NCBI RefSeq assembly: GCF_000264455.2
Contig: NC_017956.1
Location: 186,001 to 250,000 of the forward strand
DNA length: 64,000 nucleotides
From: Tistrella mobilis KA081020-065
GTDB lineage: Bacteria; Pseudomonadota; Alphaproteobacteria; Tistrellales; Tistrellaceae
Direction of reading: 5' to 3'
Shown here: positions 1 to 64,000 of the stretch, in pieces
How positions within the stretch are numbered: the stretch's first letter is position 1
Layout: every line of letters starts with the position of its first letter
The notes under the pieces: model-generated
Seen by the model: only the letters and a program-made list of their open reading frames with translations
What the model was told of the DNA's origin: nothing
Database searches by the model: none
Program-made: the position numbers and the translations under genes

Positions 1-507
1 AGCATCCTGTTCGGCCCCGAGGACGACTTCTTCAACCGTTTCGCCGGGATGACCCGCATCTCCCCGGCCCTGCCGCTGATCGGTGGTGGCCAGACCCGCT
101 TCCAGCCGGTCTGGGTGGTGGATGTCGCCGAGGCCGTGGTCCGCTCGCTCGACGAGCCGGAATTTGCCGGTCGGACCTTCGAACTGGGCGGCCCCAAGGT
201 CTACAGCTTCGCCCAGATCCTGGAATACATTCTCGCCACCGTGCGCAAGCATCGCGGTCTGGTGCCGATGCCCTGGGCGCTTGCCGGGGTGGTGGCCCGC
301 TTCGGCGATCTGCTGCCCGGCGGCATGGCGCCGCTGACCACGGACCAGCTGCGGATGCTGAAGCGCGACAATGTCGTGACCGAGGGTGCTGAAGGGTTTG
401 CCGCCTTCGGCATCCGCCCGACCCCGGTCGAGGCGGTGGTGCCGGACTATCTGGCCCGCTATCGCGCCTGGATCCATCGGCCGCGCGACGGCCGCGCGGG
501 GAACTGA
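1..507 (+). CDS. NAD(P)-binding epimerase-like protein, complex I NDUFA9 type (3' part)
   Basis: The reading frame is open from the first base, so the 5' part lies outside the window. About 168 codons remain. Residues such as FGPEDDFFNRFAG and the later ELGGPKVYSFAQIL segment match the C-terminal half of the extended-SDR family related to the mitochondrial complex I subunit NDUFA9, where a substrate-side domain follows the Rossmann fold. The nucleotide-binding GxxGxxG motif would be upstream and is not seen. In bacteria these proteins are usually annotated as NAD(P)H-binding or epimerase proteins of uncertain substrate. A strong hairpin terminator lies 27 bases after the stop, so the transcript ends here and is separate from the gltDB operon. 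Confidence 0.75.
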   Translation, partial: SILFGPEDDFFNRFAGMTRISPALPLIGGGQTRFQPVWVVDVAEAVVRSLDEPEFAGRTFELGGPKVYSFAQILEYILATVRKHRGLVPMPWALAGVVARFGDLLPGGMAPLTTDQLRMLKRDNVVTEGAEGFAAFGIRPTPVEAVVPDYLARYRAWIHRPRDGRAGN

Positions 508-533
508 GCTGCTTTTCAGCGCCGAGACCTGAT

Positions 534-570
534 ATGCGGCCGGCCCCGACGGGGCCGGCCGCATGCTTTT
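534..570 (+). terminator. Rho-independent terminator after the epimerase-like gene
   Basis: A perfect 14-bp stem (534-547 with 551-564) closes a 3-base loop and is followed by GCTTTT. It lies 27 bases after the stop codon at 507. Confidence 0.9.
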
Positions 571-1192
571 CCGGGGGATGGCATGGCCGCACGGTGCCGG
601 ATGGCCGATCTGGGCCTTGCTGACCATCAATCCTTCTGAAACAAAAGCTTGTGGTGATATAGGTCAGGAAATGCGACCATTATCTCGACAAGCATCGCGG
701 ATCTACCTGCGAATCGCTCGCAACCCAGGGGCATCGGAAGAAAAGTAGTCCAGTTTCGGACCTTTCATCACGTTTTTACTCGCCAGGCGGTCTGGAAAGG
801 CGTATATGACCTTCGAAGGCCTCCGTGCGCGCAAGGGGCGGGGTCCGGCCGTGTCGATCTGTCGGTGGAATGACCGGGATCGGGCGGGATGGATCCCTGA
901 CCAGCCTCCCCGGCGTTCGCGTCGTCTTCCGCCCGCCCGAGGCGGACCCTGACGCGACCGCAGACGACATGCCCGCAGCCAGGAACAGCCCCGGACCCGC
1001 CCGACCTGGCGGGTTGCCGATGCAGAACCCTGCCGGCACGGACGCCACCCTGACAAAGACGTCGCCCGCGACCCGTCTGTGGATCCCGGGCGGCACCGAA
1101 CCGATCCGCGGCGCGGCCCCGGCCGAAGCGCGCGGACACCCAACCCCCTGCCGGGCAGGACATGCCCGGCCCACGGTCGAAGGACGAGGACC
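571..1192. other. Gene-free stretch upstream of gltD
   Basis: About 620 bases without a convincing gene. The short open frames here lack family resemblance and a ribosome site. The stretch should hold the gltDB promoter and a long 5' leader. I see no clear sigma-70 or sigma-54 hexamers and no recognisable riboswitch. The part around 620-790 is visibly richer in A and T than the rest, which would suit a promoter. Confidence 0.5.
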
Positions 1193-2638
1193 ATGGCGCG
1201 CAAGCTGATGCAGTTCACCCGTATCGAGCAGAAGATGCCCGAGAAGCGAACCGCTCAAACCCGCGCCAAAGATTTCGGCGAGATCTATGCGGGGTTTGCG
1301 CCGGAACAGGCGGCCACCCAGGCCTCGCGCTGCTCCCAGTGCGGCATTCCGTTCTGCCAGGTGCATTGCCCGCTGCAGAACAACATCCCCGACTGGCTGA
1401 AGCTGACCGCCGAAGGCCGGCTGGAAGAGGCCTATACCATCTCGTCGGCGACCAACACCTTCCCCGAGATCTGCGGCCGCATCTGCCCGCAGGATCGTCT
1501 GTGCGAGGGCAACTGCGTCATCGAGAAGGGCTTCAACTCGGTGACCATCGGGTCGGTGGAGAAGTACATCACCGAGACCGCCTTCGAGAACGGCTGGGTC
1601 AAGGCGCCGAAGCCGGAGCGCGAGCTGGGCCTGTCGATCGGCATCGTTGGTGCCGGGCCGGCCGGCCTTGCGGCGGCCGAAATGCTGCGCCGCCGGGGCT
1701 ACGAGATCCATGTCTATGATCGCTACGACCGCGTCGGCGGGCTGCTGATCTATGGCATCCCCAATTTCAAGCTCGACAAGCAGGTCGTGCTGCGGCGCTG
1801 GAAGCTGCTTGAAGAGGGGGGGATCAAGTTCCACCTTGGCGTCGATATCGGTCGCGACGTGACGATCGAGGAGCTGCGCCAGCGTCACGAGGCGGTGCTG
1901 ATCGCGACCGGCGTTTATCAGTCGCGTGAGATCAAGGTGCCGGGCGTGGGGCTTCAGGGTGTCGAGAAGGCGCTCGACTTCCTGACCGTCTCCGACCGGC
2001 TCAATCTGGGCGATGCGCTGTCCGACGAGATGCAGGCGCGGTTCTCGGCCAAGGGCAAGAACGTGGTCGTGGTCGGCGGCGGCGACACCGCCATGGACTG
2101 CGTGCGCACCTCGATCCGTCAGGGTGCCGCCTCGGTGACCTGCCTTTATCGCCGCAACCGGCAGAACATGCCCGGCTCGCAGCGCGAGGTGGCGAATGCG
2201 ACGGAAGAAGGCGTCACCTTCGAGTGGCTGTCCAACCCCGAAGCCTTCCTCGGCAATGAGAAGGTCGAGGCGGTACGGGCCGTCCGCATGCGCCTGGGTG
2301 CACCCGATCCGTCGGGTCGTCAGTCGCCGGTGGTGGTCGAGGGCAGTCAGTTCACACTCAAGGCCGATCTGGTGATCAAGGCGCTGGGCTTCGACCCCGA
2401 AGATCTGCCGGTGCTGTTCGAGTGCCCCGATCTGGTGACCACCCGCTGGGGCACGCTCAAGACCGATATCCGAACCTTCATGACCAGCGTCGACGGCGTT
2501 TTCGCCGCCGGTGACATCGTTCGCGGTGCCTCGCTGGTCGTCTGGGCGATCCGCGACGGCCGCGATGCCGCCGAGCAGATCGACCGCTATGTCCGCAACC
2601 GCATCACCGCCGCCGAGCAGTCGGCGGCTGCCAGCTGA
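1193..2638 (+). CDS. gltD: Glutamate synthase (NADPH) small subunit
   Basis: 481 residues, the usual length for GltD. It passes electrons from NADPH through FAD and two 4Fe-4S clusters to the large subunit, which makes glutamate from glutamine and 2-oxoglutarate. Visible cluster cysteines are C47, C50, C55, C59 and C94, C98, C104, C108. Two dinucleotide-binding motifs follow: GAGPAGLAAAE for FAD and GGGDTAMD for NADPH. The open frame extends upstream to 1079, but the ATG at 1193 is preceded by AGGACGAGGA and the family begins at MARKLMQF-like sequence. gltB follows after 23 bases, so the two are cotranscribed. The order gltD-gltB is the reverse of E. coli gltBD. Confidence 0.97.
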   Translation: MARKLMQFTRIEQKMPEKRTAQTRAKDFGEIYAGFAPEQAATQASRCSQCGIPFCQVHCPLQNNIPDWLKLTAEGRLEEAYTISSATNTFPEICGRICPQDRLCEGNCVIEKGFNSVTIGSVEKYITETAFENGWVKAPKPERELGLSIGIVGAGPAGLAAAEMLRRRGYEIHVYDRYDRVGGLLIYGIPNFKLDKQVVLRRWKLLEEGGIKFHLGVDIGRDVTIEELRQRHEAVLIATGVYQSREIKVPGVGLQGVEKALDFLTVSDRLNLGDALSDEMQARFSAKGKNVVVVGGGDTAMDCVRTSIRQGAASVTCLYRRNRQNMPGSQREVANATEEGVTFEWLSNPEAFLGNEKVEAVRAVRMRLGAPDPSGRQSPVVVEGSQFTLKADLVIKALGFDPEDLPVLFECPDLVTTRWGTLKTDIRTFMTSVDGVFAAGDIVRGASLVVWAIRDGRDAAEQIDRYVRNRITAAEQSAAAS

Positions 2639-2661
2639 ACGCCTGGACGGGAGACAGAGCC

Positions 2662-5600
2662 ATGTCCGAGATCATCCGCGAGACGGCCGAGACCTTCGTT
2701 GCCGCCTGGGCTGCCAACAAGGCCAAGCTGGAAGCCGCCCATGCCTATAACCCGGCCGACGAGCACGACGCCTGCGGCGTCGGCCTCGTCGCCTCGATCG
2801 ACGGCACGCCCCAGCGGCGGGTCGTCGAGGCCGGTATCACCGCGCTTTCCAACCTGATGCACCGCGGTGCGGTCGATGCCGACGGCAAGACCGGCGATGG
2901 CGCCGGCATCCATCTGCAGATCCCCAAGGACTTCTTCCGGGAACATATCGAGCGCACCGGCCATCGCATGGCCGAAGGCAGCGAACTGGCCGTGGGCCAG
3001 GTCTTCCTGCCGCGCAACGATTTCGGCGCCCAGGAGCTGTGCCGCACGATCGTCGAGAGCGAGATCCTTGAGCTCGGCTACACGATCTATGGCTGGCGCC
3101 AGGTGCCGGTGAACACCCGGGCGATCGGCGAGAAGGCCGCGGCGACGCGGCCCGAGATCGAGCAGATCATGATCGCCAACGACAAGGGCAACGGCACTGT
3201 CGCCTTCGAGCGCGACCTCTATCTCATCCGTCGCCGGATCGAGAAGAAGGTCCGCGAGGCGAGCGTCGCCGACTTCTACATGTGCTCGCTGTCCAGCCGG
3301 TCGATCATCTACAAGGGCATGTTCCTGGGCGAGCAGCTGACGGTGTTCTACCCCGACCTGCTCGACGAGCGGTTCGTGTCGAACTTCGTCGTCTACCATC
3401 AGCGCTATTCGACCAACACCTTCCCGACCTGGTCGCTGGCCCAGCCCTTCCGGATGCTCGCCCATAACGGCGAGATCAACACCGTGCGCGGCAACAGCAA
3501 CTGGATGAAGAGCCACGAGACCCTGATGGTCTCCGAGGTCTTCGGGCCGGCAGGCGAGGACATCAAGCCGCTGATCCCGCAGGGCAGCTCCGACTCGGGC
3601 GCACTCGATGCGGTGTTCGAGGCGCTGTGCCATGCCGGCCGTTCGGCGCCGCTGGTGAAGCTGATGCTGGTGCCGCCGGCGTGGTCGAAGGTGCCGGACG
3701 TGCCGGAGGCGCACCGTTCGCTTTACGCCTATCTGAACACGGTCATGGAGCCCTGGGACGGCCCGGCGGCGCTCGCGGTCTATGACGGCCGCTGGATCGC
3801 GGCGGGCATGGACCGCAACGGTCTGCGCCCGATGCGCTATGCCATCACCGCCGACGGCCTGCTGGTCGTGGGGTCGGAAGCCGGCATGGTGCCGCTGACC
3901 GATCAGGACGTGATCGAGAAGGGCCGGGTCGGCCCGGGCGAGATCCTGGGTGTCGACCTCCAGGAGGGCAAGCTCTACCACGACCGCGCGCTCAAGGACC
4001 TGCTCGCGGCGGAGCACGACTATGCCTCCTGGGCGGGCAAGACCACCCGGCTCGGCGCGCTGATCGATCAGGTGCCTGCACCCCAGCCGCGCTTCAACGC
4101 CGACGAGCTTCGCCGGCGCCAGCTGGCCGTCGGCCTGACCATCGAGGACCTGGAGCTGATCCTTCATCCCATGGTGGAAGAGGGCAAGGAAGCCGTCGGC
4201 TCGATGGGCGACGACGCACCGATCGCGGTGCTCTCCAGCCATTATCGCGGCCTGCACAACTTCTTCCGGCAGGAATTCAGCCAGGTGACCAACCCGCCGA
4301 TCGACCCGCTCCGCGAGGAGATGGTCATGACGCTGGATACCCGCCTCGGCAACCTGGGCAATGTCTTCGCCCAGGACGAGAGCCAGATGAAGATCCTGCT
4401 GCTCGACAGCCCGGTCGTGACCAACCGCGCCTATGCGGCAATGCGCCGTTACATGAAGGATCGTGCGGTCGAGATCGACTGCACCATGCCGGCCGGTGCG
4501 GGCGAAGGCGTGCTGAAGAAGGCGCTGGAGCGGATCCGTCGCGAGGCGGAAGATGCCGTGCGCGGCGGTGCCGAGCACATCATCCTGACCGACGAGCGGC
4601 TGGACGAGACCAATGTCGCCGTACCGATGATCCTGGCGGCGGGCGGTGTGCATACCCATCTGGTGAAGCAGAAGCTGCGCACCTTCTGCTCGGTCAACGT
4701 CCGCTCGGCCGAATGCCTCGATGTGCAGTACATGGCGGTGCTGGTCGGTGTCGGCGCCACCACGATCAACGCCTATCTGGCCGAGGAGACGATCTATGAT
4801 CGCCATCGCCGCGGCCTGTTCGGCGACCTGACGATCGACGAGGCGGTGTCGAACTTCAAGCATGCTGCCGATCTGGGTCTGCTCAAGGTGCTCTCGAAGA
4901 TGGGCATCTCGGTGATCAGCAGCTATCGCGGCGCCTACAACTTCGAGGCGGTGGGCCTGTCGCGGTCGCTGGTGGCGGAGTTCTTCCCCGGTATGTCGTC
5001 GCGTGTCTCGGGCATCGGCCTCGCCGGTATCGAGCGCAAGACCATCCGCCAGCATGAGCGCGGCTTCCAGGGCGGTGCCTCGATCCTGCCGATCGGCGGC
5101 TTCTACCGCTACCGGGCGAAGGGTGAGGCGCATGGCCATGACGGCCGGCTGATCCACATGCTTCAGACGGCCGTCGCCAGCGACAGCTACACCCTCTACA
5201 AGAAGTATGCCGAAGGTGTGCGGGCGCTGCCGCCGATCCATCTGCGCGACCTTCTGGACTTCAAGACCAACCGCAAGCCGGTGCCGGTCGACGAGGTCGA
5301 GAGCATCACCTCGATACGCAAGCGGTTCGAGACCCCGGCCATGTCGCTGGGCGCGCTGAGTGCGGAAGCGCACGAGACGCTGACCATCGCGATGAACCGG
5401 ATCGGTGCGCATTCGAACTCGGGCGAGGGCGGCGAGAGCCGCGATCGCTTCCAGCCGCGTCCGAACGGCGACAACGCCAATTCCGGCACCAAGCAGGTCG
5501 CCTCGGGCCGCTTCGGCGTCACCACCGAGTACCTGAACAACTGCCGCGAGATCCAGATCAAGGTGGCGCAGGGTGCCAAGCCCGGTGAAGGCGGGCAGCT

Positions 5601-7212
5601 GCCCGGCTTCAAGGTGACGGTCGAGATCGCGAAGCTCCGGCATTCGACGCCGGGCGTGATGCTGATCTCGCCCCCGCCGCACCACGACATCTATTCGATC
5701 GAAGATCTGGCGCAGCTGATCTACGACCTGAAGCAGGTCAACCCCGATGCCGAGGTCTCGGTGAAGCTGGTCGCCCGCTCGGGCATCGGCACCATCGCGG
5801 CCGGCGTCGCCAAGGCCAATGCCGACGTGATCGTGATCTCGGGCCACAATGGCGGCACCGGCGCCAGCCCGCAGACCTCGATCAAATATGCCGGCGTGCC
5901 CTGGGAGATGGGCCTGTCCGAAGCCAACCAGGTGCTGACGCTCAACCGTCTGCGCCATCGGGTGCGGCTGCGCACCGACGGCGGCCTGAAGACCGGCCGT
6001 GACGTCGTCATCGCCGCCATGCTCGGTGCCGAGGAATTCGGCATCGGCACCACCTCGCTGGTGGCGATGGGCTGCATCATGGTCCGCCAGTGCCACAGCA
6101 ACACCTGCCCGGTGGGCGTGTGCACCCAGGATCCGGCGCTGCGTGCCAAGTTCGACGGCACGCCCGAGAAGGTGGTGAACCTGTTCACCTTCATCTCGGA
6201 AGAGGTGCGCGAGATCCTGGCCCAGCTCGGCGCCCGGTCGCTGAACGAAATCATCGGCCGGTCGGACCTGCTGTCGCAGGTCAGCCGCGGCAGCGCGCAT
6301 CTGGACGATCTGGACCTGAACCCGATCCTGGCCCAGGCCGATCCGGGCGATCTGCCCCGCTACTTCTCGCTGTCGGGCCGCAACCCGGTCCCCGACACCC
6401 TCGACGCGCAGATGATCGTCGACGCGGCGCCGGCCCTCAACGAGGGCGAGAAGATGCAGCTGACCTACAATGTGCGCAACACGCACCGGTCGGTGGGCAC
6501 GCGTCTGTCGTCCAAGATCGTCCGCCGCTTCGGCATGGACGGGCTGCAGCCGGGGCACATCACTGTGCGTCTGCGCGGCTCGGCCGGCCAGTCGCTCGGC
6601 GCCTTCGCCGTGCAGGGCCTGAAGCTGGAGGTGATCGGCGATTCGAACGACTATGTCGGCAAGGGCCTGTCGGGCGGCAGCATCGTGGTGCGTCCGCCCT
6701 TCGTGACCACCCGCAAGAGCAACGAGAACGTCATCATCGGCAACACCGTGCTCTATGGTGCGACCTCGGGCGAGCTGTTCGCGGCGGGCCAGGCGGGTGA
6801 GCGCTTCTGCGTCCGCAACTCCGGCGCCCAGGCGGTGGTCGAAGGCTGCGGGGCCAATGGCTGCGAGTACATGACCGGCGGCACAGTCGTGATCCTGGGC
6901 AAGGTCGGCCACAATTTCGGTGCCGGCATGACCGGCGGCATGGCCTTCATCTTGGACAGCGACGGCTCGTTCGAGCGCCGCGTGAACCCGGAAACGCTGG
7001 TCTGGCAGCGCATCGCCACCCCGCATTGGGAAGCGGTGCTGCGCGGCCTGATCGAGCGCCACGTGGACGAGACCAAGTCCGCCTTCGCCCAGAACCTGCT
7101 CGACGATTGGGATCGCACGCTCGATCGCATCTGGCAGGTGGTGCCGAAGGAGATGGTCTCGCGCCTCGAACACCCCCTGAACCCGGAAGAGGTCGCGGCG
7201 GTCACCGCCTGA
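2662..7212 (+). CDS. gltB: Glutamate synthase (NADPH) large subunit
   Basis: 1516 residues, full length. It hydrolyses glutamine at an N-terminal class II amidotransferase domain, tunnels ammonia to the FMN-containing synthase domain, and ends in a beta-helix domain. The nucleophile should be C38 in HDACGVG after removal of a 37-residue propeptide, as in other GltB proteins. The 3Fe-4S ligands are C1138, C1144 and C1149. The gene is tightly coupled to gltD. A start at 2662 with GGGAGA upstream fits the expected propeptide length. The opposite strand is open over nearly the whole gene, a composition effect of this GC-rich code rather than a gene. Confidence 0.98.
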   Translation: MSEIIRETAETFVAAWAANKAKLEAAHAYNPADEHDACGVGLVASIDGTPQRRVVEAGITALSNLMHRGAVDADGKTGDGAGIHLQIPKDFFREHIERTGHRMAEGSELAVGQVFLPRNDFGAQELCRTIVESEILELGYTIYGWRQVPVNTRAIGEKAAATRPEIEQIMIANDKGNGTVAFERDLYLIRRRIEKKVREASVADFYMCSLSSRSIIYKGMFLGEQLTVFYPDLLDERFVSNFVVYHQRYSTNTFPTWSLAQPFRMLAHNGEINTVRGNSNWMKSHETLMVSEVFGPAGEDIKPLIPQGSSDSGALDAVFEALCHAGRSAPLVKLMLVPPAWSKVPDVPEAHRSLYAYLNTVMEPWDGPAALAVYDGRWIAAGMDRNGLRPMRYAITADGLLVVGSEAGMVPLTDQDVIEKGRVGPGEILGVDLQEGKLYHDRALKDLLAAEHDYASWAGKTTRLGALIDQVPAPQPRFNADELRRRQLAVGLTIEDLELILHPMVEEGKEAVGSMGDDAPIAVLSSHYRGLHNFFRQEFSQVTNPPIDPLREEMVMTLDTRLGNLGNVFAQDESQMKILLLDSPVVTNRAYAAMRRYMKDRAVEIDCTMPAGAGEGVLKKALERIRREAEDAVRGGAEHIILTDERLDETNVAVPMILAAGGVHTHLVKQKLRTFCSVNVRSAECLDVQYMAVLVGVGATTINAYLAEETIYDRHRRGLFGDLTIDEAVSNFKHAADLGLLKVLSKMGISVISSYRGAYNFEAVGLSRSLVAEFFPGMSSRVSGIGLAGIERKTIRQHERGFQGGASILPIGGFYRYRAKGEAHGHDGRLIHMLQTAVASDSYTLYKKYAEGVRALPPIHLRDLLDFKTNRKPVPVDEVESITSIRKRFETPAMSLGALSAEAHETLTIAMNRIGAHSNSGEGGESRDRFQPRPNGDNANSGTKQVASGRFGVTTEYLNNCREIQIKVAQGAKPGEGGQLPGFKVTVEIAKLRHSTPGVMLISPPPHHDIYSIEDLAQLIYDLKQVNPDAEVSVKLVARSGIGTIAAGVAKANADVIVISGHNGGTGASPQTSIKYAGVPWEMGLSEANQVLTLNRLRHRVRLRTDGGLKTGRDVVIAAMLGAEEFGIGTTSLVAMGCIMVRQCHSNTCPVGVCTQDPALRAKFDGTPEKVVNLFTFISEEVREILAQLGARSLNEIIGRSDLLSQVSRGSAHLDDLDLNPILAQADPGDLPRYFSLSGRNPVPDTLDAQMIVDAAPALNEGEKMQLTYNVRNTHRSVGTRLSSKIVRRFGMDGLQPGHITVRLRGSAGQSLGAFAVQGLKLEVIGDSNDYVGKGLSGGSIVVRPPFVTTRKSNENVIIGNTVLYGATSGELFAAGQAGERFCVRNSGAQAVVEGCGANGCEYMTGGTVVILGKVGHNFGAGMTGGMAFILDSDGSFERRVNPETLVWQRIATPHWEAVLRGLIERHVDETKSAFAQNLLDDWDRTLDRIWQVVPKEMVSRLEHPLNPEEVAAVTA

Positions 7213-7288
7213 GGCGGACCCTCGCGGGGGCGGCCCCGGGGCCTTCGGGCCCGGACCTGAGGACGGGCCGGACGACGAAGACGGGAAG

Positions 7289-7320
7289 CGGCGGGCATCC
7301 GGAAGGGTGCCCGCCGTTTT
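7289..7320 (+). terminator. Rho-independent terminator of the gltDB operon
   Basis: A 12-bp stem (7289-7300 with 7305-7316, one G-U pair) with a GGAA loop, followed by TTTT. It separates gltDB from the glutamate dehydrogenase gene. Confidence 0.88.
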
Positions 7321-7478
7321 CGTTCAGGCGCAGCTGCCGTCACTCTCCAGCTGCGGAATTCCGGAACGACATTTCCTTTCAGTCCGATCGCGGGGCGGTT
7401 AAACCGCGCAAGGATCGGTCCTGCGACGGGCGGGGCCGGTTCTCTCTCGTAACCCCCGCAAAAGACTGGTGACATGAC

Positions 7479-8759
7479 ATGTTGGATGATGAACGCGGTC
7501 CGCTGCTTCGGCAGGCCCTCTCTCGTCTCGACGCGGCGGCCGCGTATCTCGACCTCGATCAGGACGTGGCGGAGAAGCTGGGTGCCCCCCGCGAGACCCT
7601 GAAGGCACGGCTGCTGATCCGGATGGACGACGGCAGCCGGCGGGCCTTCACCGCCTGGCGCTGCCGCTATGACGACACCCGCGGCCCCACCAAGGGCGGC
7701 ATCCGCTATCACCCCGCCTCGACCATGGACGAGGTGGAGGCGCTGGCCTTCTGGATGACCTTCAAATGCGCGGTGATGAACCTGCCCTATGGCGGCGGCA
7801 AGGGCGCAATCCGGGTGGATCCGCACGGCCTGTCGCGGGCGGAGCTGGAGCGGCTGTCGCGTGCCTATGTCCAGGCCTTCGCCGGCGTGATCGGGCCGGA
7901 GCGCGACATTCCGGCGCCCGATGTCTATACCGACGCCATGGTCATGGGCTGGATGGCCGATGAATACGGCTCGCTGACCGGTGCACCGGCGCCGGCGGTG
8001 GTCACCGGCAAGCCGGTGGCGCTGGGCGGATCGCTCGGCCGCGGTGACGCCACGGCCCGCGGCGGATGGTATCTGCTGCGCCATCTGGCTGCCCGGCTGG
8101 GTGTCGAGGACCAGCCCGGCCGCGTCCGGCGGGCGATCGTTCAGGGCTATGGCAATGCCGGCCGGCATATGGCCCGACTGCTGGCGTCCGACGGCTGGAC
8201 GATCGTCGGCGTTTCCGACAGCCGGGGTGCTGTGGCGGCACCCGGCGGTATCGATTTCGACGCGCTGGATGCCGCCAAGGCCCGGGGCGGGGTCGGTCTT
8301 CTGGAGGGGCCGGGCGTGCGCCGGGTCGATCCGGACGAGATCCTGGCCCTGGATGCCGAGTTGCTGGTGCCGGCGGCCCTGGAAGAGATGATCCATGCCG
8401 GCAATGTCCATCTGATCACGGCACCGGTGGTGCTGGAGCTGGCCAACGGCCCGGTGACGCCCGAGGCCGACGAAGTGCTGACTGCCCGCGGCATCACCGT
8501 GCTGCCCGACATCCTGGCCAATGCCGGCGGTGTCACGGTCTCGTATTTCGAATGGGTCCAGAACCGGCAGGGCTGGTACTGGGGCGAGGCCGAGGTGCAT
8601 GAGCGGCTGAAAGCGGCGATGGAACGGGAAGGCGACGCGATCGGCGACCGTGTCGCGGCTCTCGGCATCGACTGGCGGACCGCGGCCTATGTCCACGGTC
8701 TGGCGCGGCTGGCGGACGCCATCGCTGCCCACGGCACCCAGACCGATTTCCGCGGCTGA
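7479..8759 (+). CDS. Glu/Leu/Phe/Val-type amino acid dehydrogenase, probably glutamate dehydrogenase
   Basis: 426 residues, typical of the hexameric Glu/Leu/Phe/Val dehydrogenase family. The family reversibly deaminates an amino acid with NAD(P). The conserved lysines are seen: K72 in TKGGIRYHP, K96 in MTFKCA, and the catalytic K108 in YGGGKGA, followed by the PAPDVYTD segment and a Rossmann domain with GYGNAG. The length and the position next to glutamate synthase favour glutamate as substrate, but the family motifs alone cannot exclude a branched-chain amino acid. The ribosome site before the ATG at 7479 is weak (CTGGTGAC). It has its own transcription unit after the gltDB terminator. Confidence 0.9.
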   Translation: MLDDERGPLLRQALSRLDAAAAYLDLDQDVAEKLGAPRETLKARLLIRMDDGSRRAFTAWRCRYDDTRGPTKGGIRYHPASTMDEVEALAFWMTFKCAVMNLPYGGGKGAIRVDPHGLSRAELERLSRAYVQAFAGVIGPERDIPAPDVYTDAMVMGWMADEYGSLTGAPAPAVVTGKPVALGGSLGRGDATARGGWYLLRHLAARLGVEDQPGRVRRAIVQGYGNAGRHMARLLASDGWTIVGVSDSRGAVAAPGGIDFDALDAAKARGGVGLLEGPGVRRVDPDEILALDAELLVPAALEEMIHAGNVHLITAPVVLELANGPVTPEADEVLTARGITVLPDILANAGGVTVSYFEWVQNRQGWYWGEAEVHERLKAAMEREGDAIGDRVAALGIDWRTAAYVHGLARLADAIAAHGTQTDFRG

Positions 8760-8788
8760 CGCCGGCCGACGTCCGGGGCTGACGCCGG
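8754..8788. repeat. Short direct repeat at the end of the dehydrogenase gene
   Basis: The 12-mer GGCTGACGCCGG occurs at 8754-8765, spanning the stop codon, and again at 8777-8788. It may be part of a 3' structure. No function is clear. Confidence 0.5.
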
Positions 8789-8917
8789 GCCGAGGCCGAG
8801 CCCCGCTCGTGCAGGGGGTGCGGAGCTTTCTGCCCGCGCCCCCTGGCGGGAAGACGGGCGGGGGGATAGGATCGCCCAGGCGTTCCCGTCTCCCCCGCTT
8901 CCGGATCCGCACCGCTG

Positions 8918-9850
8918 ATGTCTTCCACCCCGCAGAGCCCCTCGCCGGCGCTGCCTGCCGGCGCGCCCCCGGGGCTTGGCCGGCCGGCCGCCGCGGCGTT
9001 CGGCGCCTACGTCATCTGGGGCCTGTTCCCGCTCTATTTCTCTGCCCTGGCCGCGGTACCGTCGCTGGAGGTTCTGGCCGACCGGATCCTGGGCTCGCTG
9101 GTCGTGCTGATCTTCGTTGCCGCGGGCCATCGTCACCGGGCCGAGATCCGCGCCGTGATTGCCCGGCCCCGGGTGCTGGGCCTGCTCTGCCTCAGCGCCG
9201 TCGCCATCGCGGCCAATTGGGGGGTCTATATCTACGCGGTCCAGACCGGCCGCGCGGTCGATGCCAGCCTCGGCTATTACGTCAATCCGCTGGTCTCGGT
9301 GGTGCTGGGCGTGGTGTTCCTGCGCGAAAGGCCGCGGGCGATGCAGATCCTGGCCTTCTTCCTGGCGATCGGCGGGGTCGCCTGGATTGCGGGGGAAGGC
9401 GGCGGCCTGCCCTGGATCGCGATCGCGCTGGCCATGAGCTTCGGCACCTATGGGCTGCTGCGCAAGCTTGCGGCCGTCGGTGCCGTCGCAGGGCTTGCGA
9501 TCGAAACCGCGGTGCTGGCGCCGGTGGCGCTTGGCTGGACGATCTTCGCGGCAGCCGGTGGTGCTCTGGCCATCCCCTCGGCAGGGCCGCTGCAGGTGCT
9601 GCTGCTGCTGGCCGCCGGGGCCGTGACCGTGGTGCCGCTGCTGATGTTCGGCTTTGCGGCGCCGCGCCTGCCCCTCGGCCTGCTGGGCTTTCTGCAATAC
9701 GTCAATCCGACCTGTCAGCTCGCCGTGGCTGTGTTTCTGCTGGGCGAAACCGTCTCCGAGGCGCAAGGTGTGGCCTTCGTTCTCATCTGGATCGCGCTCG
9801 CGCTCTATACCGGTGATGCGGTAGTGGCCCGACGCCGTTCTCTGCGCTAA
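8918..9850 (+). CDS. rarD: EamA-family transporter, RarD type
   Basis: 310 residues with about ten hydrophobic helices, a member of the drug/metabolite transporter superfamily of the inner membrane. The segment AAFGAYVIWGLFPLYF near the N-terminus and the later GYYVNPLVSVVLG are characteristic of RarD, whose substrate is not established. A proline- and alanine-rich 20-residue cytoplasmic tail precedes the first helix. The glutathione transferase gene starts 11 bases downstream, so it heads a four-gene run reaching the epimerase-like gene at 11722. Confidence 0.9.
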   Translation: MSSTPQSPSPALPAGAPPGLGRPAAAAFGAYVIWGLFPLYFSALAAVPSLEVLADRILGSLVVLIFVAAGHRHRAEIRAVIARPRVLGLLCLSAVAIAANWGVYIYAVQTGRAVDASLGYYVNPLVSVVLGVVFLRERPRAMQILAFFLAIGGVAWIAGEGGGLPWIAIALAMSFGTYGLLRKLAAVGAVAGLAIETAVLAPVALGWTIFAAAGGALAIPSAGPLQVLLLLAAGAVTVVPLLMFGFAAPRLPLGLLGFLQYVNPTCQLAVAVFLLGETVSEAQGVAFVLIWIALALYTGDAVVARRRSLR

Positions 9851-9861
9851 AGTCCTCGGCC

Positions 9862-10530
9862 ATGCGCACGCTTTATCATCACTGGCTGAACCCTGGTTGC
9901 CGCGTGGTCCGACTGGCCCTCGGCGAGAAGCAGCTCGATCACGATCTGCAGCTCGAAAAGGCGTGGGAACGCCGCACCGAGTTCCTGAGGCTCAATCCGG
10001 CAGCCGTGCTTCCGGTTCTGGTTGAAGCCGACGACACCGTGGTCGCCGGCCATCGCACCGTGCTCGAATATCTGGAAGAGGCCTATCCGGAACATCCCCT
10101 GCTGCCGCGCCGGCCGGGCGACCGCGCCGAGGTGCGCCGGCTGATCGACTGGTTCGACCACAAATTCTCCGACGAGGTCACCCGCAATCTCGTGGGGGAG
10201 AAGGTGGACAAGCGCCTGGCAGGCTTGGGACAGCCGACTTCGGCCGCGATCCGCGCGGGCCTCGCCAATATCAACTATCACCTGGAATACGTGGCCTTCC
10301 TGACCGAGCGGCGCAAATGGCTGGCCGGCGACCAGCTCTCGCTGGCCGATCTGGCCGCTGCCGCCCATCTTTCGGCGATCGACTATCTGGGCGATGTGCC
10401 CTGGGTCCGCCATCCGGTCGCCAAGGAATGGTATGTCCGGATCAAGTCCCGGCCGAGCTTCCGGCCCATGCTCAAGGACCGGATCATCGGCATTGCGCCC
10501 GCGGCGCATTATGGCGACCTCGATTTCTGA
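9862..10530 (+). CDS. Glutathione S-transferase family protein
   Basis: 222 residues. An N-terminal thioredoxin-like domain begins MRTLYHHWLNPGCR, contains the cis-proline region AVLPVL, and ends at HRTVLEYLEE, where the glutathione gamma-glutamyl group is usually bound. A helical C-terminal domain with LSLADLAAAAHLS follows. Members conjugate or reduce substrates with glutathione in the cytosol. The substrate cannot be told from the sequence. Its 3' end overlaps the start of queG by 20 bases. Confidence 0.9.
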   Translation: MRTLYHHWLNPGCRVVRLALGEKQLDHDLQLEKAWERRTEFLRLNPAAVLPVLVEADDTVVAGHRTVLEYLEEAYPEHPLLPRRPGDRAEVRRLIDWFDHKFSDEVTRNLVGEKVDKRLAGLGQPTSAAIRAGLANINYHLEYVAFLTERRKWLAGDQLSLADLAAAAHLSAIDYLGDVPWVRHPVAKEWYVRIKSRPSFRPMLKDRIIGIAPAAHYGDLDF

Positions 10531-11725
10531 TCGGCGCCCGCCCGCGCCGCCACCGCCCAGGCGCAAGGGGCCGCCGCTCGACCTCGACCCCGCCGGCTGG
10601 ACGGCGGCGATCCGCGCCAGGGCCAGGGAGATCGGCTTCGATGCCGTGGGCTTCGCCCCGGCCCGCCTTCCCCCTGCGACGGGCGAGGCGCTCGACCGGT
10701 TCGTCGAACTCGGCCGCCATGGCGACATGCGCTGGATCGAGGACCGGATCGACTGGCGCCGCAGCCCCGATGCGCTCTGGCCCGAGGCACGCAGTGCCAT
10801 CGTACTCGCCCAGAATTACGGGCCGGACATCGATCCCCTCGCCAATCTCTCCCACCCTGAGACCGGCAGCCTGTCGGTCTATGCCCGGGGCGACGACTAT
10901 CACGAGGTGATCAAGGCAAAGTTGCGCCGTCTGGCCCGCTGGCTGTGGGACGAAAGCGCGGTCGAACTCAAATTCTTCGTCGATACTGCGCCGGTGATGG
11001 AAAAGCCGCTGGCGGCGCTGGCCGGGCTGGGCTGGCAGGGGCGTCACACCAATCTGGTTTCGCGTGATTTCGGATCCTGGACCTTTCTTGCGGTGATGCT
11101 GACCGGGCTCGACCTCGTCCATGACCGCCCCCATGGCGATCGCTGCGGCAGCTGCCAGGCCTGTCTGGATGCCTGTCCGACGGATGCCTTCCCGGCGCCT
11201 TATGAACTGGATGCCCGGCGCTGCATTTCCTATCTCACCATCGAACTCGACGGGCCGGTGCCGGCGGAGTTCCGGGCCGCCATGGGCAACCGGATCTATG
11301 GCTGCGACGACTGCCTGGCGGTCTGCCCCTGGAACAAGTTCGCGAGAGGGGCCGCCGAGACGAAGCTGGCGGGCCGCGAGGCGTTGACGGCGCCGGCGCT
11401 TGCCGATCTGGCCGGACTGGACGATGGCGCATTCCGCACCATGTTCGCGAAGACCGCCGTCAAGCGGATCGGCCGCGACCGCTTCGTCCGCAATGTCGCG
11501 ATCGCGATCGGCAATTCCGGGCGGCCCGATCTGGTGCCGGCACTCCGGCCGCTGCTGGCGGATGGTGCGGCGCAGGTCCGGGCGATGGCGGTCTGGGCGG
11601 CATCGCGGCTGATGTCGCCGGCTGAATTTGCAGGCGCGGCGGCCGGGCGGTTGCCGGGCGAAACCGATCCGGTGGTGCTGACCGAATGGCGGGCTGCCGG
11701 TGTCCTGTCCGAGGAGGGGCCATGA
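10511..11725 (+). CDS. queG: Epoxyqueuosine reductase
   Basis: 404 residues. This cobalamin and iron-sulfur enzyme carries out the last step of queuosine synthesis in tRNA by reducing epoxyqueuosine. The two ferredoxin-like cluster motifs are visible as CGSCQACLDACP and CDDCLAVCPWNKF, with the family cysteine in RRCISYL between them. The catalytic-site region FVDTAPVMEKPLA is present. The C-terminal part resembles the HEAT-like repeat tail. The frame is open to 10394, but the ATG at 10511 gives the normal length and overlaps the preceding gene by 20 bases. The proline-rich start (residues 8-16) is not part of the conserved fold. Confidence 0.95.
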   Translation: MATSISDRRPPAPPPPRRKGPPLDLDPAGWTAAIRARAREIGFDAVGFAPARLPPATGEALDRFVELGRHGDMRWIEDRIDWRRSPDALWPEARSAIVLAQNYGPDIDPLANLSHPETGSLSVYARGDDYHEVIKAKLRRLARWLWDESAVELKFFVDTAPVMEKPLAALAGLGWQGRHTNLVSRDFGSWTFLAVMLTGLDLVHDRPHGDRCGSCQACLDACPTDAFPAPYELDARRCISYLTIELDGPVPAEFRAAMGNRIYGCDDCLAVCPWNKFARGAAETKLAGREALTAPALADLAGLDDGAFRTMFAKTAVKRIGRDRFVRNVAIAIGNSGRPDLVPALRPLLADGAAQVRAMAVWAASRLMSPAEFAGAAAGRLPGETDPVVLTEWRAAGVLSEEGP

Positions 11726-12687
11726 CCGACCACCCCGCCGATCACGAGGCGACCGATCCCGTGGCCCTGCTTCGCCCTGTGGCGGGCCATGGAGGCCTGC
11801 TGTTCTGCTTCGGCCTCGGCTTTTCCGCCCGGGCGCTGGCCCGGGCCTGGATGGCGGCGGGCGGCCGGGTGGCAGGTACCTGCCGGAGCGCCGGCAAGCG
11901 CGATCAGCTGGTGGCCGAGGGGATCGCCGCGCATCTGTTCGACGGCAGCGAAGCGATGGACGCCGCAGGTCTCGCGGATCTGGGACGGGCCGTGGCGATC
12001 CTGTCTTCGGTCGGCCCCGATGCCGGGGGCGATGCGGTGATCCGGGTTCACGGGGCGGATATTGCCGCCGCAGCGGCAGCCGGTGCGGCACGCGGTGCCG
12101 CGCCCTGGATCGGCTATCTGTCGACCACCGGGGTCTATGGCGATCATGGTGGCGGCTGGGTCGACGAGACCACACCGACCATCGCCGCCGCCGGCCGGGG
12201 CGGCCGCCGGGTGGCGGCGGAACAGGCCTGGTCGGCGCTGGCGCCCGAGGCGCCGGCCCATCTCTTCCGGCTGGCCGGCATCTATGGCCCTGGTCGGTCG
12301 GCGCTCGATACGGTCCGCGCCGGACGGGCGCATCGGGTGGTGAAGCCGGGCCAGGTCTTCTCGCGCATCCATGTCGACGACATCGCCGCCGTGCTGGCCG
12401 CCTCGATCGCCCGCCCCGCCCCCGGGCGCGCCTACAATCTCTGCGACGACGAGGCAGCCCCGCCCCAGGACGTGATCCTGCATGCCTGCGAACTGCTGGG
12501 GGTGACACCGCCGCCGGAAGTGCCGTTCGAGGAGGCCGATCTCAGCCCGATGGCGCGCAGCTTCTACGCCGACAACAAGCGGGTGCACAACAACCGGATC
12601 CGCGAGGAGCTGGGCGTGCGGCTGAAATACCGCACCTACCGGGAGGGGCTGGCCGCCCAGCTTGCGGCGGAAGCGGCGCGCCGGTAG
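11722..12687 (+). CDS. NAD-dependent epimerase/SDR-like protein (YeeZ-like)
   Basis: 321 residues, overlapping the queG stop by four bases (ATGA), so translation is probably coupled. The protein is an extended-SDR-type Rossmann protein. The nucleotide motif is the divergent FCFGLGFSARALA instead of GxxGxxG, as in YeeZ-like proteins. The segment YLSTTGVYGDHGG holds the YxxxD-type region, and HVDDIAAVL is a conserved late motif. The substrate is unknown. The classical SDR YxxxK pair is not evident, so catalytic activity is uncertain. Confidence 0.85.
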   Translation: MTDHPADHEATDPVALLRPVAGHGGLLFCFGLGFSARALARAWMAAGGRVAGTCRSAGKRDQLVAEGIAAHLFDGSEAMDAAGLADLGRAVAILSSVGPDAGGDAVIRVHGADIAAAAAAGAARGAAPWIGYLSTTGVYGDHGGGWVDETTPTIAAAGRGGRRVAAEQAWSALAPEAPAHLFRLAGIYGPGRSALDTVRAGRAHRVVKPGQVFSRIHVDDIAAVLAASIARPAPGRAYNLCDDEAAPPQDVILHACELLGVTPPPEVPFEEADLSPMARSFYADNKRVHNNRIREELGVRLKYRTYREGLAAQLAAEAARR

Positions 12688-12693
12688 CGGCGG

Positions 12694-14274
12694 TCAGGCG
12701 GGAAGCCGCAGATACCGGCCAATGCCCACCCGGGCGAGCAGGTCCGGGTCGTGGCTGACCAGGACCAGGGCGCCATCCCAGGCGGCAAGTGCGGTCTCCA
12801 CCGTCTCGGTCGACTCCAGATCCAGGTGATTGGTGGGCTCGTCGAGCAGCAGCAGCTCCGGCGGTTCCGCCTGGCCGAGCAGGCAGGCGAGAGCGACCCG
12901 CACCCGCTCGCCGCCGCTCAGCATGGCCGTCTGCCGCAATGCGGCGTCACCGCGGAACAGGAAGCGTGCAAGGGTTGCGCGCAGGGCTTCCTCGCCGGCA
13001 TCGGGCGCATGGCGCCGCAGATTGTCGAGCAGGCTGAGCGCCGGATCGAGCAGATCCGCATGCTGGTCGAGCAGGGCGATCCGGCCGGGGCGTCGGACCG
13101 AACCGCTGCGGGGCAGGTCCAGCCCGGCGGCGATCCTGAGCAGCGACGTCTTGCCGGCACCGTTCGGGCCCGTAATCGCGATCCGCTCCGGCCCCGTGAC
13201 GCTGAGATCGGGCAGGGAGATGCCGGCCGCCGTTACGACATCGCGCATGTCGAGCAGCTCCCGCCCACGGGCGAGACCTGTTGCGGGCAGTGAGAAAGCC
13301 GGCCGGCCGGTCAGGTCGAGCGCGGCGCGGGCGGCCGTCAGGTCGCCTGCTGCCGTCTCCAGACGCCTTGCTGCCAGCCGGTTCCCGCGGCCCCGGCTGC
13401 GTTCCGCCCGATCCTGTCGGGCATCGAGCAGGATCTTCGGCATGTCGCCGCGGGCGCGATGCCGGCGGCCGGCGGCGTCGCGGCGATCCTGACGCGCGGC
13501 CGCCGCCGAGGCCTCGCGCTTTGTCCGGCTCATCTGATCCCGGGCGGCGGCCATGGCGGCATGGGCCGCGGCTTCCCGGGCCGTGCGCGCGGCAAGCCAA
13601 GCCTCGCTGCCGCCTGTGTGGTGGAAGACCCGGCCCGGCGCCAGTTCCAGAATGCGGGGCAGGCCGCGCAACAGGTCCCGGTCATGAGACGCGATGATCA
13701 GCCCGCCCGTCCAGTCTGCGATGAGAGAGGCGACCGCCTGCCGCCCGCTCTCGTCCAGATGGTTGGTCGGCTCGTCCAGCAGCAGCAGATCCGGTTCGGC
13801 CAGGATCGCGCCTGCAAGCCGCAACCGGGCGCGTTCGCCACCGCTGAGGGTCGCGACGGGGCGGCGGACATCCAGGTCCGCAAGGCCCATCCGGGTCAGT
13901 GCCGCGATGATCCGGGCTTCAAGGCCCCAGTCGATGCGGGCTGCGTCACGGGCGTCGATGCGCCCCGTCAGCGCGCGGTCGATGAGGTCGAGCGCGGCCC
14001 TCTGGCCGATCAGATCGGCAATGGTCAGATCCGTCGGCGTGCCTGCCGTCTGGTCGAGCAGCAGGCAGCCGGCCGGCCGGACGATCCGACCGGCCGCGGG
14101 AGAGGCATGGCCGCTGATGATCCGGAGCAGGGTCGATTTGCCACTGCCGTTGCGACCGACGAGACCAAGGGACTCTTGGCCCAGATCGAGATCGAGCCCT
14201 GAAAAAAGCTCACGCCCCCGGGGATCGATCGCGGCAATGCCGCGGAGGCTGAGGTGCACGGTGGTGGATGACAT
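12694..14274 (-). CDS. ABC-F family ATP-binding protein
   Basis: 526 residues with two ATP-binding cassettes and no membrane segments, the ABC-F arrangement. These proteins bind the ribosome E site and act on stalled translation or confer antibiotic protection. The first cassette has GRNGSGKST and LSGGERARLRLA, the second GPNGAGKTS and LSGGERVRVALA. An arginine-rich linker of about 80 residues joins them, the region that reaches toward the peptidyl-transferase centre in this family. It could be a housekeeping factor or a resistance factor; the sequence does not decide. It runs convergently to the epimerase gene. A 12-bp perfect inverted repeat lies just upstream of its start. Confidence 0.93.
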   Translation of the reverse strand: MSSTTVHLSLRGIAAIDPRGRELFSGLDLDLGQESLGLVGRNGSGKSTLLRIISGHASPAAGRIVRPAGCLLLDQTAGTPTDLTIADLIGQRAALDLIDRALTGRIDARDAARIDWGLEARIIAALTRMGLADLDVRRPVATLSGGERARLRLAGAILAEPDLLLLDEPTNHLDESGRQAVASLIADWTGGLIIASHDRDLLRGLPRILELAPGRVFHHTGGSEAWLAARTAREAAAHAAMAAARDQMSRTKREASAAAARQDRRDAAGRRHRARGDMPKILLDARQDRAERSRGRGNRLAARRLETAAGDLTAARAALDLTGRPAFSLPATGLARGRELLDMRDVVTAAGISLPDLSVTGPERIAITGPNGAGKTSLLRIAAGLDLPRSGSVRRPGRIALLDQHADLLDPALSLLDNLRRHAPDAGEEALRATLARFLFRGDAALRQTAMLSGGERVRVALACLLGQAEPPELLLLDEPTNHLDLESTETVETALAAWDGALVLVSHDPDLLARVGIGRYLRLPA

Positions 14275-14289
14275 GGAGAGCCTTCGGAA

Positions 14290-14330
14290 CGGAACGACGA
14301 CACGGGGTGATGCGGTCGGTCGTCGTTCCG
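14290..14330 (-). promoter_or_regulatory. Perfect 12-bp inverted repeat in the ABC-F leader
   Basis: Bases 14290-14301 and 14319-14330 are exact reverse complements with a 17-base loop. The repeat ends 15 bases before the ABC-F start codon on the minus strand. As RNA it would form a stable hairpin next to the ribosome-binding region; as DNA it could be an operator. Confidence 0.6.
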
Positions 14331-14402
14331 ATCATCGGCAGGGCACTCCTGAAGGCTGCGGCGTCTGAAGGTCCCCGATATGTGGGGAGCCGCGGCCCCG
14401 GA

Positions 14403-15221
14403 TCAATCCGCTTCGACCACCAGCCGGCACACCTCGTCGAGGGTGCGGGTCAGCATGGCGATGTCGGAAGGCGTCGAAAGCCGATGATCGCCGCCTTTGA
14501 CCAGCTCGAGCCGGAGATCGGTGGTGGTCAGTGCCGCGGCGGTTTCCAGCGACAGCCGCCAGGGCACGTCGGGATCTTCCAGGCCGTGGAGCAGGCGCAC
14601 CGGCCCTTCGAAGGGGATGGGGCCGTCGAGCACCAGATTGTCGCGCCCCTCTTCGATCAGCCGGCGGGTGATCACCGTGGGCTCCGGGTCGTATTCCGAT
14701 GGGATCTCCAGGCGGCCGTCGCGGAGCAGCATCGCCTGCTGGTCGGCGGTCATGTCGGGCCACATCAGCCTTTCGGTGAAGTCGGGCGCCGCGGCGATGC
14801 CGATCATGCCCTTCACCCGATCAGGGCGGGCCAGGGCGACGCGCAGCATGATCCAGCCGCCCATGCTGGAGCCCACCAGGACCAGCGGGCCGTCGGTCAG
14901 GCGATCGATCATCACCAGCGCATCTTCGACCCAGCGGCCGATGCAGCCGTCTTCGAAGGCGCCGTCTGAGATGCCGTGACCGGAATAGTCGAACCGCAGA
15001 TAGGGCCGGCCGGTGCGGGCGCAGAACCCGTCGAGCGCCATGGCCTTGGTGCCGGTCATGTCCGAGCGGAACCCGCCCAGGAACACGACGCCCGGCCCGG
15101 GCGCCCAGAGCTTGGGCAGATGGCGATGATAGGCCAGATGCACGCCGTCGCCGCGATCGATGCGGCCGGTATCGGAACCGGCGGGATGGGCGGGGTCGGC
15201 GGAAGAAGTGGGGGTGGACAC
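14403..15221 (-). CDS. Alpha/beta hydrolase
   Basis: 272 residues from a GTG at 15221, which is preceded by GGAGG with five bases spacing. An ATG at 15233 is the alternative, and the frame is open to 15512. The fold is shown by GGFRSDMTGTKA, the nucleophile elbow GSSMGG with the serine, the segment LHGLEDPDVPW and the histidine in GGDHRLS, which form a Ser-Asp-His triad. It resembles the short esterase/palmitoyl-thioesterase-like group (ABHD10-like), though the substrate cannot be fixed. It runs in the same direction as the ABC-F gene and is separated from it by about 130 bases. Confidence 0.85.
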   Translation of the reverse strand: MSTPTSSADPAHPAGSDTGRIDRGDGVHLAYHRHLPKLWAPGPGVVFLGGFRSDMTGTKAMALDGFCARTGRPYLRFDYSGHGISDGAFEDGCIGRWVEDALVMIDRLTDGPLVLVGSSMGGWIMLRVALARPDRVKGMIGIAAAPDFTERLMWPDMTADQQAMLLRDGRLEIPSEYDPEPTVITRRLIEEGRDNLVLDGPIPFEGPVRLLHGLEDPDVPWRLSLETAAALTTTDLRLELVKGGDHRLSTPSDIAMLTRTLDEVCRLVVEAD

Positions 15222-15423
15222 GCGATCCTCCATTTGGGGGATAAGGTTGGATGTGGATGAGGGCGGGCGTGACGGGCCGGATGCATGACAGGTGGACCGG
15301 TGACCATTTCGGGGCGTGAGCAGCCCGGACTTCTGCCGGAAAGGTCGCTCGTGTAGTCTGTGGGCGGATCCGGCCGGGTGGCCGGGCCAGCCGTGCCCGT
15401 GCCCGCATGGAGCCCTGAACCCG

Positions 15424-16644
15424 GTGCAATCGGACGATATTAGCAGCAAGCCCGCCCATGACCCAAACGACGGTCCTGTGACGCCCCCCGCGTCGGCCTT
15501 CCGGCCGCGCACCGTTCTTCAGGTGCTTCCGGCGCTGGGACCGGGGGGTGTGGAGCGCGGCACCGTCGACATCGCCGCCGGCCTGATCGCCGCCGGCTGG
15601 CGTGCCGTCGTGGCCTCGGCGGGCGGACCGCTGGCCGTGGAACTGGAGCGGCTGGGCGGCCGGCATGTCACCCTGCCGCTGGCGACGAAGCGCCCCTGGG
15701 CGATCCGCGCCAATGCCGGGCGGCTTGCCGATCTGATCCGGGAAGAGGGGGTCGACCTGGTCCATGCCCGCTCTCGCGCACCGGCCTGGAGCGCTTTTAT
15801 GGCGGCGGAGCGCACCGGCACCCCCTTCGTGACCACCTTTCACGGCACCTATGGTCACGGCAGCTGGCTGAAGCGCCGCTACAACGCGGTGATGACCCGC
15901 GGCCGGCCGCTGATCGCCATCTCGGACTTCATCGCCGACCATCTGCAGACGGTCTATGGCGTCGATCCGGCCGTGATCCGGACCATCCCGCGCGGGGTGG
16001 ATGTTTCGAAATTCCATCCGGCAGCGGTCTCGGCCGACCGCATCATCGCACTCGCCCGCCGCTGGCGGCTGGACGAAAGCCGGGCACTGATCCTGATGCC
16101 GGGCCGGCTCAGCCGATGGAAGGGGCATATCGTGCTGCTTGATGCGCTGGCCGAGCTTGGGCGGCGCGATGTGCAATGCGTGATGGTGGGCGCCGCCCCC
16201 GGCACCGAGAGCTACCGCGCCGAAGTCGAGCAGGCGATCCGGGATCGCGGGCTGGAAGATGTGGTGGGCATTGCGGATGCCGAACGCGACATGCCGGCGG
16301 CCTACATGCTCGCCGATGTGGTGGTGTCGCCGGCGACGGAGCCCGAGGCTTTCGGCCGGGTGCCGGTGGAGGCCCAGGCGATGGGCCGCTGGATCATCGC
16401 CACGGATCATGGTGGCGCGCGCGAGACCGTGGACACGAATATCGGCGGCATGCTTGTGCCGCCGGGGGATGCCGAGGCGCTGGCCCGGGCGCTGGGGCTG
16501 GCCCTGACCATGGATCCGAAGGCGCGGGCCGCTGCGGCGCGTGCGATGATCGCCCATGTCGACGGCCGCTTCACCCTTGCCCGGATGCAGGCATCCACGC
16601 TGGCGGTCTACGAGGAGGCGCTGGCCCGGGGGCGACCGGTATGA
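15424..16644 (+). CDS. Glycosyltransferase family 4 protein
   Basis: About 406 residues with the GT-B fold of family 4: an N-terminal acceptor domain with LPALGPGGVERGTV and a C-terminal donor domain with MPGRLSRWKGH and the EX7E region PATEPEAFGRVPVEAQAMG. Such enzymes add sugars from nucleotide donors to lipopolysaccharide or other glycans on the inner face of the membrane. The start is uncertain: GTG at 15424 has GGAG 12 bases upstream, GTG at 15478 lies closer to the conserved region, and the frame is open to 15316. The next gene overlaps its stop by four bases, which links it to LPS core assembly. Confidence 0.88.
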   Translation: MQSDDISSKPAHDPNDGPVTPPASAFRPRTVLQVLPALGPGGVERGTVDIAAGLIAAGWRAVVASAGGPLAVELERLGGRHVTLPLATKRPWAIRANAGRLADLIREEGVDLVHARSRAPAWSAFMAAERTGTPFVTTFHGTYGHGSWLKRRYNAVMTRGRPLIAISDFIADHLQTVYGVDPAVIRTIPRGVDVSKFHPAAVSADRIIALARRWRLDESRALILMPGRLSRWKGHIVLLDALAELGRRDVQCVMVGAAPGTESYRAEVEQAIRDRGLEDVVGIADAERDMPAAYMLADVVVSPATEPEAFGRVPVEAQAMGRWIIATDHGGARETVDTNIGGMLVPPGDAEALARALGLALTMDPKARAAAARAMIAHVDGRFTLARMQASTLAVYEEALARGRPV

Positions 16645-17612
16645 AGAGGGCACAGAAGATCGTCGTGCCGCCAATGCCGGATCCGAAGGCCCGGGTGCTG
16701 GTGATCAAGCATTCCGCCTTCGGTGACGTGATCCTGGCGCTGGGGCCGATGAAGGCGATCCGCCTGGCCCATCCGGAGGGCCGCATCACCCTGCTGACCA
16801 CGAAGCCTTATGCCGGGCTGCTGGACCAGAGCGGGCTGTTCGACGAGATCTGGATCGACGAGCGCCCCAAGGCCTGGCAGTTCGGCAAGGTCCGCGATAT
16901 GCGACGCCGGCTGAATGCCGAAGGCTTCGAGCGGGTCTACGACCTGCAGACCAGCGATCGCAGCAGCAGCTATTTCCGCCTGTTCGACCGGCCGCGGCCG
17001 CTCTGGTCCGGCATTGCGCCCGGATGCGCGTTGCCCCATGCCAACCCGCAACGCGACCACATGCACACGCTGGAGCGTCAGGCCGAACAGCTGGCCATGG
17101 CCGGGATCACCCGGGTGCCGGCGCCGGATCTCGGCTTCCTGAAGGCGGATCTGTCCGGCTTCGATCTGCCGGGGCGGTTCGGTCTGCTGGTGCCGGGTGG
17201 CGCCGCGCATCGCCCGGGCAAGCGCTGGCCGGCCGCGAAGTATGCCGAGACCGCGGGGCTGCTTGCCGATCAGGGCATCGTGCCGATGCTGATCGGCACG
17301 AATGCCGAGGCCGGGGCGATCGATGCGGTGGTGGCTGCCGAGCCGCGGGCGGTGTCGCTGCAGGGGCGCACCAGCTTTGCCGAGATCGCAAGTCTTGCCC
17401 GGCGTGCGGCGATCGCGGTGGGCAACGACACCGGGCCGATGCATCTGATCGCCGCGGTCGGCTGCCCCTCGCTCAGCCTGTTCTCGAAGGAGAGCGACCC
17501 GCAGCTGACCCGTCCCCGGGGGCCGCGCGCCTCGTGGTTGCGGTCGGATCGGCTTGCCGATCTGTCGGTCGGAGAGGTCGCGACCGCCATCCGCCGGCTG
17601 CTCGAGACGTGA
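16641..17612 (+). CDS. Glycosyltransferase family 9 (LPS heptosyltransferase-like)
   Basis: 323 residues, starting with ATGA overlapping the previous stop. The N-terminal LVIKHSAFGDVILALGPMKAI and the C-terminal AVGNDTGPMHLIAAVGCP are signature segments of ADP-heptose:LPS heptosyltransferases (WaaC/WaaF/RfaQ type, GT9). The catalytic Asp near the N-terminus is the D in FGDV. It presumably transfers a heptose or related sugar to the lipopolysaccharide core in the cytoplasm. The acceptor cannot be told. The pair with the GT4 gene forms a two-gene LPS unit ending about 240 bases before infC. Confidence 0.92.
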   Translation: MKRAQKIVVPPMPDPKARVLVIKHSAFGDVILALGPMKAIRLAHPEGRITLLTTKPYAGLLDQSGLFDEIWIDERPKAWQFGKVRDMRRRLNAEGFERVYDLQTSDRSSSYFRLFDRPRPLWSGIAPGCALPHANPQRDHMHTLERQAEQLAMAGITRVPAPDLGFLKADLSGFDLPGRFGLLVPGGAAHRPGKRWPAAKYAETAGLLADQGIVPMLIGTNAEAGAIDAVVAAEPRAVSLQGRTSFAEIASLARRAAIAVGNDTGPMHLIAAVGCPSLSLFSKESDPQLTRPRGPRASWLRSDRLADLSVGEVATAIRRLLET

Positions 17613-17641
17613 CCGGGGCTAAGTTGCCGTTCAAGAAAGAC

Positions 17642-17669
17642 TTGCACGACACCGGACCGTGACTATCCT
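17642..17669 (+). promoter_or_regulatory. Possible sigma-70 promoter of infC
   Basis: TTGCAC at 17642-17647 and TATCCT at 17664-17669 are separated by 16 bases. The match is moderate. It would give an infC leader of about 175 bases. Confidence 0.4.
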
Positions 17670-17682
17670 TCTGTCATATCGG

Positions 17683-17824
17683 CGACGCGCATGTGCGCGT
17701 CGACCCCGCCTCATGCCCTGTTGCCTGGTTCAAGAACCATCCCGTCGTCACCATATCCGGTTCTGATCGACCGGTGTCGTGCCCGGGCATGGGCTTCCTG
17801 ATCCGGCCCGCAGGGTGCGGGTTT
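17683..17824 (+). promoter_or_regulatory. Structured infC leader with three hairpins
   Basis: Three inverted repeats follow the putative promoter. There is a perfect 9-bp repeat around a 2-base centre at 17683-17702. A 14-base palindrome, TGGTTCAAGAACCA, lies at 17726-17739. A 6-bp stem at 17807-17821 is followed by TTT, like a weak terminator. The last could work as an attenuator upstream of infC. Confidence 0.5.
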
Positions 17825-17852
17825 CCGGTCGGCAATCGAAAGGGGACTGACC

Positions 17853-18446
17853 ATCGCTAGAAGACCAATGCCGGTGGCGCCGAACGCGAATCGCGACGCC
17901 CATCGCATCAATGAAGCCATCCGCGTGCCGCAGGTGCGTCTGATCGACGCCGACGGCAACATGATCGGTATCGTCTCCCGGGACGACGCCCTGAACCGCG
18001 CTGCCGATGCCGGGCTCGACCTGGTTGAAGTCGCGGCTCAGGCCGAACCGCCCGTGTGCAAGCTTCTCGACTACGGCAAGTTCAAGTACGAGTCGCAGAA
18101 GAAGGCCCAGGAGGCCCGGAAGAAGCACAAGACGATCGAGATCAAGGAACTCAAGTTCCGGCCGAACATCGACGACAACGACTACAACGTCAAGATGAAG
18201 CATGCCGTCAAGTTCCTGACCGAAGGCGACAAGGTGAAGATCACCATGCGCTTCCGCGGTCGTGAAGTGACGCACCAGGATCTGGGCATGCGCGTCCTGA
18301 TGCGGGTTGCGGGTGATCTTGTCGAACTGGGCAAGGTCGAGCAGCGCCCGACCCTTGAAGGTCGTCAGATGACCATGGTGCTTGCACCGCTCGTCCAGCC
18401 GGGCGAGAAGGCCGAAGGTGCGGACAAGGCCGCCGAAAAGGCATGA
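17853..18446 (+). CDS. infC: Translation initiation factor IF-3
   Basis: IF-3 binds the 30S subunit, keeps it free of 50S and checks start-codon pairing. The N-domain (INEAIRVPQVRLID) and C-domain (KEIKFRPNI-like through REVTHQDLGM) are complete. The most likely start is an ATC at 17853, six bases after AGGGGA, giving 197 residues beginning with initiator Met then ARRPMPVAP. The first in-frame ATG is at 17868 but has only a poor ribosome site. A non-AUG start is expected, because IF-3 represses its own message through discrimination against AUU/AUC codons in E. coli. infC leads the ribosomal gene cluster with rpmI and rplT, as in most bacteria. Confidence 0.95.
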   Translation: MARRPMPVAPNANRDAHRINEAIRVPQVRLIDADGNMIGIVSRDDALNRAADAGLDLVEVAAQAEPPVCKLLDYGKFKYESQKKAQEARKKHKTIEIKELKFRPNIDDNDYNVKMKHAVKFLTEGDKVKITMRFRGREVTHQDLGMRVLMRVAGDLVELGKVEQRPTLEGRQMTMVLAPLVQPGEKAEGADKAAEKA

Positions 18447-18482
18447 GCTGACCGGTCTCGTGCCTGCTGGCTTGCGATGGGC

Positions 18483-18520
18483 GCCGGGACCCGTGGGATC
18501 CCGGCTGCCTTTTCGGCAGC
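18483..18520 (+). terminator. Overlapping hairpins between infC and rpmI
   Basis: A 7-bp perfect stem (18483-18489 with 18499-18505) is followed by TGCCTTTT. A second stem (18504-18509 with 18515-18520) encloses the T-run and shares two bases with the first, so only one can form. This could be a terminator or an attenuator for read-through from infC. Confidence 0.5.
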
Positions 18521-18536
18521 GGCGTGCGTCCTGCAC

Positions 18537-18565
18537 TTGCCAAGTGCCGGTGGCGTCGCTATAAA
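18537..18565 (+). promoter_or_regulatory. Sigma-70 promoter of rpmI-rplT
   Basis: TTGCCA at 18537-18542 and TATAAA at 18560-18565 are spaced by exactly 17 bases, which is close to consensus. The -35 box lies inside a perfect 7-1-7 palindrome at 18533-18547 that could be an operator. Transcription would start near 18572 and give a leader of about 140 bases before rpmI. Confidence 0.7.
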
Positions 18566-18714
18566 GCCGGCTTCGAAACGCCGGGACGGGCGACCGTTCC
18601 GCGCGACATGGTGGCCGTGGCTTCTGGCATGCCCGTCCGCCATGGATGCTCCGCATCGTCCCATGCCGTTCCTGACGGTCCCGGGGGATGCGACCTGAAC
18701 AGACGGAGAGCAAA

Positions 18715-18912
18715 ATGCCAAAGCTGAAGAGCAAGAGCGGCGCCAAGAAGCGGTTCCGCCTGACTGCGAGCGGCAAGGTCCGCCGCGCCAGCGCCTTCCA
18801 TCGTCACTGCATGTCGTCCAAGACGCAGAAGCAGAAGCGCAACAGCCGCAAGACCCAGATCCTGACGGCTGCCGACGCGAAGATCGTCAAGCAGTTCCTG
18901 CCCTACGCCTGA
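18715..18912 (+). CDS. rpmI: 50S ribosomal protein L35
   Basis: 65 residues, MPKLKSKSGAKKRFRLT and onward, full length and highly basic. The ATG at 18715 follows CGGAGAG; the upstream ATG at 18688 would add a non-conserved extension. L35 binds 23S rRNA in the large subunit. rplT follows after 86 bases in the same transcript. Confidence 0.97.
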   Translation: MPKLKSKSGAKKRFRLTASGKVRRASAFHRHCMSSKTQKQKRNSRKTQILTAADAKIVKQFLPYA

Positions 18913-18998
18913 CCGGCTCCCGGCGGACGACGACAGAAGATGCAGTGTCCGGCCGATGCCCGGCCGGCTCCGAATGATTTCCATCGGGAGTACAGACG

Positions 18999-19367
18999 AT
19001 GGCCCGTGTGAAGCGCGGCGTGACGTCCCATGCGCGCCACAAGAAGGTTCTGAAGCTGGCCGAGGGCGCCCGTGGCCGCTCGTCCAAGACGATTCGCGCA
19101 GCCAAGCAGCGCGTCGACAAGAACCTGCAATACGCCTACCGCGACCGCCGCGTCCGCAAGCGCCAGTTCCGCGCGCTGTGGATCCAGCGCATCAACGCCG
19201 GTACGCGTGAGTTGGGCATGACCTACAGCCAGTTCATGGCCGGCCTGAAGGCCGCGGCCATCGAGATGGACCGCAAGGTCCTGTCGGATCTGGCCGTGCA
19301 CGAGCCCGCAGCCTTTAAGAGCCTTGTCGAGCAGGCGCAGAGCGCTCTCGCCAAGGCCGGTGCCTGA
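18999..19367 (+). CDS. rplT: 50S ribosomal protein L20
   Basis: 122 residues. The basic N-terminal extension ([20 protein letters not shown]) is followed by the globular rRNA-binding domain. L20 is an early assembly protein of the large subunit and in several bacteria represses its own operon by binding the leader of rpmI. The leader here at about 18572-18714 is a candidate target, though I see no clear L20-box mimic. Confidence 0.98.
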
Positions 19368-19378
19368 GAGACGCGGAT

Positions 19379-19467
19379 ACCGGGCGGTGACGCCCGGTAA
19401 CCCGGATCCGGCACAGAAGGACGCCGATCGAAGCGAGGGGGCCCGCGCCTGCGGGACCCCTCGTTTT
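19379..19467 (+). terminator. Two hairpins ending the rpmI-rplT unit
   Basis: A perfect 8-bp stem with GTGA loop lies at 19379-19398. A second, stronger stem joins 19434-19440 to 19457-19463, with an inner 5-bp stem, and is followed by TTTT at 19464-19467. The second is the probable terminator. Confidence 0.85.
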
Positions 19468-19621
19468 GCGTTCTGAGCCAGGTTTATCCGGAAGAGCGCG
19501 GTGTCATCGAATCGTCACCGGTGAACGCGCATTCTGCCCCTCCGTCGGATCCAAGACTCCGTCGGAACTCAGACGTCCGATCCGCATAAGACCGTCGAGC
19601 CAAACTGATCCCGAGGCCTCC

Positions 19622-20701
19622 ATGACCGACATCGACAGCCTGAAGGAGGAGATCGAGGGGCGCATCGCCGCTGCCGCCGATCTCGACGCGCTCGAAGAGG
19701 TGCGCGTTCAGGCCTTTGGCCGCAAGGGCCGCATCACCGAGATGCTGAAGGGCCTGGGCGCCCTGGACCCCGAGGCGCGCAAGGCGACAGGCCAGGCGCT
19801 GAACCAGGTGCGCGACCAGCTGCAGACGGCCCTGGAGGCCCGCCGCGAGGTGCTGAAGGCGGCGGCCCTGGATGCCCGTCTCGCGGCCGAGCGGATCGAC
19901 GTCACCCTGCCGGTGCGACCCGAGCCCCAGGGCCGCATTCACCCGATCTCGCAGGTGATCGACGAACTGACGGCCATCTTCGCCGATATGGGCTTCCAGG
20001 TGGCCGAAGGTCCGCAGATCGAGACCGACTACTACAACTTCACCGCGCTCAACATCCCGCCGGAGCATCCCGCCCGGCAGATGCACGACACTTTCTACGT
20101 CCGCGGCAAGGCCGAAGACGGTGCCAACCTGGTGCTGCGCACCCACACCTCGCCGGTGCAGATCCGCACCATGGAGGCGGGCAAGCCGCCTTACCGGATC
20201 ATCGCGCCGGGGCGGACCTATCGCAGCGACAGCGACATGACCCACACCCCGATGTTCCATCAGGTGGAGGGGCTGGTGATCGATCGCGACATCACCATGG
20301 CGCATCTGAAGGGCTGCCTGATCGAGTTCGCCAAGGCCTTCTTCGAGGTCGACGATCTGCCGGTGCGTTTCCGGCCGAGCTATTTCCCCTTCACGGAACC
20401 GTCGGCCGAGATGGATATCGGCTGCCAGCGCGGCGGCGGCGAACTCAAGATCGGCAATTACGGCGACTGGCTGGAGATCCTGGGCTGCGGCATGGTCCAC
20501 CCCAAGGTACTGGCCATGGCCGGCATCGACCCCAACGAGTATCAGGGCTTCGCCTTCGGCATGGGCATCGAACGCATCGCCATGCTGAAGTACGGCGTGC
20601 CGGATCTGCGCACCTTCTTCGAGGGCGATCCGCGCTGGCTGAAGCATTACGGCTTCGCGGCGGCCGATCTGCCGACGCTTGCCGGCGGTCTGACGCGCTG
20701 A
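19622..20701 (+). CDS. pheS: Phenylalanine--tRNA ligase alpha subunit
   Basis: 359 residues. It contains an N-terminal coiled-coil region that contacts tRNA and a class II catalytic core with [26 protein letters not shown] and the C-terminal [17 protein letters not shown] (motif 3). The ATG at 19622 gives the expected start ([11 protein letters not shown]); the open frame reaches back to 19466, overlapping the upstream terminator. pheT follows after 16 bases and forms the alpha2beta2 enzyme with it. Confidence 0.97.
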
Positions 20702-20717
20702 ACGGAGATCACTCGCG

Positions 20718-23126
20718 ATGAAGTTCACCCTGTCCTGGCTGAAGGACCATCTCGACACCGATGCCGATCTGGACCGGATCGCGCTGGCGCTGACCGCCGT
20801 CGGGCTCGAGGTCGAAGAGATCACCGACCGGCGCGCGGCCCTCGCGCCGTTCACCGTCGCCCATGTCATCTCGGCCGAGAAGCACCCGGATGCCGACAAG
20901 CTCCGGGTCTGCCGGGTCGATACCGGCGATGGCGAGGTTCAGGTCGTCTGCGGCGCCCCCAATGCCCGCACCGGCATGAAGGCGGTTTTCGCCCGTTCGG
21001 GCCTGACCGTGCCCGGCACCGGGCTGACGCTCAAGCCCTCGAAGATCCGCGGCGTCGAAAGCAACGGCATGCTGGTCTCGATGCGCGAGATGGGCCTGTC
21101 GGACGAGCATGACGGCATCATCGAGATGCCCGGGGATGCGCCGCTCGGCCAGCCCTTCGCGCCGGTGCTGGGCGTCGACGACCCGGTCATCGAGATTGCG
21201 ATCACCCCCAACCGGGGTGACTGTCTGGGCGTGCGCGGCATTGCCCGGGACCTGGCCGCCGCCGGTCTCGGCACGCTGAAGCCGCTGGAGGCGACCCCGG
21301 TTGCCGGCCGTTTCCCGAACCCGGTCGCCATCCGGATCACCGATGACGCCAAGTCCGGCTGCCCGGTCTTTGCCGGGCGTACCATCCGCGGCGTGACCAA
21401 TGGTGTGGCGCCCGACTGGATGCTGCGCCGGCTGACCGCGGTCGGGCTCAGGCCGATTTCGGTGCTGGTCGACATCACCAACTATGTGTCGCTGGATCTG
21501 GGTCGGCCGCTGCATGTCTTTGACGCGAAGAAGCTGACCGGCGATCTGACCATCCGCACCGCCGCCGAGGGCGAAAGCCTGAAGGCGCTGGACGAGCGGA
21601 CCTATGCGCTGGGTGCCGGCCGCGATGTGGTGATCGCCGACGATGCCGGGGTGCAGAGCCTGGGCGGCATCATGGGTGGCGAGGCGACCGGCGTCGACGA
21701 GACCACCACCGAGGTGGTGCTGGAATGCGCCTGGTTCGATCCGAAGCGGATCGCCGAAAGCGGCCGGGCCCTCTCGATCCTGAGCGATGCCCGCTATCGG
21801 TTCGAGCGCACCGTCGACCCCGAGACGGTGCTGCCGGGCACCGAGATTGCGACCGCGCTGATCCTGAAGCTTGCCGGTGGCGAGGCATCCGAGGTCACGG
21901 TTGCGGGCGAGGTGCCGGGCTTCGATCGGGTCATCGGCTTCCGCCCGGCGCGGGTGGAAAGCCTGGGCGGCATCGTCGTCGATCCGGCGGCGCAGGCCAC
22001 CATCCTCACCCGCCTCGGCTTCGACGTGGTGCAAGAGAGCGACGCCCTCTGGCAGGTCCGGGTGCCGAGCTGGCGCCAGGACGTCGAGGGCGAGGCGGAT
22101 CTGGTCGAGGAGGTGCTGCGCATCAACGGCTATGACGCCGTGCCGCCGGTGCCGCTGCCGCGGGTGGATGTGGTGACCCGCACCGCAGCCAACGACCGGC
22201 GTCGCCGGGCCGGCTGGGTCCGCCGCGATCTGGCCGCCCGCGGCCTGGTCGAGACGGTGAACTACTCCTTCCTGACCGCGGCCGCCGCCCGGCGCTTCGG
22301 CGGCGGAGCGGACGAGCTGCATCTGCTGAACCCGATCTCGGCGGATCTGGAAGTGATGCGGCCCACCCCGCTCGCTTCTCTGGTCATGGTGGCCGGTCGG
22401 GCTGCCGCCCGTGGCGAGTTGGACGGCCGGTGGTTCGAGGTCGGGCCCGGCTGGCGCGGCATCGCACCCGCCGACCAGCGCAACCTGGCGACCGGTCTGC
22501 GTACCGGCCGCACCGGGCCGCGCAGCTGGACCGGGCAGCCGCGGCCGGTCGACGTCTTCGATGCCAAGGCCGACATCCTGGCGGCGCTTGCGGCGGCGGG
22601 CATGGATGCCGACAAGGTGCAGATCGTCGCCGGCGAGGCGCCCGGCCACTACCATCCGGGCCGGTCGGCCGCGATGAAGCTGGGGCCGAAGCTGACGCTG
22701 GGCTTCTTCGGTGAGCTGCATCCGCTGGTGGTCGAGGCTCATGACGTGAAGGGGCCGGCCGTCGGCTTCGAGCTGGATCTCGACGCCCTGCCGGAGCCCA
22801 AGCGCAAGGCCGACCGGACCCGTCCGGCGTTGGTGCTGCACGACCTGCAGCCGGTCGAGCGCGATTTCGCCTTCGTGGTCGATGCCGGGGTTGCGGCCGA
22901 GGCGCTGATCAAGGCGGTGCGTGGCGCCGAGAAGAAGCTGATCACCGACGTCTCGGTCTTCGACCGCTACGAGGGTGAGCGGCTGGGCGCCGGCAAGGTC
23001 TCGCTTGCGGTGTCGGTGACCCTGCAGCCGGTGGAGCGCACACTGACCGATGCCGAAATCCAGGCGGTGTCGGACCGGATCGTCGCGGCGGTCACCAAGG
23101 CGACGGGGGCCGTGCTGCGGGGCTGA
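20718..23126 (+). CDS. pheT: Phenylalanine--tRNA ligase beta subunit
   Basis: 802 residues, full length. Domains in order are the N-terminal segment MKFTLSWLKDHLDTDA, an OB-fold tRNA-binding domain (EKHPDADKLRVC), the B3/B4 editing domain, B5, and the C-terminal anticodon-binding FDX-like domain (RDFAFVVDAGV). The beta subunit binds and proofreads tRNA-Phe. It is cotranscribed with pheS and followed by a strong terminator. Confidence 0.97.
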   Translation: MKFTLSWLKDHLDTDADLDRIALALTAVGLEVEEITDRRAALAPFTVAHVISAEKHPDADKLRVCRVDTGDGEVQVVCGAPNARTGMKAVFARSGLTVPGTGLTLKPSKIRGVESNGMLVSMREMGLSDEHDGIIEMPGDAPLGQPFAPVLGVDDPVIEIAITPNRGDCLGVRGIARDLAAAGLGTLKPLEATPVAGRFPNPVAIRITDDAKSGCPVFAGRTIRGVTNGVAPDWMLRRLTAVGLRPISVLVDITNYVSLDLGRPLHVFDAKKLTGDLTIRTAAEGESLKALDERTYALGAGRDVVIADDAGVQSLGGIMGGEATGVDETTTEVVLECAWFDPKRIAESGRALSILSDARYRFERTVDPETVLPGTEIATALILKLAGGEASEVTVAGEVPGFDRVIGFRPARVESLGGIVVDPAAQATILTRLGFDVVQESDALWQVRVPSWRQDVEGEADLVEEVLRINGYDAVPPVPLPRVDVVTRTAANDRRRRAGWVRRDLAARGLVETVNYSFLTAAAARRFGGGADELHLLNPISADLEVMRPTPLASLVMVAGRAAARGELDGRWFEVGPGWRGIAPADQRNLATGLRTGRTGPRSWTGQPRPVDVFDAKADILAALAAAGMDADKVQIVAGEAPGHYHPGRSAAMKLGPKLTLGFFGELHPLVVEAHDVKGPAVGFELDLDALPEPKRKADRTRPALVLHDLQPVERDFAFVVDAGVAAEALIKAVRGAEKKLITDVSVFDRYEGERLGAGKVSLAVSVTLQPVERTLTDAEIQAVSDRIVAAVTKATGAVLRG

Positions 23127-23172
23127 CGGGGGCCGGCAGCTCCGGACGAAACAGCCACGACAAAAAAAGCCG

Positions 23173-23225
23173 GGGGCGGCACGGGGTGTGACATGCGTCG
23201 CAGACCGTGCCGCCCCTGCGTTTTT
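23173..23225 (+). terminator. Terminator of pheST
   Basis: A perfect 12-bp stem (23173-23184 with 23205-23216) closes a 20-base loop, followed four bases later by TTTTT. Confidence 0.85.
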
Positions 23226-23410
23226 GACACGATCCATTTTTGCTGCGCTGCCGTATGATTGTCATCCGGGTGTCATTCGGAACGGTTGCGGCATTGATGG
23301 CGCCCGGAAACACGCCCATATGCGGTCGGCCTGCATGCGGTGGGGCGGCTGTACCCTCCGCCAGATCGCCACATTTCTTGCCATACCTGTCCGTCAGAGG
23401 CTGCCGGCGC

Positions 23411-24817
23411 ATGTCCGAAGTCGATCAACTGTTGCTTGCCCGGGAAAAGAAGGGCGTGCGCTTTGCGCTGGTTGCCCGGCTCGGCATGCTCGGCATCGTC
23501 TTCGGGTTGCACGTCTTCCTCTATCACACCATCGGTGAACTGGCGCTGGTCGGTCTGCTCTGCGGCGGTGCTGCGATCGGTACCGCAGCCCTGCTGATGC
23601 ATCTGGATCGCCAGGGCTGTCCCAAGCTGACCGGCTATCTGGCGACCATTCTGGATGTGCTGGTGCTGAGCGGGCTGCCGGTGATCTGGTATATCGGCAC
23701 CGGCGCGGATCAGGTGGTCGGGCCGCAATTCTTCCTGCAGACCCGCATGACCGTCGGCGTGCTGATGGTGATGGTGGTGAATGCGCTCGCCTTCCGTCCG
23801 GCCTATCCGCTGGTGATCGCCGTCGGCTTCGTGGCGATCTATGGGGGTTTCTCGGGCATGATCCTGAATGATCCGCGCACGGCGATCACCACAGATCCGC
23901 TCGCGGCCATGACCGGCATGGGGGTGGCGCCGAGGCTGGTGGTCGCCGATATGGTGATCGTGATGGTGGTGGGGCTGCTGCTCGCCGTCATGACCCGGGT
24001 CGCCCGCCGCATGGCGGTTCAGGCGGTACGTCAGCAGCATGCCTCGGACCAGCTTCGCCGCTATTTCTCGCCGGCCGTGGCCGCCCGGATCGCCGAAGGC
24101 GGTGACGATTTCTTCCGCCCCGGCGGCGTGGTGCGCGAGGTGGCGGTTCTGTTCGCCGACATCCGCGGTTTCACCCACCTCTCCGCCCAGATGCCGCCCG
24201 CCCATGTGCTGGATCTGCTGCGCAGCTACCATGCCGAGATGGTCGCCACCGTCTTCGCCCATGGCGGCACGCTCGACAAGTTCATCGGCGATGCGATCAT
24301 GGTGACCTTCGGCTCGGCCGAACCCGACCCCAACCCGGCCCGCCGGGCGCTGGAGACGGCGCTTGCCATGCGCGAGGCGCTGGAGCGGCTGAACCGGCGG
24401 CGGATCGCCGCAGGGGAACCGCCGCTCGCCCAGGATATCGGCGTGCATGTCGGCCCGGCGCTCGTCGGCAATGTCGGCACGCCCGAGCGGCTGGAACACA
24501 CGGTGATCGGCGATACGGTCAACACTGCAAGCCGGATCGAGGCGGCGTGCAAACAGCATGGCCGTGACCTGCTGATCTCGGAGGCTGTGGTCGCCAAGGC
24601 CGGCGGGGGCTTCCTGCTCGAGCGGCTGGCGCCGACCGTGCTCGCCGGCAAGACCGACCCGATCCAGCTCTATGCGGTGCTGGGGCATACCGCGGCAGAT
24701 CAGGATGAAGACGTGATCCTGCCGGGCCTCCACGCCACACCCTGGGTGGTGGAGATGGACGAGGCCGAAGACGAAGCGCCGGCCGTGGCCAACGGGCTGG
24801 TGCGCGGCGCCGCCTGA
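23411..24817 (+). CDS. Membrane-bound class III adenylate cyclase
   Basis: 468 residues. The N-terminal half has about five or six hydrophobic helices (residues 20-195), then a short linker ([20 protein letters not shown]) typical of cyclases, then the catalytic domain. Metal-binding aspartates are in LFADIRGFT and IGDAIMVTF. The Lys in TLDKFIGD and the Thr/Asp side in [13 protein letters not shown] fit ATP rather than GTP, so the product should be cAMP. The start at 23411 gives the family-like [15 protein letters not shown]; the frame is open to 23240. It stands alone after the pheT terminator. The acidic C-terminal tail (residues 430-460) has no known domain. Confidence 0.9.
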
Positions 24818-24960
24818 ACCCGGTCTGCCTGCGCCGGCCCGCCGACGCCGATCCCGGTTGCCAGCGCCCCTTGCGGGCCTTATGTTCCCCGGCAACTCAA
24901 ACGCTTGTGCCTGCCCGGCCCCTTGTGCCCATCCGGCTGACGGGGCCCGGCCCTTCGGGG

Positions 24961-26766
24961 ATGTCCATGACCGACCTCGCGAACATCCGCAACTTCTCGA
25001 TCATCGCCCATATCGACCATGGCAAGTCGACCCTCGCCGACCGCCTGATCGAGCGGCTGGGCGGTCTTCAGGGCCGCGAGATGAAGGAGCAGATCCTCGA
25101 CTCGATGGATATCGAGCGCGAGCGGGGCATCACGATCAAGGCGCAGACCGTCCGGCTGACCTATGACGCCAAGGACGGCAAGACCTACGAGCTGAACCTG
25201 ATCGACACGCCCGGTCATGTCGACTTCTCCTACGAGGTCAGCCGCTCGCTGTCGGCCTGTGAAGGCTCTCTGCTGCTGGTGGATGCCAGCCAGGGCGTCG
25301 AGGCGCAGACGCTCGCCAATGCCTATCTCGCCATCGACAATGATCACGAGATCGTGCCGGTGCTGAACAAGGTCGATCTGCCGGCGGCGGAACCCGAGCG
25401 CATCAAGCAGCAGATCGAGGACGTGATCGGGCTCGATGCCTCGCAGGCGATCCCGATTTCGGCCAAGACCGGTGTCGGCATCGACGATGTGCTGGAGGCC
25501 CTGGTGGCCCGCCTGCCGGCGCCTGCCGGCGATCCGGCCGCACCGCTGAAGGCGCTGGTCGTCGACAGCTGGTACGACCCCTATCTGGGCGTGGTCATTC
25601 TGGTACGGGTGAAGGACGGGACGCTCAAGAAGGGCGCCAAGATCCGCTTCATGGCGACGAAGCGTGCGCATCCGGTCGACCGGGTGGGCGTGTTCACGCC
25701 CAAGCCGCTGATGATCGACACGTTGGGCTGCGGCTCGATCGGTTTCATCACGGCCGGCATCAAGGACATCGCCGATGCCCAGGTCGGCGACACCATCACC
25801 GAAGAGGACCGGCCGGCGGCGGCCCCTCTGCCCGGCTTCAAGCCGACGGTGCCGGTGGTGTTCTGCTCGCTCTTCCCGGTCGATGCCAGCGATTACGAGC
25901 ATCTGCGCGACAGCCTGGGCAAGCTCCGGCTCAACGATGCGGCGCTGCATTTCGAGCCCGAGACCTCGACGGCGCTGGGCCTCGGCTTCCGTTGCGGCTT
26001 CCTGGGGCTGCTGCATCTTGAGATCATCCAGGAGCGGCTGGAGCGCGAGTTCAATCTCGACCTCATCACCACCGCGCCGAGCGTGGTCTATAAGGTCTAT
26101 AAGATCGACGGCTCGATCATGGAGCTGCACAACCCGGCGGACATGCCCGACCCGGTGCAGATCGACCATATCGAAGAGCCGATGATCAACGCCACCATCA
26201 TGGTTCCGGACGACCATCTGGGCGCCGTGCTGAAGCTCTGCGAAGAGAAGCGCGGCCGGCAGAAGGAGCTGACCTATGTCGGCGGCCGGGCGATGGTCGT
26301 CTATGAACTGCCGCTGGCCGAGGTGGTGTTCGATTTCTATGACCGGCTGAAGTCGGTCAGCCGCGGCTATGCCAGCTTCGACTATCAGCTTCAGGGCTAT
26401 GAGGAGAGCGATCTCGTCAAGCTGACCATCCTGGTCAACAAGGAGCCGGTCGACGCGCTGTCGATCATCGTCCACCGTGCCATGTCGGAGGGGCGTGGCC
26501 GGGTGATCTGCGAACGGCTGAAGGACCTGATCCCCCGCCAGATGTTCCAGATCGCGGTTCAGGCGGCGATCGGCGGCCGGGTGGTGGCACGTGAGACCGT
26601 GAAGGCACTGCGCAAGGACGTGCTGGCCAAGTGCTATGGCGGCGACGTCAGCCGCAAGCGCAAGCTGCTGGAGAAGCAGAAGGAAGGCAAGAAGCGCATG
26701 CGGACCTACGGCAATGTCGAGATCCCGCAGTCGGCCTTCATCGCCGCGCTCAAGATCGACGGCTGA
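24961..26766 (+). CDS. lepA: Elongation factor 4 (translational GTPase LepA)
   Basis: 601 residues, normal for LepA. The G domain has [25 protein letters not shown] and NKVDLPAA. Domain II, the EF-G-like domains and the LepA-specific C-terminal domain ([21 protein letters not shown]) follow. LepA acts on ribosomes, with a role in initiation or assembly under stress. ATG codons at 24961 and 24967 are both possible starts. A terminator lies 33 bases after the stop. Confidence 0.97.
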
Positions 26767-26798
26767 TCGACCGATCGACGGTCGTCCGGATAAAGTTG

Positions 26799-26830
26799 AT
26801 GCTCGGGGTTGATGCACCCCGGGCATTTTT
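26799..26830 (+). terminator. Terminator of lepA
   Basis: An 11-bp stem with one G-U pair (26799-26809 with 26816-26826) and a 6-base loop is followed by TTTT. It also lies at the 3' end of the convergent gene at 26833. Confidence 0.9.
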
Positions 26831-26832
26831 CG

Positions 26833-27156
26833 TCAGCGCCGCCGACTGAACCGCCGACGCCGGTCACCCTCGCCGCTTCTGCCGCCGGTTGCCAGCAGCA
26901 GGACGCCCAGCACGCCCGCCACCGCCCAGATCGGCAGTTCCAGAACCGTCCGCACCGGCGGCCACAGGCCGGGCCACAGGGCGTTCTCGATGCCGGCCTG
27001 CAGGCCGATCAGGCTGTTGCGGTCGATGGCTGCCCACAGGCTGGACAGGGGGATGATCTCCCATGTCCCCTGATACCAGGCCCCGACGGCTTCGAGACCG
27101 ACGAGAACCAGGGCGGCGATGAGCAGCAGGAAGGCGAGGCTTCGGCGAACCGACAT
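26833..27156 (-). CDS. Small membrane protein of unknown function
   Basis: 107 residues with two predicted membrane helices, residues 5-25 (RSLAFLLLIAALVLVGLEAV) and 72-90, separated by a periplasmic-looking loop rich in tryptophan, and a very basic C-terminal tail (EGDRRRRFSRRR) that should stay in the cytoplasm. I do not recognise a family. It is convergent with lepA, ends within three bases of the lepA terminator, and has no partner on its own strand. Confidence 0.65.
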   Translation of the reverse strand: MSVRRSLAFLLLIAALVLVGLEAVGAWYQGTWEIIPLSSLWAAIDRNSLIGLQAGIENALWPGLWPPVRTVLELPIWAVAGVLGVLLLATGGRSGEGDRRRRFSRRR

Positions 27157-27435
27157 GCGGCAGACAATCTCCGTTCTGCGGGTGCAAGGACCAGCGACGA
27201 CAAGCTTAGACCATCAACCCGTCTTGGCAACCGCCGCCGCACTTCGTCCGCCATGCGGTTCCGGCATATGCCCCGGCATGTCCAGGCTCCGACATGCCCT
27301 TGCCATTATCCCGGCCCGGACCCCAGATCGGCGGTTGCGCCCCGCCGTCGTCCAGCTATAATGCGCGCCGCCGGTCGACCGGGATGCACGCACCGCAAAG
27401 CATCCCAAGCAAGACAGTCGATCGGGCACAAGGCC

Positions 27436-27525
27436 GGAGGGATGGCCGAGCGGTCGAAGGCGCACGCCTGGAAAGTGTGTATACGGTAACACGTATCGTG
27501 GGTTCGAATCCCACTCCCTCCGCCA
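27436..27525 (+). tRNA. tRNA-Ser (anticodon GGA)
   Basis: A complete type II tRNA of 90 bases, including the encoded 3' CCA. The 7-bp acceptor stem is GGAGGGA with TCCCTCC, G73 is the serine discriminator base, and the anticodon loop CTGGAAA carries GGA at 27470-27472. The anticodon stem has one G-U pair. A long variable arm (TATACGGTAACACGTATCG) and a T-arm with GGTTCGAATCC follow. It reads UCC and UCU codons. Confidence 0.97.
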
Positions 27526-27620
27526 CGCACCACCGATCTCCGCTCTCGGGTCCGATAGCGCCGCCGCTCACGGCGACGGGCGGACACTCGTCCGGCCTTG
27601 GGATATTGCAAGGTCGTTCG

Positions 27621-28874
27621 TCATGGCACCGCGGACGCCGTGGAAGCCGGCATGGCTGTCCGCCGTAGCAGAACGGCGACCATTGCCAGCGCGGCGACGG
27701 CGCAGAACCCCAGACCTGCCGACATGCCGAGCGCTGTATGAATGCCGAGCTGATGCATGATCAGGGCGAAGGCGAATGGTGCGACGGATCCCACGATCAG
27801 CCTGACCGACATGATCTGCCCCTGACGCCGGCCATAGCCGTCCGCGCCGAACAGGGCCAGCGGCAGCGTGCCGCCGACGATGCTGTAGAGGCCGTTGCCC
27901 ATGCCGAACAGAACGGCGAAGGCCATGGCCCCGGCAATCGAAGGCGCGGTCAGCGTCAACAGTACCAGCGCACCCGGCAACAGGGCTGCGGCGACCGCAG
28001 CCAGGATGAGCTGCGACAGGTTGCGGCCGAAGATCATGTTGATCAACCTGCTCGCCACCTGGGATGGGCCGAAGAGGGCGCCGACCGTTACCCCGATGAC
28101 CCCGAGGCCCAGGCTGCCCAGCATCGGCAGCATGTGAACCAGCACCGCTGAGCTGACGAAGCTCTGGAAGGCGAAAGCGGCCGCCATCAGGATGAACGCC
28201 GTTCGTCGGTTGGCAGGCGCGACGCTGCCCTGCGGGCTCTCGGGCGGGTCCGAGGCAGGCTGCCCGGCACGGAGCGTCTTCGGGTCCGCCTCCGCCGGGC
28301 GGCTCAGCCAGGCGTGTAACGGCACGCATAGCATGAGGTTGAGGGCCGCGAAGACGATGTAGACCTCGCGCCAGCTCATGAAGCCGTGCAGCCACGACGT
28401 GAACGGCCAGAACAGGGTCGAGGCGAAGCCGGCGATCAGGGTCAGCCAGACGATGCTGCGTTGGGCCGTCCGCGGATGACGCTGGACGAGCAGGGGGAAG
28501 GCCGCGCCGTACTGCACCATGGTCGACGCGATCTCGATGGCGATGAGGGCTGGCAGGAAGGTGAAACCGGAGGGCGCCGCCGCGCAGACCGCCAGTGCCA
28601 GCACTGCGGTGACGGAACCTGCGGTCATCACCCTGCCGGCACCGAAACGGTCGATCCATCGTCCGGACCAGGGGGCGATCAGACCGCCCGTGAGCAGCGC
28701 GATCGACAGGGCGCCGAATACCCATTCCTCCGGCCAGCCGAGATCCCGAGCCATGGCAGGCGCCAGGATGCCGAAGCTGTAATAGAGCGTGCCGTAGCCG
28801 ATGATCTGCGTCAGGCCGAGCGCTGCAATATCGCTCCAGGCCCTGACATCCGACCTTTCCGTCAGGATCTGCAT
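27621..28874 (-). CDS. MFS transporter, partner of ArsR-type regulator
   Basis: 417 residues with about twelve membrane helices in two halves. A hydrophilic central loop of about 50 residues (rich in Pro, Ala and Glu) joins them. The motif SGRWIDRFGAGRV between helices 2 and 3 is the major facilitator signature. The ATG at 28874 overlaps the stop of the arsR-like gene by one base (TGATG), so translation is coupled; the frame is open to 28904. The context suggests export of a compound sensed by the regulator, possibly a metalloid or organic arsenical, but no substrate motif is visible. Confidence 0.9.
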   Translation of the reverse strand: MQILTERSDVRAWSDIAALGLTQIIGYGTLYYSFGILAPAMARDLGWPEEWVFGALSIALLTGGLIAPWSGRWIDRFGAGRVMTAGSVTAVLALAVCAAAPSGFTFLPALIAIEIASTMVQYGAAFPLLVQRHPRTAQRSIVWLTLIAGFASTLFWPFTSWLHGFMSWREVYIVFAALNLMLCVPLHAWLSRPAEADPKTLRAGQPASDPPESPQGSVAPANRRTAFILMAAAFAFQSFVSSAVLVHMLPMLGSLGLGVIGVTVGALFGPSQVASRLINMIFGRNLSQLILAAVAAALLPGALVLLTLTAPSIAGAMAFAVLFGMGNGLYSIVGGTLPLALFGADGYGRRQGQIMSVRLIVGSVAPFAFALIMHQLGIHTALGMSAGLGFCAVAALAMVAVLLRRTAMPASTASAVP

Positions 28875-29200
28875 CAGCCGCCTGCCGCGCTGGCCGGCGC
28901 GCATACGGCGGGATGACCCTGGCAGCAGTCACGCATCAGGAAGTCGACGAGATCCGAGAGTGCCGGGTAGGCTGCGCTGTAGAGGATGGAGCGGCCGTTG
29001 CGACGGGAGGTGACAAGCCCTGCCTGCTGAAGCTGCCCGAGATGGAAGGACATGCGTGATGATGACGCACCCCCCATCGCCTCGCCGATGGCGCCGGCCG
29101 CCAGCCCGTCAGGTCCGGCGGTGACCAGAAGGCGCACGATCCGGAGCCTGGTCTCCTGGGAGAGTGCCGCGAAGGCTGTCAGTGCCTGCGGTTCGTCCAT
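28874..29200 (-). CDS. ArsR-family transcriptional regulator
   Basis: 108 residues from the ATG at 29200. The winged helix is clear: ALSQETRLRIVRLLV, SRMSFHLGQLQQAGLV (recognition helix) and RRNGRSILYSA (wing). A cysteine pair (DCCQGHPAVC) near the C-terminus could bind a metal or metalloid, but it is not at the classical ELCVCDL site of ArsR, so the ligand is open. Four ATG codons (29212, 29206, 29203, 29200) are possible. The last has GGAG six bases upstream. The start region lies inside a 20-bp perfect inverted repeat. It heads a two-gene operon with the MFS gene. Confidence 0.9.
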   Translation of the reverse strand: MDEPQALTAFAALSQETRLRIVRLLVTAGPDGLAAGAIGEAMGGASSSRMSFHLGQLQQAGLVTSRRNGRSILYSAAYPALSDLVDFLMRDCCQGHPAVCAPASAAGG

Positions 29201-29246
29201 CATCATCTCCATATCTCAATGACTCATGAGATATGGAGATGATGAT
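29199..29246 (-). promoter_or_regulatory. 20-bp perfect inverted repeat over the arsR start
   Basis: Bases 29199-29218 and 29227-29246 are exact reverse complements with an 8-base spacer. The inner part reads ATATCTCA-N8-TGAGATAT, the form of an ArsR-family operator. One arm covers the ribosome site and the possible start codons, so the same sequence would fold into a hairpin in the mRNA. Confidence 0.8.
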
Positions 29247-29434
29247 CAAGCTGTGGCGGATCCGCCATCACGCTTTGATGACATATGCCTGCGGGGGCGG
29301 TGTTCCGTGACGGAGCTACCCTCCGGCGATCACGGGCCGTCCATGCACCCTTGGCTCATGATCCAGGTGGTTATCGTGCATACGACCCACCGTGTGGGCG
29401 AGCGGCGGCCCGGCGCCCGGTTTCAAGGCCCTCG

Positions 29435-30181
29435 TCAGACCAGCGTCACCTTGCCGGTTGCGATGTCGTAGACCCCGCCCACCGCCTTGACACGGGTGTC
29501 GGCGATGGCCTGGGACAGAACCGGGGTTGCATCTGCCAGTGTGCTGAGGGTGTGGCGGACATTGCCGATGGTTGCATCGGCCAGCAGGTCTGCGGCCGGG
29601 CGGCCGGTCGCGGAGGACAGGACCACCGGCTCGATGCCCGGGCGCATGGCATCGATCAGGCCGGGCAGATGGCCGGGCAGGATGGTGCCGTTGCGGATGA
29701 CGTCGATGGTGGCGGAAACCGCGCCGCAGCCGGAATGGCCCAGCACCATCACCAGCGGTACGCCCAGCACGGCCACGGCATATTCCAGGCTCGCGATGCC
29801 GTCGTCATTGGCGAAATTGCCGGCCAGGCGCACGACGAACACCTCTCCCGGCCCCTGGTCGAAAGCAAGTTCCGGGGCGATCCGGCTGTCGGCGCAGGAG
29901 ATGATCGCCGCAATCGGGTATTGCGCCCGGGCGCGGGCGTCGCGGCCGGCCATGGGGTCGCGCGCTTCCGGTTTGCCCTCGGCCCAGCGGGCATTGCCGG
30001 CCATCAGCCGGGCCAGCGCGGCATCGCCGGTGACCACCGGCCGGGGCAGCGGATCGGCGGCCCAGGACGGTGCAGTACCGCCGACGGCGAGTGTGGTTGC
30101 CCCGGCGCCCAGCAGCCCCAGAAAGCTGCGGCGGCCGATCCGGGGATGTGAGGAGAGGTGGGGGGATGACGGGTGCGGCAT
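29435..30181 (-). CDS. Beta-class carbonic anhydrase with Tat signal
   Basis: 248 residues. The N-terminus has a twin-arginine signal (GRRSFLGLLGAGATTLAVGG, cleavage probably after SWA, residue 41), so the enzyme is exported folded to the periplasm. Zinc ligands are the Cys and Asp-Arg dyad in ISCADSR and the His and Cys in GHSGCGAV. It hydrates CO2 to bicarbonate. Most bacterial beta-class enzymes are cytosolic, and periplasmic ones are usually alpha-class. It is divergent from the PqqD-like gene. Confidence 0.92.
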   Translation of the reverse strand: MPHPSSPHLSSHPRIGRRSFLGLLGAGATTLAVGGTAPSWAADPLPRPVVTGDAALARLMAGNARWAEGKPEARDPMAGRDARARAQYPIAAIISCADSRIAPELAFDQGPGEVFVVRLAGNFANDDGIASLEYAVAVLGVPLVMVLGHSGCGAVSATIDVIRNGTILPGHLPGLIDAMRPGIEPVVLSSATGRPAADLLADATIGNVRHTLSTLADATPVLSQAIADTRVKAVGGVYDIATGKVTLV

Positions 30182-30379
30182 CAGCGTCGCTCCTTTGCCC
30201 TATCATGGTTGTGCGAGACCGAAGGCAGAGTGCGGCCGGGGTGCATCCGGCATTTTTCCGGCGGCCGATGCACTTGATCATGGCGCTTTGTCGCGTCGTG
30301 CTCGATATATTTCCCCATCAGAGGTCGCCGATCGTTCACCGGCCGACCCGCAGCCGCAGACGCACCAGAGGACGTTCCG

Positions 30380-30661
30380 ATGCCGATCACGCCCGAGACC
30401 ACCGTCACCCGCAATGACGATCTGATGATCGCCGAAATCGACGGCGAGGTTGTGCTGATGCATGTCGACAAGGGCAATTATTACGGCCTGGACCAGATCG
30501 GCTCCGACATCTGGGAGCGGATGGCCGGGCCGGTCTCGGTGGCCGATCTTCATGCCGCCCTGGTCGCCGATTACGAGGGCGATGCCGAAGAGATCCGTGC
30601 CGATCTGATGGAGCTTCTGGAGCGGATGGCCGAGCACGATCTGGTGCGCGTCGCCGCCTGA
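30380..30661 (+). CDS. PqqD-like peptide-binding (RRE) protein
   Basis: 93 residues covering the whole PqqD fold: an N-terminal beta-hairpin part (DDLMIAEIDGEVVLMHVDKGNYYGLDQIGSDIWERM), then three helices (VADLHAALVADYEG, EIRADLMELLERM). PqqD-like proteins are RiPP recognition elements that bind leader peptides and present them to a modifying enzyme. The sequence N-Y-Y-G-L-x-x-I-G-x-x-I-W is the strongest family signature. No pqqA, pqqE or radical SAM gene is near, so it is not PQQ synthesis. A GNAT gene follows after about 125 bases. The 55-aa peptide gene at 31830 is a candidate partner by inference. Confidence 0.88.
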   Translation: MPITPETTVTRNDDLMIAEIDGEVVLMHVDKGNYYGLDQIGSDIWERMAGPVSVADLHAALVADYEGDAEEIRADLMELLERMAEHDLVRVAA

Positions 30662-30786
30662 GTGGTCTCAGTCCGCCCCGCCGCGGGCGCAACTTCGCCT
30701 GGACGCAGACGACCGCTGCGTGGGATGGTTTGACGGCGTGGCCATGATGCATGGCCTCTCTCATCCCATCCGCCAGGCAGTGCCTC

Positions 30787-31368
30787 ATGTCCGAAACCAT
30801 GCCCGCCCCCGACCTCAGTTTCGAGATGCCGCCGGCGCTTGCAGCCCAAGGCTTCGCCGTCCGGCCGCGCACGCCCCAGGACACCGACTTCCTGCGCGAG
30901 CTGTACATCTCGTTCCGTTGGGCGGAACTCGAGGCCGCCGGCTGGCCCGAGGCCACGCGGCGCAGTTTCCTGGCCGATCAGTTCCGGCTGCAGGACAACC
31001 ACTACACCACCCATTACACCACCACCGCCTTCCTGATCATCACGAAGGACGGTGCGCCGGTCGGCCGGTTGTATATCGACCGGGGGGGCGCGCCCGAGAT
31101 CCGGCTGGTGGACATCATCCTGGTGCCGGCCCTCACCGGCCAGGGCATCGGCTCCGCCATCATCCGCGTGCTGCTGGACGAAGCCGCGCGCACCGGCCGC
31201 TATATCGGGCTGCACGTGGAAAGCTACAACCCGGCCCGGCGGCTGTATCAGCGGCTCGGCTTCGTCGATCGCCGGCTGGAAGGCCCCTATTTCTATATGA
31301 GCTGGGGGGATTATCCCACCGATGCCGAGACGGTCGCCGGAGAGAGGGCTCAGCTGAACACGATCTGA
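30787..31368 (+). CDS. GNAT-family N-acetyltransferase
   Basis: 193 residues. The acetyl-CoA binding motif A is VDIILVPALTGQGIGSAII (Q/R-x-x-G-x-G/A form), followed by HVESYNPARRLYQRLGF, a normal GNAT C-terminal motif. It acetylates an unknown amine, either a small molecule or a protein N-terminus. The ATG at 30787 (MSETMPAPD) is chosen; 30751 and 30799 are alternatives. Its 3' end overlaps the convergent DUF6916-like gene by 19 bases. It lies between the PqqD-like protein and the tail-collar proteins, where GNATs are, from memory, common neighbours. Confidence 0.88.
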   Translation: MSETMPAPDLSFEMPPALAAQGFAVRPRTPQDTDFLRELYISFRWAELEAAGWPEATRRSFLADQFRLQDNHYTTHYTTTAFLIITKDGAPVGRLYIDRGGAPEIRLVDIILVPALTGQGIGSAIIRVLLDEAARTGRYIGLHVESYNPARRLYQRLGFVDRRLEGPYFYMSWGDYPTDAETVAGERAQLNTI

Positions 31369-31661
31369 TACCGCACCGTCCCGTCGGGATTGCGGCCGAT
31401 CGGCACCATGAACAGGCGCATCTGGCCCATGGTTTCGTGCGACAGCAGAACCTCCTGACCGTCGATGGCGATATCCGTCCGGCTGCCGTCCAGAAACAGG
31501 CTGAACCGTTCCCGAGCGAAGCTCGGCAACGGAGGCTTACGGGTCACGCTTTTAAGCGTGAGTCGTTCGATCAGAACCCCTGCTTCGCCCGAGGGGATGT
31601 CGAAGGGGTGGGCGGCAGCGGCTTCGAATTCGTCGGCGGTAAGATCCATGAGGGATCGCAT
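31350..31661 (-). CDS. DUF6916-like protein
   Basis: 103 residues, all soluble. The pattern LTADEFEAAAAHPFDI, then FSLFLDG, and the end MRLFMVPIGRNPDGTVRYQIVF match the small all-beta family I know as DUF6916, whose members sit beside phage-tail-collar (MdpB-like) genes. No catalytic residue is evident. The start at 31661 has AGGA six bases upstream. It is convergent with the GNAT and divergent from the 55-aa peptide gene. The family name is from memory and was not searched. Confidence 0.8.
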   Translation of the reverse strand: MRSLMDLTADEFEAAAAHPFDIPSGEAGVLIERLTLKSVTRKPPLPSFARERFSLFLDGSRTDIAIDGQEVLLSHETMGQMRLFMVPIGRNPDGTVRYQIVFS

Positions 31662-31829
31662 GATTGTTCCTTCATGTGCGCTTTTTGGGCTGTTTTATCG
31701 ACAATTCGTCAGATATTATCGCCCAGGTGTAGTATAGTACACGATGCGGCGTCCGGAAGCCGTTCTTGTTGGCTTACCGGTTGCGCTTCTGGTTCTCTCA
31801 TGTAGTGATGCAAGCGTACGGGGTGCCCT

Positions 31830-31997
31830 ATGGAAGAAAATCGTAGCGAATTCTGCCGTGTTAGTGGCACGCCCGCTGATGCGGAGAGTGTGTGCGCAAC
31901 TTGGCGGAAGCCTGTTTTGGTTGTCGAAGGGACGGGGACGATCACTTTGGGTAATTTCTATGTGACAAATACTGACGGTGATTATAGTAACTCCTGA
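31830..31997 (+). CDS. 55-aa precursor-like peptide with W-x-x-P-x-L motif
   Basis: An ATG at 31830 with GGGG six bases upstream opens 55 codons ending in TGA at 31997. The peptide is acidic and soluble. Trp25, Pro28 and Leu30 form W-R-K-P-V-L. A Thr lies nine residues after the Leu (T39), followed by a Gly (G41) and a Thr/Gly/Asn/Tyr-rich end (GNFYVTNTDGDYSNS). W/Y-x-x-P-x-L is a leader motif bound by PqqD-like proteins in lasso-type peptides, and a PqqD-like gene lies 1.2 kb away. A strong terminator 59 bases downstream supports a real monocistronic gene. Product and modification are not known; this is not a database match. Confidence 0.6.
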   Translation: MEENRSEFCRVSGTPADAESVCATWRKPVLVVEGTGTITLGNFYVTNTDGDYSNS

Positions 31998-32055
31998 GGC
32001 TCATGCCCTTTTGGAGGCGTAAAGAACATTTGAACGGCGTTGCATTTACTTCGAG

Positions 32056-32085
32056 GCTCGCGCTCTCTGGAGCGCGGGCGTTTTT
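32056..32085 (+). terminator. Terminator of the 55-aa peptide gene
   Basis: A 10- to 11-bp stem with G-U pairs (32056-32066 with 32069-32079) and a short loop, then GTTTTT. It ends transcription of the small gene before the tail-collar genes. Confidence 0.85.
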
Positions 32086-32297
32086 CTATGTTTGCGAATA
32101 AGACGCAATGCGAGCCCATTTAATATTTTGTGGGCACTTAATTTGTTTGCGTCTGTTAGTTGAGCGTTCTTTAATCTATCGGTGTGGCAGCCGGTTGCAT
32201 GCAAAAGCGACACGCCCTGGTGTCTGCTGGGGGTTCGAAGGTTGCATTCATTCTACGGCCCACAATGTTTGTTTGATCCCCGCGAGGATGACGGACG
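32086..32297. other. AT-richer spacer before the tail-collar genes
   Basis: No gene is supported. The stretch is clearly poorer in G and C than the backbone, with TTTAATATTTTG and TTCTTTAATC, and should hold the promoter of the three collar genes. A 5-bp repeat, GCCCA at 32113 and TGGGC at 32131, could form a small hairpin. No good -35/-10 pair was found. Confidence 0.45.
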
Positions 32298-32855
32298 ATG
32301 GATCCTTTCATTGGAGAAATCCGCATCTTTCCGTTCGGTTTTGCGCCGACCGGTTGGTTGCCCTGTGAAGGCCAGGAACTGCAGGTAAGCCAGAATCAGG
32401 CGCTTGCCGCTCTGCTCGGAAACACCTATGGCGGCAACTGGCCAACCACGTTCAAGTTGCCGGATCTGCGCGGTCGCGCTCCTCTGGGGCAGGGCCAGCA
32501 CAATGGCTTCTCCTACAGCATGGGGAATGCCATCGGCAGCCAGACCGTAACGCTGACGGTCGGCCAACTGCCCCAGCATACCCATACGATGTCCGCCTTG
32601 AGCACCGAGGGCACGCTGCCCCTGCCGACGACGTCCACGGGCATCACCACACTGCTCGCCAACTCACGTGAATCGGGCTCCCAGCCGGATGGGCCTGAGA
32701 TTTATCTTACGCCGCCTCCGACGGCGACTTTGACGCCGCTCCGTCCCGAGGCGGTGTCCTCCACCGGTGGCGGCCAGGCGCATCCTAACGAGCAGCCCAG
32801 TCTCGCGGTGTACTACTGCATCGCGACCACCGGGCTGTGGCCGCCGCGGTCCTGA
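32298..32855 (+). CDS. Tail-collar domain protein 1 (MdpB-like)
   Basis: 185 residues. It begins with FIGEIRIFPFGFAPTGW, then CEGQELQVSQNQALAALLGNTYGG, then FKLPDLRGRAPLGQG, the phage tail collar domain (PF07484) as in microcystin-dependent protein MdpB. The conserved P-x-H-x-H (PQHTHT) follows the VTLTVGQ strand, and the end HPNEQPSLAVYYCI matches its two neighbours. There is no signal peptide. In phages the domain caps tail fibres; in bacteria the role of these short proteins is unclear. No capsid, tail-tube or sheath gene is near, so this is not a phage module. Confidence 0.92.
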   Translation: MDPFIGEIRIFPFGFAPTGWLPCEGQELQVSQNQALAALLGNTYGGNWPTTFKLPDLRGRAPLGQGQHNGFSYSMGNAIGSQTVTLTVGQLPQHTHTMSALSTEGTLPLPTTSTGITTLLANSRESGSQPDGPEIYLTPPPTATLTPLRPEAVSSTGGGQAHPNEQPSLAVYYCIATTGLWPPRS

Positions 32856-32945
32856 ACCCGACCATCATCTCTGCGGCCGGGCATGCAATCACCGGATCGG
32901 TGTGCACAACCGGTTGATAGATCTTCATCGACAGGATGAGACATC

Positions 32946-33497
32946 ATGGACGGATTTCTGGGCGAAATCAGGATGTTCGCCGGCAATTACGCGCCGGAAG
33001 ACTGGGCGATCTGCAACGGCGCGCTGCTGCCGATCGTGGGTAATGAGGCACTGTACTCGCTGCTCGGCGTCAAGTACGGCGGCGACGCGGTGACCAACTT
33101 TGCGTTGCCGGATCTGCGCGGCCGGATGGCGGTGCATGCCGGACAGGGGCCGGGCATGCCGTTTCCGCATCCGCTGGCGCAGCAATTCGGCAGCGAGACG
33201 GTGACGCTGACCGAGGCGATGATGCCGGCGCACAGCCATAGCTGGCAGACCTATCCGCAGCCCTCGGCCACCGAGGCGCCCCAGGCGCAGATGCTGGGCA
33301 CCAATGTGCCGACCAGCACGGCGCCGACTTTTGCTGGTATCTACAGGACCACGGCGCCGACGTCGACCAATGTCGGACCGATGGCGTCTCAAGTGATCGG
33401 GTCGACCGGGCTCGGCGGCGCGCATGCCAATATTATGCCGGGGCTGGTGATCAGCTTCATCATTGCCCTGAAGGGCAATTACCCGACCCGTCCGTGA
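32946..33497 (+). CDS. Tail-collar domain protein 2 (MdpB-like)
   Basis: 183 residues, paralogous to its neighbours: FLGEIRMFAGNYAPEDW, CNGALLPIVGNEALYSLLGVKYGG, FALPDLRGRMAVHAGQG, VTLTEAMMPAHSHSW, then HANIMPGLVISFIIALKG. The last strand lacks the Cys and Gln-Pro of the other two, so it has diverged most at the C-terminus. It starts 90 bases after gene 1, and the third follows after 13 bases; the three are probably cotranscribed and may form a mixed trimer. Confidence 0.92.
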   Translation: MDGFLGEIRMFAGNYAPEDWAICNGALLPIVGNEALYSLLGVKYGGDAVTNFALPDLRGRMAVHAGQGPGMPFPHPLAQQFGSETVTLTEAMMPAHSHSWQTYPQPSATEAPQAQMLGTNVPTSTAPTFAGIYRTTAPTSTNVGPMASQVIGSTGLGGAHANIMPGLVISFIIALKGNYPTRP

Positions 33498-33510
33498 GGA
33501 GAAGGCGATC

Positions 33511-34071
33511 ATGGCAGATCCGTTTTACGGTGAAATCCGCGCATTCACGTTCGCCTTCGCGCCGGCAAACTGGGCGTATTGTGCCGGTCAGGAGGTTCAG
33601 ATCCAGCAGTATCAGGCCCTGGCGGCTGTGATCGGTACCATGTATGGCGGCAATCTCAGTCAGAACAAGATCAACCTGCCCAATCTGCAGGGCCAGGTGG
33701 CGGTCGGGTCGGGAACCGGTGTCGGGTTGACGCCACGCACCGTCGCGCAGCAGATCGGGACCGAGACCGTGACCTTGTCGATCTCACAGATCCCGCCCCA
33801 CACTCACACAGCCCAGGCACTCAACGAAACCGCCACAAGTGATCAGACACTGACCCCGTCAGCCACGGCAATGCTCGGGCGTACCGCGAATGCTGCCCCC
33901 TATGCCCAGTATCCAAACCCGCTGCCGTCGCCCTCGCCGGTAGTGATGATGGATGTGCGCAGCCTGACCCAGGTCGGCAGCTATCAGGCGCATGAAAACC
34001 GGCAGCCGGCGCTGACGCTGAATTTCTGCATCTGCGTGTATGACGGGTTCTTCCCGGTCCGGCCGTCCTGA
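33511..34071 (+). CDS. Tail-collar domain protein 3 (MdpB-like)
   Basis: 186 residues: FYGEIRAFTFAFAPANW, CAGQEVQIQQYQALAAVIGTMYGG, INLPNLQGQVAVGSG (the family Asp-Leu-Arg-Gly-Arg is here Asn-Leu-Gln-Gly-Gln), VTLSISQIPPHTHTAQ and HENRQPALTLNFCICVYDG. It has the same fold, with the basic DLRGR site replaced, which may separate its binding from the other two. It ends the three-gene run, followed by a hairpin at 34093. Confidence 0.92.
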   Translation: MADPFYGEIRAFTFAFAPANWAYCAGQEVQIQQYQALAAVIGTMYGGNLSQNKINLPNLQGQVAVGSGTGVGLTPRTVAQQIGTETVTLSISQIPPHTHTAQALNETATSDQTLTPSATAMLGRTANAAPYAQYPNPLPSPSPVVMMDVRSLTQVGSYQAHENRQPALTLNFCICVYDGFFPVRPS

Positions 34072-34092
34072 CCGGGGACGCTTTCAACATCC

Positions 34093-34130
34093 TCAGGGGC
34101 CGGGGGCGGCAGGCCGTCTCCGGCCCCTGA
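34093..34130 (+). terminator. Hairpin after the tail-collar genes
   Basis: A perfect 11-bp stem (34093-34103 with 34120-34130) follows the third collar gene. There is no T-run, so termination is likely but not certain. Confidence 0.6.
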
Positions 34131-34280
34131 TGCGTTGCGGCCGTGACAATCGCCACGTCAGCCGGGCCCTGTGGATCTGCGGTCTTGCCGCGCGATGTCG
34201 TCCCGCGACATGTTGAAGAGGCTGCGGCCCCGGTGGCCGCACCTCCGGCATGACCGAATGACGACAAAGAGGGCGAGATC

Positions 34281-34988
34281 ATGTCCGACGCCACCTCCCG
34301 ATCCGGCCCCGGCGGCGCGAAGCCGAAGGGGGCCCTGGTCTGGGATCTGCCGACCCGCCTGTTCCACTGGCTGCTGGCCGCAGCCGTGATCGGGGCCTGG
34401 GCGACGGGTGAGGGGCCGCGCCAGGTTCATGTCTGGTGCGGCTATGCGATCATCGTGCTGATCGTCTTCCGCCTGATCTGGGGGGTGATCGGCGGTCGCC
34501 ATGCCCGGTTCACCGATTTCGTGCGCGGGCCGAAGGCCGTGGCGCTGCATCTGCGCGAGCTGCGCGATGCGAAGACGGCGCCGCCCGAGGCCGGGCACAA
34601 TGCCGCCGGCGGCTGGATGGTGCTGCTGCTGCTGGGGTTGATCGGCCTGCAGGTGACGCTAGGCCTGTTCACCGACGACGACATCCTGTTCGTGGGCCCG
34701 CTGGGAGAACTGGTGTCCTATGACACCCGCCTGCAGATCACCGCGATCCACACGGTGCTGGGCAATATCCTGCCCTGGGTGATCGGCGTCCATGTCGCGG
34801 CGGTGCTGCTCTACTGGATCGCCCGCCGCCAGAACCTGATCCGGCCGATGATCACCGGCTACAAGCCCTGGGTGTCGCCGGTGGAGGTGAAGCCGCTGCC
34901 GCCGCGGGCGGGCTCCCTGCCACGCGCCGTCCTTGCCCTTGCGGTCGGGATCGCCGTCGTGGTGGCGATCATGGTCTGGGGCGGCTAG
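34281..34988 (+). CDS. Cytochrome b561-type membrane protein
   Basis: 235 residues with four to five helices. It starts WDLPTRLFHWLLAAAV, the first heme-ligand helix (His in FHW), then HVWCGYAIIVLIVFRLIWG, and later AIHTVLGNILPWVIGVHVAAVLLYW with the second ligand pair. This is the cytochrome b561/NiFe-hydrogenase b-type family, which passes electrons across the inner membrane. GAGGGCGAGATC before the ATG is a good ribosome site. The convergent gene at 35068 encodes a periplasmic c-type cytochrome and may be its partner, a common pairing. Confidence 0.92.
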   Translation: MSDATSRSGPGGAKPKGALVWDLPTRLFHWLLAAAVIGAWATGEGPRQVHVWCGYAIIVLIVFRLIWGVIGGRHARFTDFVRGPKAVALHLRELRDAKTAPPEAGHNAAGGWMVLLLLGLIGLQVTLGLFTDDDILFVGPLGELVSYDTRLQITAIHTVLGNILPWVIGVHVAAVLLYWIARRQNLIRPMITGYKPWVSPVEVKPLPPRAGSLPRAVLALAVGIAVVVAIMVWGG

Positions 34989-35013
34989 CGGGCCGCCGTA
35001 GTCTGCCGACAGC

Positions 35014-35047
35014 GAAACGGCGACACCTCGGGGTGTCGCCGTTTCTT
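35014..35047. terminator. Shared terminator between convergent cytochrome genes
   Basis: A perfect 14-bp stem (35014-35027 with 35032-35045) with a 4-base loop. On the plus strand TTCTTC-like sequence follows. It lies between the two stops and can serve both. Confidence 0.8.
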
Positions 35048-35067
35048 CTCTGTCAGGTAGATGCGGT

Positions 35068-35508
35068 TTACTTCCCGCGATAATCGTTGTGGCAGGCGCC
35101 GCAAGCCTTGCCGACATCACCGAAGGCGGCCGCAACGGCGTCCATGTCGCCCGACCGGCCGGTATCGGCCAGTTCCTGGGCGGCCTGGCGGAAATTGCTG
35201 GCGGCCGCTTCGAAGCCCGCACGATCCGTCCAGATGCTGGCGAGCGCCTTGGTGTCGCCGCTGTCCGATCCGGCCGGGAACAGGGTCGGGATACGTTCGG
35301 CATAGGCCACCATCGCCTCGGCCGGGGCGATCACGGCATCGGCCGGGCCGCCGCCCTCGACCGCTGCCTTCACGGTCCCCAGCTGTTTGCGCATGGTCTG
35401 GAAGCCGTCCTGGCGTTCCTTGATCACATCGGACTGGGCGTAGGCCACGCCGGCCGCGATGGTGACGGTCAGGGCGCAGGCCGCGCCGATCCTGGTCAAC
35501 AAGGTCAT
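35068..35508 (-). CDS. Periplasmic cytochrome c' / c556
   Basis: 146 residues with an N-terminal signal peptide (residues 1-24, ending AYAQ) and one heme motif, CGACH, six residues before the end. A C-terminal CxxCH on a four-helix bundle is the class II cytochrome c arrangement (c'/c556). The protein is periplasmic. It could take electrons from the b561-like protein encoded convergently at 34281, or bind NO or CO, as c' proteins do. Confidence 0.93.
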   Translation of the reverse strand: MTLLTRIGAACALTVTIAAGVAYAQSDVIKERQDGFQTMRKQLGTVKAAVEGGGPADAVIAPAEAMVAYAERIPTLFPAGSDSGDTKALASIWTDRAGFEAAASNFRQAAQELADTGRSGDMDAVAAAFGDVGKACGACHNDYRGK

Positions 35509-35903
35509 CTGTCTCGTCCTCGTGGAGGCGTCATCGCCTTCGTGGGCCGGCCGACTGTCTGGTGGCCATGCCGTGAACTACGGTGGTGATCCCGCGACGG
35601 ATCACGGAACGCACACAGTCTAGCCCGTCGCCGTGACTTTTCCCGTGCGGAAGACCACAAGATCGATCTTTCGCAGCAGGCTGCGGCATTGCGTCGCAGA
35701 TGATGCCATCAGGTCTAGGCTTTGGCACAGATCAAGGCGGGTTCATGGTGCAAGACCTAGTCTTGCAGCCGCCGGACGGGGTCCGGCAGCCGGGATGCCG
35801 TACCCAGGTCCGCAAAGGGGCAGGCATCGACCGGTTGTCTTCACAAAAAGAAGCACCGGCTCGTCCCCCGCAGCCGGTCATGAAGATCGGGAAGGCACAT
35901 CCT
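35509..35903. other. Spacer between the cytochrome c' gene and the broken chemoreceptor
   Basis: About 395 bases without a gene. It must carry the divergent promoters. I see a 12-base palindrome, AAGATCGATCTT, at 35659-35670, followed by a small inverted repeat CGCAG/CTGCG at 35672-35685; these are possible regulator sites. No riboswitch or small peptide gene is evident. Confidence 0.5.
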
Positions 35904-37602
35904 ATGTCGCTCTCGTTGCCGCGCCTCAGGAACGCGACCATCGGCCTCAGGCTTGCCGTGATGGTCGGGCTCTCCGCCATCGGCCTTCTGGCGCTTGCGA
36001 TCATCGGCGCCTTCGACCAGCGCACCCAGATGCTGGAAGATCGCGAAAGGCTGGTCCGCTCCTCGGTGGATGCCGCGGCCGCCATCGTTGCGGCCGAAGT
36101 GAAGCACGCCACCCCCGCCACCGCCGATCAGGCCAAGGCTGCGGCGCTGCGGGCGCTGGAGGCCATGCGCTTCAATGATGGTGAATATGTCTGGGGTCAA
36201 CGATCTGGACTATCGGATGGTGATGCATCCTATCCAGCCGCGGCTGAACGGCCAGGATATGAGCGACTTCAAGGATCCGACCGGCGACCTGATCTTCCAC
36301 AAGATGGTCGACGCGGCCACCGGGCCGGAAAAGTCGGGGCTGCTGACCTATCACTGGCCGCGCCCGGGCGGAACCGAGCCGGTGGAGAAGCTGTCCTATG
36401 TGAAGCTGGTACCGGAATGGGGCTGGGTGATCGGGTCCGGCGTTTACATCGACGATCTGAATGCCGAGCTTCAGGCGGCGATGCTGCGCAATGCCCTGTG
36501 GGCGGGGCTGCTGGCGCTGGTTCTGGTGGGGCTGGCTACGCTCAACGCGCGGGGGCTGTCGCGTGAGCTGCGCGGCCTGACCGGTGCCATGGGCCGGCTG
36601 GCTGATGGCGACGTGACGGTCGAGATCCGCGGCACCGACCGGCGCAACGAGCTGGGGGAGATGGCGCGGGCGCTGGAGGTTTTCCGCGACAACGCCCGTG
36701 AGCGCCAGCGCCTGCAGGCGGAACATGATGCCGATCAGGCCGCCCGCGATGCCCGTGCCGCCCGGATCGAGGCGTTGGTGCGTGATTTCGATCTGGAGAT
36801 CGCCGAGCTGGTCGACCAGGTCGCCGGGGCCGCCAACGAGCTTGAATCGACCGCGGTCGAAATGACCCGCATCGCCGAACAGACCAATGCCCATGCCGGC
36901 TCGGCCTCGGCTGCAACCGAACAGACCTCGACCAATGTCCAGACCGTCGCGGCGGCCACCGACGAACTCACCAGCTCGATCCGCGAGATCGGCCGGCAGG
37001 TGACCGAAAGTGCGCGCATCACCGCCCTGGCGGTGCGCGAGGCCGATGCCACCGCCTCTACCGTCCACGGCCTGGCCGAAGCGGCCGACCGGATCGGCCG
37101 GGTGGTCGACCTGATCAACGGCATCGCCGCCCAGACCAATATGCTGGCACTGAATGCCACGATCGAGGCGGCGCGGGCCGGTGATGCCGGCAAGGGCTTC
37201 GCGGTGGTCGCGGCCGAGGTCAAGAACCTCGCCCGCCAGACCAGCCAGGCGACCGAAGAAATCGCCGCCCAGATCCGCGCCGTTCAGGCTGAGACCGATG
37301 CGGCGGTGGATGCCATCGGCGGTATCGGCCGTCGGGTGTCGGAAGTCGATGCCATTGCGACCACCATCGCCTCTGCCGTGGAGCAGCAGGCAGCCGCGGC
37401 GACCGAGATCGCCCGCAGCATTTCCGAAGCGGCCAACGGCACCCGCGACGTGGCGGAAACCGTGGTCAAGGTCTCGGCCGAAGCCAGCCGCACCGGTGCC
37501 GCCGGCCGCCAGGTGCTCACCGCCGGCGGCAGCCTGGCCCAGCGTGCCGACGTGCTGCGCGGCGACGTTACCCGCTTCATCGAAGAGGTGAAGGTGGCCT
37601 GA
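35904..37602 (+). pseudogene. Methyl-accepting chemotaxis protein broken by a +1 frameshift
   Basis: The first half (from ATG at 35904, helix ATIGLRLAVMVGLSAIGLLA) and the second half (from 36175, 475 codons) read in different frames. The break lies in GGGG at 36193-36196: with three G residues the text becomes [19 protein letters not shown], a correct single-Cache (sCache_2) domain. After it come a second helix ([18 protein letters not shown]), HAMP ([15 protein letters not shown]) and the signalling tip ([30 protein letters not shown]). One base accounts for the break, so a read error or phase-variable tract is possible. The full protein would be about 565 residues. Alternative start: 35880. 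Confidence 0.85.
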
Positions 37603-37631
37603 GGAGGGCCACCCGCCGCCTGCAACGAAGA

Positions 37632-37667
37632 ACGCCCCCGTCACCCGAAGGTGGCGGGGGCGTCTTC
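37632..37667. terminator. Terminator between the chemoreceptor and dadA
   Basis: A 14-bp stem with one G-U pair (37632-37645 with 37650-37663) and a CGAA loop, followed by CTTC. It lies between convergent genes. Confidence 0.7.
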
Positions 37668-37724
37668 GCGCCGGACCGGAGCTTGGATCGGAACAGGACC
37701 GGCGAAGGGATGAAAGGCTGTCGA

Positions 37725-38981
37725 TCAGGCGGCGTAGCGGTTGATCGCCAGATCGTGGGTGTCGATATCGGGCCTGTCGCCCGAGATCAGATCGGCCAGC
37801 ACCCGGCCCGAGCCGCAGGACATCGTCCAGCCCAGCGTGCCATGGCCGGTGTTGAGCCAGAGGTTGCGATATTTCGTGCCGCCGATGATCGGCGTGCCGT
37901 CCGGCGTCATCGGGCGCAGGCCGCACCAGAAGCTGGCCGCCGCCACGTCGCCGCCCTCGGGGAAGAGATCCGAGACCGAATGCTCCAGCGCCTTGCGACG
38001 ACCGTCGCGCAGCGCAAGGTCGAAGCCGGCGAGTTCGGCGGTGCCGCCGACGCGGATCCGGTCGCCCAGCCGGGTGATGGCGATCTTGTAGGTCTCGTCC
38101 ATCACGGTCGAGACCGGTGCCAGTTGGCTGTTGGTGATCGGCACCGTGATCGAGTAGCCCTTCACCGGATAGATCGGCGCCTTGATGCCGATCTGCTTCA
38201 GCAGCAGCGGCGAATAGCTGCCCAGCGCCACCACATAGCGATCGGCGGTCAGCACGCCGCGGCTGGTCGAGACGCCGGTGATCCGGTCGCCTTCGGCTGC
38301 AAGCGCCTGGATGCTGGTGTCGTAGAGGAAGGTGACGCCCAGGCGCTCGGCCTCTGCGGCCAGGTTCTGGGTGAAGATGTGGCAGTCGCCGGTCTCGTCG
38401 CCCGGCAGGCGCAGCCCGCCCACGAATTTGTCGCGCACGCGGGCGAGGCCCGGCTCGACCCTGATGCAGCCGTCGCGATCCAGCACCTCGAAGGCGACGC
38501 CGCTGTCCTTCAGCACCTTCACGTCGCCATCGATGCCGTCCAGCTGCTCCTGCTTGCGGAACAGCTGCAGCGTGCCCATGGTGCGCTCGTCATAGGTGAT
38601 GCCGATCTCGGCGCGCAGCTCCTTCAGGCAGTCGCGGCTGTATTCGGCGATGCGCACCATGCGGGCCTTGTTGACCGCATAGCGCTCGCTGGTGCAGTTG
38701 GCCAGCATCTGCGCCAGCCACGACCACTGATGCATCGACAGCTTGGGCCGGATCTTCAGCGGCCCATGCTCCATGGTCAGCCACTTGATCGCCTTCAGCG
38801 GCACGCCCGGCCCGGCCCAGGGGGCCGAATAGCCGGGAGAGACTTCCCCCGCATTGCCGAAGCTCGTCTCCATCGCCGCCGCCGGCTGGCGGTCGACGAC
38901 GGTGACCTCATGCCCCTTGCGGGCCAGATAATAGGCCGACGCGACACCAAGGACGCCGCTACCGAGGATGATGATCTTCAC
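37725..38981 (-). CDS. dadA: D-amino acid dehydrogenase
   Basis: 418 residues, the usual size of DadA. An FAD-binding motif opens the protein ([21 protein letters not shown]). The later [18 protein letters not shown] and the end [19 protein letters not shown] through [15 protein letters not shown] are DadA signatures. The enzyme oxidises D-alanine and other D-amino acids to 2-oxo acids and passes electrons to the respiratory chain at the inner membrane. It follows alr on the minus strand after 82 bases, and a Lrp-type regulator is divergent from the pair. Confidence 0.95.
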
Positions 38982-39063
38982 AGGCTCTGCCCAGTCTTCG
39001 AAGGTGGCGGCAGGGGGCCGCCGGGGTGCGTGGGGTGTGGGTGGCGGGACGGCTCGGCGGTGC

Positions 39064-40230
39064 TCAGCCGTTCAGGTAGCGGCGGTGATAGCGGTTGCCC
39101 AGGCTGGTCAGCACCTCGTAACCGATGGTGCCGGCCAGGGCCGCCACGGCATCCGGGGTCTGATCGGGGCCGATCAGCTCGACCAGGCTGCCGGGCTTCA
39201 CGGCCTCGGGGGGCAGGTCGGTCACGTCGACGGTAATGCTGTCCATCGACACCCGGCCGGCGATCGGGGCCGCCCGGCCGTCGACCAGGACGGCGCCGCG
39301 GCCGCTCAGGCTGCGCAGCCAGCCATCGGCATAGCCGACCGAAACGGTGGCGATGCGGGTCGGACGATCGGCACGGAAGCGCCAGGAATAGCCGACATGG
39401 GCACCTGCCGGGATCTCGCGGGTCTGCACCACCTTGGCCATCAGCCGGACCACGTTCTTCATCGGGTTGGGCAGATGGGGCTGCGGGTTCAGGCCGTAGA
39501 GCGCCGCGCCCGGCCGGGCCAGATCGAACTGGTAATCCGGGCCCAGGAAGATGCCGCTCGAATTGGCGAACGAGGCGGGGGCGTCGGGCAGCAGCGCCTT
39601 GCGGCGGCGGAAATTCGCCAGCTGCTCGGCATTGGCCGGATGGTCGGGCTCGTCGGCACAGGCCAGATGGCTCATCACCGCCTCGACGATGATCCCGTCC
39701 AGCAGGTCGGGCGTGGCGGCGATGCGGGTGATGTCGGCCTCGGGCAGGCCCATGCGCGACATGCCGCTGTCGATCTGCACGAAGGCCGGCAGCCGCCGGC
39801 CCAGCGCCCGGGCGAGACCACCCCAGGCCTCGATCTGCTCCATGGAATTCAGCACCGGTACCAGCCCGGCATGGGCGCAATCGGCTTCCGAGCCCGGCAT
39901 CGGCCCGTGCAGCACCATGATGGCGCAGTCGTCGGGCAGTGCCTGCTTCAGGGCCAGGCCTTCATCCAGATGGGCGACGAAGAAATGCCGGCAGCCGGCC
40001 TCATGAAAGACCGGCGCGATCCGTGCGGCCCCCAGACCATAGGCATCGGCCTTGACCACCGCCGCGCAGGCCCGCCCGCCAAGGCGGCTGCGCAGCGCCA
40101 GGTAATTCTCGCGAAGGGCGGCAAGATCGATGGTCAGGAAGGCCCCGGCGCGGGCTGCCGCGGCATCATCCGCGGTGCGGGGGCGTGTCGTCTCCCGGTC
40201 GGACAGGGCGGCGCTGACGCTCACATTCAT
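39064..40230 (-). CDS. alr: Alanine racemase (catabolic DadX type by context)
   Basis: 388 residues from the ATG at 40230 (frame open to a GTG at 40275). The pyridoxal-phosphate lysine is K60 in [10 protein letters not shown]; the second catalytic tyrosine is in HVGYSWRF. It interconverts L- and D-alanine. Its place before dadA with a divergent Lrp regulator is the catabolic dadRAX arrangement, in which L-alanine is racemised, then oxidised. A separate biosynthetic racemase could exist elsewhere. The ribosome site is weak at both possible starts. Confidence 0.94.
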
Positions 40231-40381
40231 GGCATGCGGCTTTCGATCGGCGGTCGGCTCGGGCGGGGATGGCACTCCACACAGCGTATGAACAAAGATC
40301 GTCGATTGTCTTGCCGATCTGCCGCAGAATCATCGAAGATATCGGGGCATACACAATTTTCTGCGAGGGAAACCGCAGATC
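40231..40381. promoter_or_regulatory. Divergent promoter region alr / lrp-like gene
   Basis: The 151-base gap holds both promoters. It is richer in A and T than the coding parts. A 5-bp inverted repeat, CTGCG/CGCAG, at 40359-40378 lies next to the lrp-like start and could be part of the regulator's site. I could not place reliable -10/-35 boxes. Confidence 0.4.
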
Positions 40382-40843
40382 ATGCCGCTGCATCTCGACC
40401 CGGTCGACGACCGCATCGTCCGCCTGCTCAGGAAGGACGGCCGCATGAGCAATGCGCGCCTCGCCGAGGCCGTCGGACTGTCGCAATCGGCCTGCCTCAG
40501 GCGCCTGAGACTGCTGGAGAAATCCGGGGTGATCCGCGGCTATACCGCGCTCATCGACCTGCCCGCCGACGAGGAACCGACGGTGGTCATCGTCCAGATC
40601 ACCCTGGAGCGTCAGACCGAAGAGGTGCTGAACCGGTTCGAGATGGCGGTCCGTCGCTGCCCCGAGGTGCGGGAGTGCTATCTGATGACCGGCCTGTCGG
40701 ACTATCTGCTCCGCGTCGAGACCGAGGATGCGGCCGCCTATGAGCGGGTCCACAAGGAGGTGCTCTCACGCATGCCGGGCGTGGCACGCATCCAGTCGAG
40801 CTTTGCGATCCGGACGGTGATCCGCAACCGCCAGCCGGTGTGA
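40382..40843 (+). CDS. Lrp/AsnC-family regulator (DadR-like)
   Basis: 153 residues: helix-turn-helix (DDRIVRLLRKDGRMSNARLAEAVGLSQSACLRRLRLLEKSGVIRGYTA), then the RAM ligand-binding domain (VVIVQITLE through YLMTGLSDYLLRVE). It is divergent from alr-dadA. Lrp proteins in this position activate D/L-alanine catabolism on binding alanine. The gene name dadR would follow from context only. Confidence 0.93.
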   Translation: MPLHLDPVDDRIVRLLRKDGRMSNARLAEAVGLSQSACLRRLRLLEKSGVIRGYTALIDLPADEEPTVVIVQITLERQTEEVLNRFEMAVRRCPEVRECYLMTGLSDYLLRVETEDAAAYERVHKEVLSRMPGVARIQSSFAIRTVIRNRQPV

Positions 40844-40936
40844 TGCGGAACCTCGGATGCCGTGACCGCAGCCGGATGGCCGGCCGTCGATCCCATGGCG
40901 ATGCTCCTGCCATCGACAACGCAGGAGGAGCGACCG

Positions 40937-41698
40937 ATGTCGCAGCTTGATGGAAAGGTGGCGATCGTGACCGGGGCGAGTTCCGGGATCGGTTACGAGG
41001 CCGCGAAACTGTTTGCGGCCGAAGGCGCGCGGCTGGTGGTGGTCGCCCGCCGGCGCGAGGAACTCGACCGGCTGGTGGAAGAGGTTGCCGCCCGGGGTGG
41101 GGAAGCGGTGGCGGTCGCAGGGGATGTGCGCGATGACGCCGTGGCCCGGGCGGCGGTCGAGGCCGCCGAGGGGCAATTCGGCGGGCTCGACATTGCGTTC
41201 AACAATGCGGGTCTGACCGGACTGGCGGTGCCGGTGACCGGGCTCGACGAGGCCGACTGGCGGATGGTGCTGGATGTGAACCTGACCGCGGCCTTCCTGG
41301 GCGCGCGGCATCAGATCCCGGCGATGATCGCCCGCGGCGGTGGCTCGTTGATCTTCACGTCGAGCTTTGTGGGGCCCGTCGTCGGCTTTCCGATGATGGG
41401 CGCCTATGCGGCGGCCAAGGCGGGGGTGGTCGGCCTAACCCGGGCGATCGCGGCGGAATACGGGCACCAGGGCATCCGCGCCAATGCGCTGCTCCCCGGC
41501 GGCACCGACACCCCGATGGGCCGCGGCGCCATGCCGACCCCTGAAGCCCGCGCTCATGTCGAAGGGCTGCATGCCCTGAAGCGTCTGGCGGACCCCGCCG
41601 AAATCGCCCGCTCTGCCCTCTATCTGGCAGGCGACATGTCGAGCTTCACCACCGGCACGGCGCTGGTGGTCGATGGCGGGGTCTCGGCGGTGCGCTGA
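40937..41698 (+). CDS. SDR-family oxidoreductase
   Basis: 253 residues after AGGAGGAGCGACCG, a strong ribosome site; the frame is open to 40862. The NAD(P) motif is TGASSGIG, the active-site residues are Ser in FTSSF, Tyr-x-x-x-Lys in YAAAK and Asn in NNAG. The end GTALVVDGGVSAV is the usual SDR C-terminus. The substrate is unknown. It stands alone between the lrp-like gene and the convergent AraC-type gene, whose stop is two bases away. Confidence 0.9.
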   Translation: MSQLDGKVAIVTGASSGIGYEAAKLFAAEGARLVVVARRREELDRLVEEVAARGGEAVAVAGDVRDDAVARAAVEAAEGQFGGLDIAFNNAGLTGLAVPVTGLDEADWRMVLDVNLTAAFLGARHQIPAMIARGGGSLIFTSSFVGPVVGFPMMGAYAAAKAGVVGLTRAIAAEYGHQGIRANALLPGGTDTPMGRGAMPTPEARAHVEGLHALKRLADPAEIARSALYLAGDMSSFTTGTALVVDGGVSAVR

Positions 41699-41700
41699 GA

Positions 41701-42561
41701 TCAGTCGTCGAGCGGGATCCAGATTTCGTAACCGCCGTCGCCGGTGGCCCCGTCGAAGCTTTCAGGGTAGCGCTCGAAATCCGGCGCCCGGGCCGGGGTC
41801 ACGCCATGGGTCGGCAGCCAGTGGTTCCAGATGGTATGGACCAGGTTGCGAACCTCGGAGATGTGCCCCGGCCAGGCGAAGACCAGATAGTTGCGGGCCG
41901 GCAGTTCCAGACGGGTCAGTTCTTCCGGCAGGCCGTCGAAGCCGGTGACCTGGGCACCGGCCAGATAGTCGAAGCCGCCTTCGGCATCCCCGGCATGGCA
42001 CACCCCCAGCGATACGCCGTCCAGCCGCCCGGGCAGTGGCTCGTATTCCATGACCAGTTTCTGCCAGAGGGCCGGGATGGTGCCGATGGTGCTGATGTCG
42101 TAGTGGCTGCTGAGGCCGGCGATGCGGAGCGGGCCGGTACGTTCGGTGCGCGGCGGCGGCAGATCGTGGATGATGGTCGGCTGCATGATGGCGGTCTCCG
42201 AAAACACATTGTGGACGGGGGAATGGCGCAAGGGGGCGGCGAGGGCGGCCGTGCGGAAGCGGACGGGGGTGACCCCGAACCGGTCCCGGAAGGCCCGGGT
42301 AAAGGCGGCGTGGGAGCCGTAGCCGCAGTCGAGTGCCACGGAGAGGATGTCCGGCGCACCAGCCGCCAGCAGGCGGGCGGCTGCGTGCAGGCGTACCTCC
42401 CGCAGCCGCCCCGTCACCGTGCCGCCGGTGGCGGCGGCAAAGGCCCGGCAGAGGTGAAAACGCGACACGCCGGCGACCTCGGCCATGCGGTCCAGGTCCA
42501 GCGCCTCGCGATAATGGCCGTCGATGAACCAGAGCACCCTGTCCACCGGCGTATCGGCCAT
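41701..42561 (-). CDS. AraC-type regulator with GyrI-like effector domain
   Basis: 286 residues. Two helix-turn-helix units at the N-terminus (LDLDRMAEVAGVSRFHLCRAFAAATG and LSVALDCGYGSHAAFTRAFRDRFGVTP) are followed by a GyrI/Bacterial transcription activator effector-binding domain (residues 130-286). This is the arrangement of Rob/SbmC-like regulators, which often bind small aromatic or toxic compounds. ATG at 42561 follows GAGGAGAGG; the frame is open to 42591. It is convergent with the SDR gene. Regulated genes are not evident nearby. Confidence 0.9.
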   Translation of the reverse strand: MADTPVDRVLWFIDGHYREALDLDRMAEVAGVSRFHLCRAFAAATGGTVTGRLREVRLHAAARLLAAGAPDILSVALDCGYGSHAAFTRAFRDRFGVTPVRFRTAALAAPLRHSPVHNVFSETAIMQPTIIHDLPPPRTERTGPLRIAGLSSHYDISTIGTIPALWQKLVMEYEPLPGRLDGVSLGVCHAGDAEGGFDYLAGAQVTGFDGLPEELTRLELPARNYLVFAWPGHISEVRNLVHTIWNHWLPTHGVTPARAPDFERYPESFDGATGDGGYEIWIPLDD

Positions 42562-42711
42562 GCTTTGCCTCTCCTCGACGTTCTCGACCACATGATGATG
42601 GCATGATCGGCCAGGGCCGGTTTGATCGCGCTTGCCGTCATCGCCATTCTTTCCAGAGAAAGCGACTCTTTCCGGAGAAGGCGACCAGGACCATCACGAA
42701 GGACAGGTTCA

Positions 42712-43140
42712 ATGACGCCGGCTGACGACCCTTATGATCTCGTGCGCTTCGTGACCGCCCAGGCGCCGGTCTTCGATCAGGCGCTGGCGGAGCTGCGGGC
42801 AGGCGCGAAACGCAGCCACTGGATGTGGTTCATCTTCCCGCAGCTGCGCGCCCTTGGCCGCAGCCCCACAGCGCAGCGCTATGGCATCGGCGATGCCGAC
42901 GAGGCCCGAGCCTATCTTGCTCATCCGGTGCTGGGCCCGCGACTGGTCGGTGCGGTGGAGACGGCGACCGCCGCCCCCGCCGCATCTCTGCACGCGCTTT
43001 TCGGCAGCCCGGACGACCTGAAATTCCGGTCCTGCGTCACCCTGTTCGGGGCCGTCTCGGGGCGGCCGGTCTTCCAGACCGCCCTGGACCGCTGGTGTGG
43101 CGGGATGCCCGATCCCGCCACACGCGATCTGCTCGCCTGA
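42712..43140 (+). CDS. DUF1810 family protein
   Basis: 142 residues, full length for DUF1810. Conserved stretches DLVRFVTAQAPVFDQALAEL, HWMWFIFPQL and YGIGDADEARAYLAHPVLG are present. The family is cytosolic and related to NAR- or calpastatin-like annotations without experimental function. AAGGACAGG precedes the ATG. It is convergent with the chemoreceptor gene on its right. Confidence 0.88.
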   Translation: MTPADDPYDLVRFVTAQAPVFDQALAELRAGAKRSHWMWFIFPQLRALGRSPTAQRYGIGDADEARAYLAHPVLGPRLVGAVETATAAPAASLHALFGSPDDLKFRSCVTLFGAVSGRPVFQTALDRWCGGMPDPATRDLLA

Positions 43141-43170
43141 TCCGGTCGCCGGATCCTCAGACCCGGATTC

Positions 43171-44871
43171 TCAGGCCCTGATGCCGGCCAGGAAGCGGTC
43201 GAGCTGGGTCTGCAGGGCGCCTGCCTGACGCGACAGCTCTTCCGATGCGCCGAGCAGCTGGGCGGCGGCGCTGCCGGTGCGCGAGGCCGCTTCGCCGACG
43301 CCCGCAATCGCCTCGCTGACCTCACCGGTCCCACGCGAGGCCTGATCGACATTGCGGCCGATTTCGCCGATGGCCGCATTCTGTTCCTCGACCGCCGCGG
43401 CGATGGTGGCGGCGATGCCGTCGACCTCGCGGATCGCAGCAGCGATCGCCTGGATGGCGCCGACGGCGTCGCGGGTGACCGCTTGGATGTCAGTGATCTG
43501 GGCGGCAATGTCGCCGGTGGCGGTCGCCGTCTGGGTGGCGAGCGATTTCACCTCGTTCGCGACCACGGCGAAGCCGCGGCCGGCATCGCCGGCGCGGGCC
43601 GCCTCGATGGTGGCGTTCAGCGCCAGCAGATTGGTCTGTTCCGCGATGTCGGAGATCAGCTTCACCACATTGCCGATCCGCTCGGCCTTCTCGCGCAGGC
43701 CCTGGACCACGGCATTGGTGCCCTCGGCCTGGTCCGCGGCCGTGCGGGCCTTGGCGGCACTTTCCTCGATCCGCCGGCCGATCTCGTTGCTCGATGCCGA
43801 AAGCTGGCCGGTGGCGGCGGCGACGGTCTGAACATTGGTGGAGGCGGATTCAGCCGAACGCAGCACCTGATGCGCCCGGCGTTCGGTGTCTTCAGCAGTG
43901 CCCGAAAGGGCGCGGGCCGAGCTGCGGAGCTGGTCCGCCGAGCCGGAGAGCCCCGTCACCACGCCCTGCACCTGGCTTTCGAAGCTCTGGGCGAGGCTTG
44001 CCATCTCGGCCTTCTTGCGCGCCTGGGCGTCGCGCTCGGCGGACTCCTGCCGGGCCCGGAAGTCGGCCGCCTCGATCGCATTGGCCTTGAAGACCGCGAC
44101 CGCGCCGGCGATGTCGCCGATCTCGTCGCGGCTGGCGACCTTCGGTACCTCGACCGTCAGGTCGCCGCGGGCGAGGGTGAGCATCACCCCGGTCAGCCGG
44201 CGCAACGGCCTGAGCGCCGCCACCGACCAGAGGCCGAACAGCAGGCCCACCGCCAGCGCCACTGCACAGGCGATGATCATCAGCTCGCGAAAGCCGCTCG
44301 CCTTGGCTGCCGCAATGGCGCCCGCCTCCTGATTCTTGACCTCCTGCAGGTCGATGAAGGCGTTGATCGCCGCCAGCCACTCGGTGAAGGCAGGGCGTGC
44401 GCTGGTGATCAGAACCCGGGTTGCGCCGGCGGTGTCGCCCGTCTCGCTCAGCCGGATGATCTGTGCGGCCATGGGCATCGTCCGGGCTTCCACCGCCTTG
44501 ATCCGGTCGAGCCGGGTGCGGTCTTCCGCCGTCATCTCCACACCGGCGGCGATCATGCCGTCCAGGGCGCGTGCCGCCTCGGCATAAAAGCCTTCCAGCC
44601 GGCGGATGTCGGCCACGACCTTGCGACGTTCTGCGGCATCCTGGATCAGGACGAGGTCGCGCAGCGCAATGGCGCGATCATGGACGCTGCCCCGGAAATT
44701 GATGGCGTGGCGCTGCTTGACCGAATTGACGGTGTTGATCCGGGTGAGGGTATCGTCGATCGTATCGACCTGAGAAATACCCACGGCCGTGAGCGCCGCC
44801 AGCATCATGAGCAGGACGGCAAAGCCCAGGATCTGCCTGACGCGCAGGCTGGTAGCGGTAAGGAACTGCAT
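43171..44871 (-). CDS. Methyl-accepting chemotaxis protein, four-helix-bundle sensor
   Basis: 566 residues. A first membrane helix (residues 13-33), a periplasmic helical part (residues 34-190) resembling 4HB_MCP, a second membrane helix (residues 194-216), HAMP ([15 protein letters not shown]), and a signalling domain with the tip [36 protein letters not shown]. It senses an unknown periplasmic ligand and controls CheA. There is no C-terminal CheR-binding pentapeptide. It is the only intact chemoreceptor on the minus strand. Confidence 0.94.
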
Positions 44872-44992
44872 CGGGCGCCTTGCAACGGAGGTGGACGCGG
44901 CAGAAGACGAGACGGCAGGATCACCCGTCCGGTCAAGCCTTCATCGCTGCAACGCTGCGTTCCTCTCCCGGATCTTGTGCCTGATCGAGCGG

Positions 44993-46207
44993 TCACTTAT
45001 TTCCGTGGGCTGTGAATGCGAGTGCCGCCAGCCCCGAGGCGCCGGTGAGCACGACAGCCATCGCCAGGGTGGGCGGCAGCGGCAGCGCGGTGACAAGCAG
45101 CGTGGCAAGCGCCGCCATGGCCATCTGCAGGAAGCCGAGCAGGGCCGAGGCGAGGCCTGCCCGGCTGCCGAAGGGCTGCAGGGTGATCGCGGTGCCGAGC
45201 GGGTTGACCAGACCCATCCCGAACAGGAACACTGAAAGCGCCGCGGTAAAGATCCCGATGTCCGGCGTGCTGCCGCCTGCGGCCAGCGCCAGGCCGCCGG
45301 CGAGCGCCAGCACGGCGCCGGCGCGTGCGACACGGCCGGCGCCCAAGGCATGGGCCAGACGCGGCGCAGCGAAGCCGGCGCCGAACACCACGAACACCGT
45401 GGCGGCGAAGAACAGCCCCAGCTCCAGCGAGGTGAAGCCCATGCCGGTCATCAGAATGGCGGGGGTGGCGCCGAAGAAGGCATAGAGCCCGCCGAGCACC
45501 AGCGAGACGGCGCTGGCCGGCAGGATGAAGCGGCGATCGCGGGCAAGCTCGACATAGGCCCGGGCAATGCCGCCGATGCCGGCAGGGCGGCGGCGATCGG
45601 CCGGATGGGTCTCTCCCACCACGGTCAGATGTGCGATGGCGAGCAGGATGCCTGCCGCCCCGACCAGCACGAAGGCCGCCCGCCAGCCGAAGGCCGTGTC
45701 GAGGGCACTGCCCAGCAGCGGCGAGAAGCCGGGGGCCGCCGCCATGGCGACCATGGTCAAGGCCAGCGCCCGGGCCAGGGCCTCGCCGTCAAAAAGGTCG
45801 CGGGCGATGGCGCGGGAAAGTACCGAGGCGGCACAGACGCCGGCCGCCTGCACGACGCGGCCGATGATCAGGATGTTGAAGTCCGGTGCTGCCCAGCAGA
45901 TGGCCGAGCCGATCACGAACAGGATCAGCCCGCCCAGCACCAGCGGCCGCCGGCCGAAGCGGTCCGAGGCCGGCCCGACCACCAGCTGGCCGAGGGCGAA
46001 GGCCAGGAAGAAGCTGGTGAGGGTGAGCCCCAGAGCCCTTGCCGGGACATCCAGTGCCACAGCCATCGAGGGGAAGGCCGGCAGGATGATGTTGGTCGAG
46101 AGCGTGCCCAGCGCGGCCAGCCCGGCGAGCAGGGCAAGCATGCCGCCGGTCAGGCGCCGGGGGGCTGCCGTGGCCGTTTCGGGGATGGCGGTTTCGGCAG
46201 CCGACAT
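44993..46207 (-). CDS. Bcr/CflA-type multidrug MFS transporter
   Basis: 404 residues with twelve helices. The segment LATLSTNIILPAFPSMA-like (GTLSTNIILPAFPSMAVAL), VGPASDRFGRRPLVLGG (motif A) and RAIARDLFDGEALARALAL are typical of Bcr/CflA proton-drug antiporters. An SDR gene lies upstream on the same strand. Both have an AT-rich stretch with TATAAT just upstream. Confidence 0.93.
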   Translation of the reverse strand: MSAAETAIPETATAAPRRLTGGMLALLAGLAALGTLSTNIILPAFPSMAVALDVPARALGLTLTSFFLAFALGQLVVGPASDRFGRRPLVLGGLILFVIGSAICWAAPDFNILIIGRVVQAAGVCAASVLSRAIARDLFDGEALARALALTMVAMAAAPGFSPLLGSALDTAFGWRAAFVLVGAAGILLAIAHLTVVGETHPADRRRPAGIGGIARAYVELARDRRFILPASAVSLVLGGLYAFFGATPAILMTGMGFTSLELGLFFAATVFVVFGAGFAAPRLAHALGAGRVARAGAVLALAGGLALAAGGSTPDIGIFTAALSVFLFGMGLVNPLGTAITLQPFGSRAGLASALLGFLQMAMAALATLLVTALPLPPTLAMAVVLTGASGLAALAFTAHGNK

Positions 46208-46223
46208 GACCGGACTCCTGAAG

Positions 46224-46250
46224 ATTATATGTCAGATATCATGATTATGG
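46224..46250 (-). promoter_or_regulatory. AT-rich promoter/operator before the Bcr/CflA gene
   Basis: On the minus strand TATAAT (46229-46224) is preceded by an imperfect dyad (ATCATGATATCTGACAT). A similar stretch lies before the SDR gene at 47103. No good -35 is visible, as expected for an activator-dependent or repressor-covered promoter. Confidence 0.4.
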
Positions 46251-46256
46251 GCCCGC

Positions 46257-47060
46257 TCAGGCCGCGCGACCGGCCAGATAGCGGGCCGCCGGCCGATCGT
46301 GCGACAGGTTGGGAGCAAGCGTCGCACGGGCGGCATCATAGGCCGCCCAGTCGGCCGCATCGGGCAGGGATGGAATGGTGACCAGCTCACCGGCATCCAG
46401 CCCGGCCAGGGCCGCATCGACCATATCGCCGGCCTCCATCACCATATGGGCGGGGAAGTGGTCCAGGCTGCCGCCGGCACGCTCGAAGATCTCGGTGCGG
46501 GTGAGGCCGGGCAGTACCGCCTGAAACCGGACGCCGCTGCCCGCCAATTCAGCCGCCAGCGCCCGGGTCAGCTCCAACACGAAAGCCTTGCCGGCGACAT
46601 AGGGGGCGTTCATCCGCTCCGGGATCAGGGCGACCACCGAGGCAAGATTGATGATCGTGCCCCGTCCACGCCCGGCGAAGACCTGCGCCGCGGTCAGCGT
46701 CAGCCGCTGCAGCGCGCCCACGTTCAGGGCGAGCATCGCGTCATAGCCCTGCGGCGGGGTCGCCAGCGCCGGCCCGGCGGGACCCAGCCCCGCCGCATTG
46801 ACCAGCAGCGACAGAGCGGTATCCGTCTCGATCCGTGCCGCCACGGCGCCCAGCCCTTCGGACGTCGCCAGATCGGCGGCCAGAACCTCGACCGCGACCC
46901 CATGAGCTGCGGCAATCCGTTCCGCAGCCGCTTCCAGGCGCGCCCGATCGCGCGCAACCAGGATCAGATCATGCCCGCGTTGCGCCAGCCTCTGGGCGTA
47001 AACCGCCCCGATCCCCGAAGAGGCACCGGTGACCAGTGCCGTGCCCTTGCCTGCCGTCAT
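46257..47060 (-). CDS. SDR-family oxidoreductase
   Basis: 267 residues from the ATG at 47060 (GGACAAGGACG upstream); the frame is open to 47174. TGASSGIG binds NAD(P), NAAG is normal, and the active site has Ser in NLASV and Tyr-x-x-x-Lys in YVAGK. The C-terminal part (MVDAALAGLDAGELVTIPSL) matches the DltE/YqjQ-like SDRs that act on unknown substrates. It may be cotranscribed or coregulated with the Bcr/CflA transporter. Confidence 0.9.
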   Translation of the reverse strand: MTAGKGTALVTGASSGIGAVYAQRLAQRGHDLILVARDRARLEAAAERIAAAHGVAVEVLAADLATSEGLGAVAARIETDTALSLLVNAAGLGPAGPALATPPQGYDAMLALNVGALQRLTLTAAQVFAGRGRGTIINLASVVALIPERMNAPYVAGKAFVLELTRALAAELAGSGVRFQAVLPGLTRTEIFERAGGSLDHFPAHMVMEAGDMVDAALAGLDAGELVTIPSLPDAADWAAYDAARATLAPNLSHDRPAARYLAGRAA

Positions 47061-47102
47061 CGTCCTTGTCCCTCCAAGCCGTCCCGTTCGGTGCGGGTTC
47101 GG

Positions 47103-47127
47103 ATTATATATGACGATCATCATTAAA
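47103..47127 (-). promoter_or_regulatory. AT-rich promoter/operator before the SDR gene
   Basis: On the minus strand TATAAT (47108-47103) is preceded by the near-palindrome ATGATGATCGTCAT. It resembles the stretch at 46224-46250 in composition, position and order of elements. Confidence 0.4.
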
Positions 47128-47170
47128 AATGGCAAGGACATCCAGGGCGAAATGTTCTGCGCCACCATCG

Positions 47171-47851
47171 TCACCCAAGCCAGAGGGTGAAGTTATAGCG
47201 ATGCCAGTCTGCCGGAACATCGCGCAGCGGATCGACGCCATGCGACTGATCGGCATCGACATCGAAAAGGATCGCCCGATTGGGCAAAGGGTCGATGACC
47301 CGTTCCCCCCGGGCGGTGAAGACGCGAAAGGTGCCCCCCATGCCGGGGTGCCAGTCATCATTGAAATAAAGCAGCAGACAAAGTCTGCGTTCCGAGGCGC
47401 GGTCGTCATGCCGGGTGGAAAAATCATCCCGGCCCATGCGCCGGACCAACAGATCGGCGATCGCCCCGGTGTCGATGCCGGTCAGTGTGCCAAGCCAGTG
47501 CCTGAAGTCGGCGCGGCCGGCCAGGAGTTTGAAACCCACGATGGCGAGCATGCCGGGCGCCAGCTCCCGGCCCTTCTTGGGGGCCCGATAGTTTCCGTGA
47601 CGGAACAGGCGCCGATCCGCCGGGGTGGCATTGAACCGTTCGGCCGAGGTCAGTTCGCCGCTGGCGTCGACCCCATAATGGGTCGTCCAGTCGCAATCCG
47701 TCCGCAGACCCTGGGAGATCCGCGCATATCGCTCTGGCAGCAGGACATCGTCCAGTATCAGCATGCGGACCGGGTCCGCTTCGAAATCGGCGCGCAGCTT
47801 TGATGTCCGCGTGTCATCGAGGTAGATGGGATTGATCCACTTTTCCAACAT
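47171..47851 (-). CDS. 2OG-Fe(II) oxygenase (prolyl-hydroxylase-like)
   Basis: 226 residues. The C-terminal half is a P4H-type jelly roll: iron ligands H148 and D150 (RHDD), LCLLLYFNDDWHPGMGGTFRV, H204 in QSHGV, and R218 in HRYNFTLW, which should hold 2-oxoglutarate. Such enzymes hydroxylate proteins, peptides or amino acids. It starts at 47851, with AGGAGA 13 bases upstream, and is divergent from the 55-aa peptide gene at 48045, an obvious candidate substrate by position. It could equally act on a ribosomal protein or free amino acid. Confidence 0.88.
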   Translation of the reverse strand: MLEKWINPIYLDDTRTSKLRADFEADPVRMLILDDVLLPERYARISQGLRTDCDWTTHYGVDASGELTSAERFNATPADRRLFRHGNYRAPKKGRELAPGMLAIVGFKLLAGRADFRHWLGTLTGIDTGAIADLLVRRMGRDDFSTRHDDRASERRLCLLLYFNDDWHPGMGGTFRVFTARGERVIDPLPNRAILFDVDADQSHGVDPLRDVPADWHRYNFTLWLG

Positions 47852-48044
47852 CGCTCGGTAAAATTCTCCTGTGAGATGATTTTGTCAGGGGCTGTCGAGC
47901 AAGTGCTGCAAGACTGTGATGTGATGCCTGCCCTGTCGGGAAAATATGACGCCTCCGGAGTCCATCGATACTCGTCCATAGGCTATGCTCTGCTGAAGGG
48001 AGGCGTAAGGGGGCGTCTTTCAGTGTCGGAATTGGGAGCAGAAC

Positions 48045-48212
48045 ATGAGCACGAGCATTGAACAGGTTGGCAAGCAGGGTGAGGCGACGGCCGATGTGAC
48101 GAGGGCTTCCGTGAAGCGGGTGTGGTCCGCACCACAGTTGCAGTGCGTGGACCTCGACGTGGTCACCCGGGCGCAGGCCGGTATCACTGGCGATGGGATC
48201 ACCGTCTCCTGA
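48045..48212 (+). CDS. 55-aa precursor-like peptide with W-x-x-P-x-L motif
   Basis: ATG at 48045 has GGGAG seven bases upstream and opens 55 codons to TGA at 48212. The N-terminal half is hydrophilic. Trp27, Pro30 and Leu32 form W-S-A-P-Q-L, then Thr41 nine residues after the Leu, and a Gly/Thr/Asp-rich end (AGITGDGITVS). The spacing is the same as in the peptide encoded at 31830, which is also 55 residues. A perfect 13-bp terminator hairpin ten bases downstream supports a real gene. The motif is that of leader peptides bound by PqqD-like proteins. It may be modified by the divergent 2OG oxygenase. Function is inferred only. Confidence 0.65.
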   Translation: MSTSIEQVGKQGEATADVTRASVKRVWSAPQLQCVDLDVVTRAQAGITGDGITVS

Positions 48213-48221
48213 TTCTGACGG

Positions 48222-48260
48222 AGCAGGTGCGGCGATTGCCACCGCCGCACCTGCTGATTT
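48222..48260 (+). terminator. Terminator of the 55-aa peptide gene
   Basis: A perfect 13-bp stem (48222-48234 with 48243-48255) closes an 8-base loop, followed by GATTT. It starts ten bases after the stop codon. Confidence 0.85.
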
Positions 48261-48530
48261 GACGGGAGCGGCCGAGCGCTCCGAAGCAGACACAGCTGTT
48301 TAGGGCCTGATCGGCGGCGTCTGTACTCATTGAATTCCGCAATGCGGCCACGCATTCCGCTGATTTGACCCATGCCCGCGCCCCCCTCTATCGTTTCGGG
48401 CGATGAGGACGGCGGCCGGTTGCGATACCCCTCCGCCATCCGGCGACGTGGCGGCCGCCGTTCTCGTCTGCAGCCGTGCTGCGATCCCCGCCGCATCCGC
48501 TTCCGCCCGCGTTGAGGAATTCCCCGAACC
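48261..48530. other. Spacer before the acyl-CoA dehydrogenase gene
   Basis: About 270 bases without a gene. It must contain the promoter of the acyl-CoA dehydrogenase operon. No palindromic fatty-acid-regulator site or clear -10/-35 pair was seen. Confidence 0.45.
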
Positions 48531-49685
48531 ATGGCCCTCGATCCCGAAACTCTGGAACAGCTGGTCGGCACCGTCCGGCGCTTCGTGCGTGAGCGGCTGG
48601 TGCCGCTGGAGCAGCAGGTCGCCGATACCGACGAGATCCCGCATGAGGTGGTCGCCGAGATGCGTGAGCTCGGCCTGTTCGGTCTGTCGATCCCGGAGGA
48701 GTTCGGCGGGCTCGGGCTGTCGATGTCCGAAGAGGTGAAGGTCGCCTTCGAACTGGGCTGGACCTCGCCCGCCTTCCGGTCACTGCTCGGCACCAATAAC
48801 GGCATCGGCGCGCAGGGCATCGTGATGGACGGTACGGCCGAGCAGAAGGCGCAGTGGCTGCCCAAGCTCGCCTCGGGCGAGGTGATCGGGTCCTTCTGCC
48901 TGACGGAACCCGAAAGCGGCTCGGACGCGGCGAGCCTCAGGACCAGCGCCCGGCGCGACGGCGACAGCTATGTGTTGAACGGCACCAAGCGCTACATCAC
49001 CAATGCGCCCGAGGCCGGCATCTATACGGTGATGGCGCGGACCGACCCGGAGAAACGCGGGGCCTCGGGCATCTCGGCCTTCATCGTCGAGCGCGGCACC
49101 CCCGGCCTGACGGTTGCGAAACCCGACCGCAAGATGGGCCAGCGTGGCGCCCATACCGCCGATGTGATCTTCGAGGATTGCCGCGTGCCGGCCTCGGCGG
49201 TGATCGGCGGCGTTGAAGGCGTGGGCTTCAAGACGGCGATGAAGGTGCTGGATCGCGGCCGGCTGCACATCGCCTCGGTCTGTGTCGGCGTGGCCGAGCG
49301 CCTGATCCATGACGCGCTCAGCTATGCCATGGACCGCCGCCAGTTCGGCCAGCCGATCGCCGAGTTCCAGCTGATCCAGGCCATGCTGGCTGACAGCCGC
49401 ACCGAGGCCTATGCCGGGCGCTGCATGGTGGAGGATGCCGCCCGCCGCCGTGATGCCGGCGAAGACGTCAACATGCTGGCCTCGTGCTGCAAGCTCTTCG
49501 CGTCCGAGATGGTCGGTCGGGTGGCGGATCGGGCGGTGCAGATCCTGGGCGGTGCCGGCTATATCGCCGATTACGGCGTCGAACGCTTCTATCGCGATGT
49601 CCGCCTGTTCCGGCTCTATGAAGGCACCAGCCAGATCCAGCAGATCGTGATCGCCCGCAACATGATCCGCGAGGCGCGTTCATGA
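48531..49685 (+). CDS. Acyl-CoA dehydrogenase
   Basis: 384 residues. N-terminal helical domain, beta domain with FCLTEPESGSDAASLRTSA, and C-terminal FAD domain with DRRQFGQPIAEFQLIQAMLAD. The catalytic base is the Glu in YEGTSQIQQIVIARNM. It oxidises acyl-CoA at the alpha-beta bond and passes electrons to ETF. Chain specificity cannot be told. The acyl-CoA ligase gene starts in its stop region (ATGA overlap), so the two work on the same acid. Confidence 0.95.
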   Translation: MALDPETLEQLVGTVRRFVRERLVPLEQQVADTDEIPHEVVAEMRELGLFGLSIPEEFGGLGLSMSEEVKVAFELGWTSPAFRSLLGTNNGIGAQGIVMDGTAEQKAQWLPKLASGEVIGSFCLTEPESGSDAASLRTSARRDGDSYVLNGTKRYITNAPEAGIYTVMARTDPEKRGASGISAFIVERGTPGLTVAKPDRKMGQRGAHTADVIFEDCRVPASAVIGGVEGVGFKTAMKVLDRGRLHIASVCVGVAERLIHDALSYAMDRRQFGQPIAEFQLIQAMLADSRTEAYAGRCMVEDAARRRDAGEDVNMLASCCKLFASEMVGRVADRAVQILGGAGYIADYGVERFYRDVRLFRLYEGTSQIQQIVIARNMIREARS

Positions 49686-51250
49686 CCGCCGCTGCGCCTG
49701 CTGCGACATCGCGTTTCGAGGATCATGTCGGGGACCCGCATCGCTATCGCCGCCTGCACGAGGTGATGGAGGCGGCCGCCCGCGCCCATCCGGACAAGCC
49801 TGCGATCATCCATGACGACGGCCGGATCAGCTTCACCGAACTGATGGCCGAGAGCGAGGCCCTGGCCAGCCGGCTCGACCGCTGGGGCGTGCGGCCGGGG
49901 GACCGGCTGCTGGTGGTGTCGGAGAATGCCCCCGCCCTGGTCGGCGCGATCCTGGCCGCCAGCCGCCGCGATGTCTGGGTCATCCCGCTCAATGCCCGGC
50001 TGACCGGAGCGGAAGTCGATCGCATCGCCGCCCATTCGGGGGCCCGGCGCATCCTCTATACCAGCGGTGTCTCGCCCGAGGCGGCGGCCCATGGCGCGCG
50101 TGCCGGGGCGGAGGAGATCGATCTGGGCGCGCTCGGCCGGGTGATGCTGTCGCCCGAAAACCCTGAGGCGATGCCCGAGCCGGTGGACGAGGGGCCGGGG
50201 CAGGTGGCGGCGCTGGTCTATACCACCGGCACCACCGGCAACCCCAAGGGGGTGATGATCACCCATGCCAATCTGATCCTGGTGGCGGATGAATCCGGCC
50301 GCGGCCGCCAGATCACCCATCGCGACGTGGTCTATGCCGTGCTGCCGATGTCGCACATCTTCGGCCTGTCGTCGGTGCTGACCGGATCGATGATGCGCGG
50401 GGCGACGCTGCGCCTGGCGCCGCGCTTCGACCCCGATGCCGTCTTCCGCGCCCTGGCGGACGAGGGCGTCACCATGTTCCAGGGCGTGCCCGCGATGTAT
50501 CAGCGCCTGCTGGCGGTGCTGAAATCGCGCGGCCAGACCTCGATCGCGCGGCCGCATCTGCGCTATTGCTCCGCAGGCGGCTCGCCGCTGGATCCGGCGG
50601 TGAAGGCGGCAGCAGAGGCGCTGGTCGGGACCTCGCTCCACAACGGCTATGGCCTGACCGAGACGACCTCCGCCGTGTCGCAGACCACGCCGGCCGAGCC
50701 CGCCATCGACGACAGCGTCGGCCGGCCGCTGCCGAATATGGCGGTGAAGGTGGTGGACACAGAGGACCGGGAACTGCCCGACGGCCAGGTCGGCCGGCTC
50801 TGGATCCACAGCCCCGGGGTGATGAAGGGCTATTACAAGGCGCCGGAATTGACGGCCGAGGTGATGAAGCCGGGCGGCTGGTTCGACACCGGTGATCTGG
50901 CACGCCTGGAGGGTGGCCGGATCTTCATCGCCGGCCGGGCCAAGGAGCTGATCATCCGGTCGGGCTTCAACGTCTATCCGCCCGAAGTGGAGGGGGTGCT
51001 CAACGCTCATCCCGATGTGGCGCAGTCGGCCGTGGTCGGCCGGACGGTTCCGGGCAATGAAGAGGTGGTGGCCTTCGTCCAGCCGGTGCCGGGGCGGGTG
51101 CTGACCCGCGAGGCGCTTGCCGGCTGGGTGGCGGAACGGCTGGCGCCCTATAAGCGGCCGGCCGAATTCGTGATCATGGATGCCTTCCCTGCGACCGCCA
51201 CCGGCAAGGTGCTGAAGGCGCAGCTGAAGGATATGGCCGCGCAGGGTTGA
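49682..51250 (+). CDS. Acyl-CoA synthetase (AMP-forming)
   Basis: 522 residues of the ANL superfamily. Motifs are YTTGTTGNPKGVMITH (P-loop), NGYGLTETTSAVSQ, WFDTGDLARLEGGRIFIAGR (hinge) and the C-terminal Lys in ATGKVLKAQL, which is the catalytic lysine. It activates a carboxylic acid as its CoA ester, then the dehydrogenase oxidises it. It overlaps the dehydrogenase by four bases. Substrate class (medium-chain or aromatic) is not evident. Confidence 0.94.
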   Translation: MTAAAPAATSRFEDHVGDPHRYRRLHEVMEAAARAHPDKPAIIHDDGRISFTELMAESEALASRLDRWGVRPGDRLLVVSENAPALVGAILAASRRDVWVIPLNARLTGAEVDRIAAHSGARRILYTSGVSPEAAAHGARAGAEEIDLGALGRVMLSPENPEAMPEPVDEGPGQVAALVYTTGTTGNPKGVMITHANLILVADESGRGRQITHRDVVYAVLPMSHIFGLSSVLTGSMMRGATLRLAPRFDPDAVFRALADEGVTMFQGVPAMYQRLLAVLKSRGQTSIARPHLRYCSAGGSPLDPAVKAAAEALVGTSLHNGYGLTETTSAVSQTTPAEPAIDDSVGRPLPNMAVKVVDTEDRELPDGQVGRLWIHSPGVMKGYYKAPELTAEVMKPGGWFDTGDLARLEGGRIFIAGRAKELIIRSGFNVYPPEVEGVLNAHPDVAQSAVVGRTVPGNEEVVAFVQPVPGRVLTREALAGWVAERLAPYKRPAEFVIMDAFPATATGKVLKAQLKDMAAQG

Positions 51251-51305
51251 TGGTCGGGTTGATGGCGGGGATCAACCCCCATCATCAACCCCCCATCATC
51301 AACCC
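51244..51305. repeat. Short tandem repeats that can fold back, after the ligase gene
   Basis: GGGTTGATGG occurs at 51244-51253 and 51256-51265. CCATCATCAACCC occurs at 51279 and 51293. The second pair is complementary to the first, so several alternative hairpins are possible. The stop codon at 51248-51250 lies inside the first copy. It may act as a terminator for the operon. Confidence 0.6.
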
Positions 51306-51322
51306 TACCTCTGCGCCGGGCA

Positions 51323-52234
51323 TCACCCCGCCGCCCGCCTTTGCCCGGCGGCGCGGCGGGTTTCCAGCCACAGGCAGGCACTGACGATGATCGCCGCCCC
51401 CAGGATCGATGCCAGGCCCGGCGTCGTCCGCCAGATCGCCCAGTCATAGAGCACGGCCCAGGCGAAGGCGGTGTATTCCAGCGGGGCAACCCGCTGCACT
51501 TCGACCCGGGCCAGGGCCCAGGAAATCAGCGCGATTCCGCTGACGCTCAACCCGGCCACCACCAGATAGCCGGCAAGCTGGGCGGCCGAGACCGGCGTCC
51601 AGTCGATCAGCGCCACCGGGATCGCAACCGTGCCCGCCACCAGGTTGGCGCTCAGAGCCAGCGCTCCGATCCCCTCCGACGGCGCCAGCTTGCGGGTGGT
51701 CACGATGACGCCGGCATAGCCCACCGTTCCGATCAGGGCCGCCACATAGCCCGTCAGCGGACCATGGCCCTGACCGTCCTGGATCATCAACCCCGGCGAC
51801 GCCACCACCAGCACGCCCAGAAAGCCGGCCGAAAGGGCGATGCCCGCCCCCTTGCCCGGCCGTTCGCCCATCAGCGCCCAGGCGAGCAGCACGGTGACGA
51901 TCGGGGCGGTGAACAGGATGGCATAGGCCTCTGCCAGTGGCAGCAGGGTGAAGGCGGTGAAGAAGCCGAAGCCTGCGATCGCGAGCAGCACCCCGCGCAG
52001 CAGATGGGCCCCGGGCCGTGCCAGCCGCCAGGTGCTCCGCTCGGGCCTGAGCAGCCACCAGAGCCCGACCCAGGGCAGAGAGGCCGCGGATTTGAGCAGC
52101 ACGATCTGGCCGATGCCATGGTCGCCGCCCAGCAGCTTCACCACGACATCCATGGTCGAGAGCAGGCAGACCGCCAGCAGCATCGCGCCGACCGGCCGGG
52201 CCCCGGCGGTTTCCGCCCGGTCAGACGCGCTCAT
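51323..52234 (-). CDS. EamA-family (DMT) transporter
   Basis: 303 residues with ten helices in two EamA repeats, as in drug/metabolite transporters. Segments STMDVVVKLLGG and RVAPLEYTAFAWAVLYDWAIW are typical of the RhaT/YdcZ-like group. The ATG overlaps the stop of the upstream GNAT by four bases. The substrate is unknown. Confidence 0.92.
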   Translation of the reverse strand: MSASDRAETAGARPVGAMLLAVCLLSTMDVVVKLLGGDHGIGQIVLLKSAASLPWVGLWWLLRPERSTWRLARPGAHLLRGVLLAIAGFGFFTAFTLLPLAEAYAILFTAPIVTVLLAWALMGERPGKGAGIALSAGFLGVLVVASPGLMIQDGQGHGPLTGYVAALIGTVGYAGVIVTTRKLAPSEGIGALALSANLVAGTVAIPVALIDWTPVSAAQLAGYLVVAGLSVSGIALISWALARVEVQRVAPLEYTAFAWAVLYDWAIWRTTPGLASILGAAIIVSACLWLETRRAAGQRRAAG

Positions 52235-52800
52235 GCGCCGGATCCGAGCGGCAGATCGTAGCGGTATTCGACCGAACGGCTCAGATCGTGAAGCGCGCGG
52301 GTGAGGGGGCCGCGTGTGAAGCCCTGCGCCTCATAGAAGGCATGGCCTTCTTTGAAGCGGGTGTCGGTCCACAGCATCAGATGGCGACCGCCGGCATCGC
52401 GGGCGTGTTCGATCGCCCGCACCAGCATCCGGCGGGCAAGGCCGGACCGCCGGGCCCGTGGCGAGACATAGAGCTTGAACAGCTCGAAATGGCCCGCGGG
52501 CTCCCGCTCTGCCGCCATCACGGCACAACTGGCCAGGATCGTGTCCGCCGTCGCCGGGGCTGCGGGATCGCTGCCTGCAACCGCCACCCAGGCGGCGCCG
52601 CCACGGGCGCCGACATGGCTGGCATAGTGGCGCAGCTCCGGCAGTTCGGCGTCGACATCCAGGATGCAGCCCGGATAGGCGGACCAGCAGAGATCGATCA
52701 GCGCGATCAGCCCGTCTGCATCGGCGTCGACGAGTGGCCGGATGACCGGCACCGGCAGCGGGCTGACGAGCGGTGTCTGAGCGGGGGCGGCGTCGGGCAT
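52231..52800 (-). CDS. GNAT-family N-acetyltransferase
   Basis: 189 residues from the ATG at 52800. The acetyl-CoA motif is LFKLYVSPRARRSGLARRML and the end EGHAFYEAQGFTRGP is a usual GNAT C-terminus. The N-terminal LVDADADGLIALIDLCWSAYPGC matches acetyltransferases of small amines. The start is uncertain because the frame is open to 53016, with ATG codons at 52866 and 52848 and no strong ribosome site. It is translationally coupled to the DMT transporter, which suggests acetylation and export of the same or related compounds. Confidence 0.82.
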   Translation of the reverse strand: MPDAAPAQTPLVSPLPVPVIRPLVDADADGLIALIDLCWSAYPGCILDVDAELPELRHYASHVGARGGAAWVAVAGSDPAAPATADTILASCAVMAAEREPAGHFELFKLYVSPRARRSGLARRMLVRAIEHARDAGGRHLMLWTDTRFKEGHAFYEAQGFTRGPLTRALHDLSRSVEYRYDLPLGSGA

Positions 52801-52975
52801 GGGGGCGCGTATCCGGCGATGGCGGGGGACGTCTGAAGCCTCGCCCATCTGCGGTCGCGGGTCCATCCAGGATTTCTGGGGGTGAGGGGCAGTGCCGCTG
52901 AACCACAGCCGGACCGTCATCCGCGCGTCACGGTTGGTGTGATAGAGCGGGCACATGACATCGACGGAGGGCGAC

Positions 52976-55060
52976 ATGGCCGGACGCGGCATCTTCAGAT
53001 CCCTGCGCCTGCGCATCCTGGTGCTGGGCGGCGGTATCCTGATCGTCGGCTTCGGGCTGGCGACCGCCTATGTGCTGCATACCCAGGAAGAGGCGGCCAG
53101 GCTTGCGGCCGACCGGATTCTGGCGGAAACCGCAGCCGGCCAGGCGGCGGTGGTGGCCGAAGAGATCGGACGTGCGGTTGCGCTGGCCGAGACCATGGCG
53201 GCCGGGCAGACCGGTATGCTGGCGGCGGGCACCACCGATCGTGCGGTCCTGGCGGCGGCACTGCACGGGGTGATCGCGGCCGAAGCGGGGGTGGTCGGCG
53301 GCGGCCTGGGCTGGCAGCCCGGCCTGCCCGACGGCCGGGGTGCCGATTTCCGCAACACCGAACTCGGCGATGCCGATGGCCGGTTCGTGCCCTACATGTC
53401 GCGCACCGCCGATGGCGGCGTGGTGACCGAGCCGCTGATCATGGATGCGGCGGCCGATGCCTGGTATGGGGCGCCGATGCGCGCCGGCCGCAGCCTGGTG
53501 ACCGAACCCTATCTCTACCCCGTCGCGGGCCGGGACGTGCTGATGACCACCGCTGCCGCCCCGATCCTGCGGGCGGGCAAGCCGGTGGGTGTCGCCACCG
53601 TCGATCTGGGCCTGGATGACCTTCAGCGCCGGATCGGATCGGCCCGTCCCTTCGGCAGCGGCCAGGTGGCGGTTTTGTCCGCCGACGGGCTCTGGGTGGT
53701 GCATCCCGATGACGCGCGGCGCGGCAGGCCGGCGACGGCCCCGGCGATCGCCGGCATCCTGAAGGCGGCGGCCCGCCGCCCCGTGGAGCAGGCGGTCGAC
53801 GGTGCCGATGTGGCCGGCCCCGCCGGTCCGGTCCTGGTTCGGGCGCTGCCGGTGGATCTGGGCCATGGCGCGGCGAAATGGACGGTGCTGGTCACGGTGC
53901 CCGAAGCGGCGGTGTTCGCCGAAGCCCGCGCCGTCGAGCGGCGGCTGTCGATCGGGCTGGTGGTGATCGCCCTCGGCGCCGGGCTCGCCCTGTTCTGGAT
54001 GGGCCATGCCATCGCCGCACCGATCCGCCGGCTGACCGGCACCATGCATCAGCTGGCCGAGGGCGATCGCGCGGTCGAGGTACCGGCAACCGTCCGGGCC
54101 GACGAGATCGGCGCCATGGCCCGCACCGTGGTCGTGTTCCGCGACGGTCTGGCCCGGGCCGACGAACTGGCCCACGAAGCCGAACGCCGGCGCGAGGCCC
54201 ATGAGGCGGAGCTTGCGGCCGAGCGCCGGCGCATCGCCGATGCCTTCGAACGGGAGGCCGGACGGATGCTGCAGGAGCTGATCGCGGCGGCGGCACGGAT
54301 GCGCGACACCTCGGCCGAGATGGGCCAGATGTCGGCGACCTCGATCGATGGCGCGCGGGCGGTGGATACCGAATCTCGGGCCGCCGCCGCCAATGTCCAG
54401 ACCGTCTCTGCCGCGGCGGAAGAATTGTCGGCCTCAATCGGCGAGATCGGCTCTCAGGTCGGCCGTGCCCGTGGTGCCGCGGATCGGGCGGTCGAAGAGG
54501 CGGGCAGTGCCGACAGCCAGGCGAAGCGGCTGGCCGAAACCGGGCGGGTGATCGGCCAGGTGGTGTCGCTGATCGGCGACATCGCCGGCCAGACCAATCT
54601 TCTGGCCCTGAATGCCACCATCGAGGCGGCGCGGGCCGGCGAGGCCGGCAAGGGCTTCGCGGTGGTGGCAGCCGAGGTGAAGGCGTTGGCCGACCAGACC
54701 GCGCGGGCGACCGCCGACATCTCGGGCCGCCTGGGAGAGATCCAGGGCGCTGCCGCCGATATGGGCACGGCGATCGACCGGGTGACGGTCAGCATCCGCG
54801 AGATGCACGAGATTGCGCTCACCATCGCCTCGGCGATCGACGAGCAGGGGGCCGCCACTGCGGAAATCGCCCGCAATGTTCAGGAAGCGGCCACCGCCAC
54901 CGATCGGGTGTCGGTGCGCGCGGCCGAGGTGGGGCAGGCCTCGGACCGGACCGGAGATGCCGCCGATGCGGTGCTGGCCGGCACCGAGGAGCTGACGGCC
55001 ACCATCACCCGGCTCAACCAGGTGGTGCGCGAGATCCTGGCGCGGATCCGCGCCGGCTGA
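52976..55060 (+). CDS. Methyl-accepting chemotaxis protein, double-Cache sensor
   Basis: 694 residues from the ATG at 52976 after GGAGGGCGAC (frame open to 52955). A membrane helix (residues 13-33), a large periplasmic part (about 34-310) resembling dCache_1 ([23 protein letters not shown] and [12 protein letters not shown]), a second helix, HAMP ([14 protein letters not shown]) and the signalling tip [32 protein letters not shown]. dCache sensors often bind amino acids or other carboxylates. No CheR pentapeptide is present. Confidence 0.94.
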
Positions 55061-55155
55061 TCGGCAACCCCCGGCAGATCGTTCTTGACGGGAAGGTGCG
55101 CCATCGCGCAGGCTTCCCCGCATCGGTTCATCACGCGCAGGAGAGGAGGGCAGTC

Positions 55156-55314
55156 ATGATCACCGGCATCTGCACGCATGCCCGCCGCTTCTCGTCTGTC
55201 CGTGGCCGCTGCCTGGTATCGGTATCGATTGCGCGAATTTCCCGCCCGGTCTCTGCGGAGGCCGGGACCGGCGCCGTCATAGGGCGCCGGAGCGACGATA
55301 CAGGCACCGCCTGA
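55156..55314 (+). CDS. 52-codon leader-like ORF before the IleRS-like gene
   Basis: ATG at 55156 has AGGAGGG five bases upstream, one of the best ribosome sites in the window. The predicted peptide (52 residues) resembles no family and has no membrane or signal segment. It holds five isoleucines (residues 2, 5, 25, 28, 42), two coded ATT and one ATA, codons that look rare in this GC-rich genome. Downstream, 55329-55369 holds two overlapping inverted repeats. This looks like a translated leader controlling the gene at 55390, but it could be a chance ORF. Confidence 0.4.
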   Translation: MITGICTHARRFSSVRGRCLVSVSIARISRPVSAEAGTGAVIGRRSDDTGTA

Positions 55315-55328
55315 CCGTTCGGAGACGA

Positions 55329-55369
55329 GGTCCCGGTTTCACACCGGAGGGACCGCCCGGCGGGGCGGT
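55329..55369 (+). promoter_or_regulatory. Mutually exclusive hairpins before the IleRS-like gene
   Basis: A stem (55329-55334 with 55349-55354, plus two inner pairs) and a second stem (55353-55357 with 55364-55368) share two bases. No T-run follows, so control of translation is more likely than transcription termination. Confidence 0.4.
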
Positions 55370-55389
55370 ACGACCGACGGGACCCGATC

Positions 55390-56553
55390 ATGACCGAGCT
55401 GCTTCTTCAGGCCACCGCCGCGCCCTTCTCTGCCGACCTCACGGCCGGCGATCCGACCTTTTCTCCCGAAGCTGATCCCGCACGCGAAGCCCGGCTCGTC
55501 GATGCCTGGGCGGAGATGCGTCTGGACCGCCGGGCCCGCAGTGCCTGCGCCGGGCGCCCGCGTGCGGCCCTTCCCGAGATGTCCGCGCTTCTGCCGGCGG
55601 GGGCTGGCGTGGTCGAGGCGGCGCTCTGCCGGGACATGCTGGCGCGGGCCCGGCGCATGGCCGGTTTCGATACGCCGCCGCCGGGCGGGGCGGCGCATGC
55701 GGCCGGACGGCGCCTTGGCCTGCTGGCGGATGCCGATGCCGCGGCGGGTGATGCCGGTGCCGACTGGCGGCGCTGGGCCGCGCGTGCGGACCAGGACGGC
55801 GCAGATCTGCTCCGTGCACGATTTGCAGCCGGTGACACTGTCGATGCGTCCGGGGCGATCCGCGGCATCCGCGCGGCCCTGGGGCGCTTGCTCGATCATC
55901 TGGCGGTGGCACCAGCCGGGCTGCTGCCGCCGGCCGACCGGCTCGACATGCCCGAGATCCTGCTGCTCGCCCGGCTGGTCGAAATCGATGCCGAGTTGCG
56001 CGACGATCTGGAGGCGGCTGATCTGCCGGCGATGCTGGCCCGGCTGGCCCGGTTCTGCGCCGACGAGTTGACCGCCGGCTGGGCCGGGCTCCGGGCCGGT
56101 CTGCTGGCGGGGGATGCAGATGCCCCCGGGCGGCGGGCGGTTGCGGCGGTCGCGGCGCGCAGCTTCAACCATCTGGTCGCCTGGATCGCGCCGCTTCTGC
56201 CCTTCCTGGCCGAAGAGGCCTGGCTGGCGCGCTGGGGTGCCGGTGCCGGCAGTGTTCATGAACGTCTGTGGCCGTCGGTGGATCCGCTCTGGGCGACGCC
56301 GGGAACCATCCTCGCCAACCGGCGCCTGGACCGGCTGCGGGCCCTGGTGCGCGATGTGGCGGGCGGGCGCGAGATCACGGCGGATGCCACCGTCGAGCTG
56401 GATCTGCCCGCCGACCGGCGGCCGCCATTCCGTGAGGCCGAGCTGGGCGCCCTGCTGGGGGTTGGCCGGTTGCGCCTGCGCAGCCTGCCCGCCGGTGCAG
56501 CACCCGCAGCCCGCTTCGCCGCCGCTGGACCGGTGCTTGCCGCCACGGCATGA
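55390..56553 (+). CDS. IleRS-like protein lacking the catalytic domain
   Basis: 387 residues. From about residue 130 the protein follows the C-terminal part of class I isoleucyl-tRNA synthetases: DQDGADLLRARFAAGD (after-KMSKS region), AIRGIRAALGRLLDHL, LARLVEIDAELRDDLE, FNHLVAWIAPLLPFLAEEAWL and SVHERLWPSVDPLW. The HIGH and KMSKS motifs and the Rossmann and editing domains are absent. The first 120 residues are not recognisable. It therefore cannot charge tRNA. It could bind tRNA as a regulator or be a decaying duplicate, but it has no stops or frameshifts. A true ileS must exist elsewhere. Confidence 0.75.
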   Translation: MTELLLQATAAPFSADLTAGDPTFSPEADPAREARLVDAWAEMRLDRRARSACAGRPRAALPEMSALLPAGAGVVEAALCRDMLARARRMAGFDTPPPGGAAHAAGRRLGLLADADAAAGDAGADWRRWAARADQDGADLLRARFAAGDTVDASGAIRGIRAALGRLLDHLAVAPAGLLPPADRLDMPEILLLARLVEIDAELRDDLEAADLPAMLARLARFCADELTAGWAGLRAGLLAGDADAPGRRAVAAVAARSFNHLVAWIAPLLPFLAEEAWLARWGAGAGSVHERLWPSVDPLWATPGTILANRRLDRLRALVRDVAGGREITADATVELDLPADRRPPFREAELGALLGVGRLRLRSLPAGAAPAARFAAAGPVLAATA

Positions 56554-56560
56554 TCGGGGC

Positions 56561-57562
56561 ATGGCTGATGCTCCGCTCCGCGATCCCAATCCCGAACCGG
56601 GGGGTGCCCATGCCGATCCGGCGCTTCGGCCCGAGATCGCGCGGGCGCGCACCATTGCGCGCCTGCCGCTGAACGCGATCCGGGCCTTTACCGCCGCCGC
56701 CCGGCTGGGCGGCATGGCGGCGGCGGCAGGAGAGCTTGGCCTCACCCCCGGCGCCGTCAGCCAGCAGGTGAAGACGCTGGAAGACCGGCTGGGGCTGAAG
56801 CTGTTCGAACGTGAAGCCCGCGGTGTCCGCCTGACCGCCGTCGGTGCCGACTTGGCCGATGCCGCCCATCAGGCGCTGGACGGGATGGCCCATGCCTATG
56901 AACGGGCGTTGGCCCGCACGGCGCCCGGCATCCTGACCGTCGGCGTGGCGCCGAGTTTTGCAAGCCTCTGGCTGGCCCCCCGCATCGGCGGGTTCCTGAA
57001 GGCGCAGCCCGATCTGGCCGTGCGCCTCGACAGCCAGCGTCACCATGTCGACCTCGCCCGCGGCGAGGCCGATATCGCCCTGCGCTGGGGGCGCGGGGAC
57101 TGGCGCGGTCTGGTGGTGCTGCCGCTCGGCCCCGAACCCCTCACCCCGGTGGCGGCGCCTGCTTTGGCTGCCGCGCTGCGTGCCCGCATCGATTTCGGAC
57201 CCGCCTGCCTGCTGGATCAGGTGCGGCTGCACTTCGCCGAACTCGACGACTGGGGTTGTTGGTTCCGGGCGGCGGGGGTGGCGATGCCGGAGGTGATCGC
57301 CGCCGGGCCGGGCGGACCGGTCTTCAGCGAATCGACCGCCGTGATCGAGGCGGCGGAGGCCGGCCAGGGCATCGCTATCGGCCGGCCGTCGCTGACCGCC
57401 GATGCTATCGCAGCCGGCAGGCTGGTGCAGCTTTTCCCCGACATCCGTGCCGATGACGGCTGGGGCTATTACCTGGTGGCGACCGAGGTGGGGCTGCGCC
57501 GGCCGGCGGTGGCGGCCTTTCGCGACTGGCTGATGGCGGAAATTGCGAAGATGCCGCGCTGA
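56561..57562 (+). CDS. LysR-family regulator (GcvA-like)
   Basis: 333 residues. A winged helix (LPLNAIRAFTAAARLGGMAAAAGELGLTPGAVSQQVKTLE) is followed by a LysR substrate-binding domain (residues 110-330) of the GcvA/AmpR-like type. The ATG at 56561 follows the IleRS-like stop by seven bases; the frame is open to 56114. The N-terminal 30 residues are an unusual proline- and aspartate-rich extension. It is cotranscribed with the IleRS-like gene. Confidence 0.9.
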   Translation: MADAPLRDPNPEPGGAHADPALRPEIARARTIARLPLNAIRAFTAAARLGGMAAAAGELGLTPGAVSQQVKTLEDRLGLKLFEREARGVRLTAVGADLADAAHQALDGMAHAYERALARTAPGILTVGVAPSFASLWLAPRIGGFLKAQPDLAVRLDSQRHHVDLARGEADIALRWGRGDWRGLVVLPLGPEPLTPVAAPALAAALRARIDFGPACLLDQVRLHFAELDDWGCWFRAAGVAMPEVIAAGPGGPVFSESTAVIEAAEAGQGIAIGRPSLTADAIAAGRLVQLFPDIRADDGWGYYLVATEVGLRRPAVAAFRDWLMAEIAKMPR

Positions 57563-57578
57563 ACCGGCCAACGCTCCA

Positions 57579-58208
57579 TCAGGCGCCGCCGGTCCAGCCC
57601 TGCCAGGCCGGCCAGCCTTCGATCAGCGCGGCGAGGCGTTCATAGCCCGCGGCATCCGGATGGGCGCCGTCCCCCGCCCGGACCTCTGCCATCCACACCG
57701 GATCTGCGGCCAGGGCATCGAAAACCGGCAGCCAGGGCACACCCAGGCGCCGGCAGATCGGACCGAGGGCGTCGCTCAGTGCCCGGATGCGGAGATTGGC
57801 GTCGTCTTCGGCGATCGGCGGCGGGCCGATCATCAGCACCGGACGACGGGCGCCGGCAACCCGCAGAATGCCCTCGGCATTGGCGAGACTTTCGGCCATC
57901 GGCAGCCTGGTGCCAGAGGGTGTGGGCGCCTCCATGCGGTCATTGACCCCGAAGGCGAAGATCAGCCGGCCGTCGACGCCCTCCGGCAGCCGGGTGCGGC
58001 TTTCGCTCAGCCAGCGTTCGGCGATGTCGCGACTGGTGTCGCGGCGGATGCCCAGATTGTAGAGGGTGAGATCGGCACCGCGGGCGATGGCCTTTGCCGC
58101 CACCCGGCCTGCCCAGCCCAGGCAGGTGCTGTCGCCCGCACCGGCGACGAAGCTGTCACCGATCACGCAGATCCGCAGGGGCAGACGCTCCTCGCCGCCC
58201 GCCGTCAT
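57579..58208 (-). CDS. SGNH/GDSL hydrolase
   Basis: 209 residues. Block I GDSF with the catalytic Ser, Gly in NLGI, Asn in GVND, and the Asp-x-x-His in GDGAHPD are all present. There is no signal peptide. Members are esterases or thioesterases such as TesA-like enzymes. It overlaps the Crp/Fnr gene by four bases (ATGA) on the minus strand and is convergent with the LysR gene. Confidence 0.9.
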   Translation of the reverse strand: MTAGGEERLPLRICVIGDSFVAGAGDSTCLGWAGRVAAKAIARGADLTLYNLGIRRDTSRDIAERWLSESRTRLPEGVDGRLIFAFGVNDRMEAPTPSGTRLPMAESLANAEGILRVAGARRPVLMIGPPPIAEDDANLRIRALSDALGPICRRLGVPWLPVFDALAADPVWMAEVRAGDGAHPDAAGYERLAALIEGWPAWQGWTGGA

Positions 58209-58888
58209 CCGCGGGCGATCCGGTCGAGGGCGGTGCGGTCGGTGATCGTCACCCGGCCATAGGCGCGGGCGATCAGCCCGTCGCGGGCCCAGGCGCCGAG
58301 CAGGCGATTGACGGTCTGGCGCGACGTGCCGAGCATGTGGCCCAATTCCTCCTGCGGCAGATGCAGTGCGATCCGTGTGGCGGTGCCTTCGACCTCTCCA
58401 TAGGCATCGGCCAGCGCCAGCAGGCGCTTGGCGAGCCTGCGATCGAGCGGCAGGAAGGCTTCGTCTTCAAGGGCCGAGAAGGTCATGCGCAGCCGGCGGC
58501 AGAGCAGGACCAGAAGATGAGCCGACAGCGGCGGATGCTCCGTCAGCAGGCGCACGAAGGCGGCCTTGGGCACCACGATCAGCTCGCTTTCGCCCAGCGC
58601 CACCGCATCATGGGTGCGCCGGCCGCCGTCGATGAGAGCGATTTCGCCGAACCAGGCGCCGGGCTCCAGCACGGCCAGCACCAGTTCACGACCGTCATCG
58701 CCGGCTGAGGCGATACGGACCGCGCCCGAAATCACGCCGAAAAGGGCGTCAGCCTCGTCGCCCTTGGCATGGATCAGCCCGCCATCCGGCACCCGGCGCC
58801 GGCTGCCTGCATCGGTCAGGCGCCGCACCGTGTCTTCAGGCAGGGACGAGGAGAGGAAGCCGCTCTGGTCGGCGAAGGGGATGGTCAT
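58205..58888 (-). CDS. Crp/Fnr-family transcriptional regulator
   Basis: 227 residues from ATG at 58888 (frame open to 59005). A cyclic nucleotide-binding-like beta-roll (KGDEADALFGVISGAVRI, GAWFGEIALIDGG) and a C-terminal helix-turn-helix (LPQEELGHMLGTSRQTVNRLL). No N-terminal Fnr cysteine set is seen, so an oxygen-sensing cluster is unlikely. It could respond to cAMP, as the window also has a cyclase. It leads the operon with the SGNH hydrolase. Confidence 0.92.
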   Translation of the reverse strand: MTIPFADQSGFLSSSLPEDTVRRLTDAGSRRRVPDGGLIHAKGDEADALFGVISGAVRIASAGDDGRELVLAVLEPGAWFGEIALIDGGRRTHDAVALGESELIVVPKAAFVRLLTEHPPLSAHLLVLLCRRLRMTFSALEDEAFLPLDRRLAKRLLALADAYGEVEGTATRIALHLPQEELGHMLGTSRQTVNRLLGAWARDGLIARAYGRVTITDRTALDRIARG

Positions 58889-59055
58889 CTGACGGGGCGG
58901 GGCTCGACGAAGAGACAGGACAACGCCTTGAACTGTCGCAGGACCGACAGACGGCGGGCAGCGCATGATCCTAGCATGTTTGTCCCGGAACCATCGTCCG
59001 GGCAAGGGGCGACAACCGGCCCCGTCAAAGACCTTGAGGGAGGACGTGCCGTCAC

Positions 59056-59658
59056 ATGAACGCCATCACCCCACCCGATGCCGAGGCTCGTGCCGGCTTT
59101 CGCCGCATGCAGGAGGGTACCGCCGAGGATTGGGCGAAGATCGCCGGCAGTTTCCGCGGCTATGCCCGGGCGCTGCCCGACCGGATCCTGGATCACCTGA
59201 AACTGCTCGACGGCGATTTCGGCGGCTTTCCGATCGACCGGCTGCATCATTCGCTGCTGACCGCGACGCTGGCCCACCAGGCCGGCGAGAGCGAGGAATA
59301 CGTGGTCTGCGCCCTGCTCCACGATATCGGCGACACGCTCGGCAGCTATAATCATCCGGATATCGCGGCCGCGATCGTGAAGCCCTTCGTCGAGCCCGAA
59401 CATCACTGGATGGTGGAGAAGCACGGCCTGTTCCAGGGCTATTATTTCTTCCACCATATCGGGCTGGACCGCGACATCCGGGAACAGTTCCGGGGGCATC
59501 CGAATTTCGACCGCACGGCGGCCTTCTGCGAGAAATACGATGCGCCGGCCTTCGATGCCGATGCCGCATGCATGCCGCTCGAGGCCTTCGAGCCGATGCT
59601 TAGACGGGTATTCGCCGCCCCGAAGCAGTCGGTCTACAAGAAGGCGATGGAGGACTGA
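59056..59658 (+). CDS. HD-domain protein, PhnZ/MIOX-like
   Basis: 200 residues. Metal ligands of an HD-fold di-iron site are visible: His in RLHHSLLTATLAH, the HD of ALLHDIGD, His in NHPD and the pair PEHHWM, and a later Asp. The surroundings match HD oxygenases of the PhnZ and myo-inositol oxygenase group better than phosphohydrolases. A class II aldolase gene follows after four bases. The pair could cleave a C-C or C-P bond, but the substrate is unknown. It is divergent from the Crp/Fnr gene. Confidence 0.82.
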   Translation: MNAITPPDAEARAGFRRMQEGTAEDWAKIAGSFRGYARALPDRILDHLKLLDGDFGGFPIDRLHHSLLTATLAHQAGESEEYVVCALLHDIGDTLGSYNHPDIAAAIVKPFVEPEHHWMVEKHGLFQGYYFFHHIGLDRDIREQFRGHPNFDRTAAFCEKYDAPAFDADAACMPLEAFEPMLRRVFAAPKQSVYKKAMED

Positions 59659-59662
59659 TGCC

Positions 59663-60508
59663 ATGACCGCCCAGCATCCCGCCCCGACGTCCGATCCTGC
59701 GGCGAAGCGCCCTGCGACCGATCCGGGGCCGATGAGCGCCGCCGCGGCCCGCTACGGCAACCTGCCCCGCCCGCCCCGCTTCGAGCGGGTGGAAGAGGCC
59801 CGGCTCCACGCCAAGCAGCGCCTTGCCGCAGGCTTCCGGATCTTCTCGCGCTTCGGCCTGGATGAAGGCGTCGCCGGGCATATCACCGTCCGCGATCCCG
59901 AACATCCGACCACTTTCTGGACCAACCCCTTCGGCGTGCATTTCAGCCAGATCAAGGTGTCCAACCTGATCCGGGTCGATGAAGAGGGGCAGGTGGTCGA
60001 CGGTGACGCGATCTGCAATGCCGCCGCCTTCGCCATCCATTCCCGCATCCACAAGGCCCGCCCGGATGTGATGGCCGCGGCCCATAGCCATGGTGTCTAT
60101 GGCCGCGCCTGGTCGACGCTGGGACGGCCGCTTCAGCCGATCACCCAGGATTCCTGCGCCTTCTGGAACGATCATGCCGTCTATGACGATTTCGGCGGCG
60201 TGGTGGTAGAACTCGATGAAGGTGACCGGATCGCCCGGGCGTTGGGCAATAACAAGGCCGCGATCCTGCAGAACCATGGCCTGCTCACCGTTGGCGCCTC
60301 GGTGGACGAGGCGGTGTGGTGGTATGTGGCCATGGAACGCTGCTGTCAGGTCCAGCTGATGGCAGAGGCGGCAGGCACGCCCAAGGTCATCTCCGATGCT
60401 TCGGCCGCCCAGGCCTATTCGGTCACCGGCACCGCCCAGGCCGGCTGGTTCCAGTTCCAGCCCCTCTATGCCCGGATCGTCAAGGAGCAGCCGGACCTGC
60501 TCGACTAG
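59663..60508 (+). CDS. Class II aldolase/adducin-family protein
   Basis: 281 residues from ATG at 59663 after GGAGGACTGATGCC. Metal ligands include His-x-His in AAAHSHGVYG and the later His in LQNHGLLTVG, with Glu in the GEGHITVR-like VAGHITVRD. The family includes L-fuculose-1-phosphate aldolase and decarboxylases of hydroxy-pyrimidines. The sequence does not select one. It is cotranscribed with the HD protein. Confidence 0.9.
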   Translation: MTAQHPAPTSDPAAKRPATDPGPMSAAAARYGNLPRPPRFERVEEARLHAKQRLAAGFRIFSRFGLDEGVAGHITVRDPEHPTTFWTNPFGVHFSQIKVSNLIRVDEEGQVVDGDAICNAAAFAIHSRIHKARPDVMAAAHSHGVYGRAWSTLGRPLQPITQDSCAFWNDHAVYDDFGGVVVELDEGDRIARALGNNKAAILQNHGLLTVGASVDEAVWWYVAMERCCQVQLMAEAAGTPKVISDASAAQAYSVTGTAQAGWFQFQPLYARIVKEQPDLLD

Positions 60509-60644
60509 GTCGTCAACGCGGATTGGCACATTCCCGTGGATGCAGCGTTTCGCGTAAGACGCTGGTCGACGAGGGGATATCAGGCCATCTGGCAATGGAA
60601 GCGGTGGCGACGTCCACCGCGCCCCTTGCCGGAGATCCAGAAAA

Positions 60645-61532
60645 ATGACCGATCATTCATCTGATCTGGCGAGCCTCGTGCCGCCTGTGGACGTCACCCG
60701 CCGCGGCTTCACCCTCGGCTCTCTGGCGGTGGGTTTTGCGCTGGCCGCCAGGCCCGTGCGGGCGGAGACGCGGATCACGACCGATGCCGCGGGGCTGGAG
60801 GCGGGCGCCTTCACCCTGCCGGTCTCGGGCTTCGACGTGCCCTGCTATTTCGCCCGGCCGGCAGGGGGCGAAAGGCTCGCCACCATCCTGGTCGCGCCCG
60901 AAATCTTCGGCCTGCACGAGCACATCGCCGATGTCTGCCGGCGTTTCGCGCATGAGGGCTTTCTGGCAATCGCCTTCGATCCCTTCGCGCGTCAGGGGGA
61001 CGTCACCACGCTGCCCGACGTGCAGACCATCATCTCGACCGTGGTCTCGAAAACGCCGGATGCCCAGGTGATGGCCGACCTCGATGCCATCGCGGCTCAC
61101 GCTGCCGCCGAACGCGGCGGCGACCCGGAGCGGCTGGGCATCACCGGCTTCTGCTGGGGCGGGCGTACGACCTGGCTCTATACCGCCCATAATCCGAAGG
61201 TGAAGGCCGGCGTCGCCTGGTATGGGCGGCTGGTCGGGCCGTCGAACGAGATCACGCCGCACCAGCCCGTGGAGGTGGCCGCCGATCTGGCGGGGCCGGT
61301 GCTGGGCCTCTATGGCGGGGCCGATAGCGGCATTCCGGTTGCGACGGTGGAGCAGATGCGCGCCGCACTCGCCGCGGCCGGCACGCCGGCGGCGCAGGCG
61401 TCGGAGATCATCGTCTATCCCGACACGCCCCATGCCTTCCACGCCGACTATCGGCCGAGCTACCGGCCGGAGGCGGCAAAGGATGGCTGGGCGCGCTGCC
61501 TCGCCTGGTTCCGCGACCACGGCCTCGGCTGA
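60645..61532 (+). CDS. Dienelactone hydrolase family protein, Tat-exported
   Basis: 295 residues. TRRGFTLGSLAVGFALAARPVRA is a twin-arginine signal (cleavage near residue 40). The mature part has EIFGLHEHIADVCRRFAHEG, the nucleophile Cys in GFCWGG, an Asp in GGADSGIP and His in PHAFHAD, the DLH triad. DLH enzymes hydrolyse lactones; exported forms act on unknown esters or polymers. A 136-base spacer separates it from the aldolase. It is convergent with mtgA. Confidence 0.92.
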   Translation: MTDHSSDLASLVPPVDVTRRGFTLGSLAVGFALAARPVRAETRITTDAAGLEAGAFTLPVSGFDVPCYFARPAGGERLATILVAPEIFGLHEHIADVCRRFAHEGFLAIAFDPFARQGDVTTLPDVQTIISTVVSKTPDAQVMADLDAIAAHAAAERGGDPERLGITGFCWGGRTTWLYTAHNPKVKAGVAWYGRLVGPSNEITPHQPVEVAADLAGPVLGLYGGADSGIPVATVEQMRAALAAAGTPAAQASEIIVYPDTPHAFHADYRPSYRPEAAKDGWARCLAWFRDHGLG

Positions 61533-61552
61533 CGGTCATAATCTGCCATGTT

Positions 61553-62293
61553 TCAGGCCGGCGGCGCCGCACAGGCCGTCGCCGGCCCCAGCTGTCCCAC
61601 GCGGCGGGTGATGACCCCCGCCCGGCGTTGGATATAGCGCGTGGGCTCCGAGGCGCTCCAGCGGCGTGGATTGGGCAGAACCGCGGCGAGCAGTGCCGCT
61701 TCCCGTGCGGTCAGCGCTGCGGCGGGCTTGCCGAAATGGGCCTGGGCGGCGGCTTCGGCGCCGTAGATGCCCGGCCCCATTTCGGCGACGTTCACGTAAA
61801 GCTCGATGATCCGCCATTTCGGCCAGAGGGTCTCGATCGCGAAGGCGAGCGGCACCTCCAGCGCCTTGCGCAGAAAGCCCCCGCCCGGCCAGAGGAACAG
61901 ATTGCGCGCGGTCTGCATGGTGATGGTGCTGGCGCCGCGCAGCGGCCGGCCGTCGCGCCATTCGTCGATCGCCTCGCCGACCGCGTTCCAGTCGACGGCG
62001 AAATGGCTGCAGAAATTATTGTCTTCGGCGGCGATCGCCGAATTCGGCAGGGCGCGGGCGATCTGATCCAGGTCGCGCGGCCGATAATCCAGCCGCCCCT
62101 CTTCGACCAGGCGGATCAGCATCAGCGGCGTCGCCGGCGGGTCGATCCAGCGATAGGCGACCAGCATCGCCGCCCAGACCGCCAGTATCGTCAGCACCAC
62201 GGCCCGTACCGCCCGCAAAACCCGGCGCAGCAGGCCAGGCGCTGGCCGGGCGGATCGGCCCGGACGCGGCTTCGGGGGTTGGTCGGTGGTCAT
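61553..62293 (-). CDS. mtgA: Monofunctional peptidoglycan glycosyltransferase
   Basis: 246 residues from ATG at 62293 (frame open to 62353). One membrane helix near the N-terminus (AVVLTILAVWAAMLVAY) anchors the GT51 domain in the periplasm. The catalytic Glu is in AAEDNNFCSH, followed by GASTITMQTARNLFLW and the second Glu region AEMGPGIYG. It polymerises lipid II into glycan strands and has no transpeptidase domain. It ends 20 bases from the convergent dienelactone hydrolase gene. Confidence 0.95.
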   Translation of the reverse strand: MTTDQPPKPRPGRSARPAPGLLRRVLRAVRAVVLTILAVWAAMLVAYRWIDPPATPLMLIRLVEEGRLDYRPRDLDQIARALPNSAIAAEDNNFCSHFAVDWNAVGEAIDEWRDGRPLRGASTITMQTARNLFLWPGGGFLRKALEVPLAFAIETLWPKWRIIELYVNVAEMGPGIYGAEAAAQAHFGKPAAALTAREAALLAAVLPNPRRWSASEPTRYIQRRAGVITRRVGQLGPATACAAPPA

Positions 62294-62525
62294 GCGCAGG
62301 CCAATCCTCGGTGCATGGCCGCCAGCATGCCTGAGCGGGGCTGATGTCGCCACGGGAAAACCTGTGTCAGCTTCGGGGCGCGGCTCAGGGTTAAGGCGAT
62401 GTAAACCCGGGTTGACCTGTCGATCTGTGGGCCTTCCGGCACCGGTTGCGCTCGGACATGTTCAATGTTCGGTCGGAGCGCCCGGCTCCGGCGTCGGATC
62501 GTCTTGCCCGAAGGATGTGCGCATC

Positions 62526-64000
62526 ATGGCTGGCCACCCCCGCTCTCTCTGCCACGAGGTCGACCTGTCCCGCCGTCTCATCCATCTGAGGCGCCGGCTG
62601 ATGGCCGGTGCCGCGATGACCGTAATGGTCTGGGGGGCGGGCAGCCGCGACGAGGTTCTGGCCGAGACCATTCCGGTCGGCTCGGGTGATACCCCCCTCA
62701 GGCTTGAAGAGCTGTCGGATCTGCCGACGACGGTGGAGATCACTGCGGGGGCCAGCCGGACGGTGACCGGCGATGCACCGGCAGTCTCGTCCGAGACGGC
62801 GGGCTGGACGCTTGAGAATGGCGGCGAGATCACCGCGGAGGGGCTGGCCGTGGGGCTGGTCGGCAGCACCCTGGTCAACGGCAGCGATGGCCGGATCACC
62901 GGTGCTGCCGGCGTGCAGATGGCCGATCCGGACGGTACTGCCGGGCTTGGGGTCGAGAATGCCGGCGTGATCACCGGTCAGGCAGGTGCCGGCCTGGTGG
63001 CCGGGGGAAGCGGCCTCTTCGCCCTCGACAATCAGACGTCGGGTGCGATCTTCGCCGCTGGACCGGCTCTGGCTGTTCAGGCCGCCGAGGCGGTGGTGGG
63101 CAATGACGGCACGATCCAGAGCAGCAGGACCGATGGCGCCCTGATCGATGCCGGCAACGTGATCCTCGCCAATGGTGCAAACGGGGTGATCATCGGCGAC
63201 GCCATCGGCCTCGGCATCACCGGCGGTGCGGTCGAGGTGACGAATGCTGGCACCATTGCCGGCGGGGTCAACAGCGCCCAGCCCGTGGCGGGCGGCATTG
63301 CCATTCAGGCCGACACCGCAACCGTGCGGAACGAGGCCGGCGGCATGGTATTGGGGCGCGAGGCCGGGGTCACGGTCGAGGCGGCCGATACGGCAGAGGT
63401 CGTCAATGGCGGCGTGCTGAACGGCGTGATGATCGACGGCGAGGCGCAGGCCCTGCTGCGTAATCTCGCTGGCGGCTCGATCACTGCCGAAACCGACAAT
63501 CTCGTCACGGGCCGCGGCATCGTGCGGGTGGAAAATGCCGGCACGATCGAGGCTGGCAGGCCCGGGCGGAGCAGCGAAATCGGCCTGATTGCGGGCACCC
63601 GCGAAGGCGCGGACCGGCCGGCCGAGACCATCCTGATCAATGAAACGGGCGGCCGGATCACCGGCTTCAACGGTGCGGCCGTGCTTTCCGGTGACGTGAT
63701 CCGGATCGAAAACCGGGGCACGATCGACGGTATCCTGGCTCCGGCCGTCAGCGCCACTGCCGATGTCACCCATGCCGTCAACGAGGGCCTGGTCGCCGGT
63801 GGCACCGGCTTCCTGATCGATGGCGATGCCACTCTGACCAACGCTGCCGCGGGCGAGATTCTGACCTGGGGGACGGCGGTTTTCACCACCGGCGCCGCCG
63901 ATGTGGTCAATGCCGGGCAGATTGTCACCGTCCACGGTGTCGTGCCCGCCGATGTCCCGGACGGTGCAGTGGCCGTGGGCAGTGGCAGCCATGTCGACAA
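62526..64000 (+). CDS. Large repeat-rich exported protein, autotransporter-passenger-like (5' part)
   Basis: The frame is open from ATG at 62526 to the end of the window (491 codons, no stop), with AAGGA ten bases upstream. A long signal peptide is likely: RRLIHLRRRLMAGAAMTVMVWGAGS, cleavage near LAE at residue 47. The rest consists of degenerate 20- to 30-residue units with V-E/N-N-A/E-G-x-I-x-G (GVENAGVITG, VTNAGTIAGG, VENAGTIEAG, IENRGTIDGI), the parallel beta-helix pattern of autotransporter passengers. A C-terminal barrel should lie past the end. No adhesion or protease domain is seen. A long opposite-strand open frame (62391-63992) is a composition shadow. Confidence 0.8.
   Translation, partial: MAGHPRSLCHEVDLSRRLIHLRRRLMAGAAMTVMVWGAGSRDEVLAETIPVGSGDTPLRLEELSDLPTTVEITAGASRTVTGDAPAVSSETAGWTLENGGEITAEGLAVGLVGSTLVNGSDGRITGAAGVQMADPDGTAGLGVENAGVITGQAGAGLVAGGSGLFALDNQTSGAIFAAGPALAVQAAEAVVGNDGTIQSSRTDGALIDAGNVILANGANGVIIGDAIGLGITGGAVEVTNAGTIAGGVNSAQPVAGGIAIQADTATVRNEAGGMVLGREAGVTVEAADTAEVVNGGVLNGVMIDGEAQALLRNLAGGSITAETDNLVTGRGIVRVENAGTIEAGRPGRSSEIGLIAGTREGADRPAETILINETGGRITGFNGAAVLSGDVIRIENRGTIDGILAPAVSATADVTHAVNEGLVAGGTGFLIDGDATLTNAAAGEILTWGTAVFTTGAADVVNAGQIVTVHGVVPADVPDGAVAVGSGSHVD

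Follow-up and report, generated by a model that had tools for sequence, protein, structure and literature searches.

A very probable split-type lasso-peptide locus joined to a phage-fibre-like collar module in Tistrella mobilis

The locus lies in a 64-kb window, the whole stretch of DNA analysed (64,000 nucleotides of Tistrella mobilis KA081020-065). It opens with a PqqD-like stand-alone RRE gene of the lasso B1 type (30380..30661, forward strand; PF05402, 68.5 bits, cut-off 23.4), followed by a GNAT acetyltransferase (30787..31368, forward; PF00583, 43.7 bits), whose start was placed by eye, the longest ORF running from 30751, and by a DUF6916 protein on the reverse strand (31350..31661; PF21880, 67.2 bits, cut-off 27). 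Then come a 55-aa ORF, predicted to encode a class II lasso precursor (31830..31997, forward), and, 3′ of it, a terminator-like hairpin with a T run, recognised from fold and sequence (32053..32085, forward); the hairpin at 32053-32082 gives -21.3 kcal/mol, a value for 55 folded bases without shuffled-sequence comparison. Three forward-strand collar genes complete the locus, at 32298..32855 (position 1), 32946..33497 (position 2) and 33511..34071 (position 3), scoring 80-90 bits with PF07484 (90.4, 89.9 and 80.4 respectively; cut-off 24). These gene coordinates were confirmed, and every gene named in the original prediction sits where it had been placed. The annotated neighbours encode carbonic anhydrase, cytochrome b561 and cytochrome c′; no phage gene occurs among them, and neither DUF6916 nor PqqD has a PHROGs match; a prophage remnant was rejected on this basis, as had been argued.

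The middle of the locus had been described as poor in GC, and indeed four 300-base windows across 31550-32299 have a GC of 0.49-0.53, versus 0.59-0.74 in the profiled windows outside about 31400-32450. A segment of about 0.5 GC that includes the precursor (31679..32275, no strand assigned) has no blastn similarity to a second genome of the same species (G058), and both its flanks align there, collinear and at 90.2% DNA identity. The precursor segment has been wholly exchanged between these two genomes. In the congeneric genome G001 the same slot holds another small ORF, with a W-x-K-P-x-L motif and a hairpin after it, and each of the three genomes carries a different intact precursor at this place.

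What kind of peptide does the 55-aa ORF encode? Residues 1-40 form the predicted leader and residues 41-55 the core (GNFYVTNTDGDYSNS), with a predicted ring between G1 and D9. The leader contains WRKPVL, with W(-16), P(-13) and L(-11), in the position of the lasso Y/WxxPxL motif (about 17 to 11 residues before the core); T39, G41 and D49 provide T(-2), a small residue 1 and an acid at 7-9, and the ORF ends in Ser, as expected of a phosphorylated lasso peptide. In the parts of PMC10368454 and PMC8498205 that describe them, published precursors place YxxPxL at -17 to -12, carry T(-2) and form a G1-D8 ring; known lasso kinases modify the C-terminal Ser. Judged by its sequence, the ORF fits a class II lasso precursor and shows recognisable features of the class. 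It stands above chance because a strict precursor pattern, composed after the first precursors had been seen, is rare: it matches 2 of the 505 small ORFs of the window and none of the 9,845 in 66 collar loci that lack lasso genes. W and P do not count as independent evidence, since the precursors were searched for by the W and P motif. The ORF was returned at E 4e-9 by a whole-genome search with a profile that already includes it as a row; none of the NCBIfam lasso-peptide models was over cut-off for it, the rhodolasso model matching weakly (E 0.09). A plain protein search with the peptide gave matches in 26 of 58 genomes at E ≤ 1, none of them significant in the 57 other genomes (best 0.064), and its relatives are recognisable by position and motif only.

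The window PqqD most resembles lasso B1 (RRE) proteins in sequence: besides exceeding the PF05402 cut-off, it has as its nearest solved chains 9x90_B, a "lasso peptide biosynthesis PqqD family chaperone" (E 1e-11), and TbiB1 5v1u (E 3e-11). An authentic PQQ PqqD was rejected, the best NCBIfam model being lasso_PqqD_Bac (69.7 bits, under the cut-off of 80). The idea of a RiPP precursor with its RRE, and of W-x-x-P-x-L as the recognition motif, is supported; of the "undescribed peptide system" originally proposed, the RiPP-like peptide stands, while its anatomy is that of a known class, lasso peptides. The PqqD gene lies 1.2 kb upstream of the precursor, with two genes between, and could act on another precursor. 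The genome contains ten PqqD-family matches; separately, a PQQ-like operon, judged by eye, occurs at another locus.

No cyclase, B2, AsnB, HprK or sulfotransferase label falls within the 64-kb window. The precursor thus has no B2 and cyclase beside it, as a complete cis lasso cluster would, nor an HprK-like kinase, as expected for phosphorylated lasso peptides, and since none of these is labelled in the window, supply in trans must be assumed. Whole-genome searches place B2 and every AsnB match elsewhere. A B2 protease is available: the single PF13471 match at E ≤ 0.001, on another contig, scores 73.4 bits with NF033537 (cut-off 33), retains the CLPQAL and AHAW stretches and stands apart from the other lasso genes of the genome. 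A second candidate, picked up by a home-made profile (E 3e-4), turned out to be FxsA, for which reason weak labels of such profiles are untrustworthy. The genome also has about eight cyclase-like AsnB genes, similar to the cyclases of fuller clusters, and five of them share their locus with a PqqD gene; two AsnB genes of this genome were compared with NCBIfam, and each scored best with NF033535 (lasso cyclase), though below its cut-off. HprK-like genes, some weakly matched, are also present elsewhere in the genome. Plasmid records gave no match to the B2 region or the precursor array.

Twenty-two candidate lasso precursors were found in the genome, including a second one in the window. Of these, 20 end in Ser, 19 combine T(-2) with an acid at 7-9 (W being allowed at -14 to -17), and many have no adjacent labelled lasso gene.

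The collars sort largely into three old paralogue classes by position, with 29 changes of class label in 81 collar arrays versus 115 in shuffles. The five nearest tree rows of the first window collar are all position 1 and those of the second all position 2, and the starred set of the third holds 34 position-3 rows and one position-2 row. HxH, present in the first as LPQHTHT and in 226 of 228 collar ORFs, is also seen in phage fibre tips. The collar domain is common to phage tail collar proteins (PF07484), T4 gp12-like short fibres and the microcystin-dependent protein family; the collars match the solved fibres 8kec (E 1e-6), 9cuy and 1ocy weakly by profile, and PHROGs tail families match them over part of much longer fibre profiles. 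A collar structure model (mean pLDDT 59.6) is good for residues 11-60 only and poor beyond 60. Unlike phage fibres, the window collars are free-standing proteins of 183-186 aa in threes of distinct classes, with GNAT and DUF6916 as partners and no phage genes among their annotated neighbours.

A GNAT of the same kind occurs in 64 of 80 sampled collar loci and, because it is present in 52 of the 66 that lack lasso genes, it belongs with the collars. This distribution leaves the suggestion that it modifies the peptide unsupported, and a role as lasso tailoring enzyme is not preferred. DUF6916 accompanies the collars in 35 of the 80 loci. Its model is mostly beta (mean pLDDT 86); Foldseek found nothing significant in the PDB (best E 0.04, Hcp5) or in the viral library (0.02), and the best VIA-align Z, 7.5 for the N-terminal domains of MrkH and YcgR, is below 8 and may reflect a common arrangement. 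In collar loci without lasso genes, the only conserved small peptides were DUF6916 and frames resembling antisense or chance. A search of the PMC literature found no paper on DUF6916, and none of the matches listed named a function for the module of GNAT, collar trio and DUF6916.

How firmly are collars tied to lasso genes? AsnB, PqqD and HprK occur together beside the same collar trio in 14 of the 80 loci, and most of these 14 also contain sulfotransferase and B2 (B2 alongside other lasso genes in 10 of them). The original prediction would have failed had a PqqD-like gene, a small motif-bearing ORF and collars shown no recurrent linkage, but this linkage recurs in other genomes. Among the 29 collar arrays of 385 alphaproteobacterial genomes, 13 are near lasso genes or a precursor and 6 have B2 close by, versus 0.09 expected within about 11 kb; B2 is found in 13 of the 20 genomes with a collar array versus 35 of 385 overall. 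The strict pattern recovers a precursor in only 9 of the 14 and 5 of 10 lasso-collar loci, and loose scans yield chance candidates in loci without lasso genes too (L066, L072). No precursor appeared in the gaps inspected in G096, which has collars, GNAT, DUF6916 and lasso genes, or in L132. We found no paper in PMC linking lasso peptides with tail collar or collar domain proteins; one published table (PMC10040529) lists both lasso B2 and tail fiber protein, but in different rows.

Taken together, we consider it very probable that the window holds a split-type lasso-peptide locus joined to a phage-fibre-like collar module. A rather unlikely alternative is that collars and lasso genes are functionally unrelated and merely share a type of variable chromosomal slot. 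Consistent with this, the other 66 collar loci have no PqqD, AsnB or B2 label and 34 of 40 inspected alphaproteobacterial B2 sites have no collar in the surrounding stretch, so that neither partner needs the other; moreover, 10 of the 80 collar loci carry instead a large-protein family (cadherin-like repeats in its representative), and collars and DUF6916 are exchanged between families. Nevertheless, B2 lies near collars far more often than chance allows, the tie recurs in differing gene orders in Pseudomonas, Xanthomonas, Sphingomonas, Niveispirillum, Asticcacaulis and others, and in G001 and G058 a further collar trio lies close behind a lasso-type precursor (42 bases in one locus, L219), with no lasso enzyme labelled in the stretch around it.

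A model of how such a split locus might work can be drawn. B1 would bind the leader through W(-16)xxPxL and deliver the precursor to the B2, which is encoded on another contig and would cleave after L40, behind T(-2); one AsnB-type cyclase would join G1 to D9, closing the ring, and an HprK-like kinase encoded elsewhere would phosphorylate the C-terminal Ser. The three collar paralogues might assemble into a heterotrimeric fibre tip that binds metal and may have its N-termini acetylated by GNAT; such a body would bind the finished peptide outside the cell or at its surface, as carrier, display or neutralising partner. That the collar tip binds mature peptide and GNAT acetylates its N-termini is a tentative proposal. 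More tentative still is the broader view that a body derived from phage fibres and built of collar classes 1-3, to which GNAT and DUF6916 contribute, serves to carry or display lasso peptides drawn from some 22 interchangeable precursors served by one shared B2. The wholesale precursor swap is as expected if a diversifying peptide is borne on a kept platform.

The trio might otherwise protect the producer by sequestering its peptide, a role suggested by the close linkage to a precursor at two places in G001 and G058 and by collar N-termini in which no signal stretch is evident by eye; we regard it as improbable, since collars remain 90-93% identical between two same-species genomes while the core differs completely, which suits a core-specific antidote poorly. 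It is more doubtful still that the locus is the functionless remainder (precursor, B1 and collars) of a complete lasso cluster that lost its cyclase and B2. Fuller collar-bearing clusters are known elsewhere and the window lacks the enzyme labels, but several observations speak against decay: B1 keeps 98.9% identity in G058 and G001, identity of the lone B2 across the three genomes is 94-96%, none of the three has lost an open frame for collars or DUF6916, the slot holds intact precursors, and the further trio has a lone precursor. Equally doubtful is a precursor of another, unthreaded RiPP class served by an RRE and AsnB-like enzymes: several sister precursors have I, F, E or N as predicted residue 1, uncommon among known lasso peptides, 2 of the 22 lack the final Ser and 3 lack T(-2), and AsnB scores fall under the lasso cyclase cut-off, but T(-2), the ring acid and the spacing within the leader are those of lasso peptides, B2 accompanies other lasso genes in most lasso-collar loci, and NCBIfam lasso models match three sisters, one above cut-off.

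The split lasso-collar locus has its closest relatives in the HprK-type phosphorylated lasso peptides, such as paeninodin, pseudomycoidin, the Sphingobium yanoikuyae cluster and BsfA of Bradymonas. As far as the accounts of these go, the shared features are the leader motif, T(-2) or a variant, the ring acid and, in most, the C-terminal Ser, together with split B1/B2, AsnB cyclase and HprK-like kinase and, in the fuller clusters, sulfotransferase or nucleotidyltransferase genes. The window differs in having precursor and B1 without B2 or cyclase, and in its attached collar trio, GNAT and DUF6916; the passages on phosphorylated clusters in PMC8498205 and PMC10368454 do not mention collars. Albusnodin-type acetylated lasso peptides likewise have an acetyltransferase near the precursor, whereas the window-type GNAT tracks collars with or without lasso genes. 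Prochlorosin-type trans systems employ one enzyme on many scattered precursors, which recalls the one B2 and the many candidate precursors found here, though the chemistry is lasso, not lanthipeptide, and the place of the single enzyme is taken by several cyclases and B1 proteins.

Why might such loci have gone unseen? Searches for lasso peptides usually look for compact clusters, and lone precursors beside fibre-like genes or in enzyme-less arrays would therefore be missed. If the collars bind peptide, this would be a new use for phage-like fibre tips and could explain where phosphorylated lasso peptides act; to our knowledge, a carrier of this kind, if real, would be without precedent as a protein vehicle delivering lasso peptides, and the many-precursor arrangement, if true, would be the first trans-acting lasso system of its kind. 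The kept platform with its swapped peptide offers a natural experiment for finding out what the peptide recognises, and the widespread module of GNAT, collar trio and DUF6916 gains a testable role.

The second lasso-type precursor of the window (48045..48212, forward), which falls beyond the region originally flagged, also matches the strict pattern, with a predicted core AQAGITGDGITVS and a predicted A1-D8 ring. It had no Pfam or NCBIfam match, and its profile E of 2.5e-12 (G000:C1:234045) is that of an ORF which is itself a profile row. Divergent from it lies a 2OG-Fe(II) oxygenase gene (47171..47851, reverse; PF13640, 54 bits), by sequence a possible tailoring enzyme.

Every gene listed in the original prediction was found in the window: a PqqD-like gene (30380-30661), a GNAT gene ending at 31368, a DUF6916 gene on the minus strand (31350-31661), a 55-aa ORF (31830-31997) and three collar genes (PF07484; 32298-34071). 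The GC-poor middle that it described was likewise confirmed by computation. The PqqD-like protein is of the B1 type, the recognition element of lasso peptide clusters: its top-scoring NCBIfam models are lasso B1 models, with a score under their curated cut-off, and lasso B1 proteins are also its closest relatives of known structure. The C-terminal part of the 55-aa ORF, ...WRKPVLVVEGTGTITL/GNFYVTNTDGDYSNS (the slash marks the predicted leader/core boundary), has the anatomy of a class II lasso precursor: W(-16), P(-13), L(-11) and T(-2) in the leader, then G1 and D9 in a core that ends in Ser. In the accessible parts of two reports (PMC10368454, PMC8498205), YxxPxL lies at -17 to -12 of lasso precursors, which also have T(-2) and a G1-D8 ring; a C-terminal Ser is frequent in those of kinase-bearing clusters. 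NCBIfam gave the peptide only a weak lasso match (E 0.09). A strict lasso-precursor pattern, composed only after the first precursors had been seen, matches 2 of the 505 small ORFs in the window and none of 9,845 across 66 collar loci without lasso genes.

The region is collinear with the window in both G058, a genome of the same species, and G001, of the same genus. Window and G058 DNA align with 90.2% identity over 29435-31678, the alignment resuming from 32276 onward; between these flanks, 31679-32275 has no match to G058 DNA. The non-matching segment of G058 likewise carries a precursor, ...WQAPILTVRTANALTL/GADTYLSDGVDGVVS, and the segment of G001 carries ...WSKPLLLIEHASKETQ/GGGAPSDEVPEYLS plus a hairpin of its own. 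A swapped segment carrying the precursor accounts for the low-GC middle. DUF6916 and the collars are 51-67% identical to those of the window in G001 but 78-85% identical in G096, a genome of another family, and PqqD, GNAT and four compared downstream proteins of G001 are 89-99% identical; the DUF6916-collar block has been exchanged as well.

Where could the remaining lasso enzymes be encoded? The sole leader protease (B2, PF13471) recognised in the genome lies on contig C3 (L086 9688-10212). It exceeds the NCBIfam equivalog cut-off and retains the CLPQAL and AHAW stretches; no other lasso gene is labelled in the 19.5 kb fetched around it, and B2 also stands without labelled lasso neighbours in G001 (L087) and G058 (L088). 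The genome has ten PqqD-family matches, one of them within a PQQ-like operon as judged by eye, and 13 matches to the AsnB family, the cyclase type. Eight of these 13 resemble the cyclases of fuller clusters, one of them weakly, and five of the eight have PqqD in the same locus. At E <= 1, a profile built from 27 precursors gave 27 matches in this genome, 24 in G058 and 21 in G001. Inspection left 22 candidate precursors in the window's genome, a count that excludes seven other profile matches: nine are rows of the profile, eleven more came through it, and two were found by motif in fetched stretches (L099 and one member of an array on contig C2). A terminal Ser is present in 20 of the 22, and 19 combine T(-2) with an acid at 7-9, W being permitted at -14 to -17.

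The C2 array comprises five lasso-type precursors, with two more downstream (L258 6972-8299, 12085-12291, 16128-16274); residue 1 varies (G, E, I, F, S), D8 occurs in most, and no lasso enzyme is labelled within 19.5 kb. G058 carries a similar array (L262). The window itself holds a second lasso-type precursor with the predicted core AQAGITGDGITVS, 16 kb away from the main locus (48045-48212, plus strand). A 2OG-Fe(II) oxygenase gene (47171-47851, minus strand) lies beside it in divergent orientation, with no other lasso label there.

The association of lasso genes with collars recurs. Among 385 alphaproteobacterial genomes, DUF6916 was found in 15 (13 exceeding the family cut-off), B2 in 35 (33 exceeding it) and the collar in 56 (54 exceeding it). 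B2 is present in 9 of the 15 DUF6916 genomes (7/13 genera), a co-occurrence with a Fisher p of 5e-7 when counted by genome, three of the genomes sharing one genus. We inspected each of 29 collar arrays from 20 genomes, an array being at least two close collar matches (in one, the matches lie inside a single ORF, and another is on a contig of just 3.8 kb). Lasso genes or a precursor lie close to 13 of them: the window locus and its counterparts in G058 and G001, arrays in G013, G040, G043, G051, G096, G164 and G270, one of two in G354, and an extra collar trio in each of G001 and G058. The extra trios have a lasso-type precursor directly upstream (L218 10066-10230 and L219 8732-8965) and no lasso enzyme labelled at these loci. 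Six arrays have B2 inside about 6 kb, against an expectation of 0.09 inside 11 kb.

Eighty collar loci were drawn separately among the matches listed. AsnB, PqqD and HprK-like kinase occur together in 14 of them, and in 12 of the 50 loci of at least 20 kb; PqqD, AsnB and B2 labels were absent from the other 66. B2 is present in 10 of the 14 and a sulfotransferase in 13. The named genera are Pseudomonas, Xanthomonas (five), Sphingomonas (three), Niveispirillum, whose precursor DNA is identical to that of G270, and Asticcacaulis; the others are MAGs of Magnetospirillum, Wallbacteria and Proteobacteria. Pfam confirmed Asn_synthase, Sulfotransfer, Hpr_kinase_C and Transglut_core3 in representative loci. 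When small ORFs outside labelled genes were chosen by W..P.[LIVM] and length alone, in 24 lasso-collar loci (one counted twice, L149 being L070) and the 66 non-lasso loci, a C-terminal Ser was found in 13/16 versus 1/6 intergenic ORFs, and in 24/43 versus 5/47 when frames overlapping other ORFs were included. The strict pattern yields a precursor in 9/14 and 5/10 of the lasso-collar loci; it misses that of L210, which carries W-I-A-P-L-Q, and inspection of L132 and G096 gave no precursor. Loose scans also gave chance candidates in the non-lasso loci L066 and L072.

In the most likely pathway, B1 would bring the window precursor to B2, whose gene lies outside the window, as does that of the cyclase that would close a G1-D9 ring; an HprK-like kinase may phosphorylate the final Ser. 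The accessible parts of PMC10368454 and PMC8498205 already describe lasso peptides that come with HprK, sulfotransferase and separate B1 and B2 proteins. Within the matches listed, the accessible text held nothing linking lasso peptides to collar proteins, and no literature naming DUF6916 was found.

What might the collars do? In a tree of 243 proteins from 81 three-collar arrays (14 of the 80 loci, lacking exactly three collar ORFs, were left out), position in the array changes 29 times versus 115 in shuffles, a contrast that near-copies inflate. The position classes are not strict clades, and for each of the three window collars the nearest rows come from the same array position. On this evidence the trio is largely made up of three ancient paralogue classes that have stayed together, a pattern suggestive of a heterotrimer. 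We hypothesize that the collars assemble into a heterotrimeric fibre tip to which the peptide binds. However, most collar loci among the matches listed lack lasso genes, and most B2 places inspected lack collars, which were in the fetched stretch at 6 of 40 (out of 42 listed, several on short contigs). Among the matches listed, GNAT accompanies the collars in 64/80 loci (12/14 lasso, 52/66 non-lasso) and DUF6916 in 35/80 (3/14 and 32/66). The DUF6916 model is confident and mostly beta, and its fold search gave no significant match. An HxH motif occurs in 226 of 228 collar ORFs.

Another collar context, in 10/80 loci among the matches listed, involves large proteins of one family; the single representative tested has cadherin-like repeats. 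Collar genes, mostly with DUF6916, adjoin very-large-protein genes in L002, L061, L066, L071, L072, L074 and L134. Next to the collars of L065 (8430-10584; G354, contig C9), a 377-aa ORF with the DUF6916 label shares its DNA with a second long frame. The collar locus L166 (6083-7896) includes an aspartyl/asparaginyl hydroxylase gene and a sulfotransferase-like gene, and relatives of one or both occur in L147, L152, L155, L179 and L180.
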